Shown one piece after another: positions 1 through 64,000 of a stretch of DNA of 64,000 nucleotides. The notes under the pieces are model-generated. The model saw only the letters and a list, made by a program, of their open reading frames with translations. It had not been told where the DNA came from and did not search any database. The position numbers and the translations under genes were made by a program. Every line of letters starts with the position of its first letter. The first letter of the stretch is position 1. The stretch spans positions 620,001 through 684,000 of the forward strand of contig NZ_LT607803.1 of NCBI RefSeq assembly GCF_900090195.1. Reading direction: 5' to 3'. Source of the DNA: Variovorax sp. HW608 (GTDB lineage: Bacteria > Pseudomonadota > Gammaproteobacteria > Burkholderiales > Burkholderiaceae_C).

Positions 1-257
1 TCTGCGTCCGCACCGTATCTCTGAGCCAACTCCTCGCGGGAAATGTAGGTCCGCTCCTTCAGCGGCTTCGCACTCTCTTTCTTAACCGCGTCGTCAAGCT
101 CTGCAAGCTTCCCCCGGGAGCGCACCTTCACCGTCAGAGCGACAGTCGCTTTGAGGTCCGCGGGACCGATAGGCACCGATTGGGGCAGCAACTGACGGTT
201 GCTGCCCGGCAGCGGCACCCATTGAGAAGCCGGGCTGGTGGATTTTCCATTTGCCAT
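1..257 (-). CDS. S53 (kumamolisin/sedolisin-type) protease, N-terminal propeptide only
   Basis: The first 85 codons of a gene that runs off the left edge on the minus strand, starting at the ATG at 255-257. The translation opens MANGKSTSPASQWVPLPGSN, then R-Q-L-L-P, and later shows R-T-Y-I-S-R-E-E-L-A-Q-R-Y-G-A-D. This is the pattern of the pro-kumamolisin activation domain (LPGSNR near the start, then YLSREEFAxRYGAD). In this family the propeptide keeps an acid-active serine protease (Ser-Glu-Asp) inactive until it is cleaved. The catalytic domain lies outside the window, so activity cannot be judged. No signal peptide is visible at the start, which is common for kumamolisins. Family assignment is confident; substrate is unknown. 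Confidence 0.8.
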   Translation of the reverse strand, partial: MANGKSTSPASQWVPLPGSNRQLLPQSVPIGPADLKATVALTVKVRSRGKLAELDDAVKKESAKPLKERTYISREELAQRYGADA

Positions 258-473
258 GATGAGCCTTCAATGATTTCTCCGTGCCCTGGAGAACTACGAA
301 TTGCGTGTCAGTGAAGGAACCTGGAATCAGGGCACGGAAGACCCAGGTCGACAAACGTTCATTGCCTAGTGAGTGAAGCGCCGCGACGCCAAGCGATGCT
401 GGCACACTGCCGTCTCACACTCCTCTGCCACGCGGCATGGGACGAGAATTTTGGCGGCGAACATCTGCCGTGA

Positions 474-690
474 TCAAGACTCGGCAAGCAGCAGAGATCC
501 CCAAAACAGTGGAGACGTCGGGCCAACACGCGACCCTGCGCGACCCGCCGCGATAACTTCGCGATTGAAGAGCACCGGGGCCAGCATGGCGTAGCGCTCC
601 CGCATGACCAGAATACCGTCCAGCAGGTGCTCGGCATGAGCTTCGACGCGCAAATATCGCGGCTCCCTACGCCCGACTTGATCGGCTCGT
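474..690 (-). pseudogene. possible unrecognised gene remnant
   Basis: The 446 bases between the protease start and the patatin-like gene hold no intact gene. One minus-strand frame ending at the TGA at 474-476 reads like protein: L-R-V-E-A-H-A-E-H-L-L-D-G-I-L-V-M-R-E-R-Y, then A-M-L-A-P-V-L-F-N-R-E-V-I-A-A-G. No convincing start codon or ribosome site was found upstream; the frame runs into the end of the patatin-like gene. I do not recognise the family. It may be the 3' end of a decayed gene or a chance open frame. Confidence 0.25.
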
Positions 691-703
691 CTACGGCCGG
701 GCT

Positions 704-1861
704 TCAGCTCTCGACTGTGTCTTGACTCAGCTGCTTGTCGGATGCCAGGAGCCTCCTGGCCGCGTCGGCACCCTCGGAGAATCCACGTTTCAGATTCGCA
801 TGATTCCAGTCGAACGTGACTTCAGTGTCTGGATTCATGGGTATTTCGACAACGCGCGGCCGCATCCGTGACTGGTTGAGCAAGTGCTGGCGAAACATCT
901 TGATATCGGCCTTGCCGAGCTCTGCGGCGAACTGCTGCGGCAAGTTGGCCAGGGATTCGGCGAGATCCTTCGGCCGCCGGACCTCGCTCTCGTCGACGAT
1001 GCGATTGACCCAGACTTCATCGAGATCGGGATGATCTCGCAAGAGGTTCTTGAAATTGACTGTGTCGACCAATGCCCCTTCCGTATAGGTATAGCCCCTC
1101 ATCGAGACACTTTCCTCGATAAAAGGAAGGGCCGAGCATGAGCACAGTGACTTGTGGGAAATTCTCAGGTAGTCCTCCGTCCCATCGCGGGACTTCAGTT
1201 TTCGATTTTTGAAGAGCTGTATCTTCCCAGGTTGATTCCCCTTGGGCATCCGCCAGGCGTTGTGATAGATCTCCGGCCTGTCCTCCTCGTAAAGGCGCTC
1301 GCCTTGAAAGACCTCTTCCAACACCTTGCTGTGGTTGTAGTAGATCTTCGACAGTCCATTGAAGTGGGACTTGTAGATCATCGATGTCAAGTATCGGGTC
1401 ATCGGATTGACCGCCAGCACATCGTTCAGGACCCAGTTGTTGAATTCCTGGTGCGTCCAGCGGCTTGAGTCCCCAAGGATTTTCAACCAGTTGAAAAGAC
1501 TTGCGCGGATTTGCGCTGGCAGCACCAGGTCCGACCATTTGTTTGTCTTCAATGCAGGAAATTCGGCCCAAGCTCTCCAGAGTGCCGGGCAGTTGGTGCC
1601 AAACCCTTTGTTGATGGGAAACCATTCGTAGGATCGGTCGTCTCGAAAGCAGTACGTCTCGAAGAACTCGTACGTCTGCTTGGCCCGGTCCGGACCTGAG
1701 CGGGTGTTGTACACAATCCCGACCCAGGCACCAATGCATGAGAGGGCATAGACGTCGAACTCGATACCCTCCCTTTCCAATACGGAGAGGACACCGATGT
1801 GGATGCCCGCGGCGGGCCCTCCCCCGGCCAGCGTGATGGCGCGCTTTTTCTTCTTCGTCAT
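704..1861 (-). CDS. patatin-like phospholipase family protein with Cys at the nucleophile position
   Basis: A 385-aa cytoplasmic protein with the patatin fold signature. The glycine-rich oxyanion loop is L-A-G-G-G-P-A-A-G-I-H-I-G at residues 11-23. The nucleophile elbow that is normally G-x-S-x-G reads L-S-C-I-G at residues 40-44, so Cys42 sits where the catalytic Ser should be. The Asp of the usual D-G-G/A motif is Glu in T-E-G-A (Glu261). Known patatins are Ser-Asp dyad acyl hydrolases; whether this one hydrolyses lipids is open. The start at 1861 was chosen over an ATG 12 codons upstream because AAGGAGGA lies just before it. No signal peptide. Base composition is less GC-rich than in the metabolic genes further right. 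Confidence 0.75.
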   Translation of the reverse strand: MTKKKKRAITLAGGGPAAGIHIGVLSVLEREGIEFDVYALSCIGAWVGIVYNTRSGPDRAKQTYEFFETYCFRDDRSYEWFPINKGFGTNCPALWRAWAEFPALKTNKWSDLVLPAQIRASLFNWLKILGDSSRWTHQEFNNWVLNDVLAVNPMTRYLTSMIYKSHFNGLSKIYYNHSKVLEEVFQGERLYEEDRPEIYHNAWRMPKGNQPGKIQLFKNRKLKSRDGTEDYLRISHKSLCSCSALPFIEESVSMRGYTYTEGALVDTVNFKNLLRDHPDLDEVWVNRIVDESEVRRPKDLAESLANLPQQFAAELGKADIKMFRQHLLNQSRMRPRVVEIPMNPDTEVTFDWNHANLKRGFSEGADAARRLLASDKQLSQDTVES

Positions 1862-1931
1862 GGATTCCTCCTTCTCAATGGGGATCCGTCCGCGCACGAG
1901 CCGCTGGCGGCCATGTCACTTTCAATTTATT

Positions 1932-2384
1932 GTGCGGCAGTTGCCGGAGAAAATCGTGATCCGAATCGACGAATGGACTCCCCTCTTCCCCAATATTGGG
2001 GAGGTCTCTGCAAGGTTGCGGCGCGCCAGCGCGAACGAAGCATCAAACACATCGGACCTGATTGGGCGCATCTTCGACAGGCTTGCAAAGATGGGGCCGC
2101 CAGGCCCACCCGCAGCGGCCCAGCTCTTCTTGGACGAAGGTTTGCGCTGGATTCGCGTGGGGTTCAAAGGTGTCGGGCCTCTGGAGCCATTGAGCGTCGA
2201 AATTGTCGGGAAGGTCATCGCGTCTTGCGTGCCGCGAGGGGAAAAGCTGTACTTCCACGCATTGAGACCGTACGACCTGCTGTTCTTCCTTGAAGGCGGC
2301 GACGTCGATTCCATCGGCGCGCCCCCGAAGGACTATGGCATGCCACTGGCAGATGTCCTGACGGCCTGGCGAATCAAATCTTGA
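1932..2384 (+). CDS. hypothetical protein (150 aa, GTG start)
   Basis: A small frame divergent from the patatin-like gene and meeting the cyclase gene tail to tail with an 11-base overlap. The GTG at 1932 gives a protein starting V-R-Q-L-P-E-K-I-V-I-R-I-D-E-W with a balanced composition. Later stretches such as L-R-W-I-R-V-G-F-K-G-V-G and Y-F-H-A-L-R-P-Y-D-L-L-F-F-L look like a folded alpha/beta protein. The frame stays open further upstream, but that part lies over the patatin gene and reads as noise. No clear Shine-Dalgarno was seen. I do not recognise the family, and a chance open frame is possible. Confidence 0.45.
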   Translation: MRQLPEKIVIRIDEWTPLFPNIGEVSARLRRASANEASNTSDLIGRIFDRLAKMGPPGPPAAAQLFLDEGLRWIRVGFKGVGPLEPLSVEIVGKVIASCVPRGEKLYFHALRPYDLLFFLEGGDVDSIGAPPKDYGMPLADVLTAWRIKS

Positions 2385-5300
2385 GCATGGCGGCCGCGCC
2401 GTATTCACATCGCGGCAATTCGAAGCCGTGAATGCGCGCGAGTTCGGTGGCAGCCTGAAGCGCCTGGCTCGCACATTCAACGTGACCGGAGAGGTACAGG
2501 GCGTGCGACCAGATCAGCGTGCCGAACGCTTTCTCTGCATGCGCACCTCCTTGGTCATGCAAGTGAATCGCCTTGTCGAACAGGGCCTTCGCGGGTTCCG
2601 GATCTCCGCCCGCCTTGACGCTGGAGATCGCCTTGACGCGCCAAGCGATCGCCTCGGCAAAGTGACCGCCTATTCTCTTGGCCACCGCGATTGCCTCATC
2701 TGCAGCGGCATTGGCGCGCACATGATCCCCCCGAAAGCACGCAATCTCGGCTTCGATGGCTGGAAGGTAGTCAAGCAAGGACCACTCGCCGTCTGCGACC
2801 TTGACCAGCAACTGACGAGCCTCGGCAAGCGATGCGATCGCTTCATCGAAGCGGCTCGATCTGGCCAAGCAAAGCGCAAGGAAAACCAGGCCGTGCCACC
2901 CTAGATACGGCATCGAATGAAGTCGGCTGATTTCCACGCATTGCCTCGCATCAGAGACCGCTTCGTCGAGTCGACGGACAGACATGTACGCATGGCTGCG
3001 CCAGATGTAGGCGCCCCCCAGGTAGATCGGAGATTGGAAATGCTCGGCCTCCTGGACCGATCGATGGCCGAACCGGAGGCCATCATCGCCAGGGCCCATC
3101 TGGCAACAGGCATAGGAAATCCATCCCAGTCCCGAGATGTAGTCGATCAGGCTGCCAGCACTCTTGTATGCGTCGACATTGCCCTCGTGGATGAACTCCA
3201 GGGTCTCCCTGAACAGGCCTTGACAACAAAGGTTCATACTGTAGGCCGAACCCGGCTTCATTTCGACCAACTGCGATTTGACTTCGCGGCCAAGTCTCCT
3301 GATCTCCTCGAAGATTCGCCTGGCTTCGGAGTAGCGGCTCGAGTAGAGATGGGCACGTCCCTCCTGGAACAGGATGGCCGACATCGTTGCCGCGTCGCAC
3401 GTTGCTTCATCGGCCTGCGCCAACCTCCTTGCGAGTGCGCCCAGTTCCATGAGTTTTTTGGGAAGGATCGCGAAGCGCCCGACCTCCATCATGCCCAGAA
3501 TGATGTTGATGTGCCTCCTGGCGTTCTGTCTGGTCTGATCGAGCGTTGCAATGAGCGCCTGCGCGCGCGAAAAGTAGGACAGCGCCTCCGCGATGGCCAC
3601 CATCCGGGTCGATGCGAGACCCGCCTCGTACAGGTAATCGACCTCCTTGTCGGGGAGATTGGCCTCCTGGCAGTGATGCGCCATGAGGCCCGCCTCGTGG
3701 CGCGCGATCTCGGGATGAGAGGTCTCGATGACCTGCACGATCCGCGCATGCAGGGCCCGGCGATCGCTCTTGAGTTGCCCGTCGTAGGCCGCCTGCTGGA
3801 TCAGTGCGTGCTTGAAGAAGAATTCGGCCGCCGGAGGCACACCGCGGCGGTACAGCAATTGCGCCTCGACCAGGCGATCGAGGGCGGCCGTCAGTCGGCC
3901 TTGCGGGTTCCCGGAAACCTCGGCCAGCAGCGAGAATGTGAATTCCCGACCGAGAGCACTTGCGACGCGCGCAACTTCCTTCGCATCGCTCAATCGATCC
4001 AGTCTGGCCAGCAGGCTGTCACGCAGTGTTGACGGAATTTCCAGTTCGGGAACTGGGCCGTCCAGGACGAGGGCGTTACCTTCGCTTCTCAGGATGCCCG
4101 ACTCGAGCACTGTGGCCGTCAGTTCCTCGACGAACAGCGGAACGCCGTCCGTCTTGGACTGGATGAGTTCGACGATGACCGCGGGCAAGGTCTTGCCGTG
4201 GCACGTGCTGCGCATCAGCTTCTCCGCGTCTGCACGCTGCAGGGGCTCGAGACGAATGTCGGTCACGGGCTCTGCATGGCCCCAATCCTGTCTTTGTGGG
4301 GGACGCGAGGTCATCAATGCCATGAAGGGTCTGCGGCGCATGCGTTGAAACAAAATCTTCAGGAAGTCCACCGTTGCGCCATCCATCCAGTGGTAGTCCT
4401 CGATCATGAGTAGAACGACAGCGGATTCGCTGTGCCGCTCGAAGTACTGCAGCAGCACCTCTCTCGTCAGGTCTCGCTTTCGGTCTGGCGGCATCGGCGG
4501 TAGCGGTTCCGTACCCGAGACCGACGACCCCAGGAGCTCAGCCGTCAGGGCGAGATCAAGGGGAGTGGCTACGGCGCCGAGCCAGGTCGCAAGGTGCGTT
4601 CGATTGGCTTCACCATCGCTTCCGCTGATGCGGGCCTCCCGGCGGATCCATGAGACCAAGGGGTGCAAGGGTGTGGTGATCTGGTTCGGTGAGCACTGCA
4701 TGAGCACGGTCAATCCCGAGGATCGGCCAAACCGCTCGGATGCGGTTCGTAGAAGTCGGGATTTGCCGATGCCGGCTTCACCGAGGATCGTCGCGATGCT
4801 GCAGCGGCCACGCTGCGCTTCGCCCCAGCATTTCTGGAGGGCATTCAGTTCGGCTTCACGACCGACACACTCGTGGATCTCCGTCCTGTGCGCTTCGTAT
4901 CGAAGGCTGGAAAGCGATTCCCCCACGACCTTCCAAACGCGCACCGGCTTGTCCAGCCCCTTGAGTTGGTGCATCCCCATGTCGGCATAGACGAACACGC
5001 CGCCCGCGAGCCGCCTGGTGTCGTCAGCCACAACCATGCTGCCTGCCGTTGCCAACCCCTGGATGCGCGACGCAAGATTCGGAGCGAGCCCGGTGGCGGC
5101 ATGATGTCCGGCAAACCCACTGCCCACCATGTCACTGATCAGTGACATCCCGGTGGCAATTCCGATCCTCACGTTGACTTGGCTTGCTCCGATGAGGTGG
5201 GTCTTACCCCACGTCTCGAGGATCGTCAGGCCTGCGCGAATCGCGCACTCGGCCGCATCTTCTGATGCCGTTGGATAGCCGAAGTAGGCAAGGATCCCAT

Positions 5301-5706
5301 CGCCGACCAGTCTCGCAATGAAGCCGCCCGTCTCCTCGATGAGGCTGCAGCAGGAGGAGTAGTAGGCATGGATGAGGCTTCGCAGGTCATCGAGATCCAG
5401 CCGTGCCGACAATTCCGTCGAACCCACCAGGTCGCAGAACATCACAGTGATCTGGCGGCGTTCGCCGTGCTCGGCCGACTCGACGGGCGGGTCAGATGTC
5501 GGATCGCCGCCGGTTCCCTGGATCCGCCTCACAGCATCCAGCAGAATGCGACGGTGCCCCAGTGAGAGGCCCAGTTCCTTCAGATCCGCGTCGGACAGGC
5601 GTTTCAGGACATTGAACGTGACGTCGTTCTTCTCGAAGGTCCCAGCGTGCATGCCCAAGCCCAGCGAAGACAGCCACTCAGCGAGATCGTGGTCCTCAGA
5701 GGTCAC
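2374..5706 (-). CDS. SAM domain - class III adenylate/guanylate cyclase - AAA ATPase - TPR signalling protein
   Basis: A 1110-aa multidomain protein. Residues 5-62 form a SAM domain (A-E-W-L-S-S-L-G-L). Residues 85-260 are a class III nucleotide cyclase homology domain with the two metal-binding aspartates in M-F-C-D-L-V-G-S-T (Asp92) and R-L-V-G-D-G-I-L-A-Y-F (Asp136). A predicted AAA_16/NACHT-like ATPase follows, with Walker A G-E-A-G-I-G-K-S at 309-316 and a Walker B-like L-L-M-I-E-D-Y-H-W. The C-terminal third is helical and TPR-like. This architecture is common in soil proteobacteria and is thought to couple cNMP synthesis to protein-binding or ATPase signals; the product and trigger cannot be read here. 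The GTG start has GGAGGAG eight bases upstream. Monocistronic. Confidence 0.9.
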   Translation of the reverse strand: MTSEDHDLAEWLSSLGLGMHAGTFEKNDVTFNVLKRLSDADLKELGLSLGHRRILLDAVRRIQGTGGDPTSDPPVESAEHGERRQITVMFCDLVGSTELSARLDLDDLRSLIHAYYSSCCSLIEETGGFIARLVGDGILAYFGYPTASEDAAECAIRAGLTILETWGKTHLIGASQVNVRIGIATGMSLISDMVGSGFAGHHAATGLAPNLASRIQGLATAGSMVVADDTRRLAGGVFVYADMGMHQLKGLDKPVRVWKVVGESLSSLRYEAHRTEIHECVGREAELNALQKCWGEAQRGRCSIATILGEAGIGKSRLLRTASERFGRSSGLTVLMQCSPNQITTPLHPLVSWIRREARISGSDGEANRTHLATWLGAVATPLDLALTAELLGSSVSGTEPLPPMPPDRKRDLTREVLLQYFERHSESAVVLLMIEDYHWMDGATVDFLKILFQRMRRRPFMALMTSRPPQRQDWGHAEPVTDIRLEPLQRADAEKLMRSTCHGKTLPAVIVELIQSKTDGVPLFVEELTATVLESGILRSEGNALVLDGPVPELEIPSTLRDSLLARLDRLSDAKEVARVASALGREFTFSLLAEVSGNPQGRLTAALDRLVEAQLLYRRGVPPAAEFFFKHALIQQAAYDGQLKSDRRALHARIVQVIETSHPEIARHEAGLMAHHCQEANLPDKEVDYLYEAGLASTRMVAIAEALSYFSRAQALIATLDQTRQNARRHINIILGMMEVGRFAILPKKLMELGALARRLAQADEATCDAATMSAILFQEGRAHLYSSRYSEARRIFEEIRRLGREVKSQLVEMKPGSAYSMNLCCQGLFRETLEFIHEGNVDAYKSAGSLIDYISGLGWISYACCQMGPGDDGLRFGHRSVQEAEHFQSPIYLGGAYIWRSHAYMSVRRLDEAVSDARQCVEISRLHSMPYLGWHGLVFLALCLARSSRFDEAIASLAEARQLLVKVADGEWSLLDYLPAIEAEIACFRGDHVRANAAADEAIAVAKRIGGHFAEAIAWRVKAISSVKAGGDPEPAKALFDKAIHLHDQGGAHAEKAFGTLIWSHALYLSGHVECASQALQAATELARIHGFELPRCEYGAAAMLKI

Positions 5707-6028
5707 CGGCGAACTCCTCCGGCACCTGGGGCCTGGCTCGAAGGTGCCAACGGTATCGTTTTTAGCGTAGGCAGCCTGAAAATGTAGGACGTGGCGACGT
5801 GCAACGCAAGGTCCTCCGTGCGGTTGCAGTTGCCTCGGCGCTCTTGACCTCTATCTGGCGACTATCCAAATAGTGAAGAAAGATTCACCGAAATGTGGCG
5901 CCACCCCATGGCTGAAGTGAGAGGCTTGCACACCTAGGATCTTGGTCAATATGTCCAAAGCACGGGCGCGGTTCTACCGGCATGAGGCTAAGCTGCGGCG
6001 CAACATCTGCGCGACCAGGACGGCGACG

Positions 6029-7060
6029 ATGAAATGCCCCAGCATCCGGAACTTGAGCGCCGCGGTTGCCTTGGCCATAGTCAACTTCGTCCATCCGGCC
6101 GCCCATGCCGCCGACGCCCTCCCCACGCTTCACGCGAACCCGTCACGCACATCGGTGTCCGGCCTGTCGTCCGGCGCCTTTATGGCTGTCCAATACGCCG
6201 TTGCGTACTCGTCGAGTGTTGTTGGGCTGGGCGTGATCGCCGGCGGGCCCTACAACTGCGCATTCGTCAACATCGGTGGCGTCGTCACTTGTATGTCGGG
6301 CGAACCGTCCGGCAGCATGTCGTTGGCGGCGGCGGAGGGCTTCGCGTCGGTGGGGCAGATTGATCCGGTGGCCGGGCTGGCAAAGTTCAAGGTCTATGTG
6401 TTCGGTGGAACCAAGGACCGGTATGTGCACCCGCCCGTGGTTGCTGCAACCCGCGACTTCTTTCAAGCTGCGGGCGTGCCGCCGAGGCACCTGGCTTACG
6501 TGAACAAGATGCCTGCCGGCCATGCGTTCATCGCACCAGCTTTCGGCAATGCCTGCGGGACAAATGCGGCACCCTACATCGACCATTGCCCCGAAAACGG
6601 CAAGGGCAAGAACTACGACCAGCCGAAGGCGATCCTGGAGCAAATCTACGGCCCCCTGAATCCGCCGGCGGACACGCTCTCATCCATCGTCCAGCCGTTC
6701 GACCAGAGCGCGTTCGCCGGCGACGGCACGAGCATGGACTCGGTGGGCTTCGTCTACATCCCCAGGGAGTGCTCTGCCGATGCCAGCGGCTGCGCGGTGC
6801 ACGTCGTGTTCCACGGTTGCAGGCAGGGTGCGCAAAGCGTCGGCAGCGATGTCTACGCATCGGTCGGGTACAACCGCTGGGCGGATACCAACCGGTTGAT
6901 CATCCTGTACCCGCAGGCGGTGACAAGCCAGCCAATTCCAGCCAATCCCGAGGGCTGCTGGGATTGGTGGGGCTATACGGGGCCGACCTTCCAGGTGCAA
7001 AGCGGCGTGCAACTCTCGGCGGTCAAATCGATGGTCGATCGGTTGACGGCGCCAAAATGA
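6029..7060 (+). CDS. secreted PHB depolymerase-like esterase
   Basis: A 343-aa alpha/beta hydrolase with a Sec signal peptide, cleavage predicted after the A-H-A near residue 27. The lipase box G-L-S-S-G-A-F-M places the nucleophile at Ser47. Candidate acid and base are in F-G-G-T-K-D-R-Y-V-H-P and P-A-G-H-A-F, and the late V-F-H-G-C-R-Q resembles the oxyanion region of poly(3-hydroxybutyrate) depolymerases. The family degrades PHB or short oligomers outside the cell or in the periplasm. The ATG at 6029, with AGGA upstream, was chosen because earlier in-frame ATGs add a basic tail that would spoil the signal peptide. It stands alone, with the IS21-family element about 340 bases downstream. 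The substrate is inferred from family. Confidence 0.8.
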   Translation: MKCPSIRNLSAAVALAIVNFVHPAAHAADALPTLHANPSRTSVSGLSSGAFMAVQYAVAYSSSVVGLGVIAGGPYNCAFVNIGGVVTCMSGEPSGSMSLAAAEGFASVGQIDPVAGLAKFKVYVFGGTKDRYVHPPVVAATRDFFQAAGVPPRHLAYVNKMPAGHAFIAPAFGNACGTNAAPYIDHCPENGKGKNYDQPKAILEQIYGPLNPPADTLSSIVQPFDQSAFAGDGTSMDSVGFVYIPRECSADASGCAVHVVFHGCRQGAQSVGSDVYASVGYNRWADTNRLIILYPQAVTSQPIPANPEGCWDWWGYTGPTFQVQSGVQLSAVKSMVDRLTAPK

Positions 7061-7150
7061 CACCACGCTCTGGCCCTGGCTCCCGCGCCGCTATTGCGAC
7101 GCCAGCCCCCGCGAGCAACTGGACCTGACCCGCAAGGGTGACAAGTGGGC

Positions 7151-7384
7151 TCAGTGCGCCCGCGCGGTAACGTGCAGCGTCAACCCGGCGTGACGCTGTA
7201 GGTGGCTGATGAATGCGAACAGGTTGCGCGCCTGAGGATTGCCCGTCGGACCGAACATGCTGATCAGGCTTTTGGGTGATGCGCCGGTCACGGCGCCGAG
7301 TTGCTCGAAGCCAACCGTCGCCTTGATGTCGTCGCGCAGGATCGCGGCCAGCAGGTGCCCACGACGGCGGTCTGGTGGTGATGT
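7151..7384 (-). pseudogene. 5'-truncated XRE/HigA-type antitoxin
   Basis: A 77-codon open stretch with no start codon; an in-frame stop lies immediately upstream. The protein reads G-H-L-L-A-A-I-L-R-D-D-I-K-A-T-V-G-F-E-Q-L, then T-G-A-S-P-K-S-L-I-S-M-F-G-P-T-G-N-P-Q-A and ends L-T-L-H-V-T-A-R-A-H. This is the C-terminal half of addiction-module antidote proteins (the S-L-x-x-M-F-x-P-x-G-N-P pattern). The upstream half and any toxin gene are missing. The left end of the IS21-family element begins 20 bases beyond the break, so IS-linked deletion is the likely cause. Confidence 0.65.
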
Positions 7385-7410
7385 TCAAGCCGGTGCAGCC
7401 CGAGTGCGTA

Positions 7411-7517
7411 TTTCGGCCAACGTGACCGATCATTTCGGTCATCGTGACCGACGCCGATGAGGGCGTCGGCAAATGTCGTTTCGGTATCGTGACCGCCCGT
7501 TTCGGCGATCGTGACCG
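7411..7517. repeat. left-end IS21 repeat array (4 units)
   Basis: Four copies of TTTCGG-N(1-3)-ATCGTGACCG or a close variant, at 7411-7428, 7433-7450, 7479-7495 and 7500-7517. They match, in inverted orientation, the six copies at the right end. Confidence 0.85.
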
Positions 7518-7577
7518 CCGGGCCGGCGGCGGGTACTGCGTAGGGGGTGAAGTGTAGGGTCGGGGCGTGGGGTCAGG

Positions 7578-8417
7578 TCAGGATTTGGCCTCCTGAGTTG
7601 TCTTTTTCGTCTTGCTTGCCACACCTGCGTTGCGTCCCGTGCGACGTGATTCGCCTTCGAGCGTGAAGCGCCGGCAGTGCTGCATCAAGCGGTCGAGGAT
7701 TGCGTCGGCCAAGGTCGGATCTCCCAGCCATGCGTGCCAGTGCTCAACGGGCAACTGGTGCGTGATGACCGTAGCTCGCTGCGCACTGCGGTCATCGATG
7801 ATCTCCAGCAGGTCGGCACGAGTGGATGCATCGATGGCACCCGTTCCCCAATCGTCCAGCACAAGGACGTCCACCTTGGCCAACTGCTGCAGCCAACGCC
7901 GGAAGCTGCCCGCGCCGTGCAGGATGCGCAGCTCCTCGGCCAGGCGCGGCACGCGCAGGTACAGCGCCGAGTACCCTTGGCGGCAGGCGTATTGCGCCAG
8001 GGCACACGCCAACCAGGTCTTCCCCAGGCCCGTGGCCCCGGCGAAGCAGACCGTCTCGCCGCGCTCGATCCACGTGGACAGCGCCAGACCCATCAACGTC
8101 GAGCGATCGATGCCGCGGATGCCCTCGAAGCTCGCGTCCTCCAGCGTCGCGGTCGTGTACTTCAGCTGGGCCCGCTGCAGCAGTCGGGTGCGCTTGCGGT
8201 CGTTGCGGGCATAGACCTCCCGCTCGACCAGCAGGGCCAGGCGTTCGTCGAAGGACAGGCCCAGGCAGTCGGCCTGCTCGTGCTGCTGTTGCAGCGCGTC
8301 GGCGAAGCCTTGGAGCTTGAGGGAGCGCAGTTGGGCGATGGTGGCGTTATTGAGCATGGGGATCAGCGTTGTTTGGTGGTTTACAGGCAGCGAAGGCGTC
8401 ATGGCGGGTTGCATCAT
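7578..8417 (-). CDS. istB: IstB-like ATPase, transposition helper
   Basis: A 279-aa AAA+ ATPase of the IstB/DnaC type that works with IstA in IS21 transposition. The Walker A region reads C-F-A-G-A-T-G-L-G-K-T-W-L-A and the Walker B region V-D-V-L-V-L-D-D-W-G-T. The N-terminal M-L-N-N-A-T-I-A-Q-L-R-S-L-K-L-Q-G-F matches the usual IstB opening. The chosen start (ATG at 8415-8417) overlaps the istA stop codon, suggesting translational coupling; the ATG at 8357 is an alternative and gives the more typical length. The gene looks intact, but its partner istA is split. Confidence 0.9.
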   Translation of the reverse strand: MMQPAMTPSLPVNHQTTLIPMLNNATIAQLRSLKLQGFADALQQQHEQADCLGLSFDERLALLVEREVYARNDRKRTRLLQRAQLKYTTATLEDASFEGIRGIDRSTLMGLALSTWIERGETVCFAGATGLGKTWLACALAQYACRQGYSALYLRVPRLAEELRILHGAGSFRRWLQQLAKVDVLVLDDWGTGAIDASTRADLLEIIDDRSAQRATVITHQLPVEHWHAWLGDPTLADAILDRLMQHCRRFTLEGESRRTGRNAGVASKTKKTTQEAKS

Positions 8418-9328
8418 TGGTAGTAGCCCGGGCCGCGCACGTTGGCGTGCGCCGGGCTGGTCCATTCGGCGGGCGCTTCCTGGGCGACGCGATCCCGGTT
8501 GTTGGCCAGCAGATCACGCACGTGTCTGTAGCGCACGGTCCCCAGCGCCAAGGCGCGCTCGCACGCCGCCTCCAGCCGTTCCTTGCCGTAGCGCCGCGAC
8601 AGACTCAGCAGCCCCAGGCAGGAGCGATAGCCGTGCTCCGGATGCTTGTAGGTCTGCAGAAGCCGGGTGATGAGTTCGCCGCAGGCCATGCCGATCTGCC
8701 GGCCCCACTCGATCAGGCGCTGGGGCGTCCATTGCAGCTGTGCCCGGTGCGCTGCGGGCATGTGTGCTTCGACCGTGGTGTAGCCGCCGCGCCGGTCGCT
8801 GCGGACATGGGCGGCCACCCGCTGGCCGCGCAGCAGCAGCTCCACGGCGTGCTTCGTCAGCCGTGCCTCCAGCGTCTGCCCCACCAGCGCGTGGGGCACG
8901 CTGTAGTGGTGGCCGTCCAGCTGGACGTGATAGTCAATGTGGACCTTCACCGTCTTGAAGCGGGCGAGTTCATAGCGCTGCGGCGGCAGCGGCATCAAGG
9001 CCGGCGCGTCCAGCTCGGCGAACACGCTGGCGCGGCTGCCGGGCAGCTTTTGGAACGGGCGCTCGTTCACGCTGGGCAGCAGCTTGGCGATGGCCGCGTC
9101 GACCTGGGCGACGGTGTCGAAGCGGTGGTGACGCAGCCGCGCCAGCACCCAGCGGCCGATGATTTGCACCGAACTTTCTGCGGAAGCTTTATCTTTTGGC
9201 GAACGCGGGCGCGCCGGTAAAACCGAGGTGCCGTAGTAGCGGGCGAAGTCCTGCACCGTGTCGTTTGCGCGCGGCTCGTAGCGATCGGCCGAGGCGATTA
9301 CGGCCGTGGCGTTGTCAGGCACGACGAG
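8414..9328 (-). pseudogene. istA: istA, 3' part (split by the RIT element)
   Basis: The C-terminal 304 residues of the IS21 transposase. They start L-V-V-P-D-N-A-T-A-V and continue through R-Y-E-P and L-P-A-R-P-R-S-P-K-D-K-A-S-A-E, which holds the last acidic residue of the DDE triad. The 5' part lies at 13239-13847. Joined, the parts give 507 codons in frame, the normal IstA size. As it stands the fragment could be read only through an ATG supplied by the end of the nested element, and it lacks the first catalytic Asp and the helix-turn-helix, so it should be inactive. Confidence 0.9.
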
Positions 9329-9329
9329 C

Positions 9330-9361
9330 GCCGGTAATCGTGAGGACCGTTTAATGCGAAG
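9330..9361 (+). repeat. RIT left terminal inverted repeat (32 bp)
   Basis: Starts GCCGGTAATCGTGAGGACCG and ends with TTTAATGCGAAG. It is the exact reverse complement of 13186-13217. Confidence 0.9.
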
Positions 9362-9446
9362 CAGAGTCACCCCCACTGCGGCACCACTCTGAACACCCCT
9401 TCCATCAGAAGGTCACCTGCTCGTCATTTGGCGGTTTCGTCTATGC

Positions 9447-9474
9447 CCTTGATCGGGATGCATCCCGATCAAGG
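9447..9474 (+). promoter_or_regulatory. 28-bp perfect palindrome covering the ribosome site of the first recombinase
   Basis: Half-site CCTTGATCGGGATG followed directly by its complement CATCCCGATCAAGG. The right arm contains the AAGG of the AAGGAG Shine-Dalgarno (9471-9476) that serves the ATG at 9484. As RNA this would fold into a 14-bp stem hiding the ribosome site; as DNA it is a classic operator. Either way it is well placed to limit recombinase production. Confidence 0.7.
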
Positions 9475-9483
9475 AGACACGCC

Positions 9484-10752
9484 ATGTTTGACCGCGTTTC
9501 GCCACAGCATGCTGCGCTGCTGAGGCAACTTAAGCACCAACTCGTTGACACCGGTTACAGCTCAGGCGCGATCCGACGCCAATGCGCCGTCGCTGCGAAC
9601 TTCCTTCGCTACCTCGAGCGGCGCAAGCTCGCTGTCGCAGATCTGCAGCCGCTGCACGAGGAGCAGTACCTGCGCTGCGAGCAACGACGATTCCAGCGAC
9701 GCCACGGACACGCGCCGCGGTCTATGGGAAGCTGGCGCGGCTCGCACAGCGCAGGCATCCACCAACTGATGCGGATGGTCATGGGCCGATGGCCGCCTGA
9801 GCCCTCGCCAGGCAATGAATTCGAGGCATTTGCCCACTCGCTTTGTGATGAGTTCGCTCAGTGGCTCGAGCAGGACAGGGGGATGGCCGCCGAGACCATT
9901 GACGACCTGGTCGCCGAGGCGCGGCGGTTCATGTGCTGGCGTCACGGCCAACAGTCGTTGGCCGACGAGCTGCGTTCGCTGAGCACCGCTGACATCGACG
10001 CGTACCAGCAGGCGCGGGCGCCTTCGTTGCGGCGCGTCTCACGCAAGTCGCTGGCCCAGCGGTTGCGCAGCTTTCTGCGCTTCCTGCACGCCAGTGGTAG
10101 AACGCCCGACGAGCTGGCCAGCCGCGTGTTGGCGCCGACACTCTACGCGCTGGAGTCGATCCCTTCGGCGCTATCGGTGCAGCAGATCAACGACGTCGTG
10201 CGGATCTGCCGCGCCGACCGCTCGCCGACAGGGCTGCGCGACCACGCCATCGTATTGCTGCTCGCTAATTATGGGCTGCGTGCCGGGGAGATCGTTCGGC
10301 TGCGGCTGGAAGACATCGACTGGCGAGGCGATCAACTGTTCGTGCGGCATTCCAAGACCGGCGCGCAATCGGTGCTGCCGCTGCTGCCGGCGGTCGGATC
10401 CGCGCTGCTCGCCTATCTGCGCCACGGTCGGCCCGCAACAGGTGCTCGCGAGATCTTCATTCGCGCACGTGCACCCTATCGGCGCTTTGCCAGCGGATCC
10501 AGTCTGTACGCGCAGCTCCAACGACGGCTCAACGCCGCCGGCGTGCAAACCGACGGCAAGCGGGGTCCTCATGCCTTCCGGCACGCGCGCGCGGTCAGCC
10601 TGCTGCGCAGTGGAGTCCCACCGAAGGTCATTGGCGATGTGCTGGGACATCGATCCGCAGCATCGACAGCGCCGTATCTGAAGCTCGCTGTGGACGAGTT
10701 GCGCGATGTGGCTCTGGAGATCGATGAACTCATTGGGGAGGGCGCGCGATGA
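9484..10752 (+). CDS. tyrosine recombinase, first of the RIT trio
   Basis: A 422-aa phage-integrase family recombinase. The C-terminal catalytic domain shows Arg I in Y-G-L-R-A-G-E-I-V-R-L, the Lys in H-S-K-T-G-A, the H-x-x-R box in G-P-H-A-F-R-H, a late His in L-G-H-R-S-A-A-S-T and the nucleophilic Tyr in A-P-Y-L-K-L. The N-terminal part is the usual SAM-like DNA-binding region. The start is fixed by AAGGAG seven bases upstream. Its TGA overlaps the ATG of the second recombinase, implying coupled translation. All catalytic residues are present, so it appears functional. Confidence 0.9.
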   Translation: MFDRVSPQHAALLRQLKHQLVDTGYSSGAIRRQCAVAANFLRYLERRKLAVADLQPLHEEQYLRCEQRRFQRRHGHAPRSMGSWRGSHSAGIHQLMRMVMGRWPPEPSPGNEFEAFAHSLCDEFAQWLEQDRGMAAETIDDLVAEARRFMCWRHGQQSLADELRSLSTADIDAYQQARAPSLRRVSRKSLAQRLRSFLRFLHASGRTPDELASRVLAPTLYALESIPSALSVQQINDVVRICRADRSPTGLRDHAIVLLLANYGLRAGEIVRLRLEDIDWRGDQLFVRHSKTGAQSVLPLLPAVGSALLAYLRHGRPATGAREIFIRARAPYRRFASGSSLYAQLQRRLNAAGVQTDGKRGPHAFRHARAVSLLRSGVPPKVIGDVLGHRSAASTAPYLKLAVDELRDVALEIDELIGEGAR

Positions 10753-12116
10753 ACACCTGGCCTGACGACGACTCTGCGATCGAGCGGCATCTGAAGCACC
10801 TGAAGCTGCGCAGCCGCGACACAGTAGCGGTCTACCGGTGCGTGCTACGCGGGTTTCAGCGCTTCGTGCGCGAGCGTGACGACCCGAGCGTCGGCATCGC
10901 GACGCTGCAGGCCTGGCTGCGCGATCGTACGGCGCACTGGCAGTCATATCTGGTGCTGCATAGGGCGCGCATCGTCGATCGCTTCCTCGACTTCCTGCAG
11001 TCCGAAGCGGCGATCCCGATCAACCCCCTTGCCCAGCTGCGCGAGCGCTACGCTCAACGATGGAGCACCCCGGTCGTGCGTGCGCTGTTTGCGGCCGATC
11101 CACACGGCACGCTCGAAGCCCTGCGCCCGCCGCCACGGTTCGCCAGCTTTCTGGGCGACATGCTGCGCCGGCACGTCGAGCTGATGCGCGCCATCGGCTA
11201 CCGCTATGAGACGCAGTCGGCGCGCCTGCTGCGTTTCGATCGCTTCCTGCAAGGCCGCCCGGAGCTCGCCGGCCAACCGCCGAAGGTGCTGCTGCAGCAG
11301 TGGGCGGCACAGAGCCGGACGCTGAACGACGCCTGGGAGTGCGAACAGACGGCGCGCACAGTCGCGCGCGCCTGGCGACGACTCGATCCGACCATCGATC
11401 TGCCTCCGCCGGATCGGCGGCTCAAGCGTTGCGCCAAGCAGCAACAGCGCCGCCCCTACATCTACTCCCCGCAGGAGCTACGCCTATTGCTCGACACCGC
11501 GGGAAGCTTTCCGTCCCCGTGCGCACCCCTGCGCCCGCACGCGCTTCACACCATGCTCGTGCTCGCTGGCTGCGCCGGGCTGCGGCTGGGCGAACTCGCG
11601 CGCCTCGATCTGCGCGACGTCGACTTGGACGCCGGTCTACTCGAAGTGCGCGAGACGAAGTTCTTCAAGTCCCGAGTGCTGCCGCTCAGCGGCAGCGTGA
11701 TGGCCGTCTTGCGCGAGTATCTCGACGCCCGGCGCCGGGCCGGCGCACCGCAGGACGGCAGCAGCGGCCTGTTCTGGCATCAGCAGGCCGCGGGCCGCTA
11801 CTCGCGAGTGATGATCGAGAAGCTACTTGTCCGGGTTCTTCGGCGAGCCGGGCTCAAGCCGGATCGGGGCAGGTGCGGACCCCGCATCCACGATCTTCGT
11901 CACGTATTCGTCGTCTATCGCATGCTGGCGTGGTATCGACAGGGCATTTATCCGCAGGCGCGGCTGCCGTACCTGGCGACCTATCTCGGCCACAAGGACA
12001 TCCATTCGACGCTGGTGTACCTGACGGTGACTCAAGAGCTTCTGCAACTGGCCAGCGAGCGGTTCCGGCAACTGGCACTGCGCAAGCTGCACGCCACGAC
12101 GGGAGCAGCGCGATGA
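10749..12116 (+). CDS. tyrosine recombinase, second of the RIT trio
   Basis: A 455-aa recombinase starting inside the stop of its upstream neighbour (ATGA). Catalytic residues are visible in L-A-G-C-A-G-L-R-L-G-E-L-A-R-L (Arg I), R-I-H-D-L-R-H-V-F (H-x-x-R box), Y-L-G-H-K-D-I-H-S-T (His) and L-V-Y-L (Tyr). It has a longer N-terminal region than the third protein. In RIT elements the three proteins are thought to act together, but the division of labour is unknown. Its TGA overlaps the ATG of the third gene. Confidence 0.9.
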   Translation: MNTWPDDDSAIERHLKHLKLRSRDTVAVYRCVLRGFQRFVRERDDPSVGIATLQAWLRDRTAHWQSYLVLHRARIVDRFLDFLQSEAAIPINPLAQLRERYAQRWSTPVVRALFAADPHGTLEALRPPPRFASFLGDMLRRHVELMRAIGYRYETQSARLLRFDRFLQGRPELAGQPPKVLLQQWAAQSRTLNDAWECEQTARTVARAWRRLDPTIDLPPPDRRLKRCAKQQQRRPYIYSPQELRLLLDTAGSFPSPCAPLRPHALHTMLVLAGCAGLRLGELARLDLRDVDLDAGLLEVRETKFFKSRVLPLSGSVMAVLREYLDARRRAGAPQDGSSGLFWHQQAAGRYSRVMIEKLLVRVLRRAGLKPDRGRCGPRIHDLRHVFVVYRMLAWYRQGIYPQARLPYLATYLGHKDIHSTLVYLTVTQELLQLASERFRQLALRKLHATTGAAR

Positions 12117-13114
12117 AGCCGGTCGATCCGTTCCCTGCATTGCTGCACGCCTTCTTCTATGAGCGGCTGGTCCAACAGCGCAACGCCTCCGTGCACACGA
12201 TACGCTCGTACCGCGACGCGTGGCGACTGTTCCTGCGCTTCGTCGCCGCGCACCGACACTGCCGCGTCACCGACCTCACTCTGCCGGCGCTGAGCGCCGG
12301 CGAAGTGGCTGCATTCTTGCAGTACAGCGAGTGCGATCGGAAGGTGTCGATCGGCACGCGCAACTGCCGGCTCGCGGCGCTACACAGCTTCTTCGCCTTT
12401 GTCGCCGAGCGCGAGCCTGCGGCCGTCGCGCAGTGCGCCGAGGTGCTGCGAATCCCCACCAAGAAGGCACCCAGGCCAGCCCACCGGGACCTCGAGCTGC
12501 ACGAGATCGAGGCGATCCTGGCGCAGCCCGACCGTGGCCGACTGGAGGGTCAACGCGACCACGCGTTGCTATGGTTCCTCTACAACACTGGTGCACGTAT
12601 TCAGGAGGCACTCGATGTCCGTGTCGCCGATGTTCGCTTCGATACACCACGTTGCGTTCGCCTGTTCGGCAAGGGCCGCAAGGAACGCATTTGTCCGCTG
12701 TGGCCGGAGACGGTCGACTTGCTCTCAGCACTGCTCGAGCGCCAGCCACGCACCGGTGATGAACTACTGTTCGTCAACCGCTACGGGGCACCTCTGGGCG
12801 CATCAGGCGTGCGGTTCAAGCTCGCGCAGTACGTCCGTGCCGCCACCCAAGTGATGCCAACGCTGGCATTGAAGAAGGTTTCGCCGCACGCGTTTCGGCA
12901 CGCTGCCGCGGTTCATCTACTCGCCGCTGGAGTCGATGTCGCCGTAATCCGCAGCTGGTTGGGCCATGCGAGCCTTGAGACCACCTATCACTACGCCCAA
13001 GCCAACCTGGACACCAAGCGCGAAGCACTGGAGCGGCTGCAGCCACCACCGACCAAGAAGTCTGCGCCTTGGCGACGCGATGCCAGCCTGCTCGCCTGGC
13101 TGGAATCGCTCTGA
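12113..13114 (+). CDS. tyrosine recombinase, third of the RIT trio
   Basis: A 333-aa XerC/D-like recombinase, the shortest of the three. The N-terminal SAM-like domain opens H-T-I-R-S-Y-R-D-A-W-R-L-F-L-R-F. Catalytic motifs are N-T-G-A-R-I-Q-E-A-L (Arg I), F-G-K-G-R-K-E-R (Lys), S-P-H-A-F-R-H-A-A-A (H-x-x-R), W-L-G-H-A-S-L-E-T-T-Y-H-Y (His and Tyr). Coupled to the second gene by an ATGA overlap. The gene ends about 70 bases before the right terminal repeat. Confidence 0.9.
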   Translation: MKPVDPFPALLHAFFYERLVQQRNASVHTIRSYRDAWRLFLRFVAAHRHCRVTDLTLPALSAGEVAAFLQYSECDRKVSIGTRNCRLAALHSFFAFVAEREPAAVAQCAEVLRIPTKKAPRPAHRDLELHEIEAILAQPDRGRLEGQRDHALLWFLYNTGARIQEALDVRVADVRFDTPRCVRLFGKGRKERICPLWPETVDLLSALLERQPRTGDELLFVNRYGAPLGASGVRFKLAQYVRAATQVMPTLALKKVSPHAFRHAAAVHLLAAGVDVAVIRSWLGHASLETTYHYAQANLDTKREALERLQPPPTKKSAPWRRDASLLAWLESL

Positions 13115-13129
13115 CTGCGTGCAGCCACC

Positions 13130-13194
13130 AATGCGAAGGAACTGTCCGTCTTGGGCGTGTTCGGATCCAGGGACCACATCAGTTCCTTCGCATT
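13130..13194 (+). repeat. 15-bp inverted repeat overlapping the RIT right end
   Basis: AATGCGAAGGAACTG at 13130-13144 and its exact complement at 13180-13194, separated by 35 bases. The right arm overlaps the inner part of the terminal repeat, so the right end carries an extra inverted copy of the ATGCGAAG recognition core. It could also act as a transcription stop after the third recombinase gene. Confidence 0.7.
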
Positions 13195-13217
13195 AAACGG
13201 TCCTCACGATTACCGGC
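13186..13217 (-). repeat. RIT right terminal inverted repeat (32 bp)
   Basis: Exact reverse complement of 9330-9361. Confidence 0.9.
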
Positions 13218-13244
13218 GAAATCAGTAGCTGCTGATTTCGCCGG
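13213..13244. repeat. near-perfect palindrome at the RIT right junction
   Basis: Arms CCGGCGAAATCAG and CTGATTTCGCCGG flank six bases. The left arm overlaps the last bases of the right terminal repeat; the right arm runs into istA sequence. No equivalent exists at the left junction, making the element ends asymmetric. Confidence 0.8.
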
Positions 13245-13847
13245 CACGCCGCCGTAAAAATGCAGTGCCCGCACCATGCCCTCGATCCAGTCGTCCAGGC
13301 GTTGCGTGGGCGTCGCGCAGGCGAACACGCAGCTGGAGGCGGCCATGGCCGAGACGAAGACCTGGGCGCGGGCGCCGTCGCTCAGCGCCACCGTGGAGCC
13401 GGCGTAGTCGATGAACATCTTCTCCCCAGCGCGCCGGTGCTGGCGCATCGAGCGCTTGAGCGTGGCGGCGAAGGCCTTGTAGTGCTCGCAGAACTGCGTG
13501 TAGCGCCAGGTGCGGCCCTGCGGATTCGCCTCCACGTATTCCTGCCACAGCAGCATCAGCGTGACGCCCTTGCGGTCGAGTTCGCGGTGGATGCGGCCCC
13601 AGTCGGGAACGACGACGGGCGAAGCGGCTTGCGAGCGGGGTTGCAGTGCCGTCGAGAGGTGCTGTTCGCCCCAGTGCTGGACGGTGTCCCAGTCGAGGCC
13701 GGCGGCGGTGGCCAGTCCGACGTACTTGGCCACGACGCCCTTGGAGATCTTCAACGTGGCGGCGACTTGCTCGTGCGAGAGCTGCGCGTGCCACTTCAGG
13801 CGGAGAACATCTTTGATCATGCGTAGAGAGAGTTGTTGCTTGGGCAT
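13239..13847 (-). pseudogene. istA: istA, 5' part (split by the RIT element)
   Basis: The first 203 codons of the IS21 transposase. Visible features are an N-terminal helix-turn-helix (L-S-H-E-Q-V-A-A-T-L-K-I-S-K-G-V-V), the first catalytic Asp in M-F-I-D-Y-A-G-S-T-V, and R-A-L-H-F-Y-G-G-V-P-A just before the insertion point. After the break the frame continues about 20 codons into the RIT element before a stop. The remaining 304 codons are at 8414-9328. Confidence 0.9.
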
Positions 13848-13953
13848 CCGCGGCTCGAGGGCAAAAACCGTCGAGGGTAGGAGGCCCGGGGTTGCGTTCT
13901 CTACGCAGCACTGCCGGTGGGACCAGCGCCCTTGTTATGGGGCGCCGTCACGG

Positions 13954-14085
13954 CGGTCACGATCGCCGAAATGGCCGGTCACGATCCCGAAACGGTCGGT
14001 CACGATGAGCCGAAATGCAGGTTCGGTCACGATGACCGAAATGCGCGGTCACGATGCCGAAATCGGCGGTCACGATGAACCGAAA
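13954..14085. repeat. right-end IS21 repeat array (6 units)
   Basis: Six copies of CGGTCACGAT-N(1-4)-CCGAAA, the inverted counterparts of the left-end units. Confidence 0.85.
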
Positions 14086-14091
14086 TACGCA

Positions 14092-14432
14092 GCCTGCTCA
14101 ACGGCCGCAAGGCGACTACGCACTGGTTCGTGTACGACGCAATCGAGAAGAACTTCCCAGAGATCGAACTCGTACGTGACGCCCGGGTGGTGATCGACGG
14201 CAACGTGTTCACCAGCGGTGGCGTCACTGCTGGCATCGAACTGGGCATCAGGCTCCTCGAGGAAGCGAAGGGAAGCCGAGTGGCCGCGACCACCGAGCTT
14301 GCCATGTGCTACGACCCCCAGCCGCCCTTTGGAACCGGCAGCCCGAGCAAGGCGGGTCCCGACCTGCTCAAAGCGGCCATCAAGTATGCGGAGAAGATTG
14401 GCACGGAAAAGCTGTGGCTGGCCGCCGCCTGA
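14092..14432 (+). pseudogene. 5'-truncated DJ-1/PfpI family protein
   Basis: Coding sequence starts abruptly at the right IS end with L-L-N-G-R-K-A-T-T-H-W and continues D-A-R-V-V-I-D-G-N-V-F-T-S-G-G-V-T-A-G-I-E-L. This is the C-terminal half of a DJ-1/PfpI (isonitrile-hydratase-like) domain. The N-terminal half with the nucleophilic Cys is missing. A GTG at 14130 could in principle start a 100-aa product, but it would lack the active site. Confidence 0.8.
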
Positions 14433-14457
14433 TTGCCGTCAAGCGACGGCGCAATCA
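14430..14457 (+). terminator. hairpin after the DJ-1 remnant
   Basis: TGATTGCCGTC, loop AAGC, then GACGGCGCAATCA, with a two-base bulge. It begins at the stop codon of the truncated gene. There is no T-run, so intrinsic termination is uncertain. Confidence 0.35.
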
Positions 14458-14555
14458 GATATGAGCCAGGCTCCGCTTGCGAGGTGGAGCCTTGCCCGTA
14501 GTGAACTTATCGCCAGGGCGGAAACCTGCCTTGGCCAAGAAATTGGTGAGGACAT

Positions 14556-15197
14556 ATGAACACACCTGTCATCATTGGCGGGATTGCTGCCCCCGATTCG
14601 GACTTGGCGCGCAAGGCTGCGGCGCTCGCAAAGCAGGCCCATACGCCGACGATTCTTAATCACGTTCATCGAACGTACTGGTTTGCCGAGTTTCTGGCCA
14701 AGAAGCGCGAGATGAAGTTCGATCATGAACTCGTGTATGTAGCCTCTCTGCTTCATGATCTTGGTCTTTCGCACGATCACGCGGCAGATAAGCGCTTCGA
14801 AGTGGACAGTGCGGATGCGGCTAGCCGGTTCTTGCACGCCCATGACTATCCGTCGGAAAAGACTAGTATCGTTTGGGATGCCATTGCACTTCACTCGGCG
14901 GCCGATATCGCCGATCGCAGGGAGCCTGAGGTCGCCCTGGTCCATTTCGGTGCGCATGTCGACGTCATGGGCCTGAGAATGGAAGAGATTTCTCCGCAGC
15001 TCATCGACGATACGCTTGCCTTGTATCCGCGTGTAGGGTTCAAGAAGGCATTCACTGAGGCGCTCGCGGAAGTGGCGCGGAAGAAGCCGCATACTGCGAT
15101 TGGAACGGGTCTCGCCGATATCGGTCGTCGCCTTGTTCCGGACCTCCACGTTCCGAACGTCTGCGACCTGTTGCTTTTCGCGCCTTTCCAGAGTTAA
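14556..15197 (+). CDS. HD-domain hydrolase, cyanamide-hydratase-like (copy 1)
   Basis: A 213-aa HD-superfamily protein. Metal-ligand candidates include H-V-H-R-T-Y-W, the H-D pair in A-S-L-L-H-D-L-G-L, and later L-H-S-A-A-D-I and A-H-V-D-V-M-G. The overall layout (HRT-W-F-A-E-F near the start, LLHDLG, VWDAIALH) matches small HD proteins annotated as cyanamide hydratase-like. The real substrate is not known. A close paralogue of equal length lies at 19159-19800. It precedes a GlxA-type regulator by 10 bases, so the two may be co-expressed. Confidence 0.8.
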   Translation: MNTPVIIGGIAAPDSDLARKAAALAKQAHTPTILNHVHRTYWFAEFLAKKREMKFDHELVYVASLLHDLGLSHDHAADKRFEVDSADAASRFLHAHDYPSEKTSIVWDAIALHSAADIADRREPEVALVHFGAHVDVMGLRMEEISPQLIDDTLALYPRVGFKKAFTEALAEVARKKPHTAIGTGLADIGRRLVPDLHVPNVCDLLLFAPFQS

Positions 15198-15207
15198 GGC
15201 GGCCGGC

Positions 15208-16242
15208 ATGAAGTACGCCATGTCCTCGAAGTCTGATGCCTCGTCGGCGCAAACGCCGCGCAAAGTCGTTCTTGTGATTTTCGGCGGCGCGAAGCTCCTC
15301 GACATTACCGGTCCCATTCAGGTCTTCACAGAGGCACATCTCAAGAATGGTGCGCCTGCCTACCGGATTGAGATCGCATCGGAAGCGGGAGGTCCCGTTA
15401 CCACCGATTCCGGCGTAGTTTTGCAATCGGTGCGCCTCGAGGATGTCTTCGCCGAGGCCGTGGATACGCTGTTGATTGCGGGCGGGGACCTGGCCGCTCC
15501 GCCCAACGCTTCGGAGGCTTTGCGCACTTGCCTTGCCCGGAACCTGAACCGTCCCCGTCGCATCGGCTCCGTCTGTCTCGGTGCATTCACGCTCGCACAG
15601 ATCGGTGTGCTGGACGGCCGAGAAGCGACCACGCATTGGGCGGTCTGCGAGCGACTGCAGCGCGAGCATCCATCTGTCGTTGTGAAGCCCGATGCGATAT
15701 TCGTAGCTTCGGATGGAGTCTGGACCTCTGCAGGCGTGTCGGCCGGCATCGACATGGCGCTCGCCATGGTCGAGGAAGACCTCGGCCATGAAGTTGCGCT
15801 ACAACTCGCACGACTGTTGGTTCTGTATCTGAAACGACCCGGTGGACAATCGCAGTTCAGCTTTGAGCTTCGGCGGCAAATCCGAGACGCACGAGGTCGC
15901 TTCGACGATCTGCATCTCTGGATCAACGGCAATCTTACGAAGGACTTGTCCGTCCCCGTGCTCGCCGCTGCGGCCCATATGAGCCCCCGCAATTTCACAC
16001 GCGTCTATCAGCGCGAAACTGGCAAAAGTCCGGCACGTGCGATAGAGCAGATTCGGCTTGAAGCCGCACGTCGACTCCTCGAGGAAGGGGCTGATCCCAT
16101 CAAACAGATCGCGCACAACACCGGTTTTGGAGACGATGAACGGATGCGGCGGGCGTTCATCAAGGCGCTCGGAGTCTCCCCGCAAGACTATCGCAGCCGT
16201 TTTGGCAGATTGACGCAACCGGAGTCAGTGAACTTTGCCTGA
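15208..16242 (+). CDS. GlxA-family transcriptional regulator (DJ-1/PfpI + AraC HTH)
   Basis: A 344-aa regulator. Residues about 20-190 form a DJ-1/PfpI domain (V-V-L-V-I-F-G-G-A-K-L-L-D-I-T-G, S-V-C-L-G-A-F-T-L-A, G-R-E-A-T-T-H-W). Residues about 240-340 are an AraC-type double helix-turn-helix (A-A-A-H-M-S-P-R-N-F-T-R-V-Y and G-F-G-D-D-E-R-M-R-R-A-F). Proteins of this build act as ligand-sensing regulators rather than enzymes. AAGGCGG precedes the chosen ATG; another ATG four codons later is possible. Its neighbours suggest it controls the upstream HD gene, an inference from position only. Confidence 0.85.
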   Translation: MKYAMSSKSDASSAQTPRKVVLVIFGGAKLLDITGPIQVFTEAHLKNGAPAYRIEIASEAGGPVTTDSGVVLQSVRLEDVFAEAVDTLLIAGGDLAAPPNASEALRTCLARNLNRPRRIGSVCLGAFTLAQIGVLDGREATTHWAVCERLQREHPSVVVKPDAIFVASDGVWTSAGVSAGIDMALAMVEEDLGHEVALQLARLLVLYLKRPGGQSQFSFELRRQIRDARGRFDDLHLWINGNLTKDLSVPVLAAAAHMSPRNFTRVYQRETGKSPARAIEQIRLEAARRLLEEGADPIKQIAHNTGFGDDERMRRAFIKALGVSPQDYRSRFGRLTQPESVNFA

Positions 16243-16552
16243 GCGCTACGCGGTCCTCAAGGTCCCTCGAGGTGAAGAGGTGGAAACGCACCGCAGGCCG
16301 CGAGGCCCAGACATCGGCACCCGAGTGAGGCCGTGAAAGCGTGCGGTGTCGAGCTTTCGGAGCTTGCGCCCCCGCGGTCGGAGAATCGCTGCGCTACAGC
16401 AGATCCCAAAACTTGGATGCTCACTCACGAAGGCTAAATGCGAGCATATCCTCGTATTCAGAGTGGTCTTGCAAGCGGAGATGCGTGGATGTGGGCTGAA
16501 GTCATACACTTTCGATCAGAGCATATGCTCTTAAATGGAAAGGACACAGACC
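16243..16552 (+). other. 310-base gap without a gene; operator and 5' region of the NmrA gene
   Basis: No credible coding frame was found. The right end contains a 14-bp palindrome and the AAGGA ribosome site of the next gene. Confidence 0.6.
16518..16531. promoter_or_regulatory. perfect palindrome, putative operator
   Basis: AGAGCATATGCTCT lies 21 bases before the start codon of the NmrA-like gene. The same GCATATGC core occurs at 19846-19853, just upstream of the second HD gene. The MarR regulator encoded two genes downstream is a plausible binder. Confidence 0.55.
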
Positions 16553-17434
16553 ATGAGCAAAGCGGAATACCTGGTGAGCGGTGCGACGGGGCGCACTGGC
16601 GGTGCAGCCATCGACACGCTGCTGGAGATGGGCAAGCAGGTGCGCGCCTATGTGCGCAAGGACGACGAGCGTGCGGCCGAGCTGCGCAAGCGCGGTGTCG
16701 AAATCGCCCTCGGCGACTTCACCGATGTGGACAAGATTCGGGCTGCCATGGAGGGCATCAAGGGTGCCTATTTCCTGCACCCGATCAGTCCCGGCATCCT
16801 CAGTGCCGCGGCCTACTGGGCCCAGGCCGCGAAAGAGGCCGGAGTCCATTCCATCGTGAACATGTCGCAGATCTCTGCGCGCCGCGACAGCGAAAGCCAT
16901 GCGGCCCAAGACCACTGGATCTCCGAGCAGGTCTTCGACTGGTCCGGCGTCCCAACGACACACATCCGTCCGACCTTCTTCGCGGACTGGCTGGTGTACC
17001 CGCACTTCGCCAAGGAAATCTGGCGACGCAAGACCGTGGAGTTTCCGTTCGGCGAAGGGCGTCATGCGCCCATCAGCTCCGACGACCAGGGGCGCGTCAT
17101 CGCCCATCTGCTTGCGAATCCTGAGCCGCATGCCGGCAAGGTCTACAAGCTGCACGGGCCGATCGAGATGAACCACTACGAAATTGCGCAGGCGATGTCC
17201 GAGGCGCTGGGCACGAAGATCACCTACAACCCCATCGAGATCTCCGAATTCCAGCGCCGGATGGAAGAGGTCTACAAGTTCAATCCTTTCCTCATCCAGC
17301 ACTTGACCGAGGTGGCGCAGGACTATCGCAATGGCGTCTTCGCCGGCACGAACTCTGCCGTCGAGGACATCACCGGCAAGCGGGCGATGACGGTGCAAGA
17401 GGTCGTTGCAGCCAATGGCGCCGTGTTCGCTTGA
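16553..17434 (+). CDS. NmrA-like NAD(P)-binding reductase
   Basis: A 293-aa atypical short-chain dehydrogenase. The nucleotide-binding loop near the N-terminus reads V-S-G-A-T-G-R-T-G-G-A-A, followed by A-Y-V-R-K-D-D, and the strand end F-L-H-P-I. It lacks the usual Tyr-x-x-x-Lys catalytic pair, as NmrA-type proteins do; relatives include NADPH-dependent quinone reductases and redox sensors. The start at 16553 was chosen because AAGGA lies nine bases upstream. It is 30 bases upstream of a MarR regulator on the same strand, a typical stress-sensing pair. Confidence 0.8.
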   Translation: MSKAEYLVSGATGRTGGAAIDTLLEMGKQVRAYVRKDDERAAELRKRGVEIALGDFTDVDKIRAAMEGIKGAYFLHPISPGILSAAAYWAQAAKEAGVHSIVNMSQISARRDSESHAAQDHWISEQVFDWSGVPTTHIRPTFFADWLVYPHFAKEIWRRKTVEFPFGEGRHAPISSDDQGRVIAHLLANPEPHAGKVYKLHGPIEMNHYEIAQAMSEALGTKITYNPIEISEFQRRMEEVYKFNPFLIQHLTEVAQDYRNGVFAGTNSAVEDITGKRAMTVQEVVAANGAVFA

Positions 17435-17464
17435 ATCGGGTCACCAGGGTTTGGCAAGGAACGG

Positions 17465-17923
17465 ATGATGCAACAGGGCAAACAACCGATGACGGTCGAG
17501 CAGTGCAACTGCTTCACCGTGAGGAAGGCCGCTCGGCAGATTTCGCGGTTCTACGACGGGCATCTGCAAACAACGGGGTTGCGCATCACGCAATTCCTGA
17601 TCCTTGCGACGCTCAGCGAGCTGGGAAGCGCCGCGGTGAGCGAGCTGGCGGAGCGGCTCGACGTCGAACGCACTGCCATGGGGAAGATGGCCACTGTGCT
17701 CCAGCGTGACGGACTGTTGGACATCGGGCCGGCGCCCACGGATGCCCGGACGAAGGTGATCAAGCTGTCCAGGGATGGGCGGCGGGTCTTTGAAAAGGCA
17801 CTGCCGCTCTGGCGTGAGGCTCAGCGACAGTTCGCCGAGCTCAACGGGACTGCTCGCGTGGCGTCGATCCATGAGAGTCTGGAATCAATGGTTGTGGACG
17901 AGTCGATTGCCGTTGACGACTAG
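17465..17923 (+). CDS. MarR-family transcriptional regulator
   Basis: A 152-aa winged-helix regulator. Recognition helix region A-A-V-S-E-L-A-E-R-L-D-V-E-R-T-A-M-G-K, wing D-A-R-T-K-V-I-K-L-S-R-D-G-R. Two Cys near the N-terminus (Q-C-N-C-F) could sense oxidants, but that is a guess. It probably represses its operon with the NmrA-like gene through the palindrome at 16518-16531. Confidence 0.85.
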   Translation: MMQQGKQPMTVEQCNCFTVRKAARQISRFYDGHLQTTGLRITQFLILATLSELGSAAVSELAERLDVERTAMGKMATVLQRDGLLDIGPAPTDARTKVIKLSRDGRRVFEKALPLWREAQRQFAELNGTARVASIHESLESMVVDESIAVDD

Positions 17924-17950
17924 TTGCGAGCGTGGGTAAACGGAGAATCC

Positions 17951-18250
17951 ATGTCCACTTCAATTCCCGATCCTGGCGGTCAGACACTGGCGGCCGGAGC
18001 GTCCGATCGTCGGGCGCTGCTGCTGCGGGTGCCGATCTTGTAGACCATGCTGCGGCTGGCTCTGCCGACCATCGCAGTTCAGGTGGCACAGACCATCGTC
18101 GGGATGAACTTTGCTGGCCAAGGTTTCGGGAAGATGCTGTGGCCGTTTCTCGGTGGCTTCATCCGCCTGGTGGTCGCAGCCGGCATCGGTCGGTTTGCCG
18201 TGACGGCCCTGACCAGACAGCGTCGGACAGAGGCCGGGCACGCGGCGCCG
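17951..18250 (+). pseudogene. MATE-family efflux transporter remnant (amber stop and internal deletion)
   Basis: Starts like an intact gene (GGAGAATCC before the ATG) with M-S-T-S-I-P-D-P-G-G, then hits an in-frame TAG at codon 31 (18041-18043). The same frame resumes M-L-R-L-A-L-P-T-I-A-V-Q-V-A-Q-T-I-V-G, the first membrane helix of MATE transporters. It then jumps to N-F-A-G-Q-G-F-G-K-M-L-W-P-F-L-G-G, a motif from near the C-terminus of the family. Some 300 residues in between are missing. Confidence 0.7.
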
Positions 18251-18260
18251 GGGAAGGCTG

Positions 18261-18875
18261 TCATTCGAATGCCTTCAGCCCGCGGACTACGGCAGGGCGC
18301 CGCGCGACTGTCTCGAACCACCGCGAAAGTGCCGGATGATTCACCCACTGAATGTCGCCGCTGAAAGCTCTGGCGATGGTGAATGCCGCAATGTCAGCGA
18401 GCGAAAACGTATCGCCCGCCATGAACTCTGCCGAATCCAGGAATCGTTCCGCCTCGATGAGCGAGGCTCTTGCCAGTAGATTGACGCGGGATGCCTGGGC
18501 ATTCGCACCGATTTGCTCAAGCCGGAATGCACCGTGACTTACCGCGATGACGTCAGTCAGAAAATAGAAGAAGCGCTCATAGACCCTGGCCCGTGCCACC
18601 AGATCGGCGGGCACGAGTTGATTCTCAGAGCGCTCCGCCGCGAACAGCATGATGGCATTCGACTGCGTCAACACAAATCTGCCGCCGCTCCCGTACTCTA
18701 CAAGCACTGGAACCTTGCCGAAGGCATTCAGGGCGCGATGCTGCTCGCTCTTCTGTTGGCCTGCAGCCAGATTGATACTCTTGGCCGTATAGGGGATGCC
18801 CGCCTCATCTAGTGCAATCGCGGCACGGATGCAGTTGCCGGTCAATGCCCCGTACAGTTCGGTCGAACCTTGCAT
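18261..18875 (-). CDS. glutathione S-transferase family protein
   Basis: A 204-aa two-domain GST. The N-terminal thioredoxin-like domain shows T-G-N-C-I-R-A-A-I-A-L, the cis-Pro region F-G-K-V-P-V-L-V, and the glutathione-contacting Q-S-N-A-I. The C-terminal helical domain has the N-capping box F-S-L-A-D-I-A-A-F. The conserved S-C/N-C near residue 13 suggests a beta- or theta-like class. The ATG at 18875 was chosen because GAGG stands seven bases upstream; an ATG two codons earlier is also possible. Likely role: detoxification by conjugation or reductive dehalogenation, substrate unknown. Confidence 0.85.
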   Translation of the reverse strand: MQGSTELYGALTGNCIRAAIALDEAGIPYTAKSINLAAGQQKSEQHRALNAFGKVPVLVEYGSGGRFVLTQSNAIMLFAAERSENQLVPADLVARARVYERFFYFLTDVIAVSHGAFRLEQIGANAQASRVNLLARASLIEAERFLDSAEFMAGDTFSLADIAAFTIARAFSGDIQWVNHPALSRWFETVARRPAVVRGLKAFE

Positions 18876-19158
18876 GCGCATACCTCGTCGGGATCCGTTC
18901 CTCTTCGCACAAACTACCAGGGAAGTGGACGATCTTGCGCGAACGTAAAAGACGCAATCACGCCGGGAAGATCCCAGGTCTCGAACTGCCAGTAACGCGG
19001 TTGACGTAGTCGACCGCGCTCGCGCGCATGTCCGCGTCAATTCGGCCTACCGGATCAACATCGACGACCCGATGGACAGCTGCACCATTGACCACGTCGA
19101 GGACCGACAGTCCCGCGCGGCGTTGCTCTTCGAATCACGGTGCGCGGAGATCCGGGGA

Positions 19159-19800
19159 TCAGCTCTCGAAGGGCGCGTGGTCGAGCAAGTCGCACACGTC
19201 GGGAATCTCCAATCCATGCACGTGGCGACGCCCGATGTCAGCCAGCCCTGTGCCAATGGCTGTGTGGGGCTTCCTCCTGGCCACTTCCGCCAAGGCCTCC
19301 TGAAATGCCGCCTTGAATCCAACCCGGGGATAAAGGGCGAGCGTGTCGTCAACCAGCTTTGGCGTGATTTCGTCGATTCGGAGTCCCATCACGTCGACAT
19401 GAGCGCCCATGTGGACGAGTGCGACCTCTGGCTCTCTGCGCTCGGCGATCCCTGCGCTCGAGTGAAGCGCAATAGCGTCCCAAACCAGTTGGGCCTTGGA
19501 TTCCGCGTAGCCGCCGGCAATGAGAATACGGCTCGCAGCATCGGCCCCGTCGACCTCGAAACGCTGGTCGGCGGCGTAGTCGCTCGTCAGGCCAAGGTCG
19601 TGAAGCAGCGATGCGAGATACACGACTTCTCGGTCGTATCTCATCCCTCGCTTCTTGCCCAGGAATTCGGAGAACCACCACGTGCGGTGGAGATGGTTCT
19701 TCATCGCCGTTGAGTGGACGCGGTCCACGAGCGAAGAGGCCTTACGGGTCAGTTCGGAATTCGGGGCGCTGATTCCTCCGATGAGAATAGGCTTTTCCAC
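19159..19800 (-). CDS. HD-domain hydrolase, cyanamide-hydratase-like (copy 2)
   Basis: A 213-aa paralogue of the protein at 14556-15197, aligning end to end without gaps and identical over long stretches (P-H-T-A-I-G-T-G-L-A-D-I-G-R-R, V-D-D-T-L-A-L-Y-P-R-V-G-F). The HD pair is in L-A-S-L-L-H-D-L-G-L. It stands alone on the minus strand. The promoter region holds GCATATGC, the core of the palindrome before the NmrA-like gene, suggesting shared control. Confidence 0.8.
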   Translation of the reverse strand: MEKPILIGGISAPNSELTRKASSLVDRVHSTAMKNHLHRTWWFSEFLGKKRGMRYDREVVYLASLLHDLGLTSDYAADQRFEVDGADAASRILIAGGYAESKAQLVWDAIALHSSAGIAERREPEVALVHMGAHVDVMGLRIDEITPKLVDDTLALYPRVGFKAAFQEALAEVARRKPHTAIGTGLADIGRRHVHGLEIPDVCDLLDHAPFES

Positions 19801-20032
19801 CTTGCAACTCCTTGGACGTGTCGTTGAATGGCCTTCACTTTAGGAGCATATGCAGCGGTAAAAATGACTGTTTTCGGAGGATTTTTGCCAAGATGGCCCG
19901 GGCCTTTGGCGGGTGGGGGGCTCCGCATGGCGAAGCTTCGGAAGGCGGTCGAAGGGGTGCATGAGCTGCTGCTGGCGACATGAAGAGGACAGCCCTCGTT
20001 CGGGGCCGATGGATGCCGCCTTGCATCACCGA

Positions 20033-20857
20033 TCAGGCTGAATACCGGGTCGATGTCTTGCGGCGGCGCACCGCGCCCTTGGTCGCACGGATGTGCAGCG
20101 ACAGCGGCGCGACCCGCGTGTCGTCGACCACGTCATCCGCATGCGTCGAACCCGGTCCCGCGGTGGGCTCGCCGATCTTGTCGATGTGCAGCCCCGCGCC
20201 GAGCACGATGTCGAACCACTGGCTCAGCGTGCGGTGGAAGATGGGCGTCCTGAAGGGCGCGACCTGCGCGCGCTCTTCGGCCTTCAGCGTCGAGAACCAC
20301 CAGGTGTCCACGCGGCCTTCGGTCGAATCGAAATAGCCGCCGACCTCGATCGCCTGCGCCCTGCCGTTGGCGTCGCGCACCACCTCGCGGTGCGGCGCGG
20401 CGAAGCACGGATGAAGGATCGAGAACTGCAGGAAGCCGCCGGGCCGCAGCACGCGGCTGGCTTCATGCAAGGCGCGCACCGGGTCCGGCATGTCCATCAG
20501 CGACATGAAGGCGGTCACGAAATCGAAGGAGCGCGCGGGAAAAGGCAGCGCCATGCCGTCGCCGACGCGGTAGTCGATGCCGAGCGGATCGGCCGCCTCG
20601 GCATCGCGCGCATTGCGCACGAAGGTCGGCGCGATGTCGACCGCAGCCATCCGCGCGCCGAGCCGCGCGAGCTGGCGCGTGTTGCCCCCCTCGCCGCAGC
20701 CCACGTCGAGCCCCGCAAGGCCCGCCACCGGCGGCAGCATGCCGAAGAAGGCCGGGCTGTTCAGCATGTCGCGGAACACATCGACGCCCAGGCGCGCAAG
20801 GCGTGTCCAGGCATCCGCATTGGCCTCCCAGAAATTGGCGACATCGTTTGAATTCAT
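20033..20857 (-). CDS. class I SAM-dependent methyltransferase
   Basis: A 274-aa methyltransferase. Motif I is G-L-D-V-G-C-G-E-G-G-N-T-R; an acidic residue follows in A-A-V-D-I-A; motif II region is F-D-F-V-T-A-F-M-S-L-M-D-M; motif III is L-R-P-G-G-F-L-Q-F-S. Methyltransf_11/UbiE-like. The substrate cannot be told. The start at 20857 (M-N-S-N-D-V-A) was preferred over an ATG 14 codons upstream because the alignment-like core begins there. Confidence 0.85.
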   Translation of the reverse strand: MNSNDVANFWEANADAWTRLARLGVDVFRDMLNSPAFFGMLPPVAGLAGLDVGCGEGGNTRQLARLGARMAAVDIAPTFVRNARDAEAADPLGIDYRVGDGMALPFPARSFDFVTAFMSLMDMPDPVRALHEASRVLRPGGFLQFSILHPCFAAPHREVVRDANGRAQAIEVGGYFDSTEGRVDTWWFSTLKAEERAQVAPFRTPIFHRTLSQWFDIVLGAGLHIDKIGEPTAGPGSTHADDVVDDTRVAPLSLHIRATKGAVRRRKTSTRYSA

Positions 20858-20998
20858 AGGTCGTGCCGCGATTTGGAGACACGCGGCGCGGTGCGTCATC
20901 CCCTTCGCAGAGGAGACGCAGACCGGCTCGCATCAGTCGGCGCGCCGGTCGGCGCTCGGGCGGACAATGCACCCTTCACCGTATCCGCGAAGAACTCC

Positions 20999-21226
20999 GT
21001 GAGTCACTCCCCTGCCTGGCCCCTCAAGATCATGGCGCTGCTGCGCGCCGGCAACCCAACGGCCGCGATCGCCCAGATCAGGGTGGCCCCCGGCGTTCGC
21101 GACCTGCGCGCCCTGGAGAAAGCGCTCGCCGCCGCACAGCTTTCAGGAAAGTGGCGCAACGTCGATGCCGCCATCAGCGAAAGCCTGCAGGCACTTTCCG
21201 CGCCGCGGTTGCACCGTTCGCCATGA
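20999..21226 (+). CDS. small conserved protein translationally coupled to the DEAD-box helicase
   Basis: A 75-aa basic protein starting at GTG: V-S-H-S-P-A-W-P-L-K-I-M-A-L-L-R-A-G-N, then an Ala/Leu-rich helical part. Its TGA overlaps the helicase ATG (ATGA at 21223-21226), so helicase translation is likely coupled to it. Function unknown; the pairing suggests a helicase-related or leader role. Confidence 0.65.
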   Translation: MSHSPAWPLKIMALLRAGNPTAAIAQIRVAPGVRDLRALEKALAAAQLSGKWRNVDAAISESLQALSAPRLHRSP

Positions 21227-22491
21227 GCCTTACGAGCTTTGCGTCCTTGGGGTTGTCCACGCCGCTGGTGCATGCGTGCGCCGAGGCGGGCTATGCCGCC
21301 CCCACCGCGATCCAGGTCGAGGCCATCCCACGGCTTCTGCGCGGCCAGGACCTGCTCGGCCTGGCGCCGACCGGCTCTGGCAAGACCGCCGCGTTCGCAT
21401 TGCCCCTGTTGCAGCGGATCATCGCCGGCCGGCAGCACGCGTACCGTCGGGTGCGGGTCCTCGTGCTGGTGCCGACGCGCGAACTGGCAGCGCAGGTGGG
21501 CCAGACTTTCCGCCGATTCGGCACCTCCTGCCCTCTTCCGCTCAAGGTCGCGGTGCTCTACGGCGGGGTGTCAGTCAACCCGCAGATGATGGCGCTGCGA
21601 GGCGGCGCGGACGTGGTGGTCGCCACACCGGGCCGGCTGCTCGACCTGCTGCAGCGCAATGCGGTGCGGCTGGACACTGTCGAGGCACTGGTGCTCGACG
21701 AGGCCGACCGCCTGCTCGACCTGGGCTTTTCCGCCGAGCGTGAGCGTGTGCTGGCTGCGTTGCCGACGAATCGGCAGAACCTGCTGTTCTCGGCCACGTT
21801 CCCCGCGGAGGTGCAGGCCCTGGCCGATGGCTTGCTGCGCGACGCGGTGCGCATCGAGGCCGCCGCCGAGGCACGCACCGAACCCGCGATCGTCCAGCGG
21901 GTGATTGCGGCGGACGCGCCGCGCCGGACCGAACTGCTGCGTCATCTGGTGAAGCAGGAGGGCTGGCGCAGCGTGCTGGTGTTCGTGGCCACCCGCTACG
22001 CCACGGAACACGTCGCGCGCAAGCTGTACGACCGTGGCATCCGCGCTGCCCCGCTGCACGGGGACATGAGCCAGTTGCAGCGCACCACCGTGCTGGAGGA
22101 CTTCAAGAACGGCCGCTGGGATGTGCTGGTGACCACCGACCTCGCGGCACGCGGCATCGATATCCCCGGGCTGCAGGTGGTGGTCAACTACGACCTGCCG
22201 CGCTCGGCCGACGACTACGTGCACCGCATCGGCCGCACGGGCCGGGCGGGCGCCAGCGGGCTCGCCGTGAGCTTCACGAGTGCCGCCACGGAGGCGCATT
22301 TCGGGCTGATCGAGAAACGGAACAAGCTCATGTTGCCGCGTGAGCGGGTGGCGGGGTTCGAACCGGTGCAAGTGGCCGCCCCGCCACCCGAGGCCGCGGC
22401 CCGGACCGGCGGCGTGAAGGGAAAGAGGCCGAGCAAGAAGGACAAGTTGCGGGCGGCCGCGGCCTCGGCGGCGCATCGCGGGACGAAGTAG
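21223..22491 (+). CDS. DEAD-box RNA helicase (RhlE-like)
   Basis: A 422-aa ATP-dependent RNA helicase. Motifs in order: Q-motif region P-T-A-I-Q, motif I A-P-T-G-S-G-K-T, Ia P-T-R-E-L-A, Ib T-P-G-R, motif II L-D-E-A-D, motif III F-S-A-T, motif IV V-F-V-A-T-R, motif V T-D-L-A-A-R-G-I-D-I, motif VI H-R-I-G-R-T-G-R-A-G. The basic C-terminal tail (K-G-K-R-P-S-K-K-D-K) would bind RNA. Likely role in RNA remodelling, ribosome assembly or cold adaptation. An RRM protein follows after a 200-base leader. Confidence 0.92.
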   Translation: MSLTSFASLGLSTPLVHACAEAGYAAPTAIQVEAIPRLLRGQDLLGLAPTGSGKTAAFALPLLQRIIAGRQHAYRRVRVLVLVPTRELAAQVGQTFRRFGTSCPLPLKVAVLYGGVSVNPQMMALRGGADVVVATPGRLLDLLQRNAVRLDTVEALVLDEADRLLDLGFSAERERVLAALPTNRQNLLFSATFPAEVQALADGLLRDAVRIEAAAEARTEPAIVQRVIAADAPRRTELLRHLVKQEGWRSVLVFVATRYATEHVARKLYDRGIRAAPLHGDMSQLQRTTVLEDFKNGRWDVLVTTDLAARGIDIPGLQVVVNYDLPRSADDYVHRIGRTGRAGASGLAVSFTSAATEAHFGLIEKRNKLMLPRERVAGFEPVQVAAPPPEAAARTGGVKGKRPSKKDKLRAAAASAAHRGTK

Positions 22492-22689
22492 GGCCGGTAC
22501 AATAGCGCGTGCTGCGGACGTCAGTTTGCCTTCGCTATAACGAGGTCCGGCTTGGGCAGCGGTTCCCCGGCACCACACATCTCTGCCACCAACCCACTCA
22601 CTGGGTTAGTTCTGGTGGTTTCTTTCCCGTTTTTTTCCAACCCGCGCGTGTCCATTTTTCGGATAGCGCTCAACAAGAAAGTCTCAATC

Positions 22690-23013
22690 GTGAGCAGCAA
22701 ACTGTACGTCGGCAACCTTTCCTATTCGGTTCGTGACGACGATCTTCAGCAACAATTTTCGGCCTTTGGCAGCGTTCAATCGGCCAAGGTGATGATGGAC
22801 CGCGACACCGGTCGTTCCAAAGGTTTCGGCTTTGTGGAAATGTCCAGTCCCGCAGAGGCGGAAGCAGCGATTCAAGGCCTGAATGGAAAAAATTTCGGTG
22901 GCCGGGATCTGACCGTCAACATCGCCCGCCCCATGGAAGCAAGGCCCCCGCGAGGCAATGGCGGTGGTTTCAATCGCGGTTTCGGCGGTGACGGTGGTCG
23001 CCGCAATTACTAG
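22690..23013 (+). CDS. RRM-type RNA-binding protein
   Basis: A 107-aa single-RRM protein with a Gly-rich tail, like cold-induced RNA-binding proteins. RNP2 is L-Y-V-G-N-L and RNP1 is K-G-F-G-F-V-E-M. The tail (R-G-N-G-G-G-F-N-R-G-F-G-G) should be disordered. The GTG at 22690 was chosen because it gives the standard N-terminus S-S-K-L-Y-V-G-N-L; an in-frame ATG at 22552 would add 46 residues unlike the family. The roughly 190-base region before it contains TACAAT (22499-22504) as a possible -10 box and would form a long untranslated leader. Possibly cold-regulated, by analogy. Confidence 0.85.
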   Translation: MSSKLYVGNLSYSVRDDDLQQQFSAFGSVQSAKVMMDRDTGRSKGFGFVEMSSPAEAEAAIQGLNGKNFGGRDLTVNIARPMEARPPRGNGGGFNRGFGGDGGRRNY

Positions 23014-23054
23014 TCGCGTTCCGGCGCGCCGCGCCGCATCTCTCGTACGCCAGC

Positions 23055-23294
23055 ATGAGCAAAGAATGGACCGTAGCCGTGGCTGCAGCCGAGGCCGCCG
23101 CACTGCAGAAGCAAGTCGCTGAAGAAGATGCGCACGAGCGTTTCAAAGCCGTGCGAACCGAGATCGAAGTCGGGGGGCGATCGGCGAGGGTCGTCGACAC
23201 GCCCGAATTCCACTCCTGGATGACGGCTCGCCATGAGTCGGACGAAGCCTGGGGTGCTTGGGCCATGATCATGGATGCCAAGCCGACGTCCTGA
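23055..23294 (+). CDS. small hypothetical protein (79 aa)
   Basis: Short acidic, Ala-rich protein (M-S-K-E-W-T-V-A-V-A-A-A-E-A, then D-T-P-E-F-H-S-W-M-T-A-R-H). Codon use is like its neighbours. It follows the RRM gene by 41 bases on the same strand. No family recognised. Confidence 0.6.
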   Translation: MSKEWTVAVAAAEAAALQKQVAEEDAHERFKAVRTEIEVGGRSARVVDTPEFHSWMTARHESDEAWGAWAMIMDAKPTS

Positions 23295-23309
23295 CCGGCG
23301 CGCAACCGC

Positions 23310-24071
23310 CTATCCGGCTTCGCGGGTGCCCATCACGGTACGCTCGCCATCGGCGCGATGCATGTCGAGCAGCGCGCCGCTGAAATCCCAGGTGGTGGTC
23401 GATTTCAGCGCCGCGAGGAACTGGCGTTCCTGCGCCATCACGGCATCGGCGCAGGTCCTGCGGGTGGTCGCGATCGGTCCGACCGCGATGCGCTTGCCGT
23501 CGGCCGCATAGGTGGCCTGGAAGGTGTTGCAGCCGGCGAAGCCGCGCACGACACCCTCGCCGAACGACATCGAGATCGTGGTGTCGGGCGCGAGGCTCAC
23601 CACCGCCTGCCTGCCGTTGTTGAAGCCGGTCACGCTCGAGCGCAGGCCCACGAGGCTGGGCTTGGGTTCGGCCTTGAAGGACAGCACCGTCTCGCCGCGT
23701 TCCGACATCAACGCGAGCCGGTCGCCGGTCAGCACGGGCCGGAAGCTTCCGGCCAGCGCCTTGTGCACCGCGCCCTCGACCTTCATCGCGTTGTCCTCGC
23801 ACGCCATCATCGAACCGGCGAGGCGGCCGATGACGAGGCGGTCCGGCTGCTTCAGGGTGTACGAACCGAAGAAGCGGTTGCAGCCCGAAAAGCCGGCAAC
23901 GCGCCCGCCCTCGAATCTGGCCGTGACCGCCTGCGGCCCCGTGGGAAGGAGACCCGGATCGAGCCCCTGCACGCCGGTGAGGCTCCAGGTCGGCCCTTCG
24001 ATCCCCGCCGCCGCGGCGGCGAGGGACAGCATCGAACTCAGGATCAGCAAGACGGGTCGCTTCGCGTTCAC
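23310..24071 (-). CDS. secreted protein with two META (HslJ-like) domains
   Basis: A 253-aa protein with a Sec signal peptide (cleavage near A-A-A-A-A-G). Two related META domains follow. Each has the signature G-F-S/A-G-C-N-x-F: A-G-F-S-G-C-N-R-F-F-G-S-Y at about residue 60 and R-G-F-A-G-C-N-T-F-Q-A-T-Y at about 175. Each is followed by a second Cys (M-A-C-E and R-T-C-A), suggesting a disulfide per domain. HslJ-type proteins are envelope or stress proteins of uncertain function. Convergent with the gene at 23055. Confidence 0.85.
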   Translation of the reverse strand: MNAKRPVLLILSSMLSLAAAAAGIEGPTWSLTGVQGLDPGLLPTGPQAVTARFEGGRVAGFSGCNRFFGSYTLKQPDRLVIGRLAGSMMACEDNAMKVEGAVHKALAGSFRPVLTGDRLALMSERGETVLSFKAEPKPSLVGLRSSVTGFNNGRQAVVSLAPDTTISMSFGEGVVRGFAGCNTFQATYAADGKRIAVGPIATTRRTCADAVMAQERQFLAALKSTTTWDFSGALLDMHRADGERTVMGTREAG

Positions 24072-24429
24072 TTCGGCTCCTTCGCCCCGGGGCGTGTGGT
24101 TCGAAGCGCGATCTTATTCAGCGACGACGAGACGTCCAGCCGATCGAAGATGGGCGGCCTTATAGATCAACGACAGGGCGCCGGCCAAGTCGAACTTGTA
24201 CTGATCCACGACACCTCGAGCCTCGCCGGGCGCTGGTCCAATCTGCAGCACCCTGCTCCGGCCCGGTACAGCCATCGGCGCGTCGCCATCCACACGCGGA
24301 TCGCATCGCTCGAACGAAATACCGTTGCCTGACAAGGACTTGCGCCTTCGAACATGCGTTGGCACGCGCTGGCCCGTCGATTGCGAATTGCTCCATGCCT
24401 TCCTCATCAACCTCAACGGAGATTTATTC
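24072..24429 (+). other. 358-base gene-free promoter region of the aldehyde dehydrogenase gene
   Basis: No credible reading frame. It contains a degenerate TGT-N11-ACA site (24197-24213). At 24360-24374 TGGCACGCGCTGGCC resembles a sigma-54 -24 box but lacks the GC of the -12 box. Confidence 0.5.
24197..24213 (+). promoter_or_regulatory. weak match to the island's 17-bp activator motif
   Basis: TGTACTGATCCACGACA keeps the TGTAC start and the GACA end of the site before pqqA (10 of 17 bases identical). About 220 bases before the aldehyde dehydrogenase start. Confidence 0.35.
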
Positions 24430-25950
<1,521 letters not shown>

Positions 25951-25961
25951 GCGGGTCACGC

Positions 25962-26369
25962 ATGAGCGATAGCAAAGCCGGCGCGTCATCCGCCCCGGCA
26001 GTCGCTCGCGTGTCCGTGACGCCGGCCGCGCAGGCGCTCATCGAGCGCCTGCGCGCGGCGCATGGGCCGTTGATGTTTCACCAATCCGGCGGCTGCTGCG
26101 ACGGCAGTGCGCCGATGTGCTTCGCGCTCGGGGAGTTCATCACGGGCGACGCCGACGTCTGCCTCGGCGAGATCGCAGGCGTGCCCTTCTACATGAGCCG
26201 GTCGCAGTTCGAATACTGGGAGCACACGCACCTGATCATCGATGCCGTGCCCGGCAACGGCGGCATGTTCTCGCTGGAGCGCCCGACCGGCATGCGCTTC
26301 CTCACGCGTTCGCGGCTGTACGAGGATGCGGAATGGGAGGCGCTGCAGGCGCAGGGCCGGCCGTCATAG
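25962..26369 (+). CDS. DUF779 family protein
   Basis: A 135-aa protein with the DUF779 features H-Q-S-G-G-C-C-D-G-S-A-P-M-C and E-Y-W-E-H-T-H-L-I-I-D. The Cys and His residues suggest metal or redox binding. Its biochemical role is not established. Members are usually found directly after acetaldehyde-type dehydrogenases, as here. Confidence 0.85.
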   Translation: MSDSKAGASSAPAVARVSVTPAAQALIERLRAAHGPLMFHQSGGCCDGSAPMCFALGEFITGDADVCLGEIAGVPFYMSRSQFEYWEHTHLIIDAVPGNGGMFSLERPTGMRFLTRSRLYEDAEWEALQAQGRPS

Positions 26370-26402
26370 CCGGACCCTGGCCGGTCCTTCGGTGGATTGC
26401 TT

Positions 26403-27245
26403 TCAGGGGGCCTGCCACGCGACGTTGGCGCCTTCGAACATGGTTCGCAGTTGCCCGTCGCGTGCCAGGTCGTTGATGCCGGCCTGCAGTGCCTGCGCGA
26501 GGTCCGTTGCATCCTTCTTGACCGCCATCCCGACGGCCCAGCCGTTGCGCTGCGCACGCGGCGACGGCAGCGGCGCGATCGCAAAGTGCGCATCGCCGCG
26601 CAGCACCGATTCCATTTCCGATGCGAGCCCGGCCGCGGCGGCGACTTCGCCGCGCTGCAGGGCGCGCGCGGCATCGGTGCCGTCCTTCCATTGCGTGACG
26701 AGCTGGTTGCGATAGGCGCCGCCGTCGGCGCCGATCATCAGCCAGCCGGCCAGCGTCTGCCCCGGCACCGCCACCTTCGCATCGCCCAGCGCCGAGAGGC
26801 TGTCGAGCTGCGGCAGCGCGTCGAGCCGCCGCGCCAGCACGACGCGCTCGCGGTAGTAGGGCGCGAAGATTCGCGCCTGCGGCGTGTCGTCGATGAGCGG
26901 CTTGTCGACCGGCACGTGCAGCAGCACGTCCGCCGGCCCGAAGCCCAGGTAGTGGCCGCGCCAGACCATGTTGCGCAGGTCGTCGCCCATGTTCTCGTCG
27001 GCATTGAAGGCAAGCATCGACAGCTTGACGCCGAGCGCATCTGCGAGCGCCTGCGCCAGTTGCACGTCGATGCCCTTGCCATCGACATGGAACGGCGGCA
27101 TGTCCTTGTAGAGCGCGACCGTGAGGGTGCCGCGCTCGCGGATGCGGTCCAGCGCCGCCGCGCGTGCGACGAGCGCCGGCGCCCCGAGGCCTGCCGCGCC
27201 GATCCAGCGAAGGACGGCGCGGCGCGAGACGTGTGAAGCGCGCAT
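26403..27245 (-). CDS. quinoprotein-associated periplasmic substrate-binding protein (MoxJ/XoxJ-like)
   Basis: A 280-aa SBP_bac_3-type protein exported by a Tat-like signal (S-R-R-A-V-L-R-W). The mature part opens L-D-R-I-R-E-R-G-T-L-T-V-A-L-Y and contains P-P-F-H-V-D-G-K-G-I-D-V-Q-L-A, as in binding proteins of amino acid ABC systems. No permease lies nearby. Proteins of this subgroup sit beside cytochrome c and PQQ dehydrogenase genes; XoxJ is thought to help activate the dehydrogenase rather than import a solute. Nine bases downstream of the cytochrome gene, so co-transcribed from the sigma-54 promoter at 27807-27821. Confidence 0.8.
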   Translation of the reverse strand: MRASHVSRRAVLRWIGAAGLGAPALVARAAALDRIRERGTLTVALYKDMPPFHVDGKGIDVQLAQALADALGVKLSMLAFNADENMGDDLRNMVWRGHYLGFGPADVLLHVPVDKPLIDDTPQARIFAPYYRERVVLARRLDALPQLDSLSALGDAKVAVPGQTLAGWLMIGADGGAYRNQLVTQWKDGTDAARALQRGEVAAAAGLASEMESVLRGDAHFAIAPLPSPRAQRNGWAVGMAVKKDATDLAQALQAGINDLARDGQLRTMFEGANVAWQAP

Positions 27246-27254
27246 CGTGGGCTC

Positions 27255-27761
27255 CTAGAACGGCTTCTCGCGGCGGGTCTCGAGATAGGACTTGATCGAC
27301 CAGATCGCTTCCTGGTTCATCGTGCCCTCGAACGGCGGCATATACACGGCACCGTTTCTTGTCCGGCCATGGCGCACGGTCGTCAGGAAGTAGTCGTCGA
27401 TCTCCTTCGCGCAGGCCGCCTTCTTGGGCGCATCCTTCATCGTGGCGCAGTCGTTGTCGATCTTGCGCAGGTCGGGCGCGATGCCGCCGGAGATGGCCTC
27501 GATGCCATGGCAGCGGGCGCAGTTCTGGTTATAGGCCGAGGTGCCGATCTTGATCGCCGTCGTGTTGCCGCGGTACGGGTTCTCGGCGCGCCAATCCTTG
27601 CCGAGTTCGGGCAGGCCCGTGGTGTCGACGGCTTGCGGGGTCACGTCGCCGTGCGACCAGGCGAGGCTCGCACAAGTCAGGCCCAGTGCAGCGACCATCA
27701 GCTTCAATCCCTTGCGGGTCCCTTGGTACAGGGCTCGCCCTGCTTGCGGCTTGGTTTCCAT
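27255..27761 (-). CDS. pedF: cytochrome c-550, PedF type
   Basis: A 168-aa periplasmic cytochrome c with a signal sequence after a basic start (L-K-L-M-V-A-A-L-G-L-T) and one haem site N-C-A-R-C-H-G. The axial Met is probably in A-V-Y-M-P-P-F-E-G-T. It matches the PedF/exaB-type electron acceptor of PQQ alcohol dehydrogenases, passing electrons towards the terminal oxidase. The ATG at 27761 has CGGAGA upstream and was preferred over a TTG eight codons earlier. A strong sigma-54 promoter lies 46-60 bases before the start. Confidence 0.85.
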   Translation of the reverse strand: METKPQAGRALYQGTRKGLKLMVAALGLTCASLAWSHGDVTPQAVDTTGLPELGKDWRAENPYRGNTTAIKIGTSAYNQNCARCHGIEAISGGIAPDLRKIDNDCATMKDAPKKAACAKEIDDYFLTTVRHGRTRNGAVYMPPFEGTMNQEAIWSIKSYLETRREKPF

Positions 27762-27806
27762 GGTTTCATCTCCGTTCACGTTCAATGGGGGACGAGAGAC
27801 GGGTCC

Positions 27807-27821
27807 GCAAACGCTGTGCCA
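27807..27821 (-). promoter_or_regulatory. sigma-54 promoter for the cytochrome c / MoxJ-like operon
   Basis: On the minus strand TGGCACAGCGTTTGC, a full match to TGGCAC-N5-TTGC with GG and GC ten bases apart. Confidence 0.85.
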
Positions 27822-27923
27822 CGCAAAGTTGTTGCAGGCGGGAACACAAATTGCGTGATTGACCCTGCGTGTGGCATCCTTTCAAGCTGCCAGCCGAGAT
27901 GTAACAAGGAAAGGCTGTGTCGC

Positions 27924-27940
27924 TGTACCAGAACGGGACA
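27924..27940. promoter_or_regulatory. putative activator site (UAS) between regulator and cytochrome gene
   Basis: TGTACCAGAACGGGACA differs from the palindromic site before pqqA at only three central bases. It lies about 100 bases upstream of the sigma-54 promoter at 27807-27821, a usual distance for an enhancer. Confidence 0.65.
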
Positions 27941-28021
27941 CACCACGCGTCGCGACGAGACCCGAGCGTTTATTTGGATCGACAGACATCTGCTCAACAC
28001 AGAGGCAGTGGAGACAAGACC

Positions 28022-30124
<2,103 letters not shown>

Positions 30125-30181
30125 CGCCATCAGGCGCAGGGCGGTCCTAGGGGACTTCCCTGTACCGCCGTCGAACGGCGC

Positions 30182-30198
30182 TGTACCAGCCTGGGACA
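30182..30198. promoter_or_regulatory. palindromic activator site (UAS) upstream of pqqA
   Basis: TGTACCAGCCTGGGACA, an inverted repeat TGT-N-CCAG-N-CTGG-N-ACA. About 115 bases upstream of the pqqA -24 element. Confidence 0.7.
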
Positions 30199-30313
30199 CC
30201 TCACGCCGGCGCCTGCTCCGGCAGGCCTCGCGGCGGCCCGCTCCACGCCTGCGGAGCCCCTGATATCAGGGCAAACACCAGTCTTTCCCGCGCGTATCGC
30301 AGCGCCCGGCCAC

Positions 30314-30328
30314 GGGCACGCGATTTGC
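30314..30328 (+). promoter_or_regulatory. sigma-54 promoter of the pqq operon
   Basis: GGGCACGCGATTTGC, with GG and GC ten bases apart and an intact TTGC. About 60 bases before the pqqA start. Confidence 0.8.
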
Positions 30329-30389
30329 GCAAGTGTTCGGGCCCGAATGGCAATTCCGCCCGGGCCTGTACTGCTTCAAAGGAGATCCC

Positions 30390-30464
30390 ATGCACTGGTC
30401 GAAACCCGCGTTCGAAGACATGCGCTTCGGCTTCGAGATCACGATGTACATCTCGCACCGCTGA
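30390..30464 (+). CDS. pqqA: PqqA, coenzyme PQQ precursor peptide
   Basis: A 24-residue peptide beginning M-H-W-S-K-P and ending F-E-I-T-M-Y-I-S-H-R. Glu16 and Tyr20 in the conserved E-x-x-x-Y are the two residues cross-linked by PqqE to form the PQQ skeleton. AAAGGAGA lies six bases before the ATG. It is the first gene of a long operon and is separated from pqqB by a stable hairpin. Confidence 0.95.
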   Translation: MHWSKPAFEDMRFGFEITMYISHR

Positions 30465-30476
30465 GCATCACGAACT

Positions 30477-30512
30477 GGTGGCGGCACGGCGACAAAAAGC
30501 CGCGCCGCCACC
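30477..30512 (+). promoter_or_regulatory. hairpin between pqqA and pqqB
   Basis: GGTGGCGGC pairs with GCCGCCACC, then after a one-base mismatch CGGC pairs with GCCG around an A-rich loop. With no T-run, it may act as an attenuator or as a 3' end that stabilises pqqA mRNA, letting the substrate peptide be made in excess. Confidence 0.6.
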
Positions 30513-30537
30513 GCCCCCCAATCCTTCCCTCGCTCTC

Positions 30538-31470
30538 ATGAAAATACTCGTGCTCGGTTCCGGTGCCGGTGGCGGCTTTCCGCAGTGGAACTGCAATTGC
30601 AGGCAGTGCGCCGGGCAGCGCGTCGGCGATGTCGCCGCACGTGCGCGCACCCAGAGCTCGGTCGCCGTCTCGGCGGACGGCCAATCGTGGGTGCTGCTCA
30701 ATGCTTCGCCGGACATCGGCCAGCAGCTGCGGGACCAACCCCAGCTGCAACCGCGTCACGGCCTGCGCGACACGCCGATCAAGGCGGTGATCCTGATGGA
30801 CGCCCAGATCGACCACGTCACCGGCCTGCTCGGCATGCGCGAAGGCCCGTGCATCGACCTCTACGCCACGCCCTGCGTGTTCGAGGACCTGACCACCGCC
30901 TTCCCCGTGATCGGCGTGCTCGAACACTATTGCGGCACGCGCTGGCACATGCTCGCGGTGGCCGGCAGCCAGTACAGCGCGACCTTCGCCGTGGACGGCT
31001 TTCCGTCGCTGCGCTTCACGGCGGTGGCGATTCCCGGCAAGGCCCCGCCCTACTCGCCGCATCGCGCCGAGCAGACGACCGGCGACAACATCGCGCTCCT
31101 GATCGAAGACCTGGAAGACGGCACCCGGCTGTTCTATTCGCCGGGCCTCGCCGAGGTGGGCGCGCGCGAACTGCAGTGGATGCAGGGCGCCGACTGCCTG
31201 CTGGTCGACGGCACCTTCTGGGTCGAGGACGAAATGCAGCAGGCAGGCCTCAGCCGCAAGACCGCCACCGAGATGGGCCACCTGCCGCAGATGGGCGGCG
31301 AGGCGCGCCCCGGCATGGTCGACGTGATGCTGAACACGCAGGCGCGGCGCAAGGTCCTGATCCACATCAACAACAGCAACCCGATCCTGGACGAGTCGAG
31401 CGCGCAGCGCCGCGTGCTCGACGGCCATGGCATTGAAGTGGCCTATGACGGCATGGAGATCACGCTATGA
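30538..31470 (+). CDS. pqqB: PqqB, PQQ biosynthesis hydroxylase (metallo-beta-lactamase fold)
   Basis: A 310-aa protein opening M-K-I-L-V-L-G-S-G-A-G-G-G-F-P-Q-W-N-C-N-C, the PqqB signature with two Cys that hold a zinc. The metallo-hydrolase region is altered to D-A-Q-I-D-H-V-T-G-L. PqqB is an iron-dependent hydroxylase acting on the cross-linked Glu-Tyr before PqqC. Its stop overlaps the pqqC start as ATGA. Confidence 0.95.
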   Translation: MKILVLGSGAGGGFPQWNCNCRQCAGQRVGDVAARARTQSSVAVSADGQSWVLLNASPDIGQQLRDQPQLQPRHGLRDTPIKAVILMDAQIDHVTGLLGMREGPCIDLYATPCVFEDLTTAFPVIGVLEHYCGTRWHMLAVAGSQYSATFAVDGFPSLRFTAVAIPGKAPPYSPHRAEQTTGDNIALLIEDLEDGTRLFYSPGLAEVGARELQWMQGADCLLVDGTFWVEDEMQQAGLSRKTATEMGHLPQMGGEARPGMVDVMLNTQARRKVLIHINNSNPILDESSAQRRVLDGHGIEVAYDGMEITL

Positions 31471-32246
31471 CTGAAACACCGACCGCCCCCCTGAGTCCGC
31501 GCGAAGCGGCCCGCTGCGAGCTTCAGCGCCTGTGGGACGGCGACGAGTTCGAAGCCCGCCTGCGCGCCTGCGAATCGCGCTATCACATCCACCACCGCTT
31601 CAACCTGCGGCTGAACCGCGGCGAGCTTGCGCCCTTCCAGGTGCGTGCCTGGGTGGCCAACCGCTTTTATTACCAGGTCAACATCCCGCGCAAGGACGCG
31701 GCGGTATTGGCCAACTGCGAGGACCGCGCGGAGCGCCGCCGCTGGATCGAGCGCATGCTCGACCACGACGGCCGCGGCGACTTCGCGGGCGCCCATGCCG
31801 GCGGCATCGAGGCCTGGCTTCGGCTGGCCCAGGCCGTGGGCCTGGAGGCGGCCGACCTCTGGTCGCACCGCCACGTGCAACCAGGCGTTCGGTTCGCGGT
31901 GGATGCCTACGTCAACTTCGCGCGCCAGCGCCCGTGGGAGGAAGCCGCGATCTCCTCGCTGACCGAGATGTTCGCGCCGAAGATCCATGCCGACCGGCTG
32001 GCCGGATGGCCGGCGCTGTATCCCTGGATCGACGTCGAGGGCCTCGCCTACTTCCGCAGCCGGATCCCGCTCGCCACGCGCGACGTCGAGCACGGCCTCG
32101 AAGTCGCGCGCCGCTGGTGCACCACGCGCGCGCGGCAGGAGCGCGCGATCAGCATCCTTCACTTCAAGCTCGACATCCTGTGGTCGATGCTCGACGCCAT
32201 CGAGCGCGGCTTCCCCGACGACATGCCGCTGGAGCTGCAACCATGA
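31467..32246 (+). CDS. pqqC: PqqC, pyrroloquinoline-quinone synthase
   Basis: A 259-aa all-helical oxidase that catalyses the last ring closure and eight-electron oxidation to PQQ. Family motifs include Y-H-I-H-H-R-F-N, R-F-Y-Y-Q-V-N-I-P-R-K-D and H-F-K-L-D-I-L-W. It overlaps its neighbours on both sides by four bases, so the proteins should be made in fixed ratio. Confidence 0.95.
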   Translation: MTETPTAPLSPREAARCELQRLWDGDEFEARLRACESRYHIHHRFNLRLNRGELAPFQVRAWVANRFYYQVNIPRKDAAVLANCEDRAERRRWIERMLDHDGRGDFAGAHAGGIEAWLRLAQAVGLEAADLWSHRHVQPGVRFAVDAYVNFARQRPWEEAAISSLTEMFAPKIHADRLAGWPALYPWIDVEGLAYFRSRIPLATRDVEHGLEVARRWCTTRARQERAISILHFKLDILWSMLDAIERGFPDDMPLELQP

Positions 32247-32506
32247 TCACGCGCGACGACCGCCCCCGCATGTCGAGCCTCTACCGGATGCAGTTCGAAC
32301 CGACACAGGACCACTGGGTCCTGCTCTACCCCGAGGGCATGGTTCGCCTCAATCTTTCGGCGGCCGAGATCCTGCATCGCTGCGACGGCCAACGCACGGT
32401 GGACCAGATCGTCGCCGAGCTGGAGGCCGCCTTCGCACAGCCGTCCCTGCACGAAGAGGTGATCGGCTTCCTCTGCGAGGCGCGGCAGCGCGGCTGGCTG
32501 CAATAG
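32243..32506 (+). CDS. pqqD: PqqD, PqqA-binding chaperone
   Basis: An 87-aa RiPP recognition element that delivers PqqA to the radical SAM enzyme PqqE. Seen: Q-D-H-W-V-L-L-Y-P-E-G-M-V-R-L-N and A-A-E-I-L-H-R-C-D-G. Full length. Separated from pqqE by 67 bases containing a GGAGGT ribosome site. Confidence 0.95.
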   Translation: MITRDDRPRMSSLYRMQFEPTQDHWVLLYPEGMVRLNLSAAEILHRCDGQRTVDQIVAELEAAFAQPSLHEEVIGFLCEARQRGWLQ

Positions 32507-32573
32507 GCAGAGGCATGAGACGCCGGGCCGCCCCAAGGCGAATACCGCAGCGCTGCTGCGCGGAGGTTACCCA

Positions 32574-33767
32574 ATGACCATGGAAGCGCGAGACACCGGC
32601 GCGGTCCGCCCGCCCCTCTGGCTGCTGGCGGAGCTGACCTATCGCTGCCCGCTGCACTGCGTGTTCTGCTCGAACCCGGTCGACCATGCCAGCCACGGCG
32701 ACGAGATGGACAGCACGAACTGGAAGCGCGTGCTGGCCGAGGCACGTGCACTCGGCGCCGTGCAACTGGGCTTCTCGGGCGGCGAGCCGCTGCTGCGCGA
32801 CGACCTCGAAGAGCTCGTCGCCCATGCGCGCGGGCTGGGCTTCTACACCAACCTCATCACCTCGGGCGTCGGCCTCACGCGCGAACGCGCCAAGGCCCTC
32901 AAGGCGGCAGGACTCGACCACATCCAGCTCTCGTTCCAGGATTCGACGCGCGAGCTCAACGACTTCCTCAGTTCCACGAAGACCTTCGACCTGAAAGCCC
33001 GGGTCGCCGGCATCATCAAGGACGAGGGCTATCCGATGGTGATGAACTGCGTGATGCACCGGTTCAACCTGCGGCACGTCGGGCGCATCATCGAGATGGC
33101 CGAGCGCATGGGCGCGGACTTCCTCGAACTGGCCAACACGCAGTACTACGGCTGGGCGTGGCTCAACCGCGAAGCGCTGATGCCGACGGCCGACGAATTG
33201 CGCGAGGCGGAGGCGGTCGTCGACATGCACCGCGCGCGGCTCGCGGGCCGCATGAAGGTCATCTGGGTTTCGCCCGACTATGCCGACGCCAAGCCCAAGC
33301 CGTGCATGGCCGGCTGGGGTGCCGTGTTCATGGTCGTCGCGCCGGACGGCCTCGCGATGCCCTGCCACAGCGCCCGGATGCTGCCGGGCCCGCCGCTGCC
33401 GAACCTGCGCTCGATGCCGGTTCGCGAGGCCTGGTACGACAGCGAGGCCTTCAACCGCTACCGCGGCCAGGCTTGGATGAGCCCGACCTGCGGCGGCTGC
33501 GACGAGCGGCATCACGATTTCGGCGGCTGCCGCTGCCAGGCCTATCTGCTGACGGGCGACGCGGCGGCCACCGATCCCGTGTGCCCGAAGAGCCCGGATC
33601 GCGGGCGCATCGACGAGATGCTGGACAGCGCCGCGGCGGCACGCAGCCACGAAGTCGCCGCGCAGCCGCTGCGCTTCGTCCCGGGTGCGGCACGCGACGC
33701 GGGCCTCGTGTTCCGCAGCGACGAGAACTCGCGCGCCTTGAGCACGGCGCGCGCCACGCCATGCTGA
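32574..33767 (+). CDS. pqqE: PqqE, radical SAM PqqA-crosslinking enzyme
   Basis: A 397-aa radical SAM/SPASM protein. The SAM cluster motif is Y-R-C-P-L-H-C-V-F-C-S-N, followed by F-S-G-G-E-P-L-L-R. The C-terminal auxiliary cluster Cys residues are in P-K-P-C-M-A-G-W-G, M-P-C-H-S-A, C-G-G-C-D-E-R and G-G-C-R-C-Q-A. It forms the Glu-Tyr carbon bond in PqqA. Its stop overlaps the following ABC gene. Confidence 0.95.
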   Translation: MTMEARDTGAVRPPLWLLAELTYRCPLHCVFCSNPVDHASHGDEMDSTNWKRVLAEARALGAVQLGFSGGEPLLRDDLEELVAHARGLGFYTNLITSGVGLTRERAKALKAAGLDHIQLSFQDSTRELNDFLSSTKTFDLKARVAGIIKDEGYPMVMNCVMHRFNLRHVGRIIEMAERMGADFLELANTQYYGWAWLNREALMPTADELREAEAVVDMHRARLAGRMKVIWVSPDYADAKPKPCMAGWGAVFMVVAPDGLAMPCHSARMLPGPPLPNLRSMPVREAWYDSEAFNRYRGQAWMSPTCGGCDERHHDFGGCRCQAYLLTGDAAATDPVCPKSPDRGRIDEMLDSAAAARSHEVAAQPLRFVPGAARDAGLVFRSDENSRALSTARATPC

Positions 33768-34483
33768 AGATCCACGGCCTGACGCAACGCTACGGCTCGC
33801 GCGTCGCGCTGGACGCGCTCTGCCTCTCGATCGCGCGCGGCGACTTCGCGGTGCTGCTCGGCCCCAATGGCGCGGGCAAGTCGACCCTGTTCCAGGTGCT
33901 GACCGGTCTGTTCGCGGCCGACGAGGGCGAGGTCGAGGTGGCCGGCCTGTCGATGCGCACCGACGCGCGGCGCGCGCTCGCGCACATCGGCGTGGTGTTC
34001 CAGCAGCAGTCGCTCGACCTCGACCTGAGCATTGCGCGCAACCTGCAGTTCCACGCCGACCTGCAGGGCCTGCCCGCGCACGAGTCGCGCGAGCGAATCG
34101 CGTTCGAGGCCGCGCGCTTCGGGCTCCTCGCGGACATGCAGCGCAGCGTGCGGGAGCTTTCGGGCGGCAGCCGCCGCAAGGTCGAGCTGGCACGCGCCCT
34201 GCTGACGCGGCCCGACCTGCTGCTGATGGACGAGGCCACCGTCGGCCTCGACCCCCGGTCGCGGCGCGACCTCATCGACGGCCTGCTGGACGAAGTGCGC
34301 CAGCGCGGCGTGACCGTGCTGTGGGCCACGCACCTCGTATCGGAAGCCGAGCACGCCGACCGGGTGCTGGTGCTGCACCGCGGACGCCTGCTCGCGAGCG
34401 GCACGCCGGCGCAAGTCACGGACACCCTCGGCGGCGCCACGCTGGAAGCGGCCTTCCTCAGCGCCACGCGACAAACGGCATGA
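33761..34483 (+). CDS. ABC transporter ATP-binding protein, PQQ alcohol dehydrogenase-associated (PedC-like)
   Basis: A 240-aa ABC ATPase: Walker A G-P-N-G-A-G-K-S-T, Q-loop F-Q-Q-Q-S, signature L-S-G-G-S-R-R-K, Walker B L-L-L-M-D-E-A, and switch His in A-T-H-L. It belongs to the subgroup encoded with a beta-propeller protein, a binding protein and an ABC2-type permease in quinoprotein gene clusters. The exporter or importer role is not proven; the ABC2 permease points to export. Confidence 0.9.
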   Translation: MLKIHGLTQRYGSRVALDALCLSIARGDFAVLLGPNGAGKSTLFQVLTGLFAADEGEVEVAGLSMRTDARRALAHIGVVFQQQSLDLDLSIARNLQFHADLQGLPAHESRERIAFEAARFGLLADMQRSVRELSGGSRRKVELARALLTRPDLLLMDEATVGLDPRSRRDLIDGLLDEVRQRGVTVLWATHLVSEAEHADRVLVLHRGRLLASGTPAQVTDTLGGATLEAAFLSATRQTA

Positions 34484-34495
34484 AGGCATGACGCC

Positions 34496-35476
34496 ATGAA
34501 CCGATCCACCCTTCCCCTTGTCGCACTGGCTGCTGCCCTGGCCGCTCCGCTCGCGGCAGCAGCGAAGGACAGCCAGCTCGCCTTCGTCTCCAGCGAGAAG
34601 GACCACGCCATCACCCTGGTCGACCTGAAGACGCTGGCCGTGGTGGGCGTCGTGCCGACCTGCAAGCGCCCGCGCCACATGCAGCGCCTCCACGGCGACA
34701 CGCAGCTGATGGTGGCCTGCAGCGACTCGGGCCGCGCCGACATCATCGACCTCGCGACCCGCAAGCCGGTCGCGCGCGTGCCGCTCGGCGAGGACCCCGA
34801 AGTGTTCGACCTGTCGCCCGACGGCAAGAGGGCCTACGTGTCCGCCGAGGACGACGGCGCGCTCAACGTGTTCGACATCGCGGCGAAGAAGCTGGTCAAG
34901 GGCGTTCCGGTCGGCAAGGAACCCGAAGGCGTGAAGCTGTCGCCCGACGGCCGGCGCGTGTACGTGACCTCGGAGGTCGCGCACACGGTCCACGTCATCG
35001 ATACGGACACGCTGGAGGTGATCCGGAACATCCCGGTCGGCCAGCGGCCGCGCCGGCTCGCCTTCTCGGCCGATGGACGCGAGCTGTGGGTGACCAACGA
35101 GCTCGGCGGCAGCGTGAGCGTGATCTCGACCGGCGAGCTCAAGGTGATCGCCACCATCCCCTTCGAGGTCAAGGGCATGCGGCCCGACGACATCACGCCG
35201 GTCGGCATCGCGCGCTCCCCGGACGGCCGGACGATGTACGTCGGCCTCGGGCGCGCCAACCACGTGGCCTTCGTCGACGTGGCATCGCGCAGGACGACGG
35301 CCCTGGCGCTGGTGGGCAAGCGCGCCTGGAGCGTGGCGACCAACCGCGACGGGTCGAGGCTCTTCGTGGTCAACGGCCTGTCGGACGACATGACGGTGGT
35401 GGACACCGCCACCGGCAAGCCGATCAAGACCATTGCGGTCGGACGGGTGCCGCACACGGTGGTCGTCGATGACTGA
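34496..35476 (+). CDS. PQQ-associated YVTN beta-propeller protein
   Basis: A 326-aa periplasmic protein with a signal peptide (L-A-A-P-L-A-A-A-A-K) and at least six YVTN-type repeats, each with D-G-K/R-R-x-Y/L-V followed by V-x-D. It belongs to the family known from PQQ-dependent catabolism clusters. It may be a scaffold or solute-binding part of the ABC system. The last codons overlap the start of the next gene. Confidence 0.9.
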   Translation: MNRSTLPLVALAAALAAPLAAAAKDSQLAFVSSEKDHAITLVDLKTLAVVGVVPTCKRPRHMQRLHGDTQLMVACSDSGRADIIDLATRKPVARVPLGEDPEVFDLSPDGKRAYVSAEDDGALNVFDIAAKKLVKGVPVGKEPEGVKLSPDGRRVYVTSEVAHTVHVIDTDTLEVIRNIPVGQRPRRLAFSADGRELWVTNELGGSVSVISTGELKVIATIPFEVKGMRPDDITPVGIARSPDGRTMYVGLGRANHVAFVDVASRRTTALALVGKRAWSVATNRDGSRLFVVNGLSDDMTVVDTATGKPIKTIAVGRVPHTVVVDD

Positions 35477-36659
35477 GCTCGCCCGTCGTCTCGCGATGAT
35501 GCTGGCGTTCGCCCTGGCCGGTGCGGCAGCCGGCGCCGCCACGTTGACGATCGGCATCGTGCAGCGTGCCGACGACGATCGGCTGGAACCGGCGCGCGTC
35601 GCGCTCGCCTACCCCGGCCATCCGGGCGGGCGGGCGCGCGACGCGGTCGACATGGCCATCGACGAGAGCCGCTTCGAGCTGGAGGCGGCGGGCCTGCGGG
35701 TGAATGTCGGCGTGCGCGATGCCGCGTCGGCGGACGACGCGTCCGCGCGCCTGCGCGAGCTCGACAAGTCCGGCGCGGCAGCCGCGCTGCTCGACCTGCC
35801 TGCCGCATGGATCGCCGCCGGCGCATCGGCCACGAGCGCCATGCCGATGATCAACGTCGGCGAAAGCGACGATGCGCTGCGCCAGCAGGTCTGCCGGCCC
35901 CATCTGTTCCACACGCTGCCGAGCGAGCGGATGCGCGCGGATGCCCTCGCCCAGGCCCTGCTCGCGCGCAAATGGATGCGGGTCCTCCTGATCCACGGCC
36001 AGAGCGCCGACGATGCCACGCGGCTTGCGCTGGCGCAGGGTGCGCTGAAGCGCTACGGGCTCAAACAGGTGGCGGCGCGGCCATTCAAGCTGTCCGCCGA
36101 CCCACGGGAGCGCGACCTCGCCAATCCGCTGCTCCTGACCGGACCCGCCGCGGCCGGCGGCGACTACGACGTGGTCTGGGTGGTCGACAGCGACGGCGAA
36201 TTCGCACGCACGCTGCCCTACCGCCTCGCGCTGCCGCGCCCGGTGGTCGGCGACGCAGGCATGAGCGCCGAGGCCTGGGCGCCGCATTTCGAGCGCTACG
36301 GCGCGCCGCAGCTCGAACGCCGCTTCGTGCGCGCAGCGAAGCGCCCGATGACCGGCCACGACTGGGCGGCCTACATCGCGACCAAGGCCGTGCTGCAGGC
36401 CGCTCTGGCGCAGCCCGCGACGCCTTCGGCCGCAAAGCTGAACGCAGTCCTCAACCGGCCCGACTTCACGCTCGACGGCTTCAAGGGCGTTCGCCTCGGC
36501 TTTCGTGCCTGGGACCATCAGCTTCGCCAGCCGCTGCTGCTGACCGATGGCGTCGGCGTGATCGGCAGCGCGCCGGTCGACGGTGTCCTGCACGCGAAGA
36601 ACGTGCTCGACACGCTCGGCACCGATGCGCCGGAATCGCCCTGCAGGAGCGCGCCATGA
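35469..36659 (+). CDS. ABC substrate-binding protein, PQQ alcohol dehydrogenase system
   Basis: A 396-aa periplasmic binding protein with a signal peptide (M-M-L-A-F-A-L-A-G-A-A-A-G-A). The domain resembles Leu/Ile/Val receptors (G-I-V-Q-R-A-D-D-D, V-V-W-V-V-D-S-D-G-E-F, G-H-D-W-A-A-Y-I-A-T-K-A). The ATG at 35469 lies inside the last codons of the propeller gene. Companion of the ATPase and permease on either side. Confidence 0.88.
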   Translation: MTELARRLAMMLAFALAGAAAGAATLTIGIVQRADDDRLEPARVALAYPGHPGGRARDAVDMAIDESRFELEAAGLRVNVGVRDAASADDASARLRELDKSGAAAALLDLPAAWIAAGASATSAMPMINVGESDDALRQQVCRPHLFHTLPSERMRADALAQALLARKWMRVLLIHGQSADDATRLALAQGALKRYGLKQVAARPFKLSADPRERDLANPLLLTGPAAAGGDYDVVWVVDSDGEFARTLPYRLALPRPVVGDAGMSAEAWAPHFERYGAPQLERRFVRAAKRPMTGHDWAAYIATKAVLQAALAQPATPSAAKLNAVLNRPDFTLDGFKGVRLGFRAWDHQLRQPLLLTDGVGVIGSAPVDGVLHAKNVLDTLGTDAPESPCRSAP

Positions 36660-37495
36660 GGTCCACGGCACGCAACAAAGGCATCCGGCACGCGGTGCAG
36701 GCGCTGCGCGCCATCGTGCTGCGCGAGCTGCTCCGGTTCTGGCAGCAGAAGACCCGCCTCGTCTCTGCGCTGGTGCGGCCGGTGCTGTGGCTCGCGGTCT
36801 TCGCGGCCGGGTTCCGCAACGTCTTCGGCGTGGCCATCATCGCGCCCTACGACAGCTACATCCCCTACGACGTCTACATCGCGCCTGGGCTCATCGGCAT
36901 GGTGCTGCTGTTCAACGGCATGCAGTCCTCGCTGGCCATGGTCTACGACCGCGAGATGGGCCTGATGCGGCTGCTCCTGACCGCGCCGCTGCCGCGCTGG
37001 TGGGTGCTGCTCGCGAAGATGTTCGCCACGGCGCTGCTGAGCCTCGTGCAGGTGCTGGCCTTCGTCGCGGTCGCGGCGCTGCTCGGCACCGAGCTGCCGA
37101 TCGCGCCGCCGGCATCGCTGCACGCGCTGTTCGCGACCTTGGCCTCGGCGCTGATGCTGGCGTCGCTCGGCCTGCTGCTCTCGGTGTACGTGCGGCAACT
37201 GGAGAACTTCGCCGGCGCGATGAACTTCGTGATCTTCCCGATGTACTTCCTTTCCACCGCGCTCTATCCGCTGTGGAAGCTCGAGGAGTCGGGCGCGACC
37301 TGGGTCTACCGGGTGGCGCAGTTCAACCCGTTCACGCATGCGGTCGAGTGGATCCGCTTCGCGCTCTACGGCAAGGACCCGGGGCTCGCGCCGCTGATCG
37401 TGCTCGGCACGCTGGCAGTGTGCTTCACGCTGGCCTGCCGCGGCTACGACCCGCAGCGCGGCTTCGGCGGCCTGGCGCAACGGGGGACGGCATGA
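36656..37495 (+). CDS. ABC-2 type permease, PQQ alcohol dehydrogenase-associated
   Basis: A 279-aa integral membrane protein with about six hydrophobic segments (L-V-R-P-V-L-W-L-A-V-F-A-A-G-F, G-L-I-G-M-V-L-L-F-N-G-M, L-I-V-L-G-T-L-A-V-C-F). The F-P-M-Y-F-L-S-T-A-L-Y-P signature is that of ABC-2 exporters. ATGA overlaps on both sides couple it to its neighbours. Confidence 0.88.
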   Translation: MRSTARNKGIRHAVQALRAIVLRELLRFWQQKTRLVSALVRPVLWLAVFAAGFRNVFGVAIIAPYDSYIPYDVYIAPGLIGMVLLFNGMQSSLAMVYDREMGLMRLLLTAPLPRWWVLLAKMFATALLSLVQVLAFVAVAALLGTELPIAPPASLHALFATLASALMLASLGLLLSVYVRQLENFAGAMNFVIFPMYFLSTALYPLWKLEESGATWVYRVAQFNPFTHAVEWIRFALYGKDPGLAPLIVLGTLAVCFTLACRGYDPQRGFGGLAQRGTA

Positions 37496-38469
37496 CGACG
37501 CGGCGCACGCTGCTTCGCGCGGCGGCCGCTGCGGCGACGGTCGCGGCCGCGCCCTGGATTCCGGCCCGTGCGGCCGAGACCGCGTTCCCGCAACACGCCC
37601 TGTCCCTGTGGGTGCCATGGGCCGCTGGCGGCGGCACGGACATCACGCTGCGCCTGCTCGCCGAGCTCGCAGCGGACCAGCTCGGCCAGCCCATCGTCGT
37701 CGAGAACCGCGGCGGCGCGGGCGGCACGCTGGCGATGCCGGTGCTGCAGAAGTCGCCCCCCGACGGCTACACGCTGGCGCAGATGCCGCAGACGGTGTTT
37801 CGCGCACCGTTCACGCAGAAGGTCGCGTGGGACCCGATCCGCGACACCACGCCGATCCTGCAGGTCAGCGGCGTGACCTTCGGCCTGCTGGTGCCGGCGG
37901 CGAGTCCGCTCTGCAGCGTGGCCGATCTGCTCGCGCAGGCTGCGGCCGACCCCGGCCGGATGACCATCGCGACCAACGGCATCGGGACCACGCCGCACGT
38001 GGTGCTCGAGGCGCTGTTCGCCAAGCACGGCCTCGGCTTCATCCACGTGCCGTACAAGGGCGTGGCCGAGCAGATGATCGCGCTCTCGACGGGGCAGGTG
38101 ATGGCCGGCGTCAACGCCAACGGCTTCGCGCCCTTCGTCGATTCGGGCCGCCTGCGCCTGCTGGCGACCTTCGGCGCGGCCCGTTCCAGGCGCTGGCCGG
38201 AGGTGCCGACGATGAGCGAACTGGGCCACGGCATCGTCGCGATGTCGCCCTATGGCCTCGCCGGGCCGCGCGGCATGCCCAACTCCGTCGTGCAGCGGCT
38301 GCATGACGCCTTCAAGAGCGCGCTCTTCGACCCGCGGCACGTTGCCGAACTCGCCAAGTACGACCAGGATGTCGCTTATCTCGACAGCGCCGCCTACGGC
38401 CGCAGCATGCGCGAGGCCTATGTGTCCGAGAAGCGCACCGTGGAGCGCCTGGGCCTGGCCCCGGCGTGA
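37492..38469 (+). CDS. Bug-family (tripartite tricarboxylate) periplasmic receptor inside the pqq operon
   Basis: A 325-aa Bug protein with a Tat-type leader (M-T-T-R-R-T-L-L-R-A). Family motifs are V-P-W-A-A-G-G-G-T-D-I-T-L-R, V-E-N-R-G-G-A-G-G-T-L-A, S-P-P-D-G-Y-T-L and V-P-Y-K-G-V-A-E-Q. No TctA/TctB membrane genes are present. Its place inside the PQQ operon, coupled on both sides, suggests a role with the alcohol system, for example ligand sensing or delivery; this is inference. Confidence 0.88.
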   Translation: MTTRRTLLRAAAAAATVAAAPWIPARAAETAFPQHALSLWVPWAAGGGTDITLRLLAELAADQLGQPIVVENRGGAGGTLAMPVLQKSPPDGYTLAQMPQTVFRAPFTQKVAWDPIRDTTPILQVSGVTFGLLVPAASPLCSVADLLAQAAADPGRMTIATNGIGTTPHVVLEALFAKHGLGFIHVPYKGVAEQMIALSTGQVMAGVNANGFAPFVDSGRLRLLATFGAARSRRWPEVPTMSELGHGIVAMSPYGLAGPRGMPNSVVQRLHDAFKSALFDPRHVAELAKYDQDVAYLDSAAYGRSMREAYVSEKRTVERLGLAPA

Positions 38470-40577
38470 CCAAGATGCCGCGGCCGTGGGTGTTCTGGGT
38501 CGCCACGATGCTGATCTGCCTTGCGGGCCACGCAGAGGCCGGCGTGATGACGCGCGCCGAGATCCAGAAGGCGCTGCCGTCGTCCTTGACCGTCGGCGAG
38601 CGCGATGCGCAACTGCCGGTCTGGCCGATCTTCAGGCAGGACGCGACCGAGACGGTGCTCGCGGGCTATGTCTTCGAGTCGATCGACTTCGCGCCGATTC
38701 CCGGCTTCTCCGGCACGCCGTTCAACCTGCTCGTCGCGCTCGATGCCAAGGGCACGTTCCTCGAGGTCCGCGTGCTCTCGCACCACGAGCCGGTGTTTCT
38801 CGAAGGACTGGGCGAAGCGCCCCTCATCCGTTTCGCCGACCAGTACCAGGGGCTCTCGCTGCGGCAGAACATCAAGATCGGCTCCAACGCCAACCGGGGC
38901 GAGGAAAGCGGCAGCGCCAACGTCTACATCGACGGCGTGGCCAAGGCGACGGCCTCGGTGCGCATCCTGAACCAGAGCCTGCTGTCGTCGGGCCTGCGCG
39001 TGGCGCGCGCCAGGCTGGGCTTCGCGGCGGCACAGGACCCCGACCGGGTCGCGCGTGTGCGGCAGGACAGCTATGCGCCGATGGACTGGGAGGCCCTGCG
39101 CGAGGCGGGTCTTGTCCGGCACGTGCGCATCACGCAAGACATGGTGGAGAAGGCCTTCGACGGCAGCGGTGTCGAGTTGCCGGTCGCCGGACACGAGGAC
39201 GACAGCTTCTGCGACCTCTACATCGCCTACCTCAACGCACCGCCGGTCGGCCGCAACCTGCTGTCGGACGCCGGCTGGAAGCATCTGCTCGGGCGCATCG
39301 ACGAGGGTGACCACGCCTTCCTCGTGATCGCCGCCGGCCCCTACAGCTTCGTCGGCGACCGCTTCGTGCGCGGCGCGGTGCCGGACCGCCTGACGCTGAA
39401 GCAGAACGAGCTGCCCCTGGAACTGCGCGACCTCGACCTGGACGAGCCGCTCGACCTGCCGGCGAGCCTGCGCGGCGCCGATGCGAAGGTCTTCCGCGTG
39501 ATCGGCCCGGCGGGGCTCGATCCGGCGCAGGCCCTGGACTTCGCGCTGCGCGTGACGCGCGACAAGGGCATCGTCTACCCCGAACACATCGCGCGCAGCT
39601 TCGCGCTGCCGTACAGGCTGCCCGCGAGCCAGGTGACGATCCCGGCATCGACCGACAAGGGCTGGCAGGGCATCTGGCGCGCACGCGCCGCGGAGCTGGC
39701 AGTGCTGGCCGCCGCGCTGGTCCTGCTGGCGCTGGTGCTGGCCCGCCCCAAGTGGATCGTCGCCACGCCGGCGCGCCTCGCGCGCTTTCGCACCGGCTAC
39801 CTCGTGTTCACGCTGGTGTTCATCGGCTGGTTCGCTCAAGGGCAGTTGTCGATCGTGAACATCACGGCCGTGGTGCAGGCCCTCGTCGCCGGGCGCGACC
39901 TGGGCTTCCTGCTCTACGACCCGATGACGGTGGCGCTGTGGGCTTTCGTCGCGCTGACGCTGCTCGCATGGGGACGCGGCACCTTCTGCGGCTGGCTCTG
40001 CCCGTTCGGCGCCTTGCAGGAACTGGTGGCCCAGCTCGCGCGCTCCGCGGGAATCCGGCGCATCCGGCTGCACCGCGAACTCGATGCGAAGCTCAAGCGG
40101 CTGAAGTACGCGGTGCTCGCCGTCATCGTCGGCCTGGCCGTGGTGTCGCCGGCTTGGAGCGATCGCGCGGTGGAAGTCGAACCCTTCAAGACCGCGATCA
40201 CGCTGGGCTTCGTCCGATCGTGGCCCTTCGTGCTGTGGGCCGCCGGCTGGCTGCTCGCGGGCGCCTTCGTCTACAAGGGCTTCTGCCGCTATCTCTGCCC
40301 GCTCGGCGCCGGCCTCGGGCTGCTCGGGCGGGTGCGCCTGCTGCGCTGGATTCCGCGCCGCCGCGAATGCGGCACGCCCTGCCAGACCTGCCGCCACCGC
40401 TGCGAGTACCAGGCCATCCGGCCCGGCGGCGCGATCGTCTACGAGGAGTGCTTCCAGTGCCTGGACTGCGTGGCGATCCACGACAGCCCGCAGCGTTGCG
40501 CGCCGCTCATCGCCAGGGAACGCGAGCGCGTGATCCCGATCCGCCCGTTGCCGGCAACGGCGGGGAGCAAGGCATGA
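38466..40577 (+). CDS. NosR-like membrane flavo-iron-sulfur protein
   Basis: A 703-aa protein starting at GTG. After a signal-anchor comes an FMN-binding domain, where D-G-V-A-K-A-T (ending near residue 162) resembles the D-x-x-S/T-G-A-T flavinylation site with Thr as the likely FMN acceptor. A second soluble part and about five membrane helices follow, with the polyferredoxin motifs F-C-G-W-L-C-P-F-G and F-C-R-Y-L-C-P-L-G. The C-terminal ferredoxin-like Cys clusters are C-G-T-P-C-Q-T-C-R-H-R-C and E-C-F-Q-C-L-D-C. NosR in nitrous oxide reduction has the same layout, but no nos genes are here. It probably moves electrons between the quinone pool and the periplasm. The FMN transferase gene follows directly. 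Confidence 0.88.
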   Translation: MTKMPRPWVFWVATMLICLAGHAEAGVMTRAEIQKALPSSLTVGERDAQLPVWPIFRQDATETVLAGYVFESIDFAPIPGFSGTPFNLLVALDAKGTFLEVRVLSHHEPVFLEGLGEAPLIRFADQYQGLSLRQNIKIGSNANRGEESGSANVYIDGVAKATASVRILNQSLLSSGLRVARARLGFAAAQDPDRVARVRQDSYAPMDWEALREAGLVRHVRITQDMVEKAFDGSGVELPVAGHEDDSFCDLYIAYLNAPPVGRNLLSDAGWKHLLGRIDEGDHAFLVIAAGPYSFVGDRFVRGAVPDRLTLKQNELPLELRDLDLDEPLDLPASLRGADAKVFRVIGPAGLDPAQALDFALRVTRDKGIVYPEHIARSFALPYRLPASQVTIPASTDKGWQGIWRARAAELAVLAAALVLLALVLARPKWIVATPARLARFRTGYLVFTLVFIGWFAQGQLSIVNITAVVQALVAGRDLGFLLYDPMTVALWAFVALTLLAWGRGTFCGWLCPFGALQELVAQLARSAGIRRIRLHRELDAKLKRLKYAVLAVIVGLAVVSPAWSDRAVEVEPFKTAITLGFVRSWPFVLWAAGWLLAGAFVYKGFCRYLCPLGAGLGLLGRVRLLRWIPRRRECGTPCQTCRHRCEYQAIRPGGAIVYEECFQCLDCVAIHDSPQRCAPLIARERERVIPIRPLPATAGSKA

Positions 40578-41584
40578 AGCGGCGCCAGCTTCTGCGCGTG
40601 ACCTTGGGCCTCGGCGCGCTCGGCATCTTCGCGGGCCTGCCGCCCGCGGTGGCTTCGCTGCACTGGGCCCGACGCGCGATGCTGGGCTTCGGCACCACGC
40701 TCTCGCTGCAGGCCGGGCACGAGGATGCCGCCCTGCTGGAGCATGCGCTCGATGCGGCCGTGCAGGCGCTGCGCCGCATCGAGGGCCAGATGAGCCTCTT
40801 CGACCCCGACAGCGCGCTCTCGCGCCTGAACCGCGACGGCCTGCTGCACGCGCCGCCGGCTGAACTGGCCGAGGTCCTCGAGATCGCCCACAACGTCTCG
40901 CGCGACAACGACGGTGCGTTCGACGTCACGGTGCAGCCCCTGTGGCTCGCCTTCGCGGCCGCGCAGCGCGCCGGCCGCCTGCCCAGCCGGCAGGAGGTCC
41001 TGAGCGCGCGCGCCAGGGTGGACTGGCGGGCCCTGCAGGTCTCGCCGCACCTCGTCCGCTTCGACACGCCGGGCATGGCCGCGACGCTCAACGGCATCGC
41101 CCAAGGCTATGCGGCCGACCGCGTGCGCGCGGTGCTCGCATCGCACGGCGTGCGACATGCGCTGGTCGACGCCGGCGAGTTCGCGCCCCTGGGGTCCAAC
41201 CCCGAGGCGCGCCGCTGGACGCTGGGCATCGCCGACCCGCACGAGGAGCACGCGCTGATCGCGCGGCTGTTGACCGATGGCCGGTGCGTCGCCACCTCGG
41301 CCGACAACCTCACGTTCTTCAGTGCCGACCACCTGCACCACCACATCTTCGATCCGCACACCGGCTATTCGCCCACCGGGCTCTCGGCCGTGACCGTGGT
41401 GGCCGACAGCGGCGCGCTGGCCGATGCGCTGACCAAGGTCTTCTTCGTGGCGGGGCCCTCGCAGGCACGCGCGATCGCGCATCGGTGGAACGTGGACGCC
41501 CTGTGGGTCGACAAGGCCGGACGCTGGGAGGCCACGCCGGGCCTGCGGATCGAGCGGGCAAGTGACCCTCCTGCGAGAGGATGA
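40574..41584 (+). CDS. apbE: ApbE, FAD:protein FMN transferase
   Basis: A 336-aa periplasmic enzyme (basic leader M-K-R-R-Q-L-L-R-V-T) that attaches FMN to a Thr of target proteins. Motifs: M-S-L-F-D-P-D-S-A-L-S-R-L-N, G-A-F-D-V-T-V-Q-P-L-W, N-G-I-A-Q-G-Y-A-A-D and H-I-F-D-P-H-T-G. ATGA overlap with the NosR-like gene strongly suggests that protein is its substrate. Last gene of the operon. Confidence 0.92.
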   Translation: MKRRQLLRVTLGLGALGIFAGLPPAVASLHWARRAMLGFGTTLSLQAGHEDAALLEHALDAAVQALRRIEGQMSLFDPDSALSRLNRDGLLHAPPAELAEVLEIAHNVSRDNDGAFDVTVQPLWLAFAAAQRAGRLPSRQEVLSARARVDWRALQVSPHLVRFDTPGMAATLNGIAQGYAADRVRAVLASHGVRHALVDAGEFAPLGSNPEARRWTLGIADPHEEHALIARLLTDGRCVATSADNLTFFSADHLHHHIFDPHTGYSPTGLSAVTVVADSGALADALTKVFFVAGPSQARAIAHRWNVDALWVDKAGRWEATPGLRIERASDPPARG

Positions 41585-41745
41585 CGGTCTCTTGGCGGCG
41601 TCGATGTTGACCCAGGGCAGCGGCACATGGGCCAACTGGTGCAGTACCGGGATTGGGGCACCGGCAAGCTACGTCAGGCTCGCATCGCAACATACTGTTC
41701 ACGGCGAACGGTGCCGACAAAAGGCGCTCAGCGCCTTCCAATTGC

Positions 41746-43428
41746 TCACATGCCAGAGTAGTTCGGGCCCCCACTCCCTTCAGGCGTGACCCACACGATG
41801 TTCTGCGTCGGATCCTTGATGTCGCAGGTTTTGCAGTGGACGCAGTTCTGAGCGTTGATCACGAGTCTGTCGACATCATCCTGCTTGACGAACTCGTAGA
41901 CCCCGGCAGGGCAGTAGCGCGCTTCCGGCCCAGCGTAAATCGCTAGGTTCACGTGCACGGGAACCGAGGCGTCCCTCAGGGTCAAGTGGGCGGGTTGCTG
42001 CTCTTCGTGATTAGTGTTGGACATGAACACCGAGCTCAGGCGATCGAAGGTCAGCTCGCCATCTGGTTTGGGATAATTGATCTTTGGGCACTTGCTTGCC
42101 GGTTTCAGATACCGATGATCGGCCTGGCTGGCACTCAGTGTCCACGGCGGAGACTTGATGCCCAGCCGCGGCAGCAACCAATACTCGATGCCGGTGCCCA
42201 GCGTTCCGCCTACGATGCCCCACTTGAACCAGCGCTTCCAATTGCGCGCCTGGTGCAGCTCCTTGTACAGCCAGCTGTTCTCAAAGGCCTCGGGATAGGC
42301 ACGCAGCTCGTCGTGCTGGCGCTTGGCGGTGATGGCTTCAAAGGCGGCCTCGGCGGCCATCATGCCGGTCTTGATGGCGGCATGGCTTCCCTTGATGCGC
42401 GGGCCATTGAGGAAGCCTGCATCACAGCCGATCAACGCGCCGCCAGGGAACACCATCCGGGGCAGGCTCAACAAGCCGCCAGCGGTGATCGAACGCGCAC
42501 CGTAGCTTAGGCGCTTGCCACCTTCTATGTGCTTGCGAATGGCCGGATGGGTCTTCCAGCGCTGCATTTCCTCGAACGGGCTGAGCCAAGGGTTCTGGTA
42601 GTTGAGGCCGACGATGAAGCCCAACACGACCTTGTTGTCTTCCATGTGATAGAGGAAGCCGCCACCGTATGTGTCAGCCGTGAGTGGCCAGCCCGCGGCA
42701 TGCAGGACCAGACCCGGCTGCGCGCGCTCCGCAGGGACTTCCCACATCTCCTTGATGCCGATGGCGTAACTCTGCGGCGCCTTGCCTTCATCGAGCTTGA
42801 ATTTGGCGATCAGTGGCTTGCTCAGGTGGCCCCTCGAACCTTCGGCGAAGATGGTGTACTTGCCCAGCAGCTCCACGCCGAGCTGAAAGTTGTCGGTGGG
42901 CGCGCCCGACTTGTCGACGCCCATGTCGCCGGTGGCCACACCCTTCACCGAACCATCGTCGTTGTAGAGCACCTCGGCCGCAGCGAAGCCGGAGAAGATC
43001 TCGACCCCCAACCTATCCGCCTGCTCGGCAAGCCAACGCACCAGGTTGCCCAAGCTGATGACGTAGTTGCCCTCGTTGTGAAAGTTGTCGGGCATCAGGA
43101 ACGAGGGCGTGGAAAAGCAACGCGTCTCGGACAGAAACAGCGCCTCGTCCTTGGTCACCGGCTGGTTCAGCGGAGCGCCGAGTTCATTCCAGTCGGGGAA
43201 CAGCTCACTCAGCGCAATTGGATCCATTACCGCACCCGACAGGATGTGCGCGCCCGGCTCGGACCCCTTTTCCAGCACGGCCACGCTGATGTCCTTGCCG
43301 GCTTTCTCAGCCAATTGCTTGAGCCTGATCGCGGTCGACAGACCGGCAGGGCCTGCCCCTACGATCACCACGTCGTATTCCATCGACTCACGAGGGCCGA
43401 ACTGGGAAAGAATGATCTCGGATGTCAA
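41746..43428 (-). CDS. electron transfer flavoprotein-ubiquinone oxidoreductase
   Basis: A 560-aa inner-membrane ETF-QO. FAD site V-V-I-V-G-A-G-P-A-G-L-S; the 4Fe-4S site near the C-terminus is C-V-H-C-K-T-C-D-I-K-D-P with an earlier Cys in A-R-Y-C-P-A-G-V. It passes electrons from ETF (beta-oxidation, amino acid breakdown) to ubiquinone. No etfAB genes are in the window. Codon use is somewhat less GC-biased than in the surrounding PQQ genes, so it may have arrived separately. Converges with apbE and follows the TonB receptor gene on the same strand after 259 bases. Confidence 0.93.
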   Translation of the reverse strand: MTSEIILSQFGPRESMEYDVVIVGAGPAGLSTAIRLKQLAEKAGKDISVAVLEKGSEPGAHILSGAVMDPIALSELFPDWNELGAPLNQPVTKDEALFLSETRCFSTPSFLMPDNFHNEGNYVISLGNLVRWLAEQADRLGVEIFSGFAAAEVLYNDDGSVKGVATGDMGVDKSGAPTDNFQLGVELLGKYTIFAEGSRGHLSKPLIAKFKLDEGKAPQSYAIGIKEMWEVPAERAQPGLVLHAAGWPLTADTYGGGFLYHMEDNKVVLGFIVGLNYQNPWLSPFEEMQRWKTHPAIRKHIEGGKRLSYGARSITAGGLLSLPRMVFPGGALIGCDAGFLNGPRIKGSHAAIKTGMMAAEAAFEAITAKRQHDELRAYPEAFENSWLYKELHQARNWKRWFKWGIVGGTLGTGIEYWLLPRLGIKSPPWTLSASQADHRYLKPASKCPKINYPKPDGELTFDRLSSVFMSNTNHEEQQPAHLTLRDASVPVHVNLAIYAGPEARYCPAGVYEFVKQDDVDRLVINAQNCVHCKTCDIKDPTQNIVWVTPEGSGGPNYSGM

Positions 43429-43623
43429 TTTTTATTTCTCCCTGAACAAATATGCTGGATCAGCCCCTCGATTGCCGTGCCTTGCAGGCGCGCTAAGCGG
43501 GCGGCTTGGAATGGTAGCTTCACCACCTAAGCGCGAATGGCGCATACCACAATGGGTTCTCAGGGGAATCTTTGTGCACTACCCAAATGCCACGCGATGC
43601 TTGACACGCAAGAGGGGCGCAGC

Positions 43624-43677
43624 GTGAAAGCCCTCACTGTCCACTCCGCGAGGGATGCCCACGTGCGCGTGGTCTGA
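43624..43677 (+). pseudogene. possible N-terminal stub of a zinc alcohol dehydrogenase
   Basis: GTG-initiated 17 codons reading V-K-A-L-T-V-H-S-A-R-D-A-H-V-R-V-V then TGA, preceded by AGAGG. This looks like the first strand-turn-strand of medium-chain zinc dehydrogenases (M-K-A-L-x-x-H/Y-x-x-x-D-V-R-V). Nothing of the rest is present. It may mark a deletion scar between the ETF-QO and TonB receptor genes. The match is short. Confidence 0.3.
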
Positions 43678-43687
43678 AGGCGAGCTT

Positions 43688-46228
43688 CTAGCCACCAAAG
43701 GTATATCGCAGCCCCACCCACGCCGCGCGCGGCGCGCCCGGCGACATCAGGCTCGCGCGGCTCACCGGGTAGTCGCCGTTGGCGTTCTGCGGCAGCCCCC
43801 GTGCGATGTAGGCGCCGCCGGCGGTGAAGCCGTTCGCACCGAGCTGCCCGCCGGTCGTGTACCGGGCGTTGAACAGGTTCGCGATCTGCACGAAGAACTT
43901 CAGGTCGGCGCGCGGCTTGTAGTCGACCCCGAGGTTGAAGACGGCATAGCCCGCGCTGCGCCCCGGGCCGGTGTAGTACACGCCGTCGGGCACGTGCAGG
44001 CCGTTCTCGTTGCCGCGCAGGTTGGCGCCGCTCGATGCCAGCATGTCGAGGCCGATGCGCCACTGCGCGTTCGGCTCGTAGTCGGCGTAGAGCTTGAGCA
44101 CCTGCGGCGGCAGCCCCGGGATGCGGTCGCCGGGCCGGATGCGGATGTTGCCGTCGGTCCCGGGAAAGCCGGCCAGCGCCTGGTCGTTGCTGCTGTTGCC
44201 GGAGCCGCCGATCGTCTCCGCGCTGCGGTAGGTCGCGTCGAGCAGCATGAAGTTGCCGCCCAGGGTCAGGCCGCGCGCGGGCTTGGCGCTCAGGCCCATC
44301 TCGACCCCCTGCCGGCGCGTCTTGCCGAAGTTCTTGAAGTAGCCGAAGCCGCTCGAGTTGTCCGCGACGAACAGCAGGTCGTCGCGGTTGTCCGACCGGA
44401 ACACGCCGAGGTTCCAGGCGACGTCGGGCTGGATCACGCCGCGCAGGCCCGCCTCGAAGGTGGTGGTCACGACCTGCTTGAGCGGCGGGTCGCCCGCGAA
44501 GGAGTTGGGCAGCTTGCAGGGGGTCGACGGGTCGGCGCAGCCGAGCTCGATGGCCGTCGGCGCGCGGCTGCCCTGGTTGACGCCGGCATAGAGCGTAAGC
44601 GCCTGGCTCGGCGCGAAGGTCAGCCCGACCGCGGGGTTGAACCGGCTGAAGGTGGAGTGGCCGTCGAGCGAGCCGGGGCCGCCGCCGGGCTTGAGCTCGT
44701 CGGTGTTGTGGACGCTGGTGCGGTTGTAGCGGCCCGAGAGCGTGAGATGCGTGCGCGCATCGAGCGCGATGGTGTCGGTGGCATACACGCTGCCGGTGCT
44801 CGAGCGGCTCGACAGGCGCACGCGCGCGTCGAAGGCGTTCTCCGAATCCTGCGTGCCGTCGGCGAAGGCGCCGGGGCCGAACACCGGCGTGACGGTGCGG
44901 TCGGGGTTGATGTAGCCGAACTGCGTGCTCTGGCCGAAACGCACGCGGCTCGCGTCGTAGGCGGCGCCCATGACGAAGAGATGTTCGAGGCTCCCGGTCT
45001 TCGCTTCCGCCGAGAGCTGGCCCGCGAGGCCGTAGTTCTGCTGCCTGGTCTCGGTGCGGTTGATGAGGCCGTTGCACTTCTCGTTCGGCTCGGTGTTGAG
45101 CAGCGCGTTGGCGATGCAGCGCCATTTCGGAAACGGCGTGTTCGACGCGTTGGCGCCGCTCGCCGGATTGCCGGTGAAGCCCGCCGCGGCCAGCGCGGCA
45201 CGCTCCGCAGCGGTCGGCTGGTAGACCGATTCGCTGAGCGCCGCGTCGTTGACGTCGCCGTTGAAGGTGCTGGTCCTGATATTGCGGTAGTAGGTGTTGC
45301 CGGACAGCGTCCAGGTGTCGTCGAGCGCCTGCGTCAAGGCCAGGTTGACGAAGGCCGACTTGTTGCGCGTGTTGTCGGGGATGGTGCGCACGCTGGCCCA
45401 GTCGCGCTGCAGTGCGCCGAGCTCCTGCGTGCCGTTGCCCGTGAGGTCGTTGTCGGCGAACGCGGTCGTGAGCGAAATGCTGCCGTCCCGCGTCACATGC
45501 CCGACCTTGGCGAAGAGTTGGCGCACGTCGGAGGGCGAGTCAACGCGCCAGCCCTTCTCGTGGAAGCGGTTGCCGCTCACGAACCAGTTCCAGCCGCTGT
45601 CCTTGTCGCTGCCGCCGGTCTCGAACTCGGCGGCCGCGCGGCCCCAGGAGCCGCCCATCACCTGCACCGAGGTTCCGGGGTTGTGCAGCCCGTCCTTGGT
45701 CTGGATGACCAGCGCGCCGCCCAGCGTGTTGAGGCCGAACAGCGGGTTGCTGCCGGGCATCAGGGCCACTGTCGAGATGGCCGAGCGGGGGATCAGGTCC
45801 CAGCTCACCACGTCGCCGAAGGGCTGGTTCAGCCGCACGCCATCCATGTACACCGACAGTCCCTGCGGCGTGCCGGGCAGCGGCGAGGCGGTGAACCCGC
45901 GGTAGTTGACGTCGGGCTGGAACGGGTTGCCCTGTGTCTCGTTGATCGTCACGCCGCCGACGGCGCGCGAGAGGTAGTTGGTCAGGTCGGGCGAGTGCAG
46001 GCGTTCGAGATCCGCATCGGTGGCGGTCTGCACGTTGGAGGGCACGTGGTCGCGCGGCACGTCCAGCCCCGGCAAGGGTGTCGGCGCGACCACCACCACG
46101 GTCGACAGTTCGGCCGGCGCGTCCGGGTCTTCTTCTTCCGCGACGGCCGGGGTGGACTGGCCCAGCAGCAGAGCGGAGGCTGCCAGCGGGGCCAGCGTGA
46201 AGGCGGGAAAGCGGACGCGCCGACGCAT
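43688..46228 (-). CDS. TonB-dependent outer-membrane receptor of the alcohol dehydrogenase operon
   Basis: An 846-aa receptor with a signal peptide ending around P-A-V-A-E. The plug domain carries S-T-V-V-V-V-A-P-T-P-L-P, G-V-T-I-N-E-T-Q-G-N and Q-G-L-S-V-Y-M-D-G-V-R-L-N-Q-P-F-G. The barrel ends in an aromatic strand (W-V-G-L-R-Y-T-F-G-G). It lies downstream of the HiPIP and PQQ dehydrogenase genes in the same direction (38-base gap), so one transcript is likely. Given the lanthanide signature of that dehydrogenase, uptake of a lanthanide chelate is a reasonable but untested role; iron-siderophore uptake is the default alternative. Confidence 0.9.
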   Translation of the reverse strand: MRRRVRFPAFTLAPLAASALLLGQSTPAVAEEEDPDAPAELSTVVVVAPTPLPGLDVPRDHVPSNVQTATDADLERLHSPDLTNYLSRAVGGVTINETQGNPFQPDVNYRGFTASPLPGTPQGLSVYMDGVRLNQPFGDVVSWDLIPRSAISTVALMPGSNPLFGLNTLGGALVIQTKDGLHNPGTSVQVMGGSWGRAAAEFETGGSDKDSGWNWFVSGNRFHEKGWRVDSPSDVRQLFAKVGHVTRDGSISLTTAFADNDLTGNGTQELGALQRDWASVRTIPDNTRNKSAFVNLALTQALDDTWTLSGNTYYRNIRTSTFNGDVNDAALSESVYQPTAAERAALAAAGFTGNPASGANASNTPFPKWRCIANALLNTEPNEKCNGLINRTETRQQNYGLAGQLSAEAKTGSLEHLFVMGAAYDASRVRFGQSTQFGYINPDRTVTPVFGPGAFADGTQDSENAFDARVRLSSRSSTGSVYATDTIALDARTHLTLSGRYNRTSVHNTDELKPGGGPGSLDGHSTFSRFNPAVGLTFAPSQALTLYAGVNQGSRAPTAIELGCADPSTPCKLPNSFAGDPPLKQVVTTTFEAGLRGVIQPDVAWNLGVFRSDNRDDLLFVADNSSGFGYFKNFGKTRRQGVEMGLSAKPARGLTLGGNFMLLDATYRSAETIGGSGNSSNDQALAGFPGTDGNIRIRPGDRIPGLPPQVLKLYADYEPNAQWRIGLDMLASSGANLRGNENGLHVPDGVYYTGPGRSAGYAVFNLGVDYKPRADLKFFVQIANLFNARYTTGGQLGANGFTAGGAYIARGLPQNANGDYPVSRASLMSPGAPRAAWVGLRYTFGG

Positions 46229-46266
46229 GGGTCGTGTCTCTTCGGGCGCGCGTCCGCTGCCCGGCT

Positions 46267-46599
46267 TCAGGCGCCGCCCGGCTTGGGAGCCCAGGCCATG
46301 CACCAGCCTTCCGAGGCGATCTGCTTGCGGCCGAACATCGCGCAGCCGGCCCAGGCGTCCGTCGCGGCCCCCTGCCACATCGCACAGTTCGCGCAGCGCT
46401 GGGTGGCCGCGTGCTTCGGATACTTCTTCGCGTCGACGGTCTTGGTGTCGTGCTTGTAGCCGAGGCCCACCGCGGTCTCGTCGGACTCCTCGACGTGCGG
46501 GGCGGCGGCGAGCGCCGCCACGGGCACCAGCGCCACGATGCAGCTGCCGGCCAGCGCGCGGCCGGTGAAGGTCCTGCGCGTGATGTTGATGTCGTTCAT
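46267..46599 (-). CDS. high-potential iron-sulfur protein (HiPIP)
   Basis: A 110-aa protein with a Tat-like leader (I-T-R-R-T-F-T-G-R-A) and the HiPIP Cys pattern: R-C-A-N-C-A-M-W, A-G-C-A-M-F and G-W-C-M-A-W-A-P, holding one 4Fe-4S cubane. Periplasmic one-electron carrier. It sits 16 bases after the PQQ dehydrogenase gene, suggesting it accepts electrons from that pathway beside, or instead of, cytochrome c. Confidence 0.93.
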   Translation of the reverse strand: MNDINITRRTFTGRALAGSCIVALVPVAALAAAPHVEESDETAVGLGYKHDTKTVDAKKYPKHAATQRCANCAMWQGAATDAWAGCAMFGRKQIASEGWCMAWAPKPGGA

Positions 46600-46615
46600 G
46601 CCGTTGACCCTCGCC

Positions 46616-48385
46616 TCAGTTGGACGCGACCCGCGTCGCGCCGCTCGCACCGGGAATCTTGAAGACCCAGACCATGCCGCCCTGCTCGAGCAGGTTGACC
46701 CGCTTGGCCACCTCGCCGCCCCACAGCGGCACCGCGCCGCCCCAGCCGGAGACCACGGCGACGTACTGCTCGCCGCCCTGCATCCAGGTGACGGGCGGGG
46801 CGACGATGCCCGAGCCGGTCTGGAACTGCCAGACCACCTTGCCGGTCTTCGCATCGGCCGCCTTCAGGTAGCCCTCGGGCGTGCCCCAGAACACCAGGTT
46901 GCCGCCCGTAGTCAGCACGCCACCCCAGAGCGGCGCGGCGTTCTTGACTTCCCAGGCCATCTTGCCGGTCTTCGGATCGATGGCGCGCAGCGAGCCGATG
47001 TAGTCCTCGTTGAGCGGCTTGATCGTGAAGCCGGCGCCGAGATAGGCCGCGCCCTTCTTGTACGCGACAGGCTCGTTCCAGATGTCCATGCCCCATTCGT
47101 TCGCGGGCACGTAGAACATCCTGGTGTCGGGGCTGTAGGCCATCGGCATCTGGTTCTTGCCGCCGAGGAAGCCCGGCGCGGCGAACACCGAGCTGCCCTT
47201 CTTGCCTTCCGGCGCCGCGGTCGGATCGCCGGGGCGGTTCTCGGCGATGAAGTTGGGCCGCCCGGTCTTCAGGTCGATGCTGCTGGCCCAGGTGATCTTC
47301 TTGACGAAGGGGAAGGCGTTGATGAGCTTGCCGGTGGTGGCGTCGTTCACGTAGAAGAAGCCGTTGCGGTCGGCCTTGCCGCCCACGCGCTTGCCGTCCA
47401 TGTCGAAGGTGACGAACTCGTTGACGCCGTCGAAGTCCCAGCTGTCGTTGGGCGTGCCCTGGTAGCTCCACTTGATCTGGCCGGTCTTGACGTCGATCGC
47501 CACGGTCGAGCACGAGAACAGGTTGTCGCCCTCGCGCAGGTGGCTGTTCCAGGGGGCGGGATTGCCGGTGCCGAAGTAGGCCAGGCCGGTCTTGGCATCG
47601 TAGGTGCCGCCGAGCCAGGTGGTCGCGCCGCCGGTCTTCCACAGGTCGCCGGGCCAGCTCTTGTTGACGGTGCCGGAGATGCCGTTTTCCTTCTTGTTGC
47701 CGTCCTTGTCGTAGACGTAGCCCATGTGGCCTTCGACCGTCGGGCGGGTCCAGATCAGCTTGCCGGTCCGGGGGTCGCGCGCTTCGACGCGGCCGACCAC
47801 GCCGAATTCGCCGCCCGACACACCCGTCAGCAATACGCCGTCGGCAATGAGCGGCGCCGCCGTGGCCGAGTAGCCGGCGGCGTAGTCGTCGAACTTCTCC
47901 TTCCAGACCACGTCGCCGGTGTTCTGGTCGAGCGCGACCAGTTGGGCGTCGAGCGTCGCGAAGATCACGAGGTTGTCGTAGAGCGCAGCGCCGCGGTTGA
48001 CCACGTCGCAGCACGGCATGATGCCTTCGGGCAGGCGGTGCTCGTACTTCCAGAGCTTCTTGCCGGTGGCCGCGTCGAGCGCAAAGATGCGCGAGTAGGA
48101 GGCGGTCACGAACATCTTGCCGTTCGCGATCACCGGCTGCGACTCCTGGCCGCGCTGCTTCTCGCCGCCGAACGAGAAGGCCCATACCGGCAGCAGCTTC
48201 CCGGCATTGGCCGAGTTGACCTGCTTGAGCGGCGAATAGCGCTGGCCCTGGGTGTTGATCCCCCAGGTGAGGACGTTGCCTTTGGCCGTGGCTTCGGACT
48301 GGATCATCTGGTCCGTGACCTGGGCGTGGGCCGTTGCGGCGGCCAGACCAACCGCGATGAGGGCGGTCAAGAGCTTCAGTTGCAT
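46616..48385 (-). CDS. PQQ-dependent alcohol dehydrogenase, lanthanide-type signature
   Basis: A 589-aa quinoprotein with a Sec signal peptide (cleavage after A-H-A, residue 21). Eight-bladed propeller with repeated W-docking motifs ([12 protein letters not shown]). The vicinal disulfide is Cys125-Cys126. Metal and PQQ ligands correspond to Glu193 (G-G-E-F-G) and Asn275 (G-T-G-N-P-A-P-W-N). The catalytic Asp317 lies in D-S-W-D-F-D-G-V-N, with Asp319 two residues later. Ca-dependent enzymes have Ala or Ser at this last position; Asp is the hallmark of lanthanide-dependent XoxF and PedH. Oxidises primary alcohols in the periplasm. AAGGAGA precedes the ATG, and a sigma-54 promoter lies 71-85 bases upstream. 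There is no haem c motif, so electrons leave through a separate carrier. Confidence 0.93.
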
Positions 48386-48455
48386 GGGGTCTCCTTGCGG
48401 GGTGGATCGTGGGTCGCGGGAGCGCTCGCAGTGCGCCCCCTCCGCGGTTTGAGGG

Positions 48456-48470
48456 GCAAGTGCCATGCCA
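48456..48470 (-). promoter_or_regulatory. sigma-54 promoter of the PQQ dehydrogenase-HiPIP-TonB operon
   Basis: Minus strand TGGCATGGCACTTGC: TGGCA at -24, TTGC at -12, GG and GC ten bases apart. Confidence 0.8.
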
Positions 48471-48543
48471 TGCGCCAGGACCCGTCACAGGCCGCGCCAG
48501 CGGCCCCTCGGCGGCCCCCGGCGTGCGGGTTTTCCCGTTGAAC

Positions 48544-48560
48544 TGCTACAGGGTTGAACA
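48544..48560. promoter_or_regulatory. weak activator-site match upstream of the dehydrogenase promoter
   Basis: On the minus strand TGTTCAACCCTGTAGCA shares 11 of 17 bases with the site before pqqA, including TGT, the central CCTG and the final CA. About 75 bases upstream of the -24 box. Confidence 0.4.
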
Positions 48561-48641
48561 ATCGCGCGAAGGCGAGCGTGACATCGCGCCACAGCGGCCG
48601 CCTTCTGTTGCGCACGCCATCGCTGATGGAACAATCGGCGC

Positions 48642-50573
48642 ATGCCCGATCCCGTCACCGCACCGTTCGGCACCTGGACTTCGCCGATCACCGCCCGGCA
48701 GGTGGCCTGCGCCCAGACCACGCTCGCCGATGTGCTGCTGGACCGCGGCGAGGTCTGCTGGATCGAGGGCCGGCCCATGGAAGCGGGACGCCAGGTGCTG
48801 GTGCGGCTCGGGCCGGACGGCAAGCGGATCGACGTCACGCCGGCCCCCTGCTCCGCGCGCACGCGGGTCCATGAATACGGTGGCGGCGCAGCCCTGGTGT
48901 CGCAGGGCAGCGTGTACTTCTCGAACTTCGCCGACCAGCGCCTCTACCGCATGGACGGCAACGGCCCGCCGGTGGCCCTGACACCTCCATCCGAAGGCGC
49001 CGCGCTGCGCTATGCCGACGGCCTGATCGACGCTGGGCGCCGTCTGTGGATCGGCATTCGCGAAGACCATCGCGCGCCGGACACCGAAGCGGTCAACGAG
49101 ATCGTGGCCGTGAGCCTGGACGGTGGCGATGCCGGCAAGGTGCTCGTGCACGGAAGCGACTTCCACGCATCACCACGCCTGAGCCCTGACGGGACGAAGC
49201 TCGCCTGGCTGGCGTGGAACCATCCGGACATGCCATGGACCGCGGCGGAACTCTGGCTCGGCGAGTTCGACGGCGTCGCGGTTTCCAACGCCACGCGCAT
49301 TGCCGGCGGCCCGGACGAATCGGTGTTCCAGCCCGAATGGTCGCCCGACGGCCTGCTGCACTACGTATCGGATCGATCGGGCTGGTGGAACCTCTACCGG
49401 CGCGATGCCGACGGGACCTGCAACAACCTGTGCCCGCGGGCCGCGGAGTTCGGCCGCGCGCAATGGGGCTTCGGCATGTCGACCTATGCCTTCGTGTCGG
49501 CGCATGAACTCGTGTGCACCTACATCGAGGACGGCGTTGCCCGCCTCGCGCGGCTCGACTCACGCAATGGCACGCTCACGCCGTTCGATCTGCCCTACAC
49601 GGATTTCTCGGCCGTGCGGGCCAGCGGCGGCAAGGTGGCATTCAAGGCCGGGGGGCCGCATGTTGCGGCAGCCGTGGTCGTGCTCGACGCAGCCACCGGT
49701 GCTGCAAGCGTCGCCTGGAGCGCGGCCAGCGTGACCGACGACCCGGCGCTGCAGGGCCATGTGTCGGTGCCGCGGCTCATCGAGTTCCCGACGCCTCGCG
49801 GCCGGACCGCCTTCGCCCTGTTCTATCCGCCGGCCAATGCCGGCTTCCGCGGCCCTCACGGCGCGCTGCCGCCGCTGGTGGTCAAGTGCCACGGCGGTCC
49901 CACCTCGTCGGCAGCCAAAAGCCTCGACCTGCGCACCCAGTTCTGGACCAGCCGCGGCGTCGCCGTCGTCGACGTGGACTACGGCGGCAGCACGGGCTAC
50001 GGCCGCGCCTACCGCGAGCGCCTGCACCGGATGTGGGGTGTCGTCGACGCCGAAGACTGCGCGGCGGCCGCGTCGTACCTCGCAGCGAGCCAGCAGGTCG
50101 ATGCGACGCGCATGGTGATCACCGGCGGCAGCGCCGGGGGATTCACGGCCCTGCGTTGCCTCACGCATGAAGACCCGGCGATCCGCGCGTGCTTCCGGGC
50201 CGGCGCGAGCCACTACGGCGTGAGCGACCTCGCCGCGCTCGCGCGCGACACGCACAAGTTCGAATCACGCTACCTGGACTGGCTGGTCGGGCCGCTGTCC
50301 GACCCAGAGCCCTATCTCGACCGCGCGCCGGTGCGCCATGCCGACCGCCTCTGCGCCCCCGTCGCGTTCTTCCAGGGCGCGGAAGACAGGATCGTGCCGC
50401 CCAGCCAGACCGAGCTGATCGTGGCGGCCCTGCGCGCGCGAGGCATCCCCACGCTCTACCTGCTCTTCGATGGCGAGCAGCATGGATTTCGGCAGGCCGT
50501 GAACATCGAGCGGGCGCTCGAAGCCGAAGCCGGTTTCTTCCAGGCCGAGGCCTTCGGCAAGGACGCCGGCTGA
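48642..50573 (+). CDS. S9-family prolyl oligopeptidase-like peptidase
   Basis: A 643-aa two-domain enzyme: an N-terminal propeller with TolB/PD40-like repeats (R-L-S-P-D-G-T-K-L-A-W, F-Q-P-E-W-S-P-D-G) and a C-terminal alpha/beta hydrolase. Catalytic triad: Ser497 in T-G-G-S-A-G-G-F, Asp582 in G-A-E-D-R-I-V-P-P, His614 in E-Q-H-G-F. Substrate binding region: D-Y-G-G-S-T-G-Y-G-R. No signal peptide, so cytoplasmic. Divergent from the PQQ dehydrogenase operon with no obvious link. Dipeptidyl/acylaminoacyl peptidase subfamily; specificity unknown. Confidence 0.9.
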   Translation: MPDPVTAPFGTWTSPITARQVACAQTTLADVLLDRGEVCWIEGRPMEAGRQVLVRLGPDGKRIDVTPAPCSARTRVHEYGGGAALVSQGSVYFSNFADQRLYRMDGNGPPVALTPPSEGAALRYADGLIDAGRRLWIGIREDHRAPDTEAVNEIVAVSLDGGDAGKVLVHGSDFHASPRLSPDGTKLAWLAWNHPDMPWTAAELWLGEFDGVAVSNATRIAGGPDESVFQPEWSPDGLLHYVSDRSGWWNLYRRDADGTCNNLCPRAAEFGRAQWGFGMSTYAFVSAHELVCTYIEDGVARLARLDSRNGTLTPFDLPYTDFSAVRASGGKVAFKAGGPHVAAAVVVLDAATGAASVAWSAASVTDDPALQGHVSVPRLIEFPTPRGRTAFALFYPPANAGFRGPHGALPPLVVKCHGGPTSSAAKSLDLRTQFWTSRGVAVVDVDYGGSTGYGRAYRERLHRMWGVVDAEDCAAAASYLAASQQVDATRMVITGGSAGGFTALRCLTHEDPAIRACFRAGASHYGVSDLAALARDTHKFESRYLDWLVGPLSDPEPYLDRAPVRHADRLCAPVAFFQGAEDRIVPPSQTELIVAALRARGIPTLYLLFDGEQHGFRQAVNIERALEAEAGFFQAEAFGKDAG

Positions 50574-50578
50574 GGATC

Positions 50579-52261
50579 TCAGCCGGCCGCCGTCGGCAGC
50601 GCGCGGCCGGTGACGCGGGCCAGCACGCGCTCGGCGTCGTCCGCGCTGGAGCCGCGCCAGGCGACGATCTGGTCGGGCCGAATGAGCGCGAGCGGCGCTT
50701 CGTAGAGCGCCCGAAGGGCGGGCTCGGGAAGGCGCACCACGCGCAGATCGGTGCCCGCGGCGCGTGCCGCGGCTTCGAAGGCCTCGGTCGCTGGAGCATC
50801 GGGACCCAGCACCAGCAGGGTCCACTCGGCATGGAACAGGTCGAACAACGAACGCCCATCGTCCAGCCAGGCATGGGGCGGACGGCCGCCGGGGCTGGCC
50901 GTCGGGGTGTAGGCGTTCGGTTCGTCCGGCGGCAGCGCTGCGCCATCGCCGACGATGATGGGCGAGCCGTCGTAGCGTCCGCCAAAGGTCACGCCGGGGA
51001 TGTTGAATTCGAGGCGTGCGTGCTCGACCAGGTGGCGCGATGCGGTTGCACGCTCGGCCTCGCCGCGCGCGGAGTCCTCGTCCAGTTCGGGCTTGGCCGC
51101 GAACAAGCCCACCGAATCGGCGAAGCGGCGCGCGTAGCCGGTGTTGCGTTCCGCCAGCGGCTTGCGCTCGGCCTCATAGCTCTCCAGCAGCGCCGACGGC
51201 GCCTTGCCGCGCACCACGCTCGCCAGCTTCCATCCGAGATTCACCGCATCCTCGACCGCCGTGTTGTAGCCCAGGCCTCCGGTGGGCGTGAACAGATGGG
51301 CGGCGTCGCCCGCGATGAAGACGCGGCCGCGCTGGAACCGCTGGGCCACCAGGGCATGTCCCGCCAGCCAGGTTCCCATCGACAGGATCTCGATCGGCAC
51401 CTCGGCACCGACGGCCTCGGCGAAGACGCGGCGCGCATCGGCCTCGGTCCAGCCGTCGGCGTCCTCGCCGGGGCGCAGCGCGGCGTGGAACGCGTACTCG
51501 CCCTCGCCGTCCACCGAAGCCATGAAGGCACGCCGCTCATGATTGACGGCCACGTACATCCACGCCTTCGGATGGGTGAGGACCGACAGGAAGCGAGGCG
51601 CACGCAGATAGACGGCAAACATCTTGCCGCCCATGAACTCGCGCTGGATGCCGGTCACGCCGCCCCACTCGATACCCAGCTGCTGGCGCACGAAGCTGCG
51701 CGCGCCATCGGCGCCGACCAGGAACCGGGCCCGCACCTCCTGCGCCGCGCCGCTCGCGCTGGGCCTGATCGTGGCGCTGATCGTGGCGCCATCGTCGCCA
51801 AAGCGCTCGAGCCGCCAGCCGTAGCGCAGGTCGGCGCTGGGCCACGCCTCAGCATGCCGGCGCAGGGTCTCTTCGACGAATTTCTGCGACACCCGATGCG
51901 GCAACTCGGCGGCGCTCCACGAGCCCGTCATCGTCCGCACCTTGACGATCGCCTCTGCCGCGGTGGGCAGGCTGATGCGGGCCAACTCGTGCGCCGAGTA
52001 GCGGGTGAAGTAGGCAATGTCGGTCGGATGGTCCGGCGGCAGCCCCTCAGCGCGGATCTCGTGCGCGAAACCCAGCCGGCGGAAGTGCTCCATGGTGCGC
52101 GCCTGCGTCGCGTTGGCCTGCGGGTTGAAGGCGGTGCCCGGCTTGGCATCGATCAACAGGCAACGGATGCCGCGTCGGCCCAGCTCGTTCGCGAGCATCA
52201 GGCCACACGGACCGCCGCCGGCGACCAGGACGTCCGTCTCGAGGATGGGTGGTTCAGTCAT
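50579..52261 (-). CDS. FAD-dependent aromatic monooxygenase (PheA/TfdB-like)
   Basis: A 560-aa class A flavoprotein hydroxylase. FAD motifs: V-L-V-A-G-G-G-P-C-G-L-M-L near the start, the D-G motif in L-V-G-A-D-G-A-R-S, and the G-D motif in F-I-A-G-D-A-A-H-L-F-T-P-T-G-G-L-G. The C-terminal thioredoxin-like extension is typical of phenol-type hydroxylases. It would insert oxygen into a phenolic substrate using NAD(P)H. Divergent from a MarR regulator whose presumed operator covers the gap. Ends five bases from the S9 peptidase gene, tail to tail. Confidence 0.88.
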   Translation of the reverse strand: MTEPPILETDVLVAGGGPCGLMLANELGRRGIRCLLIDAKPGTAFNPQANATQARTMEHFRRLGFAHEIRAEGLPPDHPTDIAYFTRYSAHELARISLPTAAEAIVKVRTMTGSWSAAELPHRVSQKFVEETLRRHAEAWPSADLRYGWRLERFGDDGATISATIRPSASGAAQEVRARFLVGADGARSFVRQQLGIEWGGVTGIQREFMGGKMFAVYLRAPRFLSVLTHPKAWMYVAVNHERRAFMASVDGEGEYAFHAALRPGEDADGWTEADARRVFAEAVGAEVPIEILSMGTWLAGHALVAQRFQRGRVFIAGDAAHLFTPTGGLGYNTAVEDAVNLGWKLASVVRGKAPSALLESYEAERKPLAERNTGYARRFADSVGLFAAKPELDEDSARGEAERATASRHLVEHARLEFNIPGVTFGGRYDGSPIIVGDGAALPPDEPNAYTPTASPGGRPPHAWLDDGRSLFDLFHAEWTLLVLGPDAPATEAFEAAARAAGTDLRVVRLPEPALRALYEAPLALIRPDQIVAWRGSSADDAERVLARVTGRALPTAAG

Positions 52262-52265
52262 TTAT

Positions 52266-52283
52266 TTAGGTTACCAAACTATC
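52266..52283. promoter_or_regulatory. putative MarR operator, monooxygenase/MarR intergenic region
   Basis: TTAGGTTACCAAACTATC lies directly before the monooxygenase start (52261, minus). TTAGGTTACCAAA is an imperfect inverted repeat. A close copy precedes the ABC binding protein gene at 54026. Confidence 0.55.
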
Positions 52284-52349
52284 TGGCTGGACGCCAGCTC
52301 CCATGGCAAGGTATAAACAGCGAACCACCAGCCATGAAGGGAGCCGAGA

Positions 52350-52793
52350 TTGGATGAAAGTTGGCGCACCAGGAACGCCGGCAGGATCCTCGGCAATGCC
52401 TTGCGGCGCTTCGAGGAGCGCGTGCTGGCCCTCATGGCGGACAGCGGCTACACGCAGACGCGCCGCTCGCACGTCAATTTCACGCGGCATCTGGACCTCG
52501 AGGGGACCCGCATCACCGAACTGGCGCGGCGCGCCGCGATGACGAGCGCCGCCATGACCGAACTCGTCGATCAGTGCGTGGAGATGGGTCTGGTCGAGCG
52601 CGTGGAAGATGCTTCCGACAAGCGCGTGCGCATCGTCCGCTTCACGCCCTGGGGACGAAAGTGGCTCGCTGCATTCGGCCGGGCCGTTGCCATTGCGGAG
52701 TCGGAACTCGCCAGTGAAGTGGGCGCACGGAACCTGTCGGTGCTGCTGAAAGCGATGCGCCGCTACGGAGAAGGCCCCGCGCAGGACGAGTAG
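52350..52793 (+). CDS. MarR-family regulator
   Basis: A 147-aa winged-helix protein with TTG as the likely start (GGGAG upstream). The helix-turn-helix reads I-T-E-L-A-R-R-A-A-M-T-S-A-A-M-T-E-L-V, the wing D-A-S-D-K-R-V-R-I-V-R-F-T. Divergently arranged with the monooxygenase, the classic layout for a repressor relieved by the aromatic substrate. Confidence 0.85.
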   Translation: MDESWRTRNAGRILGNALRRFEERVLALMADSGYTQTRRSHVNFTRHLDLEGTRITELARRAAMTSAAMTELVDQCVEMGLVERVEDASDKRVRIVRFTPWGRKWLAAFGRAVAIAESELASEVGARNLSVLLKAMRRYGEGPAQDE

Positions 52794-52816
52794 GTCCGGG
52801 GTCCTTCAACCTTCGC

Positions 52817-53998
52817 TCACTTCGCCTTGCCCGGATCCTTCACGGCCTTCTGGACGTCGAACTCCACGTTGTACAGCTTGCCGCCGACGCGTTCGACCTT
52901 GCGGATATAGACATCCTGGACGATGTCGCGCGTCTGCGGGTCGATCAGCACGGGACCTCGGGGGCTTTCGAACTGCTGGCCCTTCATCGCGTTGACCAGG
53001 GCATCGCCGCCGGCCCCGTTCGTCGCCTTCAGCCCTTCCATGATGACGCGCATGCCGTCGTAGCCGCCGACCGCCATGAAGCTGGGCCGCATGCCCTTGT
53101 TGGCTTTCTCGATCCCGTCGACGAACTTCTTGTTCAACGCGGAAGGATGCGCGGCGGAATAGTGGTGCGAGGTGATGGTCCCCAGCGCGACGTCGCCCAT
53201 CTGCCCGAGCACATCGTCATCCACGATGTCGCCGGTCCCGATGAGCTTGATCCCGGCCTTGTCCAAGCCGCGTTCCGCGTACTGCTTCATGAAGATGGCC
53301 GCCGAGTCGCCGGCCGGCAGGAAGAGGAAGATCGCATCCGGATTGGCATCCCTGGCGCGCTGCAGGTAGGGCGAAAAATCGTTGGTGATCATCGGCATCC
53401 GCAGTGCCTCGACGACCTGGCCGCCTTTCGCGACGAACTGCTCCTTGAAGGTCGTTTCGGCATCGACGCCCGGCGCGAAGTCCGAGACCAGCGACACGAC
53501 CTTCCTGATCTTGTTGTTGGCCGCCCAATCGGCCACCCCGACCGTCACCTGCGGCAGCGTCATGCTGGTGCGCACGATGTAGGGCGACTTCTCGGTCACC
53601 GAGGACGTCGCCGCCTGCATGACGACCATCGGCGTCTTGCTCTGGGTCGCGATGGGCGCTGCGGCAAAGGCCTGTGGCGTCAGGCCAAAGCCGGCCAGAA
53701 CGGTGACCTTGTCGTTCAGCACCAGTTCCTGCGCCAGCCGCTTGGTGGTGGCAGGCACGCCGGCGTCGTCCTTGACCACGATCTCCACCTTGCGGCCCGC
53801 GACGGTGTCACCATGCTCCGACAGATACAGCGACGCCCCGGCCTCGACCTGGCGCCCCATGTAGGCGAAAGGCCCGGTCACGGGGACGACCAGCCCGACC
53901 TTGATCGGATCTGCCGCAGCGGCCGGTCCGGATGCCACGGCAGCCGCCGCCATGAGCGCGAGCGCGGCGGCATGGGCCGCGAGTCTTCTGGAAATCAT
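52817..53998 (-). CDS. ABC transporter substrate-binding protein, branched-chain amino acid/aromatic type
   Basis: A 393-aa periplasmic Peripla_BP_6 protein with a Sec signal peptide (residues 1-29, ending A-A-A-A-D). Mature part: I-K-V-G-L-V-V-P-V-T-G-P-F-A-Y-M-G-R-Q, later V-L-A-G-F-G-L-T-P-Q. LivK-like; many relatives bind aromatic acids. No permease genes nearby. Its promoter carries the same operator-like sequence as the monooxygenase, suggesting it imports that enzyme's substrate. Confidence 0.88.
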   Translation of the reverse strand: MISRRLAAHAAALALMAAAAVASGPAAAADPIKVGLVVPVTGPFAYMGRQVEAGASLYLSEHGDTVAGRKVEIVVKDDAGVPATTKRLAQELVLNDKVTVLAGFGLTPQAFAAAPIATQSKTPMVVMQAATSSVTEKSPYIVRTSMTLPQVTVGVADWAANNKIRKVVSLVSDFAPGVDAETTFKEQFVAKGGQVVEALRMPMITNDFSPYLQRARDANPDAIFLFLPAGDSAAIFMKQYAERGLDKAGIKLIGTGDIVDDDVLGQMGDVALGTITSHHYSAAHPSALNKKFVDGIEKANKGMRPSFMAVGGYDGMRVIMEGLKATNGAGGDALVNAMKGQQFESPRGPVLIDPQTRDIVQDVYIRKVERVGGKLYNVEFDVQKAVKDPGKAK

Positions 53999-54025
53999 GC
54001 TGTTCTGCTCCTCGGTTCCAGATAA

Positions 54026-54043
54026 TTAGGCTACCAAGATAAT
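54026..54043. promoter_or_regulatory. putative MarR operator before the ABC binding protein gene
   Basis: TTAGGCTACCAAGATAAT, sharing TTAGG-Y-TACCAA with 52266-52283. GATAATT is directly repeated on both sides of the core. Confidence 0.5.
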
Positions 54044-54088
54044 TGCCCAGCATCGGGCCTTACCCGGAGGGCGAACAGCGCCTCGGAC

Positions 54089-55030
54089 TCAGGGCACGGC
54101 GACCCTCACCCTGCCGTCGGCGAAGAAGCTGCGCAGGTTCTCGAGCACGAGGTCGGCCATCGCCTGGCGGGTTTCGCGGGTGGCGCTGGCGACGTGCGGC
54201 AGCAGCACCACATTGTCGAGCGCGAAGAAGGCTTCGGGCACCTCGGGTTCCTTCTCGAAGACATCGAGCCCCGCGCCGGCGATGCGGCCGCCCCGCAGCG
54301 CATCGAGCAAGGCGGCCTCGTCGACGACCGAGCCGCGCGAGATGTTGATGAGGAAGCCCTCCGGGCCGAGCGCTTCGAGCACGCCGGCATCGACCAGCTT
54401 GCGCGTCTCGGGCCCGCCGGCGCTTGCGACCACGAGGAAGTCGGCCCAGTTCGCAAGGTCCTTCAGCGTGGGCTCGTAGGCGTGCGGGCTGTCCGGCAGT
54501 TCGCGGCGGTTGTGATAGCGCACCGCCATGTCGAAGCCGCTGGCGCGCCGTGCGATCACGCGGCCGATGCGGCCCATGCCGAGGATGCCGAGCTTCTTGC
54601 CGGAGATGCGCGTGGTCAGCGGATACTGGCCCTTGCGCCAGCCGCCGCGGCGCACGAAGCGGTCGGCGGCCGAGAAGCGGCGCGCCACGTCCATCAGCAG
54701 CGCGAAGGCGGTGTCCGCCACGCAGTCGTTGAGCACGTCGGGCGTGTAGCCGACCGGGATGCCACGCTCGCGCGCACGGGCGACGTCGATCGTCTCGTAG
54801 CCGACACCGAAGCTGGAGATCACGCGCAGCTTGGGCAGCGCGTCGATCAATGCGCGTTCGGCGCCGTAGCGGGCCGAGCTGGCAAGCCCGACGAACTCGT
54901 GGCCGTGCGCTGCCAGCCAGGCGCTGTTGTCCGCGTCGGGGTCGAGCACATGCACGTCGTAGTTGTCGGCCAGCGCGCTTTCGAGCTGCGGCAGCAGGCG
55001 GCCTTTCTGGAGGATGCGGGGCTTGGTCAT
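54089..55030 (-). CDS. D-isomer-specific 2-hydroxyacid dehydrogenase (GhrB/HprA-like)
   Basis: A 313-aa NAD(P)-dependent dehydrogenase. Rossmann motif L-G-I-L-G-M-G-R-I-G-R-V; catalytic Arg in I-N-I-S-R-G-S-V-V-D, Glu in D-V-F-E-K-E-P, His in L-L-P-H-V-A-S-A-T. The R-Y-H-N-R-R after the Rossmann fold suggests NADPH preference. It reduces glyoxylate, hydroxypyruvate or 2-keto-sugar acids. Last gene of the sugar-acid operon, 25 bases after a Bug gene. The start at 55030 (M-T-K-P-R-I-L) follows the family. Confidence 0.88.
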   Translation of the reverse strand: MTKPRILQKGRLLPQLESALADNYDVHVLDPDADNSAWLAAHGHEFVGLASSARYGAERALIDALPKLRVISSFGVGYETIDVARARERGIPVGYTPDVLNDCVADTAFALLMDVARRFSAADRFVRRGGWRKGQYPLTTRISGKKLGILGMGRIGRVIARRASGFDMAVRYHNRRELPDSPHAYEPTLKDLANWADFLVVASAGGPETRKLVDAGVLEALGPEGFLINISRGSVVDEAALLDALRGGRIAGAGLDVFEKEPEVPEAFFALDNVVLLPHVASATRETRQAMADLVLENLRSFFADGRVRVAVP

Positions 55031-55055
55031 GCGTTCGCTGTCTTTCGGTTCGGAT

Positions 55056-56030
55056 TCATTCGGGATGGATGCCGGCTTCCTGCGCGACCTTGGCCCACTT
55101 GCCCAGTTCCTCTGCGATGAAGGCGGAGAACTGCTCGGGCGTGCCGCCCACCGGCTCCACGCCGGCATCCATCAGCCGCTGCTTCACGTCTGGCAGTGCG
55201 AGGATGCGCGTCGTCTCGGCGGCGAGCTTGGCCACGACCGGCTTCGGCGTGCCTGCAGGCGCGAGCAGGCCACCCCAGGTGCTGGTTTCGTAGCCCGGCA
55301 GGCCGGCTTCGGCCATGGTCGGCACGTCGGGCAGCATCGCGACGCGCTTCGACGTCGTGACCGCCAGCGCGCGCAACTTGCCGGCCTTCACCTGCGTGCC
55401 CACCGCCGCGAGCGTGTCGAACATCAGCGAGACGCGGCCGCTCAACAGGTCCGGATGCGCGAGCGTGCTGCCCTTGTAGGGCACATGGACCATGTCGATG
55501 CCGGTCATGCTCTTGAACAGCTCGCCGGAAAAATGCGGTGCGCCCCCCGAGCCGCTCGACGCGAAGGAGAGCTTGCCCGGGTTGGCCTTGCCGTAGGCGA
55601 TCAGCTCCCTGAGGTTCTTCGCCGGGAACGACGGCGAGACCACCAGCACCAGGGGAACGACATGCGTCTGAACCACCGGCTCGAAGCTCTTCTGCGTATC
55701 GAAGGGCAGCTTCTTCACCATCAGCGGGTTGATGGCATGGCTGCTCGCGACCAATGCGAGCGTGTGCCCGTCCGGCGGGCTCTTGGCGACGAAATCGGTG
55801 CCGATGATGCCGGTCGCGCCGGCCCTGTTGTCGATCACCACCGGCTGGCCCCAGCTGTCGGACATCTTCTGGCCGATCAGGCGCGCGGCCAGATCGATCG
55901 CGCCGCCCGGCGAGGCCGGCACGACGATGGTCATCGGTTTGGTCGGGAAGGTTTGCGCTTGCGCGAGGCCGAATGCAGCGAGCGCTGCGAAAAGGACGGG
56001 CGCGACTGCGAGCGTTCTGCGACGAAGCAT
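55056..56030 (-). CDS. Bug-family periplasmic receptor (copy C)
   Basis: A 324-aa tripartite tricarboxylate receptor with a signal peptide (cleaved after A-Q-A). Motifs: V-V-P-A-S-P-G-G-A-I-D-L-A-A-R, N-R-A-G-A-T-G-I-I-G, P-P-D-G-H-T-L-A, S-S-G-S-G-G-A-P-H and V-P-Y-K-G-S. GGAGGA before the ATG at 56030 decides the start against a codon eight residues earlier. Third in a row of three related receptors. Confidence 0.88.
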   Translation of the reverse strand: MLRRRTLAVAPVLFAALAAFGLAQAQTFPTKPMTIVVPASPGGAIDLAARLIGQKMSDSWGQPVVIDNRAGATGIIGTDFVAKSPPDGHTLALVASSHAINPLMVKKLPFDTQKSFEPVVQTHVVPLVLVVSPSFPAKNLRELIAYGKANPGKLSFASSGSGGAPHFSGELFKSMTGIDMVHVPYKGSTLAHPDLLSGRVSLMFDTLAAVGTQVKAGKLRALAVTTSKRVAMLPDVPTMAEAGLPGYETSTWGGLLAPAGTPKPVVAKLAAETTRILALPDVKQRLMDAGVEPVGGTPEQFSAFIAEELGKWAKVAQEAGIHPE

Positions 56031-56043
56031 CAGGTTCCTCCAG

Positions 56044-57039
56044 TCACTCGACACGCACGTTGCGCGCCTTGATCACACGCGCATAGCGGTCCTTGTCGGC
56101 ATCGATGGTGGCCTGCAGTTCGGCCGGCGTGGTGCCGCGCGGCGTGGCGCCTTGCGCAACGAGCTTGTCGCGCACGTCGGGCAAGGACACCACTTCCTTC
56201 ACCGCGGCCGAGAGCTTGTCGATGATCGGCTGCGGCGTGCCTGCAGGTGCCAGCAAGGCGGCCCACGAGCCCGATTCGGCATTCGCGATGCCCTGCTCGG
56301 CGAGCGTGGGCACCTCGGGCATGCCGGGCGATCGCGTCGGGCTCGTCACCGCGAGCGCGCGCAGCTTGCCCGTCTTCACGTAGCTGGAAGTTTCCAGGAT
56401 CGAGGCGAAGAGCATGTCGACATGCCCGGCCATGAGGTCCGACATCGCGGGGCCGCCGCCCTTGTACGGCACGTGCGTGAGCTTGGCGCCGGTGGCCTGC
56501 TGGAAGATCTCGGCGGTGAGATGCGGCGAGCCGCCGCTGCCGGAGCTCGCGAAGGTGTACTTGTCGGGCTCCGCCTTCGCCAGCGCGACCAGTTCCTTCG
56601 GTGTCTTGGCAGGCACCTTGGGATTGACCACCAGCGCAAAAGGCAGGTCGGCGAACAGCGAGATCGGCGCGAAGGCCTTGTCCGCGTCGTAGGGCATCTT
56701 CGGGTAGAGCGACTGGTTGATCGCCTGCGTGCCCACATTGCCCACCAAGAGCGTGTAGCCGTCGGGCTTGGCCCTGGCGACCGCCTCGGCGCCGACGATG
56801 CCGCCCGCGCCGGTGCGGTTGTCGACCACGAAGGTCTGCTTGAGCTTCTCGCCCAGCTTGGTGGCAAGGATGCGTGCGGCGATGTCGGTGCCACCACCCG
56901 GTGCGAAGGGCACGACGATGGTCACGATGCGTTCGGGGTAACTGCCCTCTGCGCGCGCAACCACCGGCGCGAGGGCGGCGCCCAGGGTGCCGAGCGCCAG
57001 GGCCACGATCGAACGGCGTGCGAATCTGCTTGTCTGCAT
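56044..57039 (-). CDS. Bug-family periplasmic receptor (copy B)
   Basis: A 331-aa receptor with a signal peptide (V-V-A-R-A-E). Motifs: V-V-P-F-A-P-G-G-G-T-D-I-A-A-R, K-P-D-G-Y-T-L-L, S-S-G-S-G-G-S-P-H and V-P-Y-K-G-G-G-P-A. Middle of three tandem paralogues, with short gaps on each side. Confidence 0.88.
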   Translation of the reverse strand: MQTSRFARRSIVALALGTLGAALAPVVARAEGSYPERIVTIVVPFAPGGGTDIAARILATKLGEKLKQTFVVDNRTGAGGIVGAEAVARAKPDGYTLLVGNVGTQAINQSLYPKMPYDADKAFAPISLFADLPFALVVNPKVPAKTPKELVALAKAEPDKYTFASSGSGGSPHLTAEIFQQATGAKLTHVPYKGGGPAMSDLMAGHVDMLFASILETSSYVKTGKLRALAVTSPTRSPGMPEVPTLAEQGIANAESGSWAALLAPAGTPQPIIDKLSAAVKEVVSLPDVRDKLVAQGATPRGTTPAELQATIDADKDRYARVIKARNVRVE

Positions 57040-57058
57040 GCTTGCCTTTCTGGAGTGC

Positions 57059-58042
57059 TCAGTCCGCGGTCGCGCCCGACTTCTTCACGAGCTCGGCCCA
57101 GCGCGGGATCTCGCGCGCCATGAAGTCGCGCAGTTCCTCGGGCGAGCTGCCGACGAGTTCCATGGCGAGCTGGTCATGCAGCTTGGCCTGCACGTCGGGC
57201 TGCTTCAGCGCGCTGACGATCTCGGCATTCAGGCGATTCACGATCGGGCGCGGCGTGCCCTTCGGCACGTACACCGCCTGCCATGACGACATCTCGAAAT
57301 TGGGCACGCCCGACTCGATCATGGTCGGCAGGTCCGGCACCAGGGCGATGCGCTTGCCGGTCGTCACCGCGAGCAGCTTGAGCTTGCCGCTCTTGACCAG
57401 CGGCATCGCGGCGGTCACCTGGTCGAACATGAAGGGCACGAGGCCGGCCGCCACATCGGTCATCGCGGGCGGCGTGCCCTTGTACGGCACATGGGTCAGC
57501 TTGACGCCGATCAGCTCTGCGAACAGTTCGCCCGCAAGATGCGTCGAGGTGCCGGCGCCCGACGAGGCGAAGGTGCGCTTGCTCTCGTCCTTCTTGAGCA
57601 GCGCGATCAGCTCGGCCACCGAATTCACGCCGAGCTGCGAGTTGACGATGAGCACGTTGGGCAGGCGTGCGACCAGCGAGACCGGCTCGAAGTCCTTCAC
57701 CGGGTCGTAGGCGAGCTTCCTGTAGAGGCTCGCGTTGATCGCGTGCGTGCTGATGGTGCCGCCGAAGAGCGTGTAGCCGTCGGGCGCCGCCTTCGCGACG
57801 TAGGCCGCACCGACGCCGCCGGCTTGTCCAGGCCGGTTGTCGATGACGATCGACTGCTTCAGGTTCTCGGACATCTTCTGGGCCAGCGTGCGGCCGACGA
57901 TGTCGGTCGAGCCGCCGGCCGTGAATGGGACCACGTAGGTGATCGGCTTGGCGGCGGGCCAATCGGCAGCGTGTGCGTGCAGCGAGGCAAGGGTCGGCAG
58001 TGCGCAGGCTGCAGCGAGCAGCGCGCGGCGGAGGAAGGTCAT
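57059..58042 (-). CDS. Bug-family periplasmic receptor (copy A)
   Basis: A 327-aa receptor with a signal peptide (S-L-H-A-H-A-A-D). Motifs: V-V-P-F-T-A-G-G-S-T-D-I-V-G-R, A-P-D-G-Y-T-L-F and V-P-Y-K-G-T-P-P-A. First of three; 37 bases after the RraA-like gene. No membrane transporter subunits are in the window, as is typical for this expanded family. Confidence 0.88.
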   Translation of the reverse strand: MTFLRRALLAAACALPTLASLHAHAADWPAAKPITYVVPFTAGGSTDIVGRTLAQKMSENLKQSIVIDNRPGQAGGVGAAYVAKAAPDGYTLFGGTISTHAINASLYRKLAYDPVKDFEPVSLVARLPNVLIVNSQLGVNSVAELIALLKKDESKRTFASSGAGTSTHLAGELFAELIGVKLTHVPYKGTPPAMTDVAAGLVPFMFDQVTAAMPLVKSGKLKLLAVTTGKRIALVPDLPTMIESGVPNFEMSSWQAVYVPKGTPRPIVNRLNAEIVSALKQPDVQAKLHDQLAMELVGSSPEELRDFMAREIPRWAELVKKSGATAD

Positions 58043-58079
58043 GGTTTGTCTCTCTTCGTGGATTGGTCGTAAGGGACGC

Positions 58080-58790
58080 TCAGCGCCCGCGGGCTTCGCG
58101 CCAGGCGGCGAAGTCGATGCGCGACTGTTCGTCGGTGGGCGGATAGAGGCCGAGGATGGAGCGGCCTTCCAGCACCTTCTCCTGCACGAAGTCCTCGAAC
58201 GCGGTCATCTCGGTGGCCTCGGCCGCGATCTCGTCGGCGATGGCCGCCGGGATCACGATCACGCCTTCGGCATCGCCGACGATCACGTCGCCGGGCCAGA
58301 CCGGCGCGTCGCCGCAGCCGATCGGCACGTTGATGTCGATGGCCTGGTGCAGCGTGAGATTGGTCGGCGCGCTGGGCCGGGTGTGATACGCGGGGAACGG
58401 CAGCTTCGCGATGTCGGGGCTGTCGCGAAAGCCGCCGTCGGTCACCACGCCGGCCGCGCCGCGCTTCATCAGGCGGCTCACGAGAATGCCGCCGGCCGAT
58501 GCGGCGCGCGCATCCTTGCGGCTGTCGATCACCATCACCGCGCCCGGCGGGCACTGCTCGACGGCCTGTCGCTGCGGATGCTGGCGATCGAGGAACACGC
58601 TGATCGGGTTCAGATCTTCGCGCGCCGGGATGTAGCGCAGCGTGAAGGCCTCGCCCACCATGTTCGGCAGGCCGGCGTTGAGCGGGCGCACGTCCTGGAT
58701 GAACTGGTTGCGCAGTCCGCGCTTGAAAAGCGCGGTGCAAAGGGTGGCGGTGCTGACCTTCATCAGCTGCTCGCGGGTCTTGGGATTCAC
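58080..58790 (-). CDS. RraA-like protein (4-carboxy-4-hydroxy-2-oxoadipate aldolase/decarboxylase family)
   Basis: A 236-aa RraA-fold protein. Signature G-G-I-L-V-S-R-L-M-K-R-G-A-A-G-V-V-T-D-G-G-F-R-D (metal site R-D), W-P-G-D-V-I-V-G-D-A-E-G-V-I-V-I-P. Annotated ribonuclease E inhibitors of this fold are mostly aldolases or oxaloacetate decarboxylases when found in catabolic operons, as here. The GTG at 58790 with GGAGA upstream was chosen; an ATG at 58763 (M-K-V-S-T-A-T-L) is possible. Lies between the dehydratase and the Bug receptors. Confidence 0.85.
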   Translation of the reverse strand: MNPKTREQLMKVSTATLCTALFKRGLRNQFIQDVRPLNAGLPNMVGEAFTLRYIPAREDLNPISVFLDRQHPQRQAVEQCPPGAVMVIDSRKDARAASAGGILVSRLMKRGAAGVVTDGGFRDSPDIAKLPFPAYHTRPSAPTNLTLHQAIDINVPIGCGDAPVWPGDVIVGDAEGVIVIPAAIADEIAAEATEMTAFEDFVQEKVLEGRSILGLYPPTDEQSRIDFAAWREARGR

Positions 58791-58818
58791 TGGTCTGGTC
58801 TCCGTGGCGTGTGTCGAT

Positions 58819-60546
<1,728 letters not shown>

Positions 60547-60601
60547 GTTGGGAAAGCCGTTGGGGCCACGCCTCGTCTCGTTGGGGTGAAGAGATTAAAA
60601 C

Positions 60602-60615
60602 ACTAATATATTAGT
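60602..60615. promoter_or_regulatory. perfect 14-bp palindrome, putative GntR operator
   Basis: ACTAATATATTAGT in the short gap between the dehydratase operon and the GntR gene. AT-rich in very GC-rich surroundings and well placed to control both directions. Confidence 0.65.
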
Positions 60616-60638
60616 ACGTCAATGCGAGAATCCCGGCC

Positions 60639-61346
60639 ATGAGCACGCTTCAGAAAGTCCGACTCGATCGCTCCCGGCACGCCGCGCCGCAGGTGCTTGA
60701 AAGGCTGCGCGACGCCATCCTTTCGCTCGAACTCGAGCCGGGCACCGTACTGGCCCGGCAGGAACTGGCCGAGCATTTCGGCGTCAGCCAGACGCCGGTG
60801 CGCGAAGCCCTGCTCCGCTTGAGCGAGGAAGGTCTGGTCGATGTCTTTCCGCAGCACGCCACGCTGGTCAGCCGCATCGATCTCGCGGCCGCGCGGCAGG
60901 CGCACTTCCTGCGGCGCTCGATCGAGTTGGAGATCGTTCATCAGCTCGCCGAAGAGGCGCCGCCGGGCCTGGTGCAGGACCTGGAGGCACAGATCGCGCG
61001 CCAGGCCGCGTTGGCCGCCGCGCAGCAATACGGCGACTTCGTCGAAGCCGACCGCAGGTTTCACCAACTGATGTACGAGGCTGCCGGCGTCGCCGGCCTC
61101 TGGGACACGGTGGCCCGCATGTCCGGCCACGTGGATCGCCTGCGGCGCCTGCACCTTCCCACTGCCGGGAAGACCGAAGCCATCCTGCGCGACCATCGCG
61201 CCATTGCGCAGGCCATCAAGCGCGGCGACGCGGCCGGCGCGCAGAAGGCGCTGCGCAAGCATCTCTCCGGAACGCTCAGCGCCGTCGCGGAAATCTGCGC
61301 GCGCTATCCCGACTACATCGAAGCCGAGGAAGCGCAGCCGGCGTAG
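60639..61346 (+). CDS. GntR-family regulator with FCD domain
   Basis: A 235-aa FadR-subfamily regulator. The winged helix at residues about 15-80 has A-P-Q-V-L-E-R-L-R-D-A-I, L-A-R-Q-E-L-A-E-H-F-G-V-S-Q-T-P-V-R-E-A-L. The FCD ligand domain follows, with metal-binding residues in D-R-R-F-H-Q-L-M-Y and D-H-R-A-I-A-Q-A-I. Probably represses the divergent sugar-acid operon until the substrate binds. Confidence 0.9.
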   Translation: MSTLQKVRLDRSRHAAPQVLERLRDAILSLELEPGTVLARQELAEHFGVSQTPVREALLRLSEEGLVDVFPQHATLVSRIDLAAARQAHFLRRSIELEIVHQLAEEAPPGLVQDLEAQIARQAALAAAQQYGDFVEADRRFHQLMYEAAGVAGLWDTVARMSGHVDRLRRLHLPTAGKTEAILRDHRAIAQAIKRGDAAGAQKALRKHLSGTLSAVAEICARYPDYIEAEEAQPA

Positions 61347-61477
61347 TCCGCGGCATGGGGCGAACGACGGCGGAGTACGCGATCAGGGAGTTGTCTGGCT
61401 GGGTTCGCGCAGGCGCGTGAACCGGATGCGGCGCTCGCGCCGCGGGCGCGCGCATCGAGAAAAACCGCTGCGTTGCG

Positions 61478-61837
61478 TCAGGGCTTTTGACGCTCGGGCG
61501 CGTCGATGTTGCCACCGCGCGAGAGCTGGCCGGCCTGGTTGGCCTGGCCGGTCGCCGCGCGGCGCTTGGCGTGCGCGGCCTTGCGTTCTTCACGCGACGT
61601 CTTCGGCGCTGCTGCCGGCTGGGGCTGGCCTTCACCGATCTGCGGGCCGCGTGCGGCAGCGGAGCCCGACTCCTTGCGTTCGCCACGTGCCTCGGAGCGC
61701 TCGGCAGGCGTGGTCGGGGCAACCGGACGCGCCTTGGACTGGGCAGGATCGGCCTCGCCGCTGCTCGTTTGCGCAAAGGCGGTGGTCGCGATCATCGGGA
61801 TCAGGGCCATACCGGCGGTCAGGAGAATCTTTCGCAT
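61478..61837 (-). CDS. secreted hypothetical protein, low complexity
   Basis: A 119-aa protein with a signal peptide (M-R-K-I-L-L-T-A-G-M-A-L-I-P-M-I, cleavage after A-F-A). The mature part is rich in Ala, Pro, Arg, Glu and Lys and looks disordered. AAAGGT precedes the ATG. Function unknown. Confidence 0.7.
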   Translation of the reverse strand: MRKILLTAGMALIPMIATTAFAQTSSGEADPAQSKARPVAPTTPAERSEARGERKESGSAAARGPQIGEGQPQPAAAPKTSREERKAAHAKRRAATGQANQAGQLSRGGNIDAPERQKP

Positions 61838-61945
61838 GGGGACCTTTGTAGAAGTTGAATAGACCCACGGGGTGGGTGTCTGATCTTGCCAAGAGTCCCC
61901 ATCCCTGTCCATCCGGAGCGTTGCGCCGCGCCGACTGGGCATCCC

Positions 61946-62770
61946 TCAGCCCATCAGGACCGGATTGCGGCGGCTTTCATCGATCCGGCGCTGCCGATTG
62001 GCTTGCCTGCACTCGGCATGCTGCGCCGCCCCCGGCTGTGCGCAGTTCTTGTTCACGCATACCGCACGCGCGATGAACGAATAGCTGCCGCACGCTGCGA
62101 TCGGACTGCCCTGCCGGATGTGCGGGGCCGGGTGCGAAGGAACGGCACCCGGGACAGCCCGGGGCCGGGCCGGCGTGGCCTTCTGGATATCGCGATCGGC
62201 TTCAGTCGCCACGACGTCCGTGCCATCGGGAACCGCACCGGTCGCGGCCGGCTTCGGCTGCGCGCGCCGTACCTGTTCATCCTGCGGCGTTGCCGGCGGC
62301 GCGATCGATGCGCTCGCATTCGGGGCGGGGAACACCGTTTCGATGCTGGAGCGATCGGGCAGCCCGACCGGACCGGCATCGCTCACGCGCAGCCTGTTCC
62401 ATGCGACGAAGGCGAGGAACATCAGCAGCGGCGGCACCAGGACGAGCAGCAGCACGCTGCGCAGTGCCTGGAGGTCCGAGAACTCGGGCTTGTCGGAAGA
62501 CTTCGTGTGCGTCGCGGCCTTCTCGCCGGACTGCTCGTCGTCCGCCTCGTCCCTATCCAGGCCCGCGCCCTCGTCGGAAGGCAGGAGCGAGCCGCCGCAG
62601 GCGCGGCAACGCGTGGCCCCTCTGCGGTTGAGGGTCTGGCAGAAGCCGCATGTGGCAAAGACCGAATCCTTGGGGTGAAGCAGCATCTCGACCAGATCAC
62701 CGAGCTGCGCGTAGGCGACGGACGGCGCCGCCGATGGCCAGATGGAATTCGCGGAGGTAACGAGCTGCAT
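61946..62770 (-). CDS. zinc-ribbon membrane protein of unknown function
   Basis: A 274-aa protein. The cytoplasmic N-terminal part has a zinc ribbon (A-T-C-G-F-C-Q-T-L-N-R-R-G and R-C-R-A-C-G-G-S). One membrane helix near the middle (L-L-L-V-L-V-P-P-L-L-M-F-L-A-F-V) is followed by a Pro/Ala-rich periplasmic linker. A Cys-rich end (I-A-A-C-G-S-Y, A-V-C-V-N-K-N-C-A, A-E-C-R-Q) may form disulfides. AAGGAGT precedes the ATG at 62770. The family is not characterised as far as I know. Confidence 0.7.
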   Translation of the reverse strand: MQLVTSANSIWPSAAPSVAYAQLGDLVEMLLHPKDSVFATCGFCQTLNRRGATRCRACGGSLLPSDEGAGLDRDEADDEQSGEKAATHTKSSDKPEFSDLQALRSVLLLVLVPPLLMFLAFVAWNRLRVSDAGPVGLPDRSSIETVFPAPNASASIAPPATPQDEQVRRAQPKPAATGAVPDGTDVVATEADRDIQKATPARPRAVPGAVPSHPAPHIRQGSPIAACGSYSFIARAVCVNKNCAQPGAAQHAECRQANRQRRIDESRRNPVLMG

Positions 62771-63076
62771 GCTGGACTCCTTTGCTTGCGGCCTCAGCCT
62801 CGACCCGCGCACGCCGCCGGTCGATGGCGGCCACGTGCGCGTCAAAACAACTCTTGTCGATGCAACACCAGGGCGTGCTTGTAAGACTGCGCCTGTATCA
62901 GCATGCCAAAAACACTGAAGCGGCGAACGCTACGAACCGTCACGCTGGTGTCGAAAAGCATCCGCTGCCGTTGCGAGGAAGGCGCAGGAATCGGCAGTCC
63001 AGGCCAGCCGGCTGGACATCATCGGGGAGCGAGGGGTTGATGCCGACCTCGACGTGCCGGCGGCCGCGGCCTGTGA
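62771..63076. other. 306-base gap without a recognisable gene
   Basis: Frames are open by GC content only; none has protein-like character or a ribosome site. It holds the upstream region of the zinc-ribbon gene and the end of the next gene. Confidence 0.5.
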
Positions 63077-63532
63077 TCAGCGCGTCTTCAGCACCGTGAA
63101 GTCGAGATAGGCGGTCGGCGCGAAGCTCTCGCCTGCCTCCTCCGTCCCGCTGCGCCGCTCGGGCGCCGAGGGCACGAATTCCATGAAGTCGGTGGCCGGG
63201 AAGGCGACATCGTAGCGCGCCTGTGCGCGCTGCTGCGCCTGGCGCTCGCGCGACTTCTCGCGCAGGCGGGCGAGGTCGGCACGCACCTCGGCGAGCGTGC
63301 GCATGGGCTTTTCTTCAGGAGCTTGCACCTTGGCTGGCGGCGCAGCGACGACGGGCTGTTCGACGGCGGGCAGCGCCTGCCGCGCTACCACCACCGACGC
63401 GGGCTTCTCCACCTGCCGGGCCTTGACGGGCACCACGGCCAGCGCAGGCGATGCGACCGGTTGCAGAGGCCGCACCGCCGGGCGCCGGGCCGGCTTGGGC
63501 TTCGCGAACACAGGCCTGTTGAGGAAAGCCAT
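63077..63532 (-). CDS. hypothetical protein, Ala/Pro/Val-rich
   Basis: A 151-aa basic protein: a Pro-rich first half (F-A-K-P-K-P-A-R-R-P-A-V-R-P), a coiled-coil-like charged middle (R-A-D-L-A-R-L-R-E-K-S-R-E-R-Q-A-Q-Q), and an acidic end (T-D-F-M-E-F-V-P-S-A-P). AAGGA five bases before the ATG at 63532 sets the start; in-frame upstream codons lack a ribosome site. Function unknown. Confidence 0.6.
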   Translation of the reverse strand: MAFLNRPVFAKPKPARRPAVRPLQPVASPALAVVPVKARQVEKPASVVVARQALPAVEQPVVAAPPAKVQAPEEKPMRTLAEVRADLARLREKSRERQAQQRAQARYDVAFPATDFMEFVPSAPERRSGTEEAGESFAPTAYLDFTVLKTR

Positions 63533-63889
63533 GATTTCCTTGAAGTGGCGCTGGAACGTTCCGAAAGGCTGGGATGCTTCCATGGTGGCGTGCGGTCCGG
63601 GAGTTTCGGGCGATTGTGCTGTTACACAGACTGAATGCAAATGAGTTACAGGATCTCGCGCACCTCGATCCGCGCAAAAATGCACGGACCTTCGGGTCAA
63701 TTCCCCCTTTTCGCTTTAGTCATTAGTTTTAATTTCCGAATTTGCACTGAAGCAGTCCGCTAAATCTTCGTGAAATACGTCGCGGGCACACTACGTGCTG
63801 CCTCGAGCGGCATGCCATTGCCGATCCGGGCATGCGAGTATTCAAATCTGAAATTTCCTGCGTCGGGCTGCGAACCGAAGAAATCCCTC
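63533..63889. other. 357-base gene-free region between divergent genes
   Basis: No convincing coding frame. The part around 63700-63780 is unusually AT-rich for this DNA and likely holds promoters for the hypothetical gene and the response regulator. Confidence 0.5.
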
Positions 63890-64000
63890 ATGAGCATTTA
63901 CGTCATCGATGACCACCCCCTGATGCGCGACGCCGTCTCGATGGTGCTGCGGCGCGTCCGTCCTGCCGCCAACATCGTCGAGCTCGATCGCCTTTCGAGG
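63890..64000 (+). CDS. response regulator, N-terminus only
   Basis: Thirty-seven codons at the right edge: M-S-I-Y-V-I-D-D-H-P-L-M-R-D-A-V-S-M-V-L. The D-D-H-P-L/I start is typical of NarL/LuxR-type receiver domains; the two Asp residues form part of the acidic pocket. The phosphorylation site and DNA-binding domain lie outside the window. Confidence 0.75.
   Translation, partial: MSIYVIDDHPLMRDAVSMVLRRVRPAANIVELDRLSR

Follow-up and report, generated by a model that had tools for sequence, protein, structure and literature searches.

The stretch of DNA analysed here (the window) comprises 64,000 nt of Variovorax sp. HW608 (assembly GCF_900090195.1, contig NZ_LT607803.1, positions 620,001-684,000 of the forward strand). 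Near its start, the transposase gene istA of an IS21-family element is interrupted by three recombinase genes enclosed by inverted repeats. The features, in window positions, are as follows:

7405-14091, minus strand: IS21-family element, TGCGTATTTCGG to CCGAAATACGCA, with the RIT element inside and halves from different IS21 insertions
7578-8465, minus strand: istB, helper ATPase (coordinates of the longest frame; translation may begin further in), matching IstB_IS21 and also scoring above the NCBIfam cut-off
8414-9328, minus strand: istA 3' part, 304 codons and stop (ORF and profile search)
9329-9334, no strand: left 6-bp spacer CGCCGG, with a direct second copy at 13239-13244
9335-9361, plus strand: left inverted repeat without its spacer, 27 bp (33 bp when the spacer is counted), starting TAATCGTGAGG (repeat search)
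9447-9474, no strand: 28-bp perfect palindrome (matches its own complement) directly upstream of ritA
9484-10752, plus strand: ritA, tyrosine recombinase, 422 aa (ORF and profile search)
10749-12116, plus strand: ritB, tyrosine recombinase, 455 aa (ORF and profile search)
12113-13114, plus strand: ritC, tyrosine recombinase, 333 aa (ORF and profile search)
13130-13194, no strand: 15-bp inverted repeat 3' of ritC, arms 13130-13144 and 13180-13194 (repeat search)
13186-13218, minus strand: right inverted repeat including the 6-bp spacer CCGGCG at 13213-13218 (repeat search)
13219-13238, no strand: PAL, a 20-bp near-palindrome, AAATCAGTAGCTGCTGATTT, asymmetric solely at 13226 and 13231
13239-13847, minus strand: istA 5' part, 203 codons (ORF and profile search)
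13239-13244, no strand: second direct copy of CGCCGG, the first bases of the istA 5' part (sequence)

The rit genes overlap as ATGA at both the ritA/ritB and the ritB/ritC boundary, and all three products match the Pfam family Phage_integrase; the ORF coordinates and these matches bear out an earlier reading of this DNA (the original prediction) that had described three full-length, ATGA-coupled tyrosine recombinase genes. The Arg, HxxR, His and Tyr residues that we take to be catalytic are unchanged in alignments of RitA, RitB and RitC with seven relatives each (eight sequences per protein). Identity to the same-position gene of seven plasmid RIT elements is 45-50% for RitA, 48-56% for RitB and 64-70% for RitC; the profile search returned no match of the three proteins to a RIT-specific model. 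Only ritABC lies between the inverted repeats, filling the space. The palindrome at 9447-9474 is a possible operator, and the right arm (13180-13194) of the 15-bp repeat overlaps the right inverted repeat. No tRNA and no Rfam family was found in the window.

The inverted repeats (9329-9361 and 13186-13218) are 100% complementary over 33 bp, far beyond chance, and each consists of a 27-bp repeat and a 6-bp spacer. They had been described as perfect and 32 bp long; the perfection holds, and the length is 33 bp with the spacer included. The near-palindrome PAL, missed by the earlier reader, sits between the right inverted repeat and the istA 5' part and belongs to one end of the element. With its three short-overlap tyrosine recombinase genes, its 33-bp terminal repeats and its palindrome, the segment 9329-13238 is supported, on the sequence features, as a RIT (recombinase in trio) element within the istA gene of IS21.

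RIT elements and their nesting in transposase genes are already in print: Van Houdt et al. 2012 (PMC3414803) describe one in a Tn6049-like transposon, within its transposase gene. The elements described there, like that of the window, have three overlapping recombinase genes, measure about 3.5-3.9 kb and occur as identical copies in one genome. Their terminal inverted repeats are 28-29 bp long with an overlapping palindrome, compared with 33 bp plus PAL in the window, and published RIT repeats run from about 28 to 34 bp (PMC3414803, PMC10214605). In the available text of PMC3414803, the repeats and the palindrome are the only convincing result, mobility is still to be shown, the sharing of four-strand cutting among three recombinases is hard to understand and no target rule appears, whereas a 6-bp spacer, the side of PAL and a reversed insertion are resolved here. 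A 2023 table (PMC10214605) lists the target specificity, empty site and movement of RIT elements as not tested, and a 2021 survey, as far as its available text goes, assigns RitA, RitB and RitC each to its own subgroup.

Two other kinds of element resemble RIT. According to the available text of PMC10214605 and PMC5385486, the strand-biased circularizing elements (SE, PMC10214605) and GInts (PMC5385486) also encode several tyrosine recombinases or related proteins and share 6-bp footprints, target specificity and imperfect terminal inverted repeats (PMC10214605). Their conserved genes number four, of which two or three are recombinase-like, whereas the element here has ritABC only, and an internal PAL is absent from their description in the available text of PMC10214605. 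Tn554-type elements (TnpA, TnpB, TnpC), as far as they are described in PMC3414803 and PMC10214605, likewise combine cooperating tyrosine recombinases with a 6-bp footprint, but have two recombinases and TnpC in place of three recombinases. Identity with an SE, a GInt or a Tn554-type element was rejected, since ritABC alone lies between the repeats and the accessory genes (Tfp and Srap, GinB and GinD, or TnpC; gene sets as given in the available text of PMC10214605) are missing. What is added here are the 6-bp repeat, the PAL at one end, the reversed copy, the target classes, the fixed side of PAL and the swapped IS21 halves; the novelty of the model of the ends developed below is uncertain, and earlier publications may already cover some of the end structure or target preference.

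The interrupted host has istA, istB, terminal repeats and a target duplication, the last visible only after its halves are paired across copies. It shares istA/istB, repeated terminal motifs and outer duplications of 5-6 bp with the IS21 family, and differs in that istA is interrupted in all four of its copies in the assembly. Against the IS21 transposase model (294 positions), the two istA pieces cover 1-180 and 178-294. As originally predicted, deletion of 9329-13238 fuses the 203-codon and 304-codon parts in frame, giving a 507-aa IstA free of internal stops. Since CGCCGG stands at both 9329-9334 and 13239-13244, deletion of 9335-13244 yields the same product; the ends, which the original prediction took as defined at base resolution, are ambiguous within 6 bp.

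For comparison with the joined protein we used four intact istA genes, all on named plasmids: those of Burkholderia aenigmatica (507 aa, 328 residues identical), Cupriavidus oxalaticus (505 aa, 328 identical), Variovorax sp. SRS16 (508 aa, 313 identical) and Polaromonas sp. H8N (507 aa, 307 identical). All four align gap-free within 130 residues of the junction, which reads FYGGVP/ALVVPDN; the Asp of VPDN is presumably a catalytic residue. The four uninterrupted relatives thus agree with the joined sequence around the junction, the other three copies of the block in the assembly do not differ in their inner ends, and the placement of the RIT element inside istA stands. A search of the same assembly for an uninterrupted copy of the window's own IS21 found none. 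A diverged uninterrupted istA does lie at about 468 kb (open frame of 527 aa, 255 of 515 aligned positions identical) and reads GGVPRLIVPDQ at the RIT insertion site.

The assembly is a single contig of 7.73 Mb with four RIT elements, each in a copy of IS21: A (the window), B at 2.83 Mb, C at 0.22 Mb and D at 3.62 Mb. They are identical across the inner 3824 bp, which could be partly an assembly effect, and the other three copies share the inner ends of the window element. The IS21 arms are less uniform. Compared with the window, the left arm has 19 differences in B, 28 differences and two Ns in D (18 of the 28 common to B) and three in C, which has two more in PAL; the right arms of B and C show none, and that of D none over its readable 944 bp. 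Copies A and B have one istA half per side; C is flanked by two 5' halves and D by two 3' halves. An arm of D runs into exactly 100 Ns, and there are two single Ns as well. Near matches to the window element were absent from 72,556 plasmid records. Some match at E 0.001 or better occurs in 88 of 399 genomes drawn from the family; outside the element's own genome, long matches (about 70% identity) occur only in two of these (G261 and G398), and the others among the matches listed are short.

The outer flanks of the four copies can be re-paired. Exactly three of the 12 possible pairings share a duplication of at least 3 bp: A-left with C-right (CCGAG), B-left with A-right (GCCTGC) and D-left with C-left (GGAAAC). 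D-right ends in the 100 Ns, so it pairs with B-right by elimination only. A DJ-1/PfpI gene is split between B-left and A-right: the profile match ends at 112 in one flank and starts at 112 in the other, and the two halves lie 2.2 Mb apart in the assembly. The pairing was decided by the duplications together with this gene; open frames across the re-paired flanks were also tried and dropped as a test, as they did not distinguish right from wrong pairings. The two IS21 halves in the window thus derive from different original insertions, which the earlier reader could not see.

One original copy, whose halves are now D-left and C-left, has its RIT element the opposite way round at the same istA position, and the sole two asymmetric bases of PAL (13226 and 13231) are reversed along with the genes. 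Both junction sequences lie within one stretch each, so this reading is independent of whether the IS21 halves were really swapped. DNA inversion between oppositely oriented sites is a known reaction of tyrosine recombinases, and perfect 33-bp inverted repeats flank the genes, so the copy could in principle be a product of inversion in place, with no re-insertion. We consider this very unlikely: PAL lies outside the repeats and would not be reversed by such an inversion, which would need two extra matching changes or a crossover beyond the repeats. Re-insertion through a mirror-image site predicts a PAL reversed with the element, and it is re-insertion, not flipping in place, that the copy appears to fit. 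The reading of PAL relative to ritABC is also constant in two other genomes that have one and the same element in both orientations, Sphingobium sp. DEHP117 (L086, L091, L093 and L095 versus L096) and Mesorhizobium sediminum (L120 versus L123 and L134).

We then compared relatives of RitC, taking the best 80 of 150 from a scan of one genome per species and 16 further loci from plasmid records. An inverted-repeat pair was recognised at 58 of the 80 loci (57, and L062 placed by hand) and at 14 of the 16 plasmid loci, so the assertion that defined ends and target are rare for this class was too strong. The layout is target, 6 bp, inverted repeat, ritABC, inverted repeat, 6 bp, PAL, 6 bp, target, or its mirror image. 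Four target classes were recognised by flank motifs and annotated neighbours: istA (at the same place), an IS110-type transposase gene, an ardC-like/zincin-like metallopeptidase gene and a strawberry-notch gene.

PAL adjoins one side of the target. Among 142 flanks at 71 loci (from the best 80 of 150 and the plasmid loci), it is present on 41 of 41 flanks typed as 5' and on 0 of 44 typed as 3'; a further 36 flanks were of insufficient length, and 21 (9 carrying PAL, 12 lacking it) stayed untyped. Thirteen of the 14 plasmid loci have exactly one PAL, adjoining the target 5' half, and the remaining one (L235) has none. These counts leave out the 22 of 80 loci with no recognised repeat pair, plasmid loci L230 and L236, the four copies of the assembly itself and L107, which had a spurious motif match in its right flank. 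The typing motifs were written after the flanks had been viewed and were loosened after the plasmid loci were added. The rit genes run with the target at 15 and against it at 16 of the 31 loci that have both a 5' and a 3' flank (same sample), and both orientations are present in each target class. Near-duplicates (L086 and L091; L237 and L238) were retained, and with shared descent they inflate the PAL-side and orientation counts.

The ends of these elements have a short motif in common. In 61 distinct inverted-repeat ends the first ten bases read T, A/T, ATC, three variable positions and AG, and a second AAT site stands at offset 17 in 60 of them; the pattern of 35 distinct PAL halves is NNAT, then four variable positions, A and mostly G. 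The motif is common to repeat ends and PAL halves. Together, these comparisons provide unusually clean evidence for the build and insertion of the RIT class.

The ends, the 6-bp repeat, the use of one site in both orientations, the constant reading of PAL relative to ritABC and the side of PAL in relatives can all be read from the sequences compared here. From them we propose, with a probability of roughly 0.7, that the RIT element entered istA by site-specific insertion via a circle whose joint holds two mirror-image crossover sites. The recombinases would excise the element as a circle with the joint inverted repeat, 6 bp, PAL, 6 bp, inverted repeat. Each half of this joint (repeat end, 6-bp spacer and PAL half) would be a full crossover site, so that the circle could integrate through either. 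The target would supply a 6-bp spacer, here CGCCGG at GGVP/ALVVPDN of istA, and exchange over the spacer would join the target 5' part to PAL and the 3' part to the repeat; PAL would consequently always lie on the target 5' side, with the rit genes either way round. The circle, the chemistry and which protein acts on which half-site are the parts of this model that we infer. Counting against the model, a search for the circle or tandem joint pattern in 13 genomes or records gave no match; the one match in viral contigs belongs to a phage by its genes, has no recombinase trio and was set aside as unrelated.

The identity of the RIT elements over the inner 3824 bp, while the IS21 left arms differ at 28 and 19 read bases, supports the proposed insertion. 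A contrasting history, in which a single RIT element entered IS21 and the composite was spread by IS21 transposition with transposase acting in trans, the RIT element itself not having moved recently, seems improbable. It would account for four composites with identical RIT elements and for outer duplications that differ for three of them, and the diverged istA at about 468 kb (527 aa) could in principle have helped; yet one copy has its RIT element reversed, the RIT elements show none of the divergence seen between arms (19 and 28 read differences), and relatives are inserted in several unrelated genes. Mobility is suggested indirectly, by the identity of the copies and by the reversed insertion at one and the same site.

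Insertion through a two-site circle might extend to the class as a whole, and we offer this broader reading tentatively. RIT elements would be circles that integrate in two ways, with a joint of two mirror crossover sites sharing one palindrome and six half-sites (two per repeat end, one PAL half on each side) for three recombinases; the target alone would set the side of PAL, and the elements would home to conserved coding sites in mobile-DNA genes. If so, identical, oppositely oriented copies would drive replicon fusions and inversions. The fixed side of PAL, its reversal with the element and the 6-bp spacer make the question of RIT recombination testable at base level.

Some observations on spacers and PAL do not follow from the simplest form of the model. 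Three kinds of spacer identity hold at 6, 7 and 7 of 31 ordinary related loci (from the best 80 of 150 and the plasmid loci), and no simple spacer rule emerged from these three comparisons. The two target-side spacers are identical in only 6 of the 31, and in the window copy, so the exchange is not simply homologous. At L086, L093 and L095 of DEHP117, two spacers are common and the third differs, as if two of the three accompanied the element. Across elements, and read in the frame of the target, the centre of PAL is GG (17), CC (7) or symmetric GC (22); the simple model does not predict this lean, which counts against it, and a possible reading is that asymmetric PALs prefer one insertion orientation.

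The paired duplications and the DJ-1/PfpI halves indicate that the copies as assembled are mixed, and, read back, they would give three original circles, one of 224-629 kb, one of 633-2829 kb and one made of the remainder. Gene content and GC skew lend this some support. The first has ParA-type genes at 0.36 and 0.61 Mb. The second has a Rep_3 gene and a ParA-type gene at 1.65 Mb, near which the GC skew (60 samples) is negative in 7 of 7 samples at 0.9-1.5 Mb, positive in 4 of 4 at 1.6-1.9 Mb and mixed beyond. In the remainder are dnaA, at 631, and another ParA-type gene, at 39 kb; the broad family AAA_31 gave 12 hits altogether, some of which lie elsewhere. The IS21 copies thus look as though they join three apparent replicons, and copy A in the window would join two of them. 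Hybrids such as C and D would be expected from recombination, or from a false join, between oppositely oriented RIT elements.

We think it probable that false joins made in the assembly at a nearly identical 6.7-kb repeat account for the swapped halves and for the hybrids C and D, a matter that bears on the layout of the genome only and not on the RIT insertion. The run of exactly 100 Ns in an arm of D is typical of a scaffold gap and makes mis-assembly somewhat likelier than real fusion; the two single Ns, the 2.2 Mb between the halves of one DJ-1/PfpI gene, the implied original state of three circles and the fact that none of the four copies retains both original ends (the fourth pair by elimination only) point the same way. 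Real fusions between copies of a repeat are nevertheless well known, and same-kind halves on both sides also occur at 5 of 36 fully typed related loci (from the best 80 of 150 and the 16 plasmid loci). One of these (L082) has two 5' halves and two PALs; the others (L117, L122, L131 and L235) have two 3' halves and no PAL, and L235 lies on a plasmid that is circular and listed as complete. RIT nesting in mobile-DNA genes and the apparent joining of replicons bear on how genomes are reshaped and on where assemblies may fail. The halves in hybrid loci often come from different genes. By eye, two incompletely typed loci (L081 and L071) have a similar same-half appearance.

The RIT, a set of three tyrosine recombinase genes (ritABC), interrupts istA of an IS21-family element, and copies of this composite lie at four places on the genome contig:

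near 220-225 kb: IS21::RIT copy
near 629-634 kb: IS21::RIT copy of the window (window 7405-14091)
near 2.828-2.834 Mb: IS21::RIT copy
near 3.615-3.622 Mb: IS21::RIT copy

When the four were compared, the duplications at the outer IS21 ends matched only between different copies, and replication or partition genes are present in each segment between copies. The segments look like three former replicons joined at the four copies. A single DJ-1/PfpI gene is interrupted by IS21, with one part at window 14094-14432 and the other at 656-955 of a second locus of the assembly (L029), 2.2 Mb away.

The same contig also encodes, at 467.5-468.7 kb (L013), a diverged yet uninterrupted istA with an open frame of 527 aa, which reads GGVPRLIVPDQ at the position corresponding to the RIT insertion site. 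Among RIT relatives bearing PAL, the 20-bp near-palindrome at one RIT end (loci L073 to L245), its centre in the target's frame is more often GG (17) than CC (7). Where PAL is asymmetric, insertion may occur preferentially in one orientation.

Within the RIT, a perfect 28-bp palindrome (window 9447-9474) lies ~10 bp upstream of ritA and is possibly an operator. Between ritC and the right end (window 13130-13194) lies an inverted repeat whose 15-bp arms enclose a 35-bp loop; the terminal repeat's inner motif recurs in it.

Elsewhere in the window, a minus-strand gene (2374-5706) encodes a protein of 1110 aa that carries SAM, nucleotide cyclase, AAA and TPR domains; it resembles TOMM kinase/cyclase proteins, scoring under the cut-off of the TOMM kinase/cyclase model. 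The plus-strand gene at 5942-7060 encodes an extracellular type 2 short-chain polyhydroxyalkanoate depolymerase, with a score that exceeds its NCBIfam cut-off.
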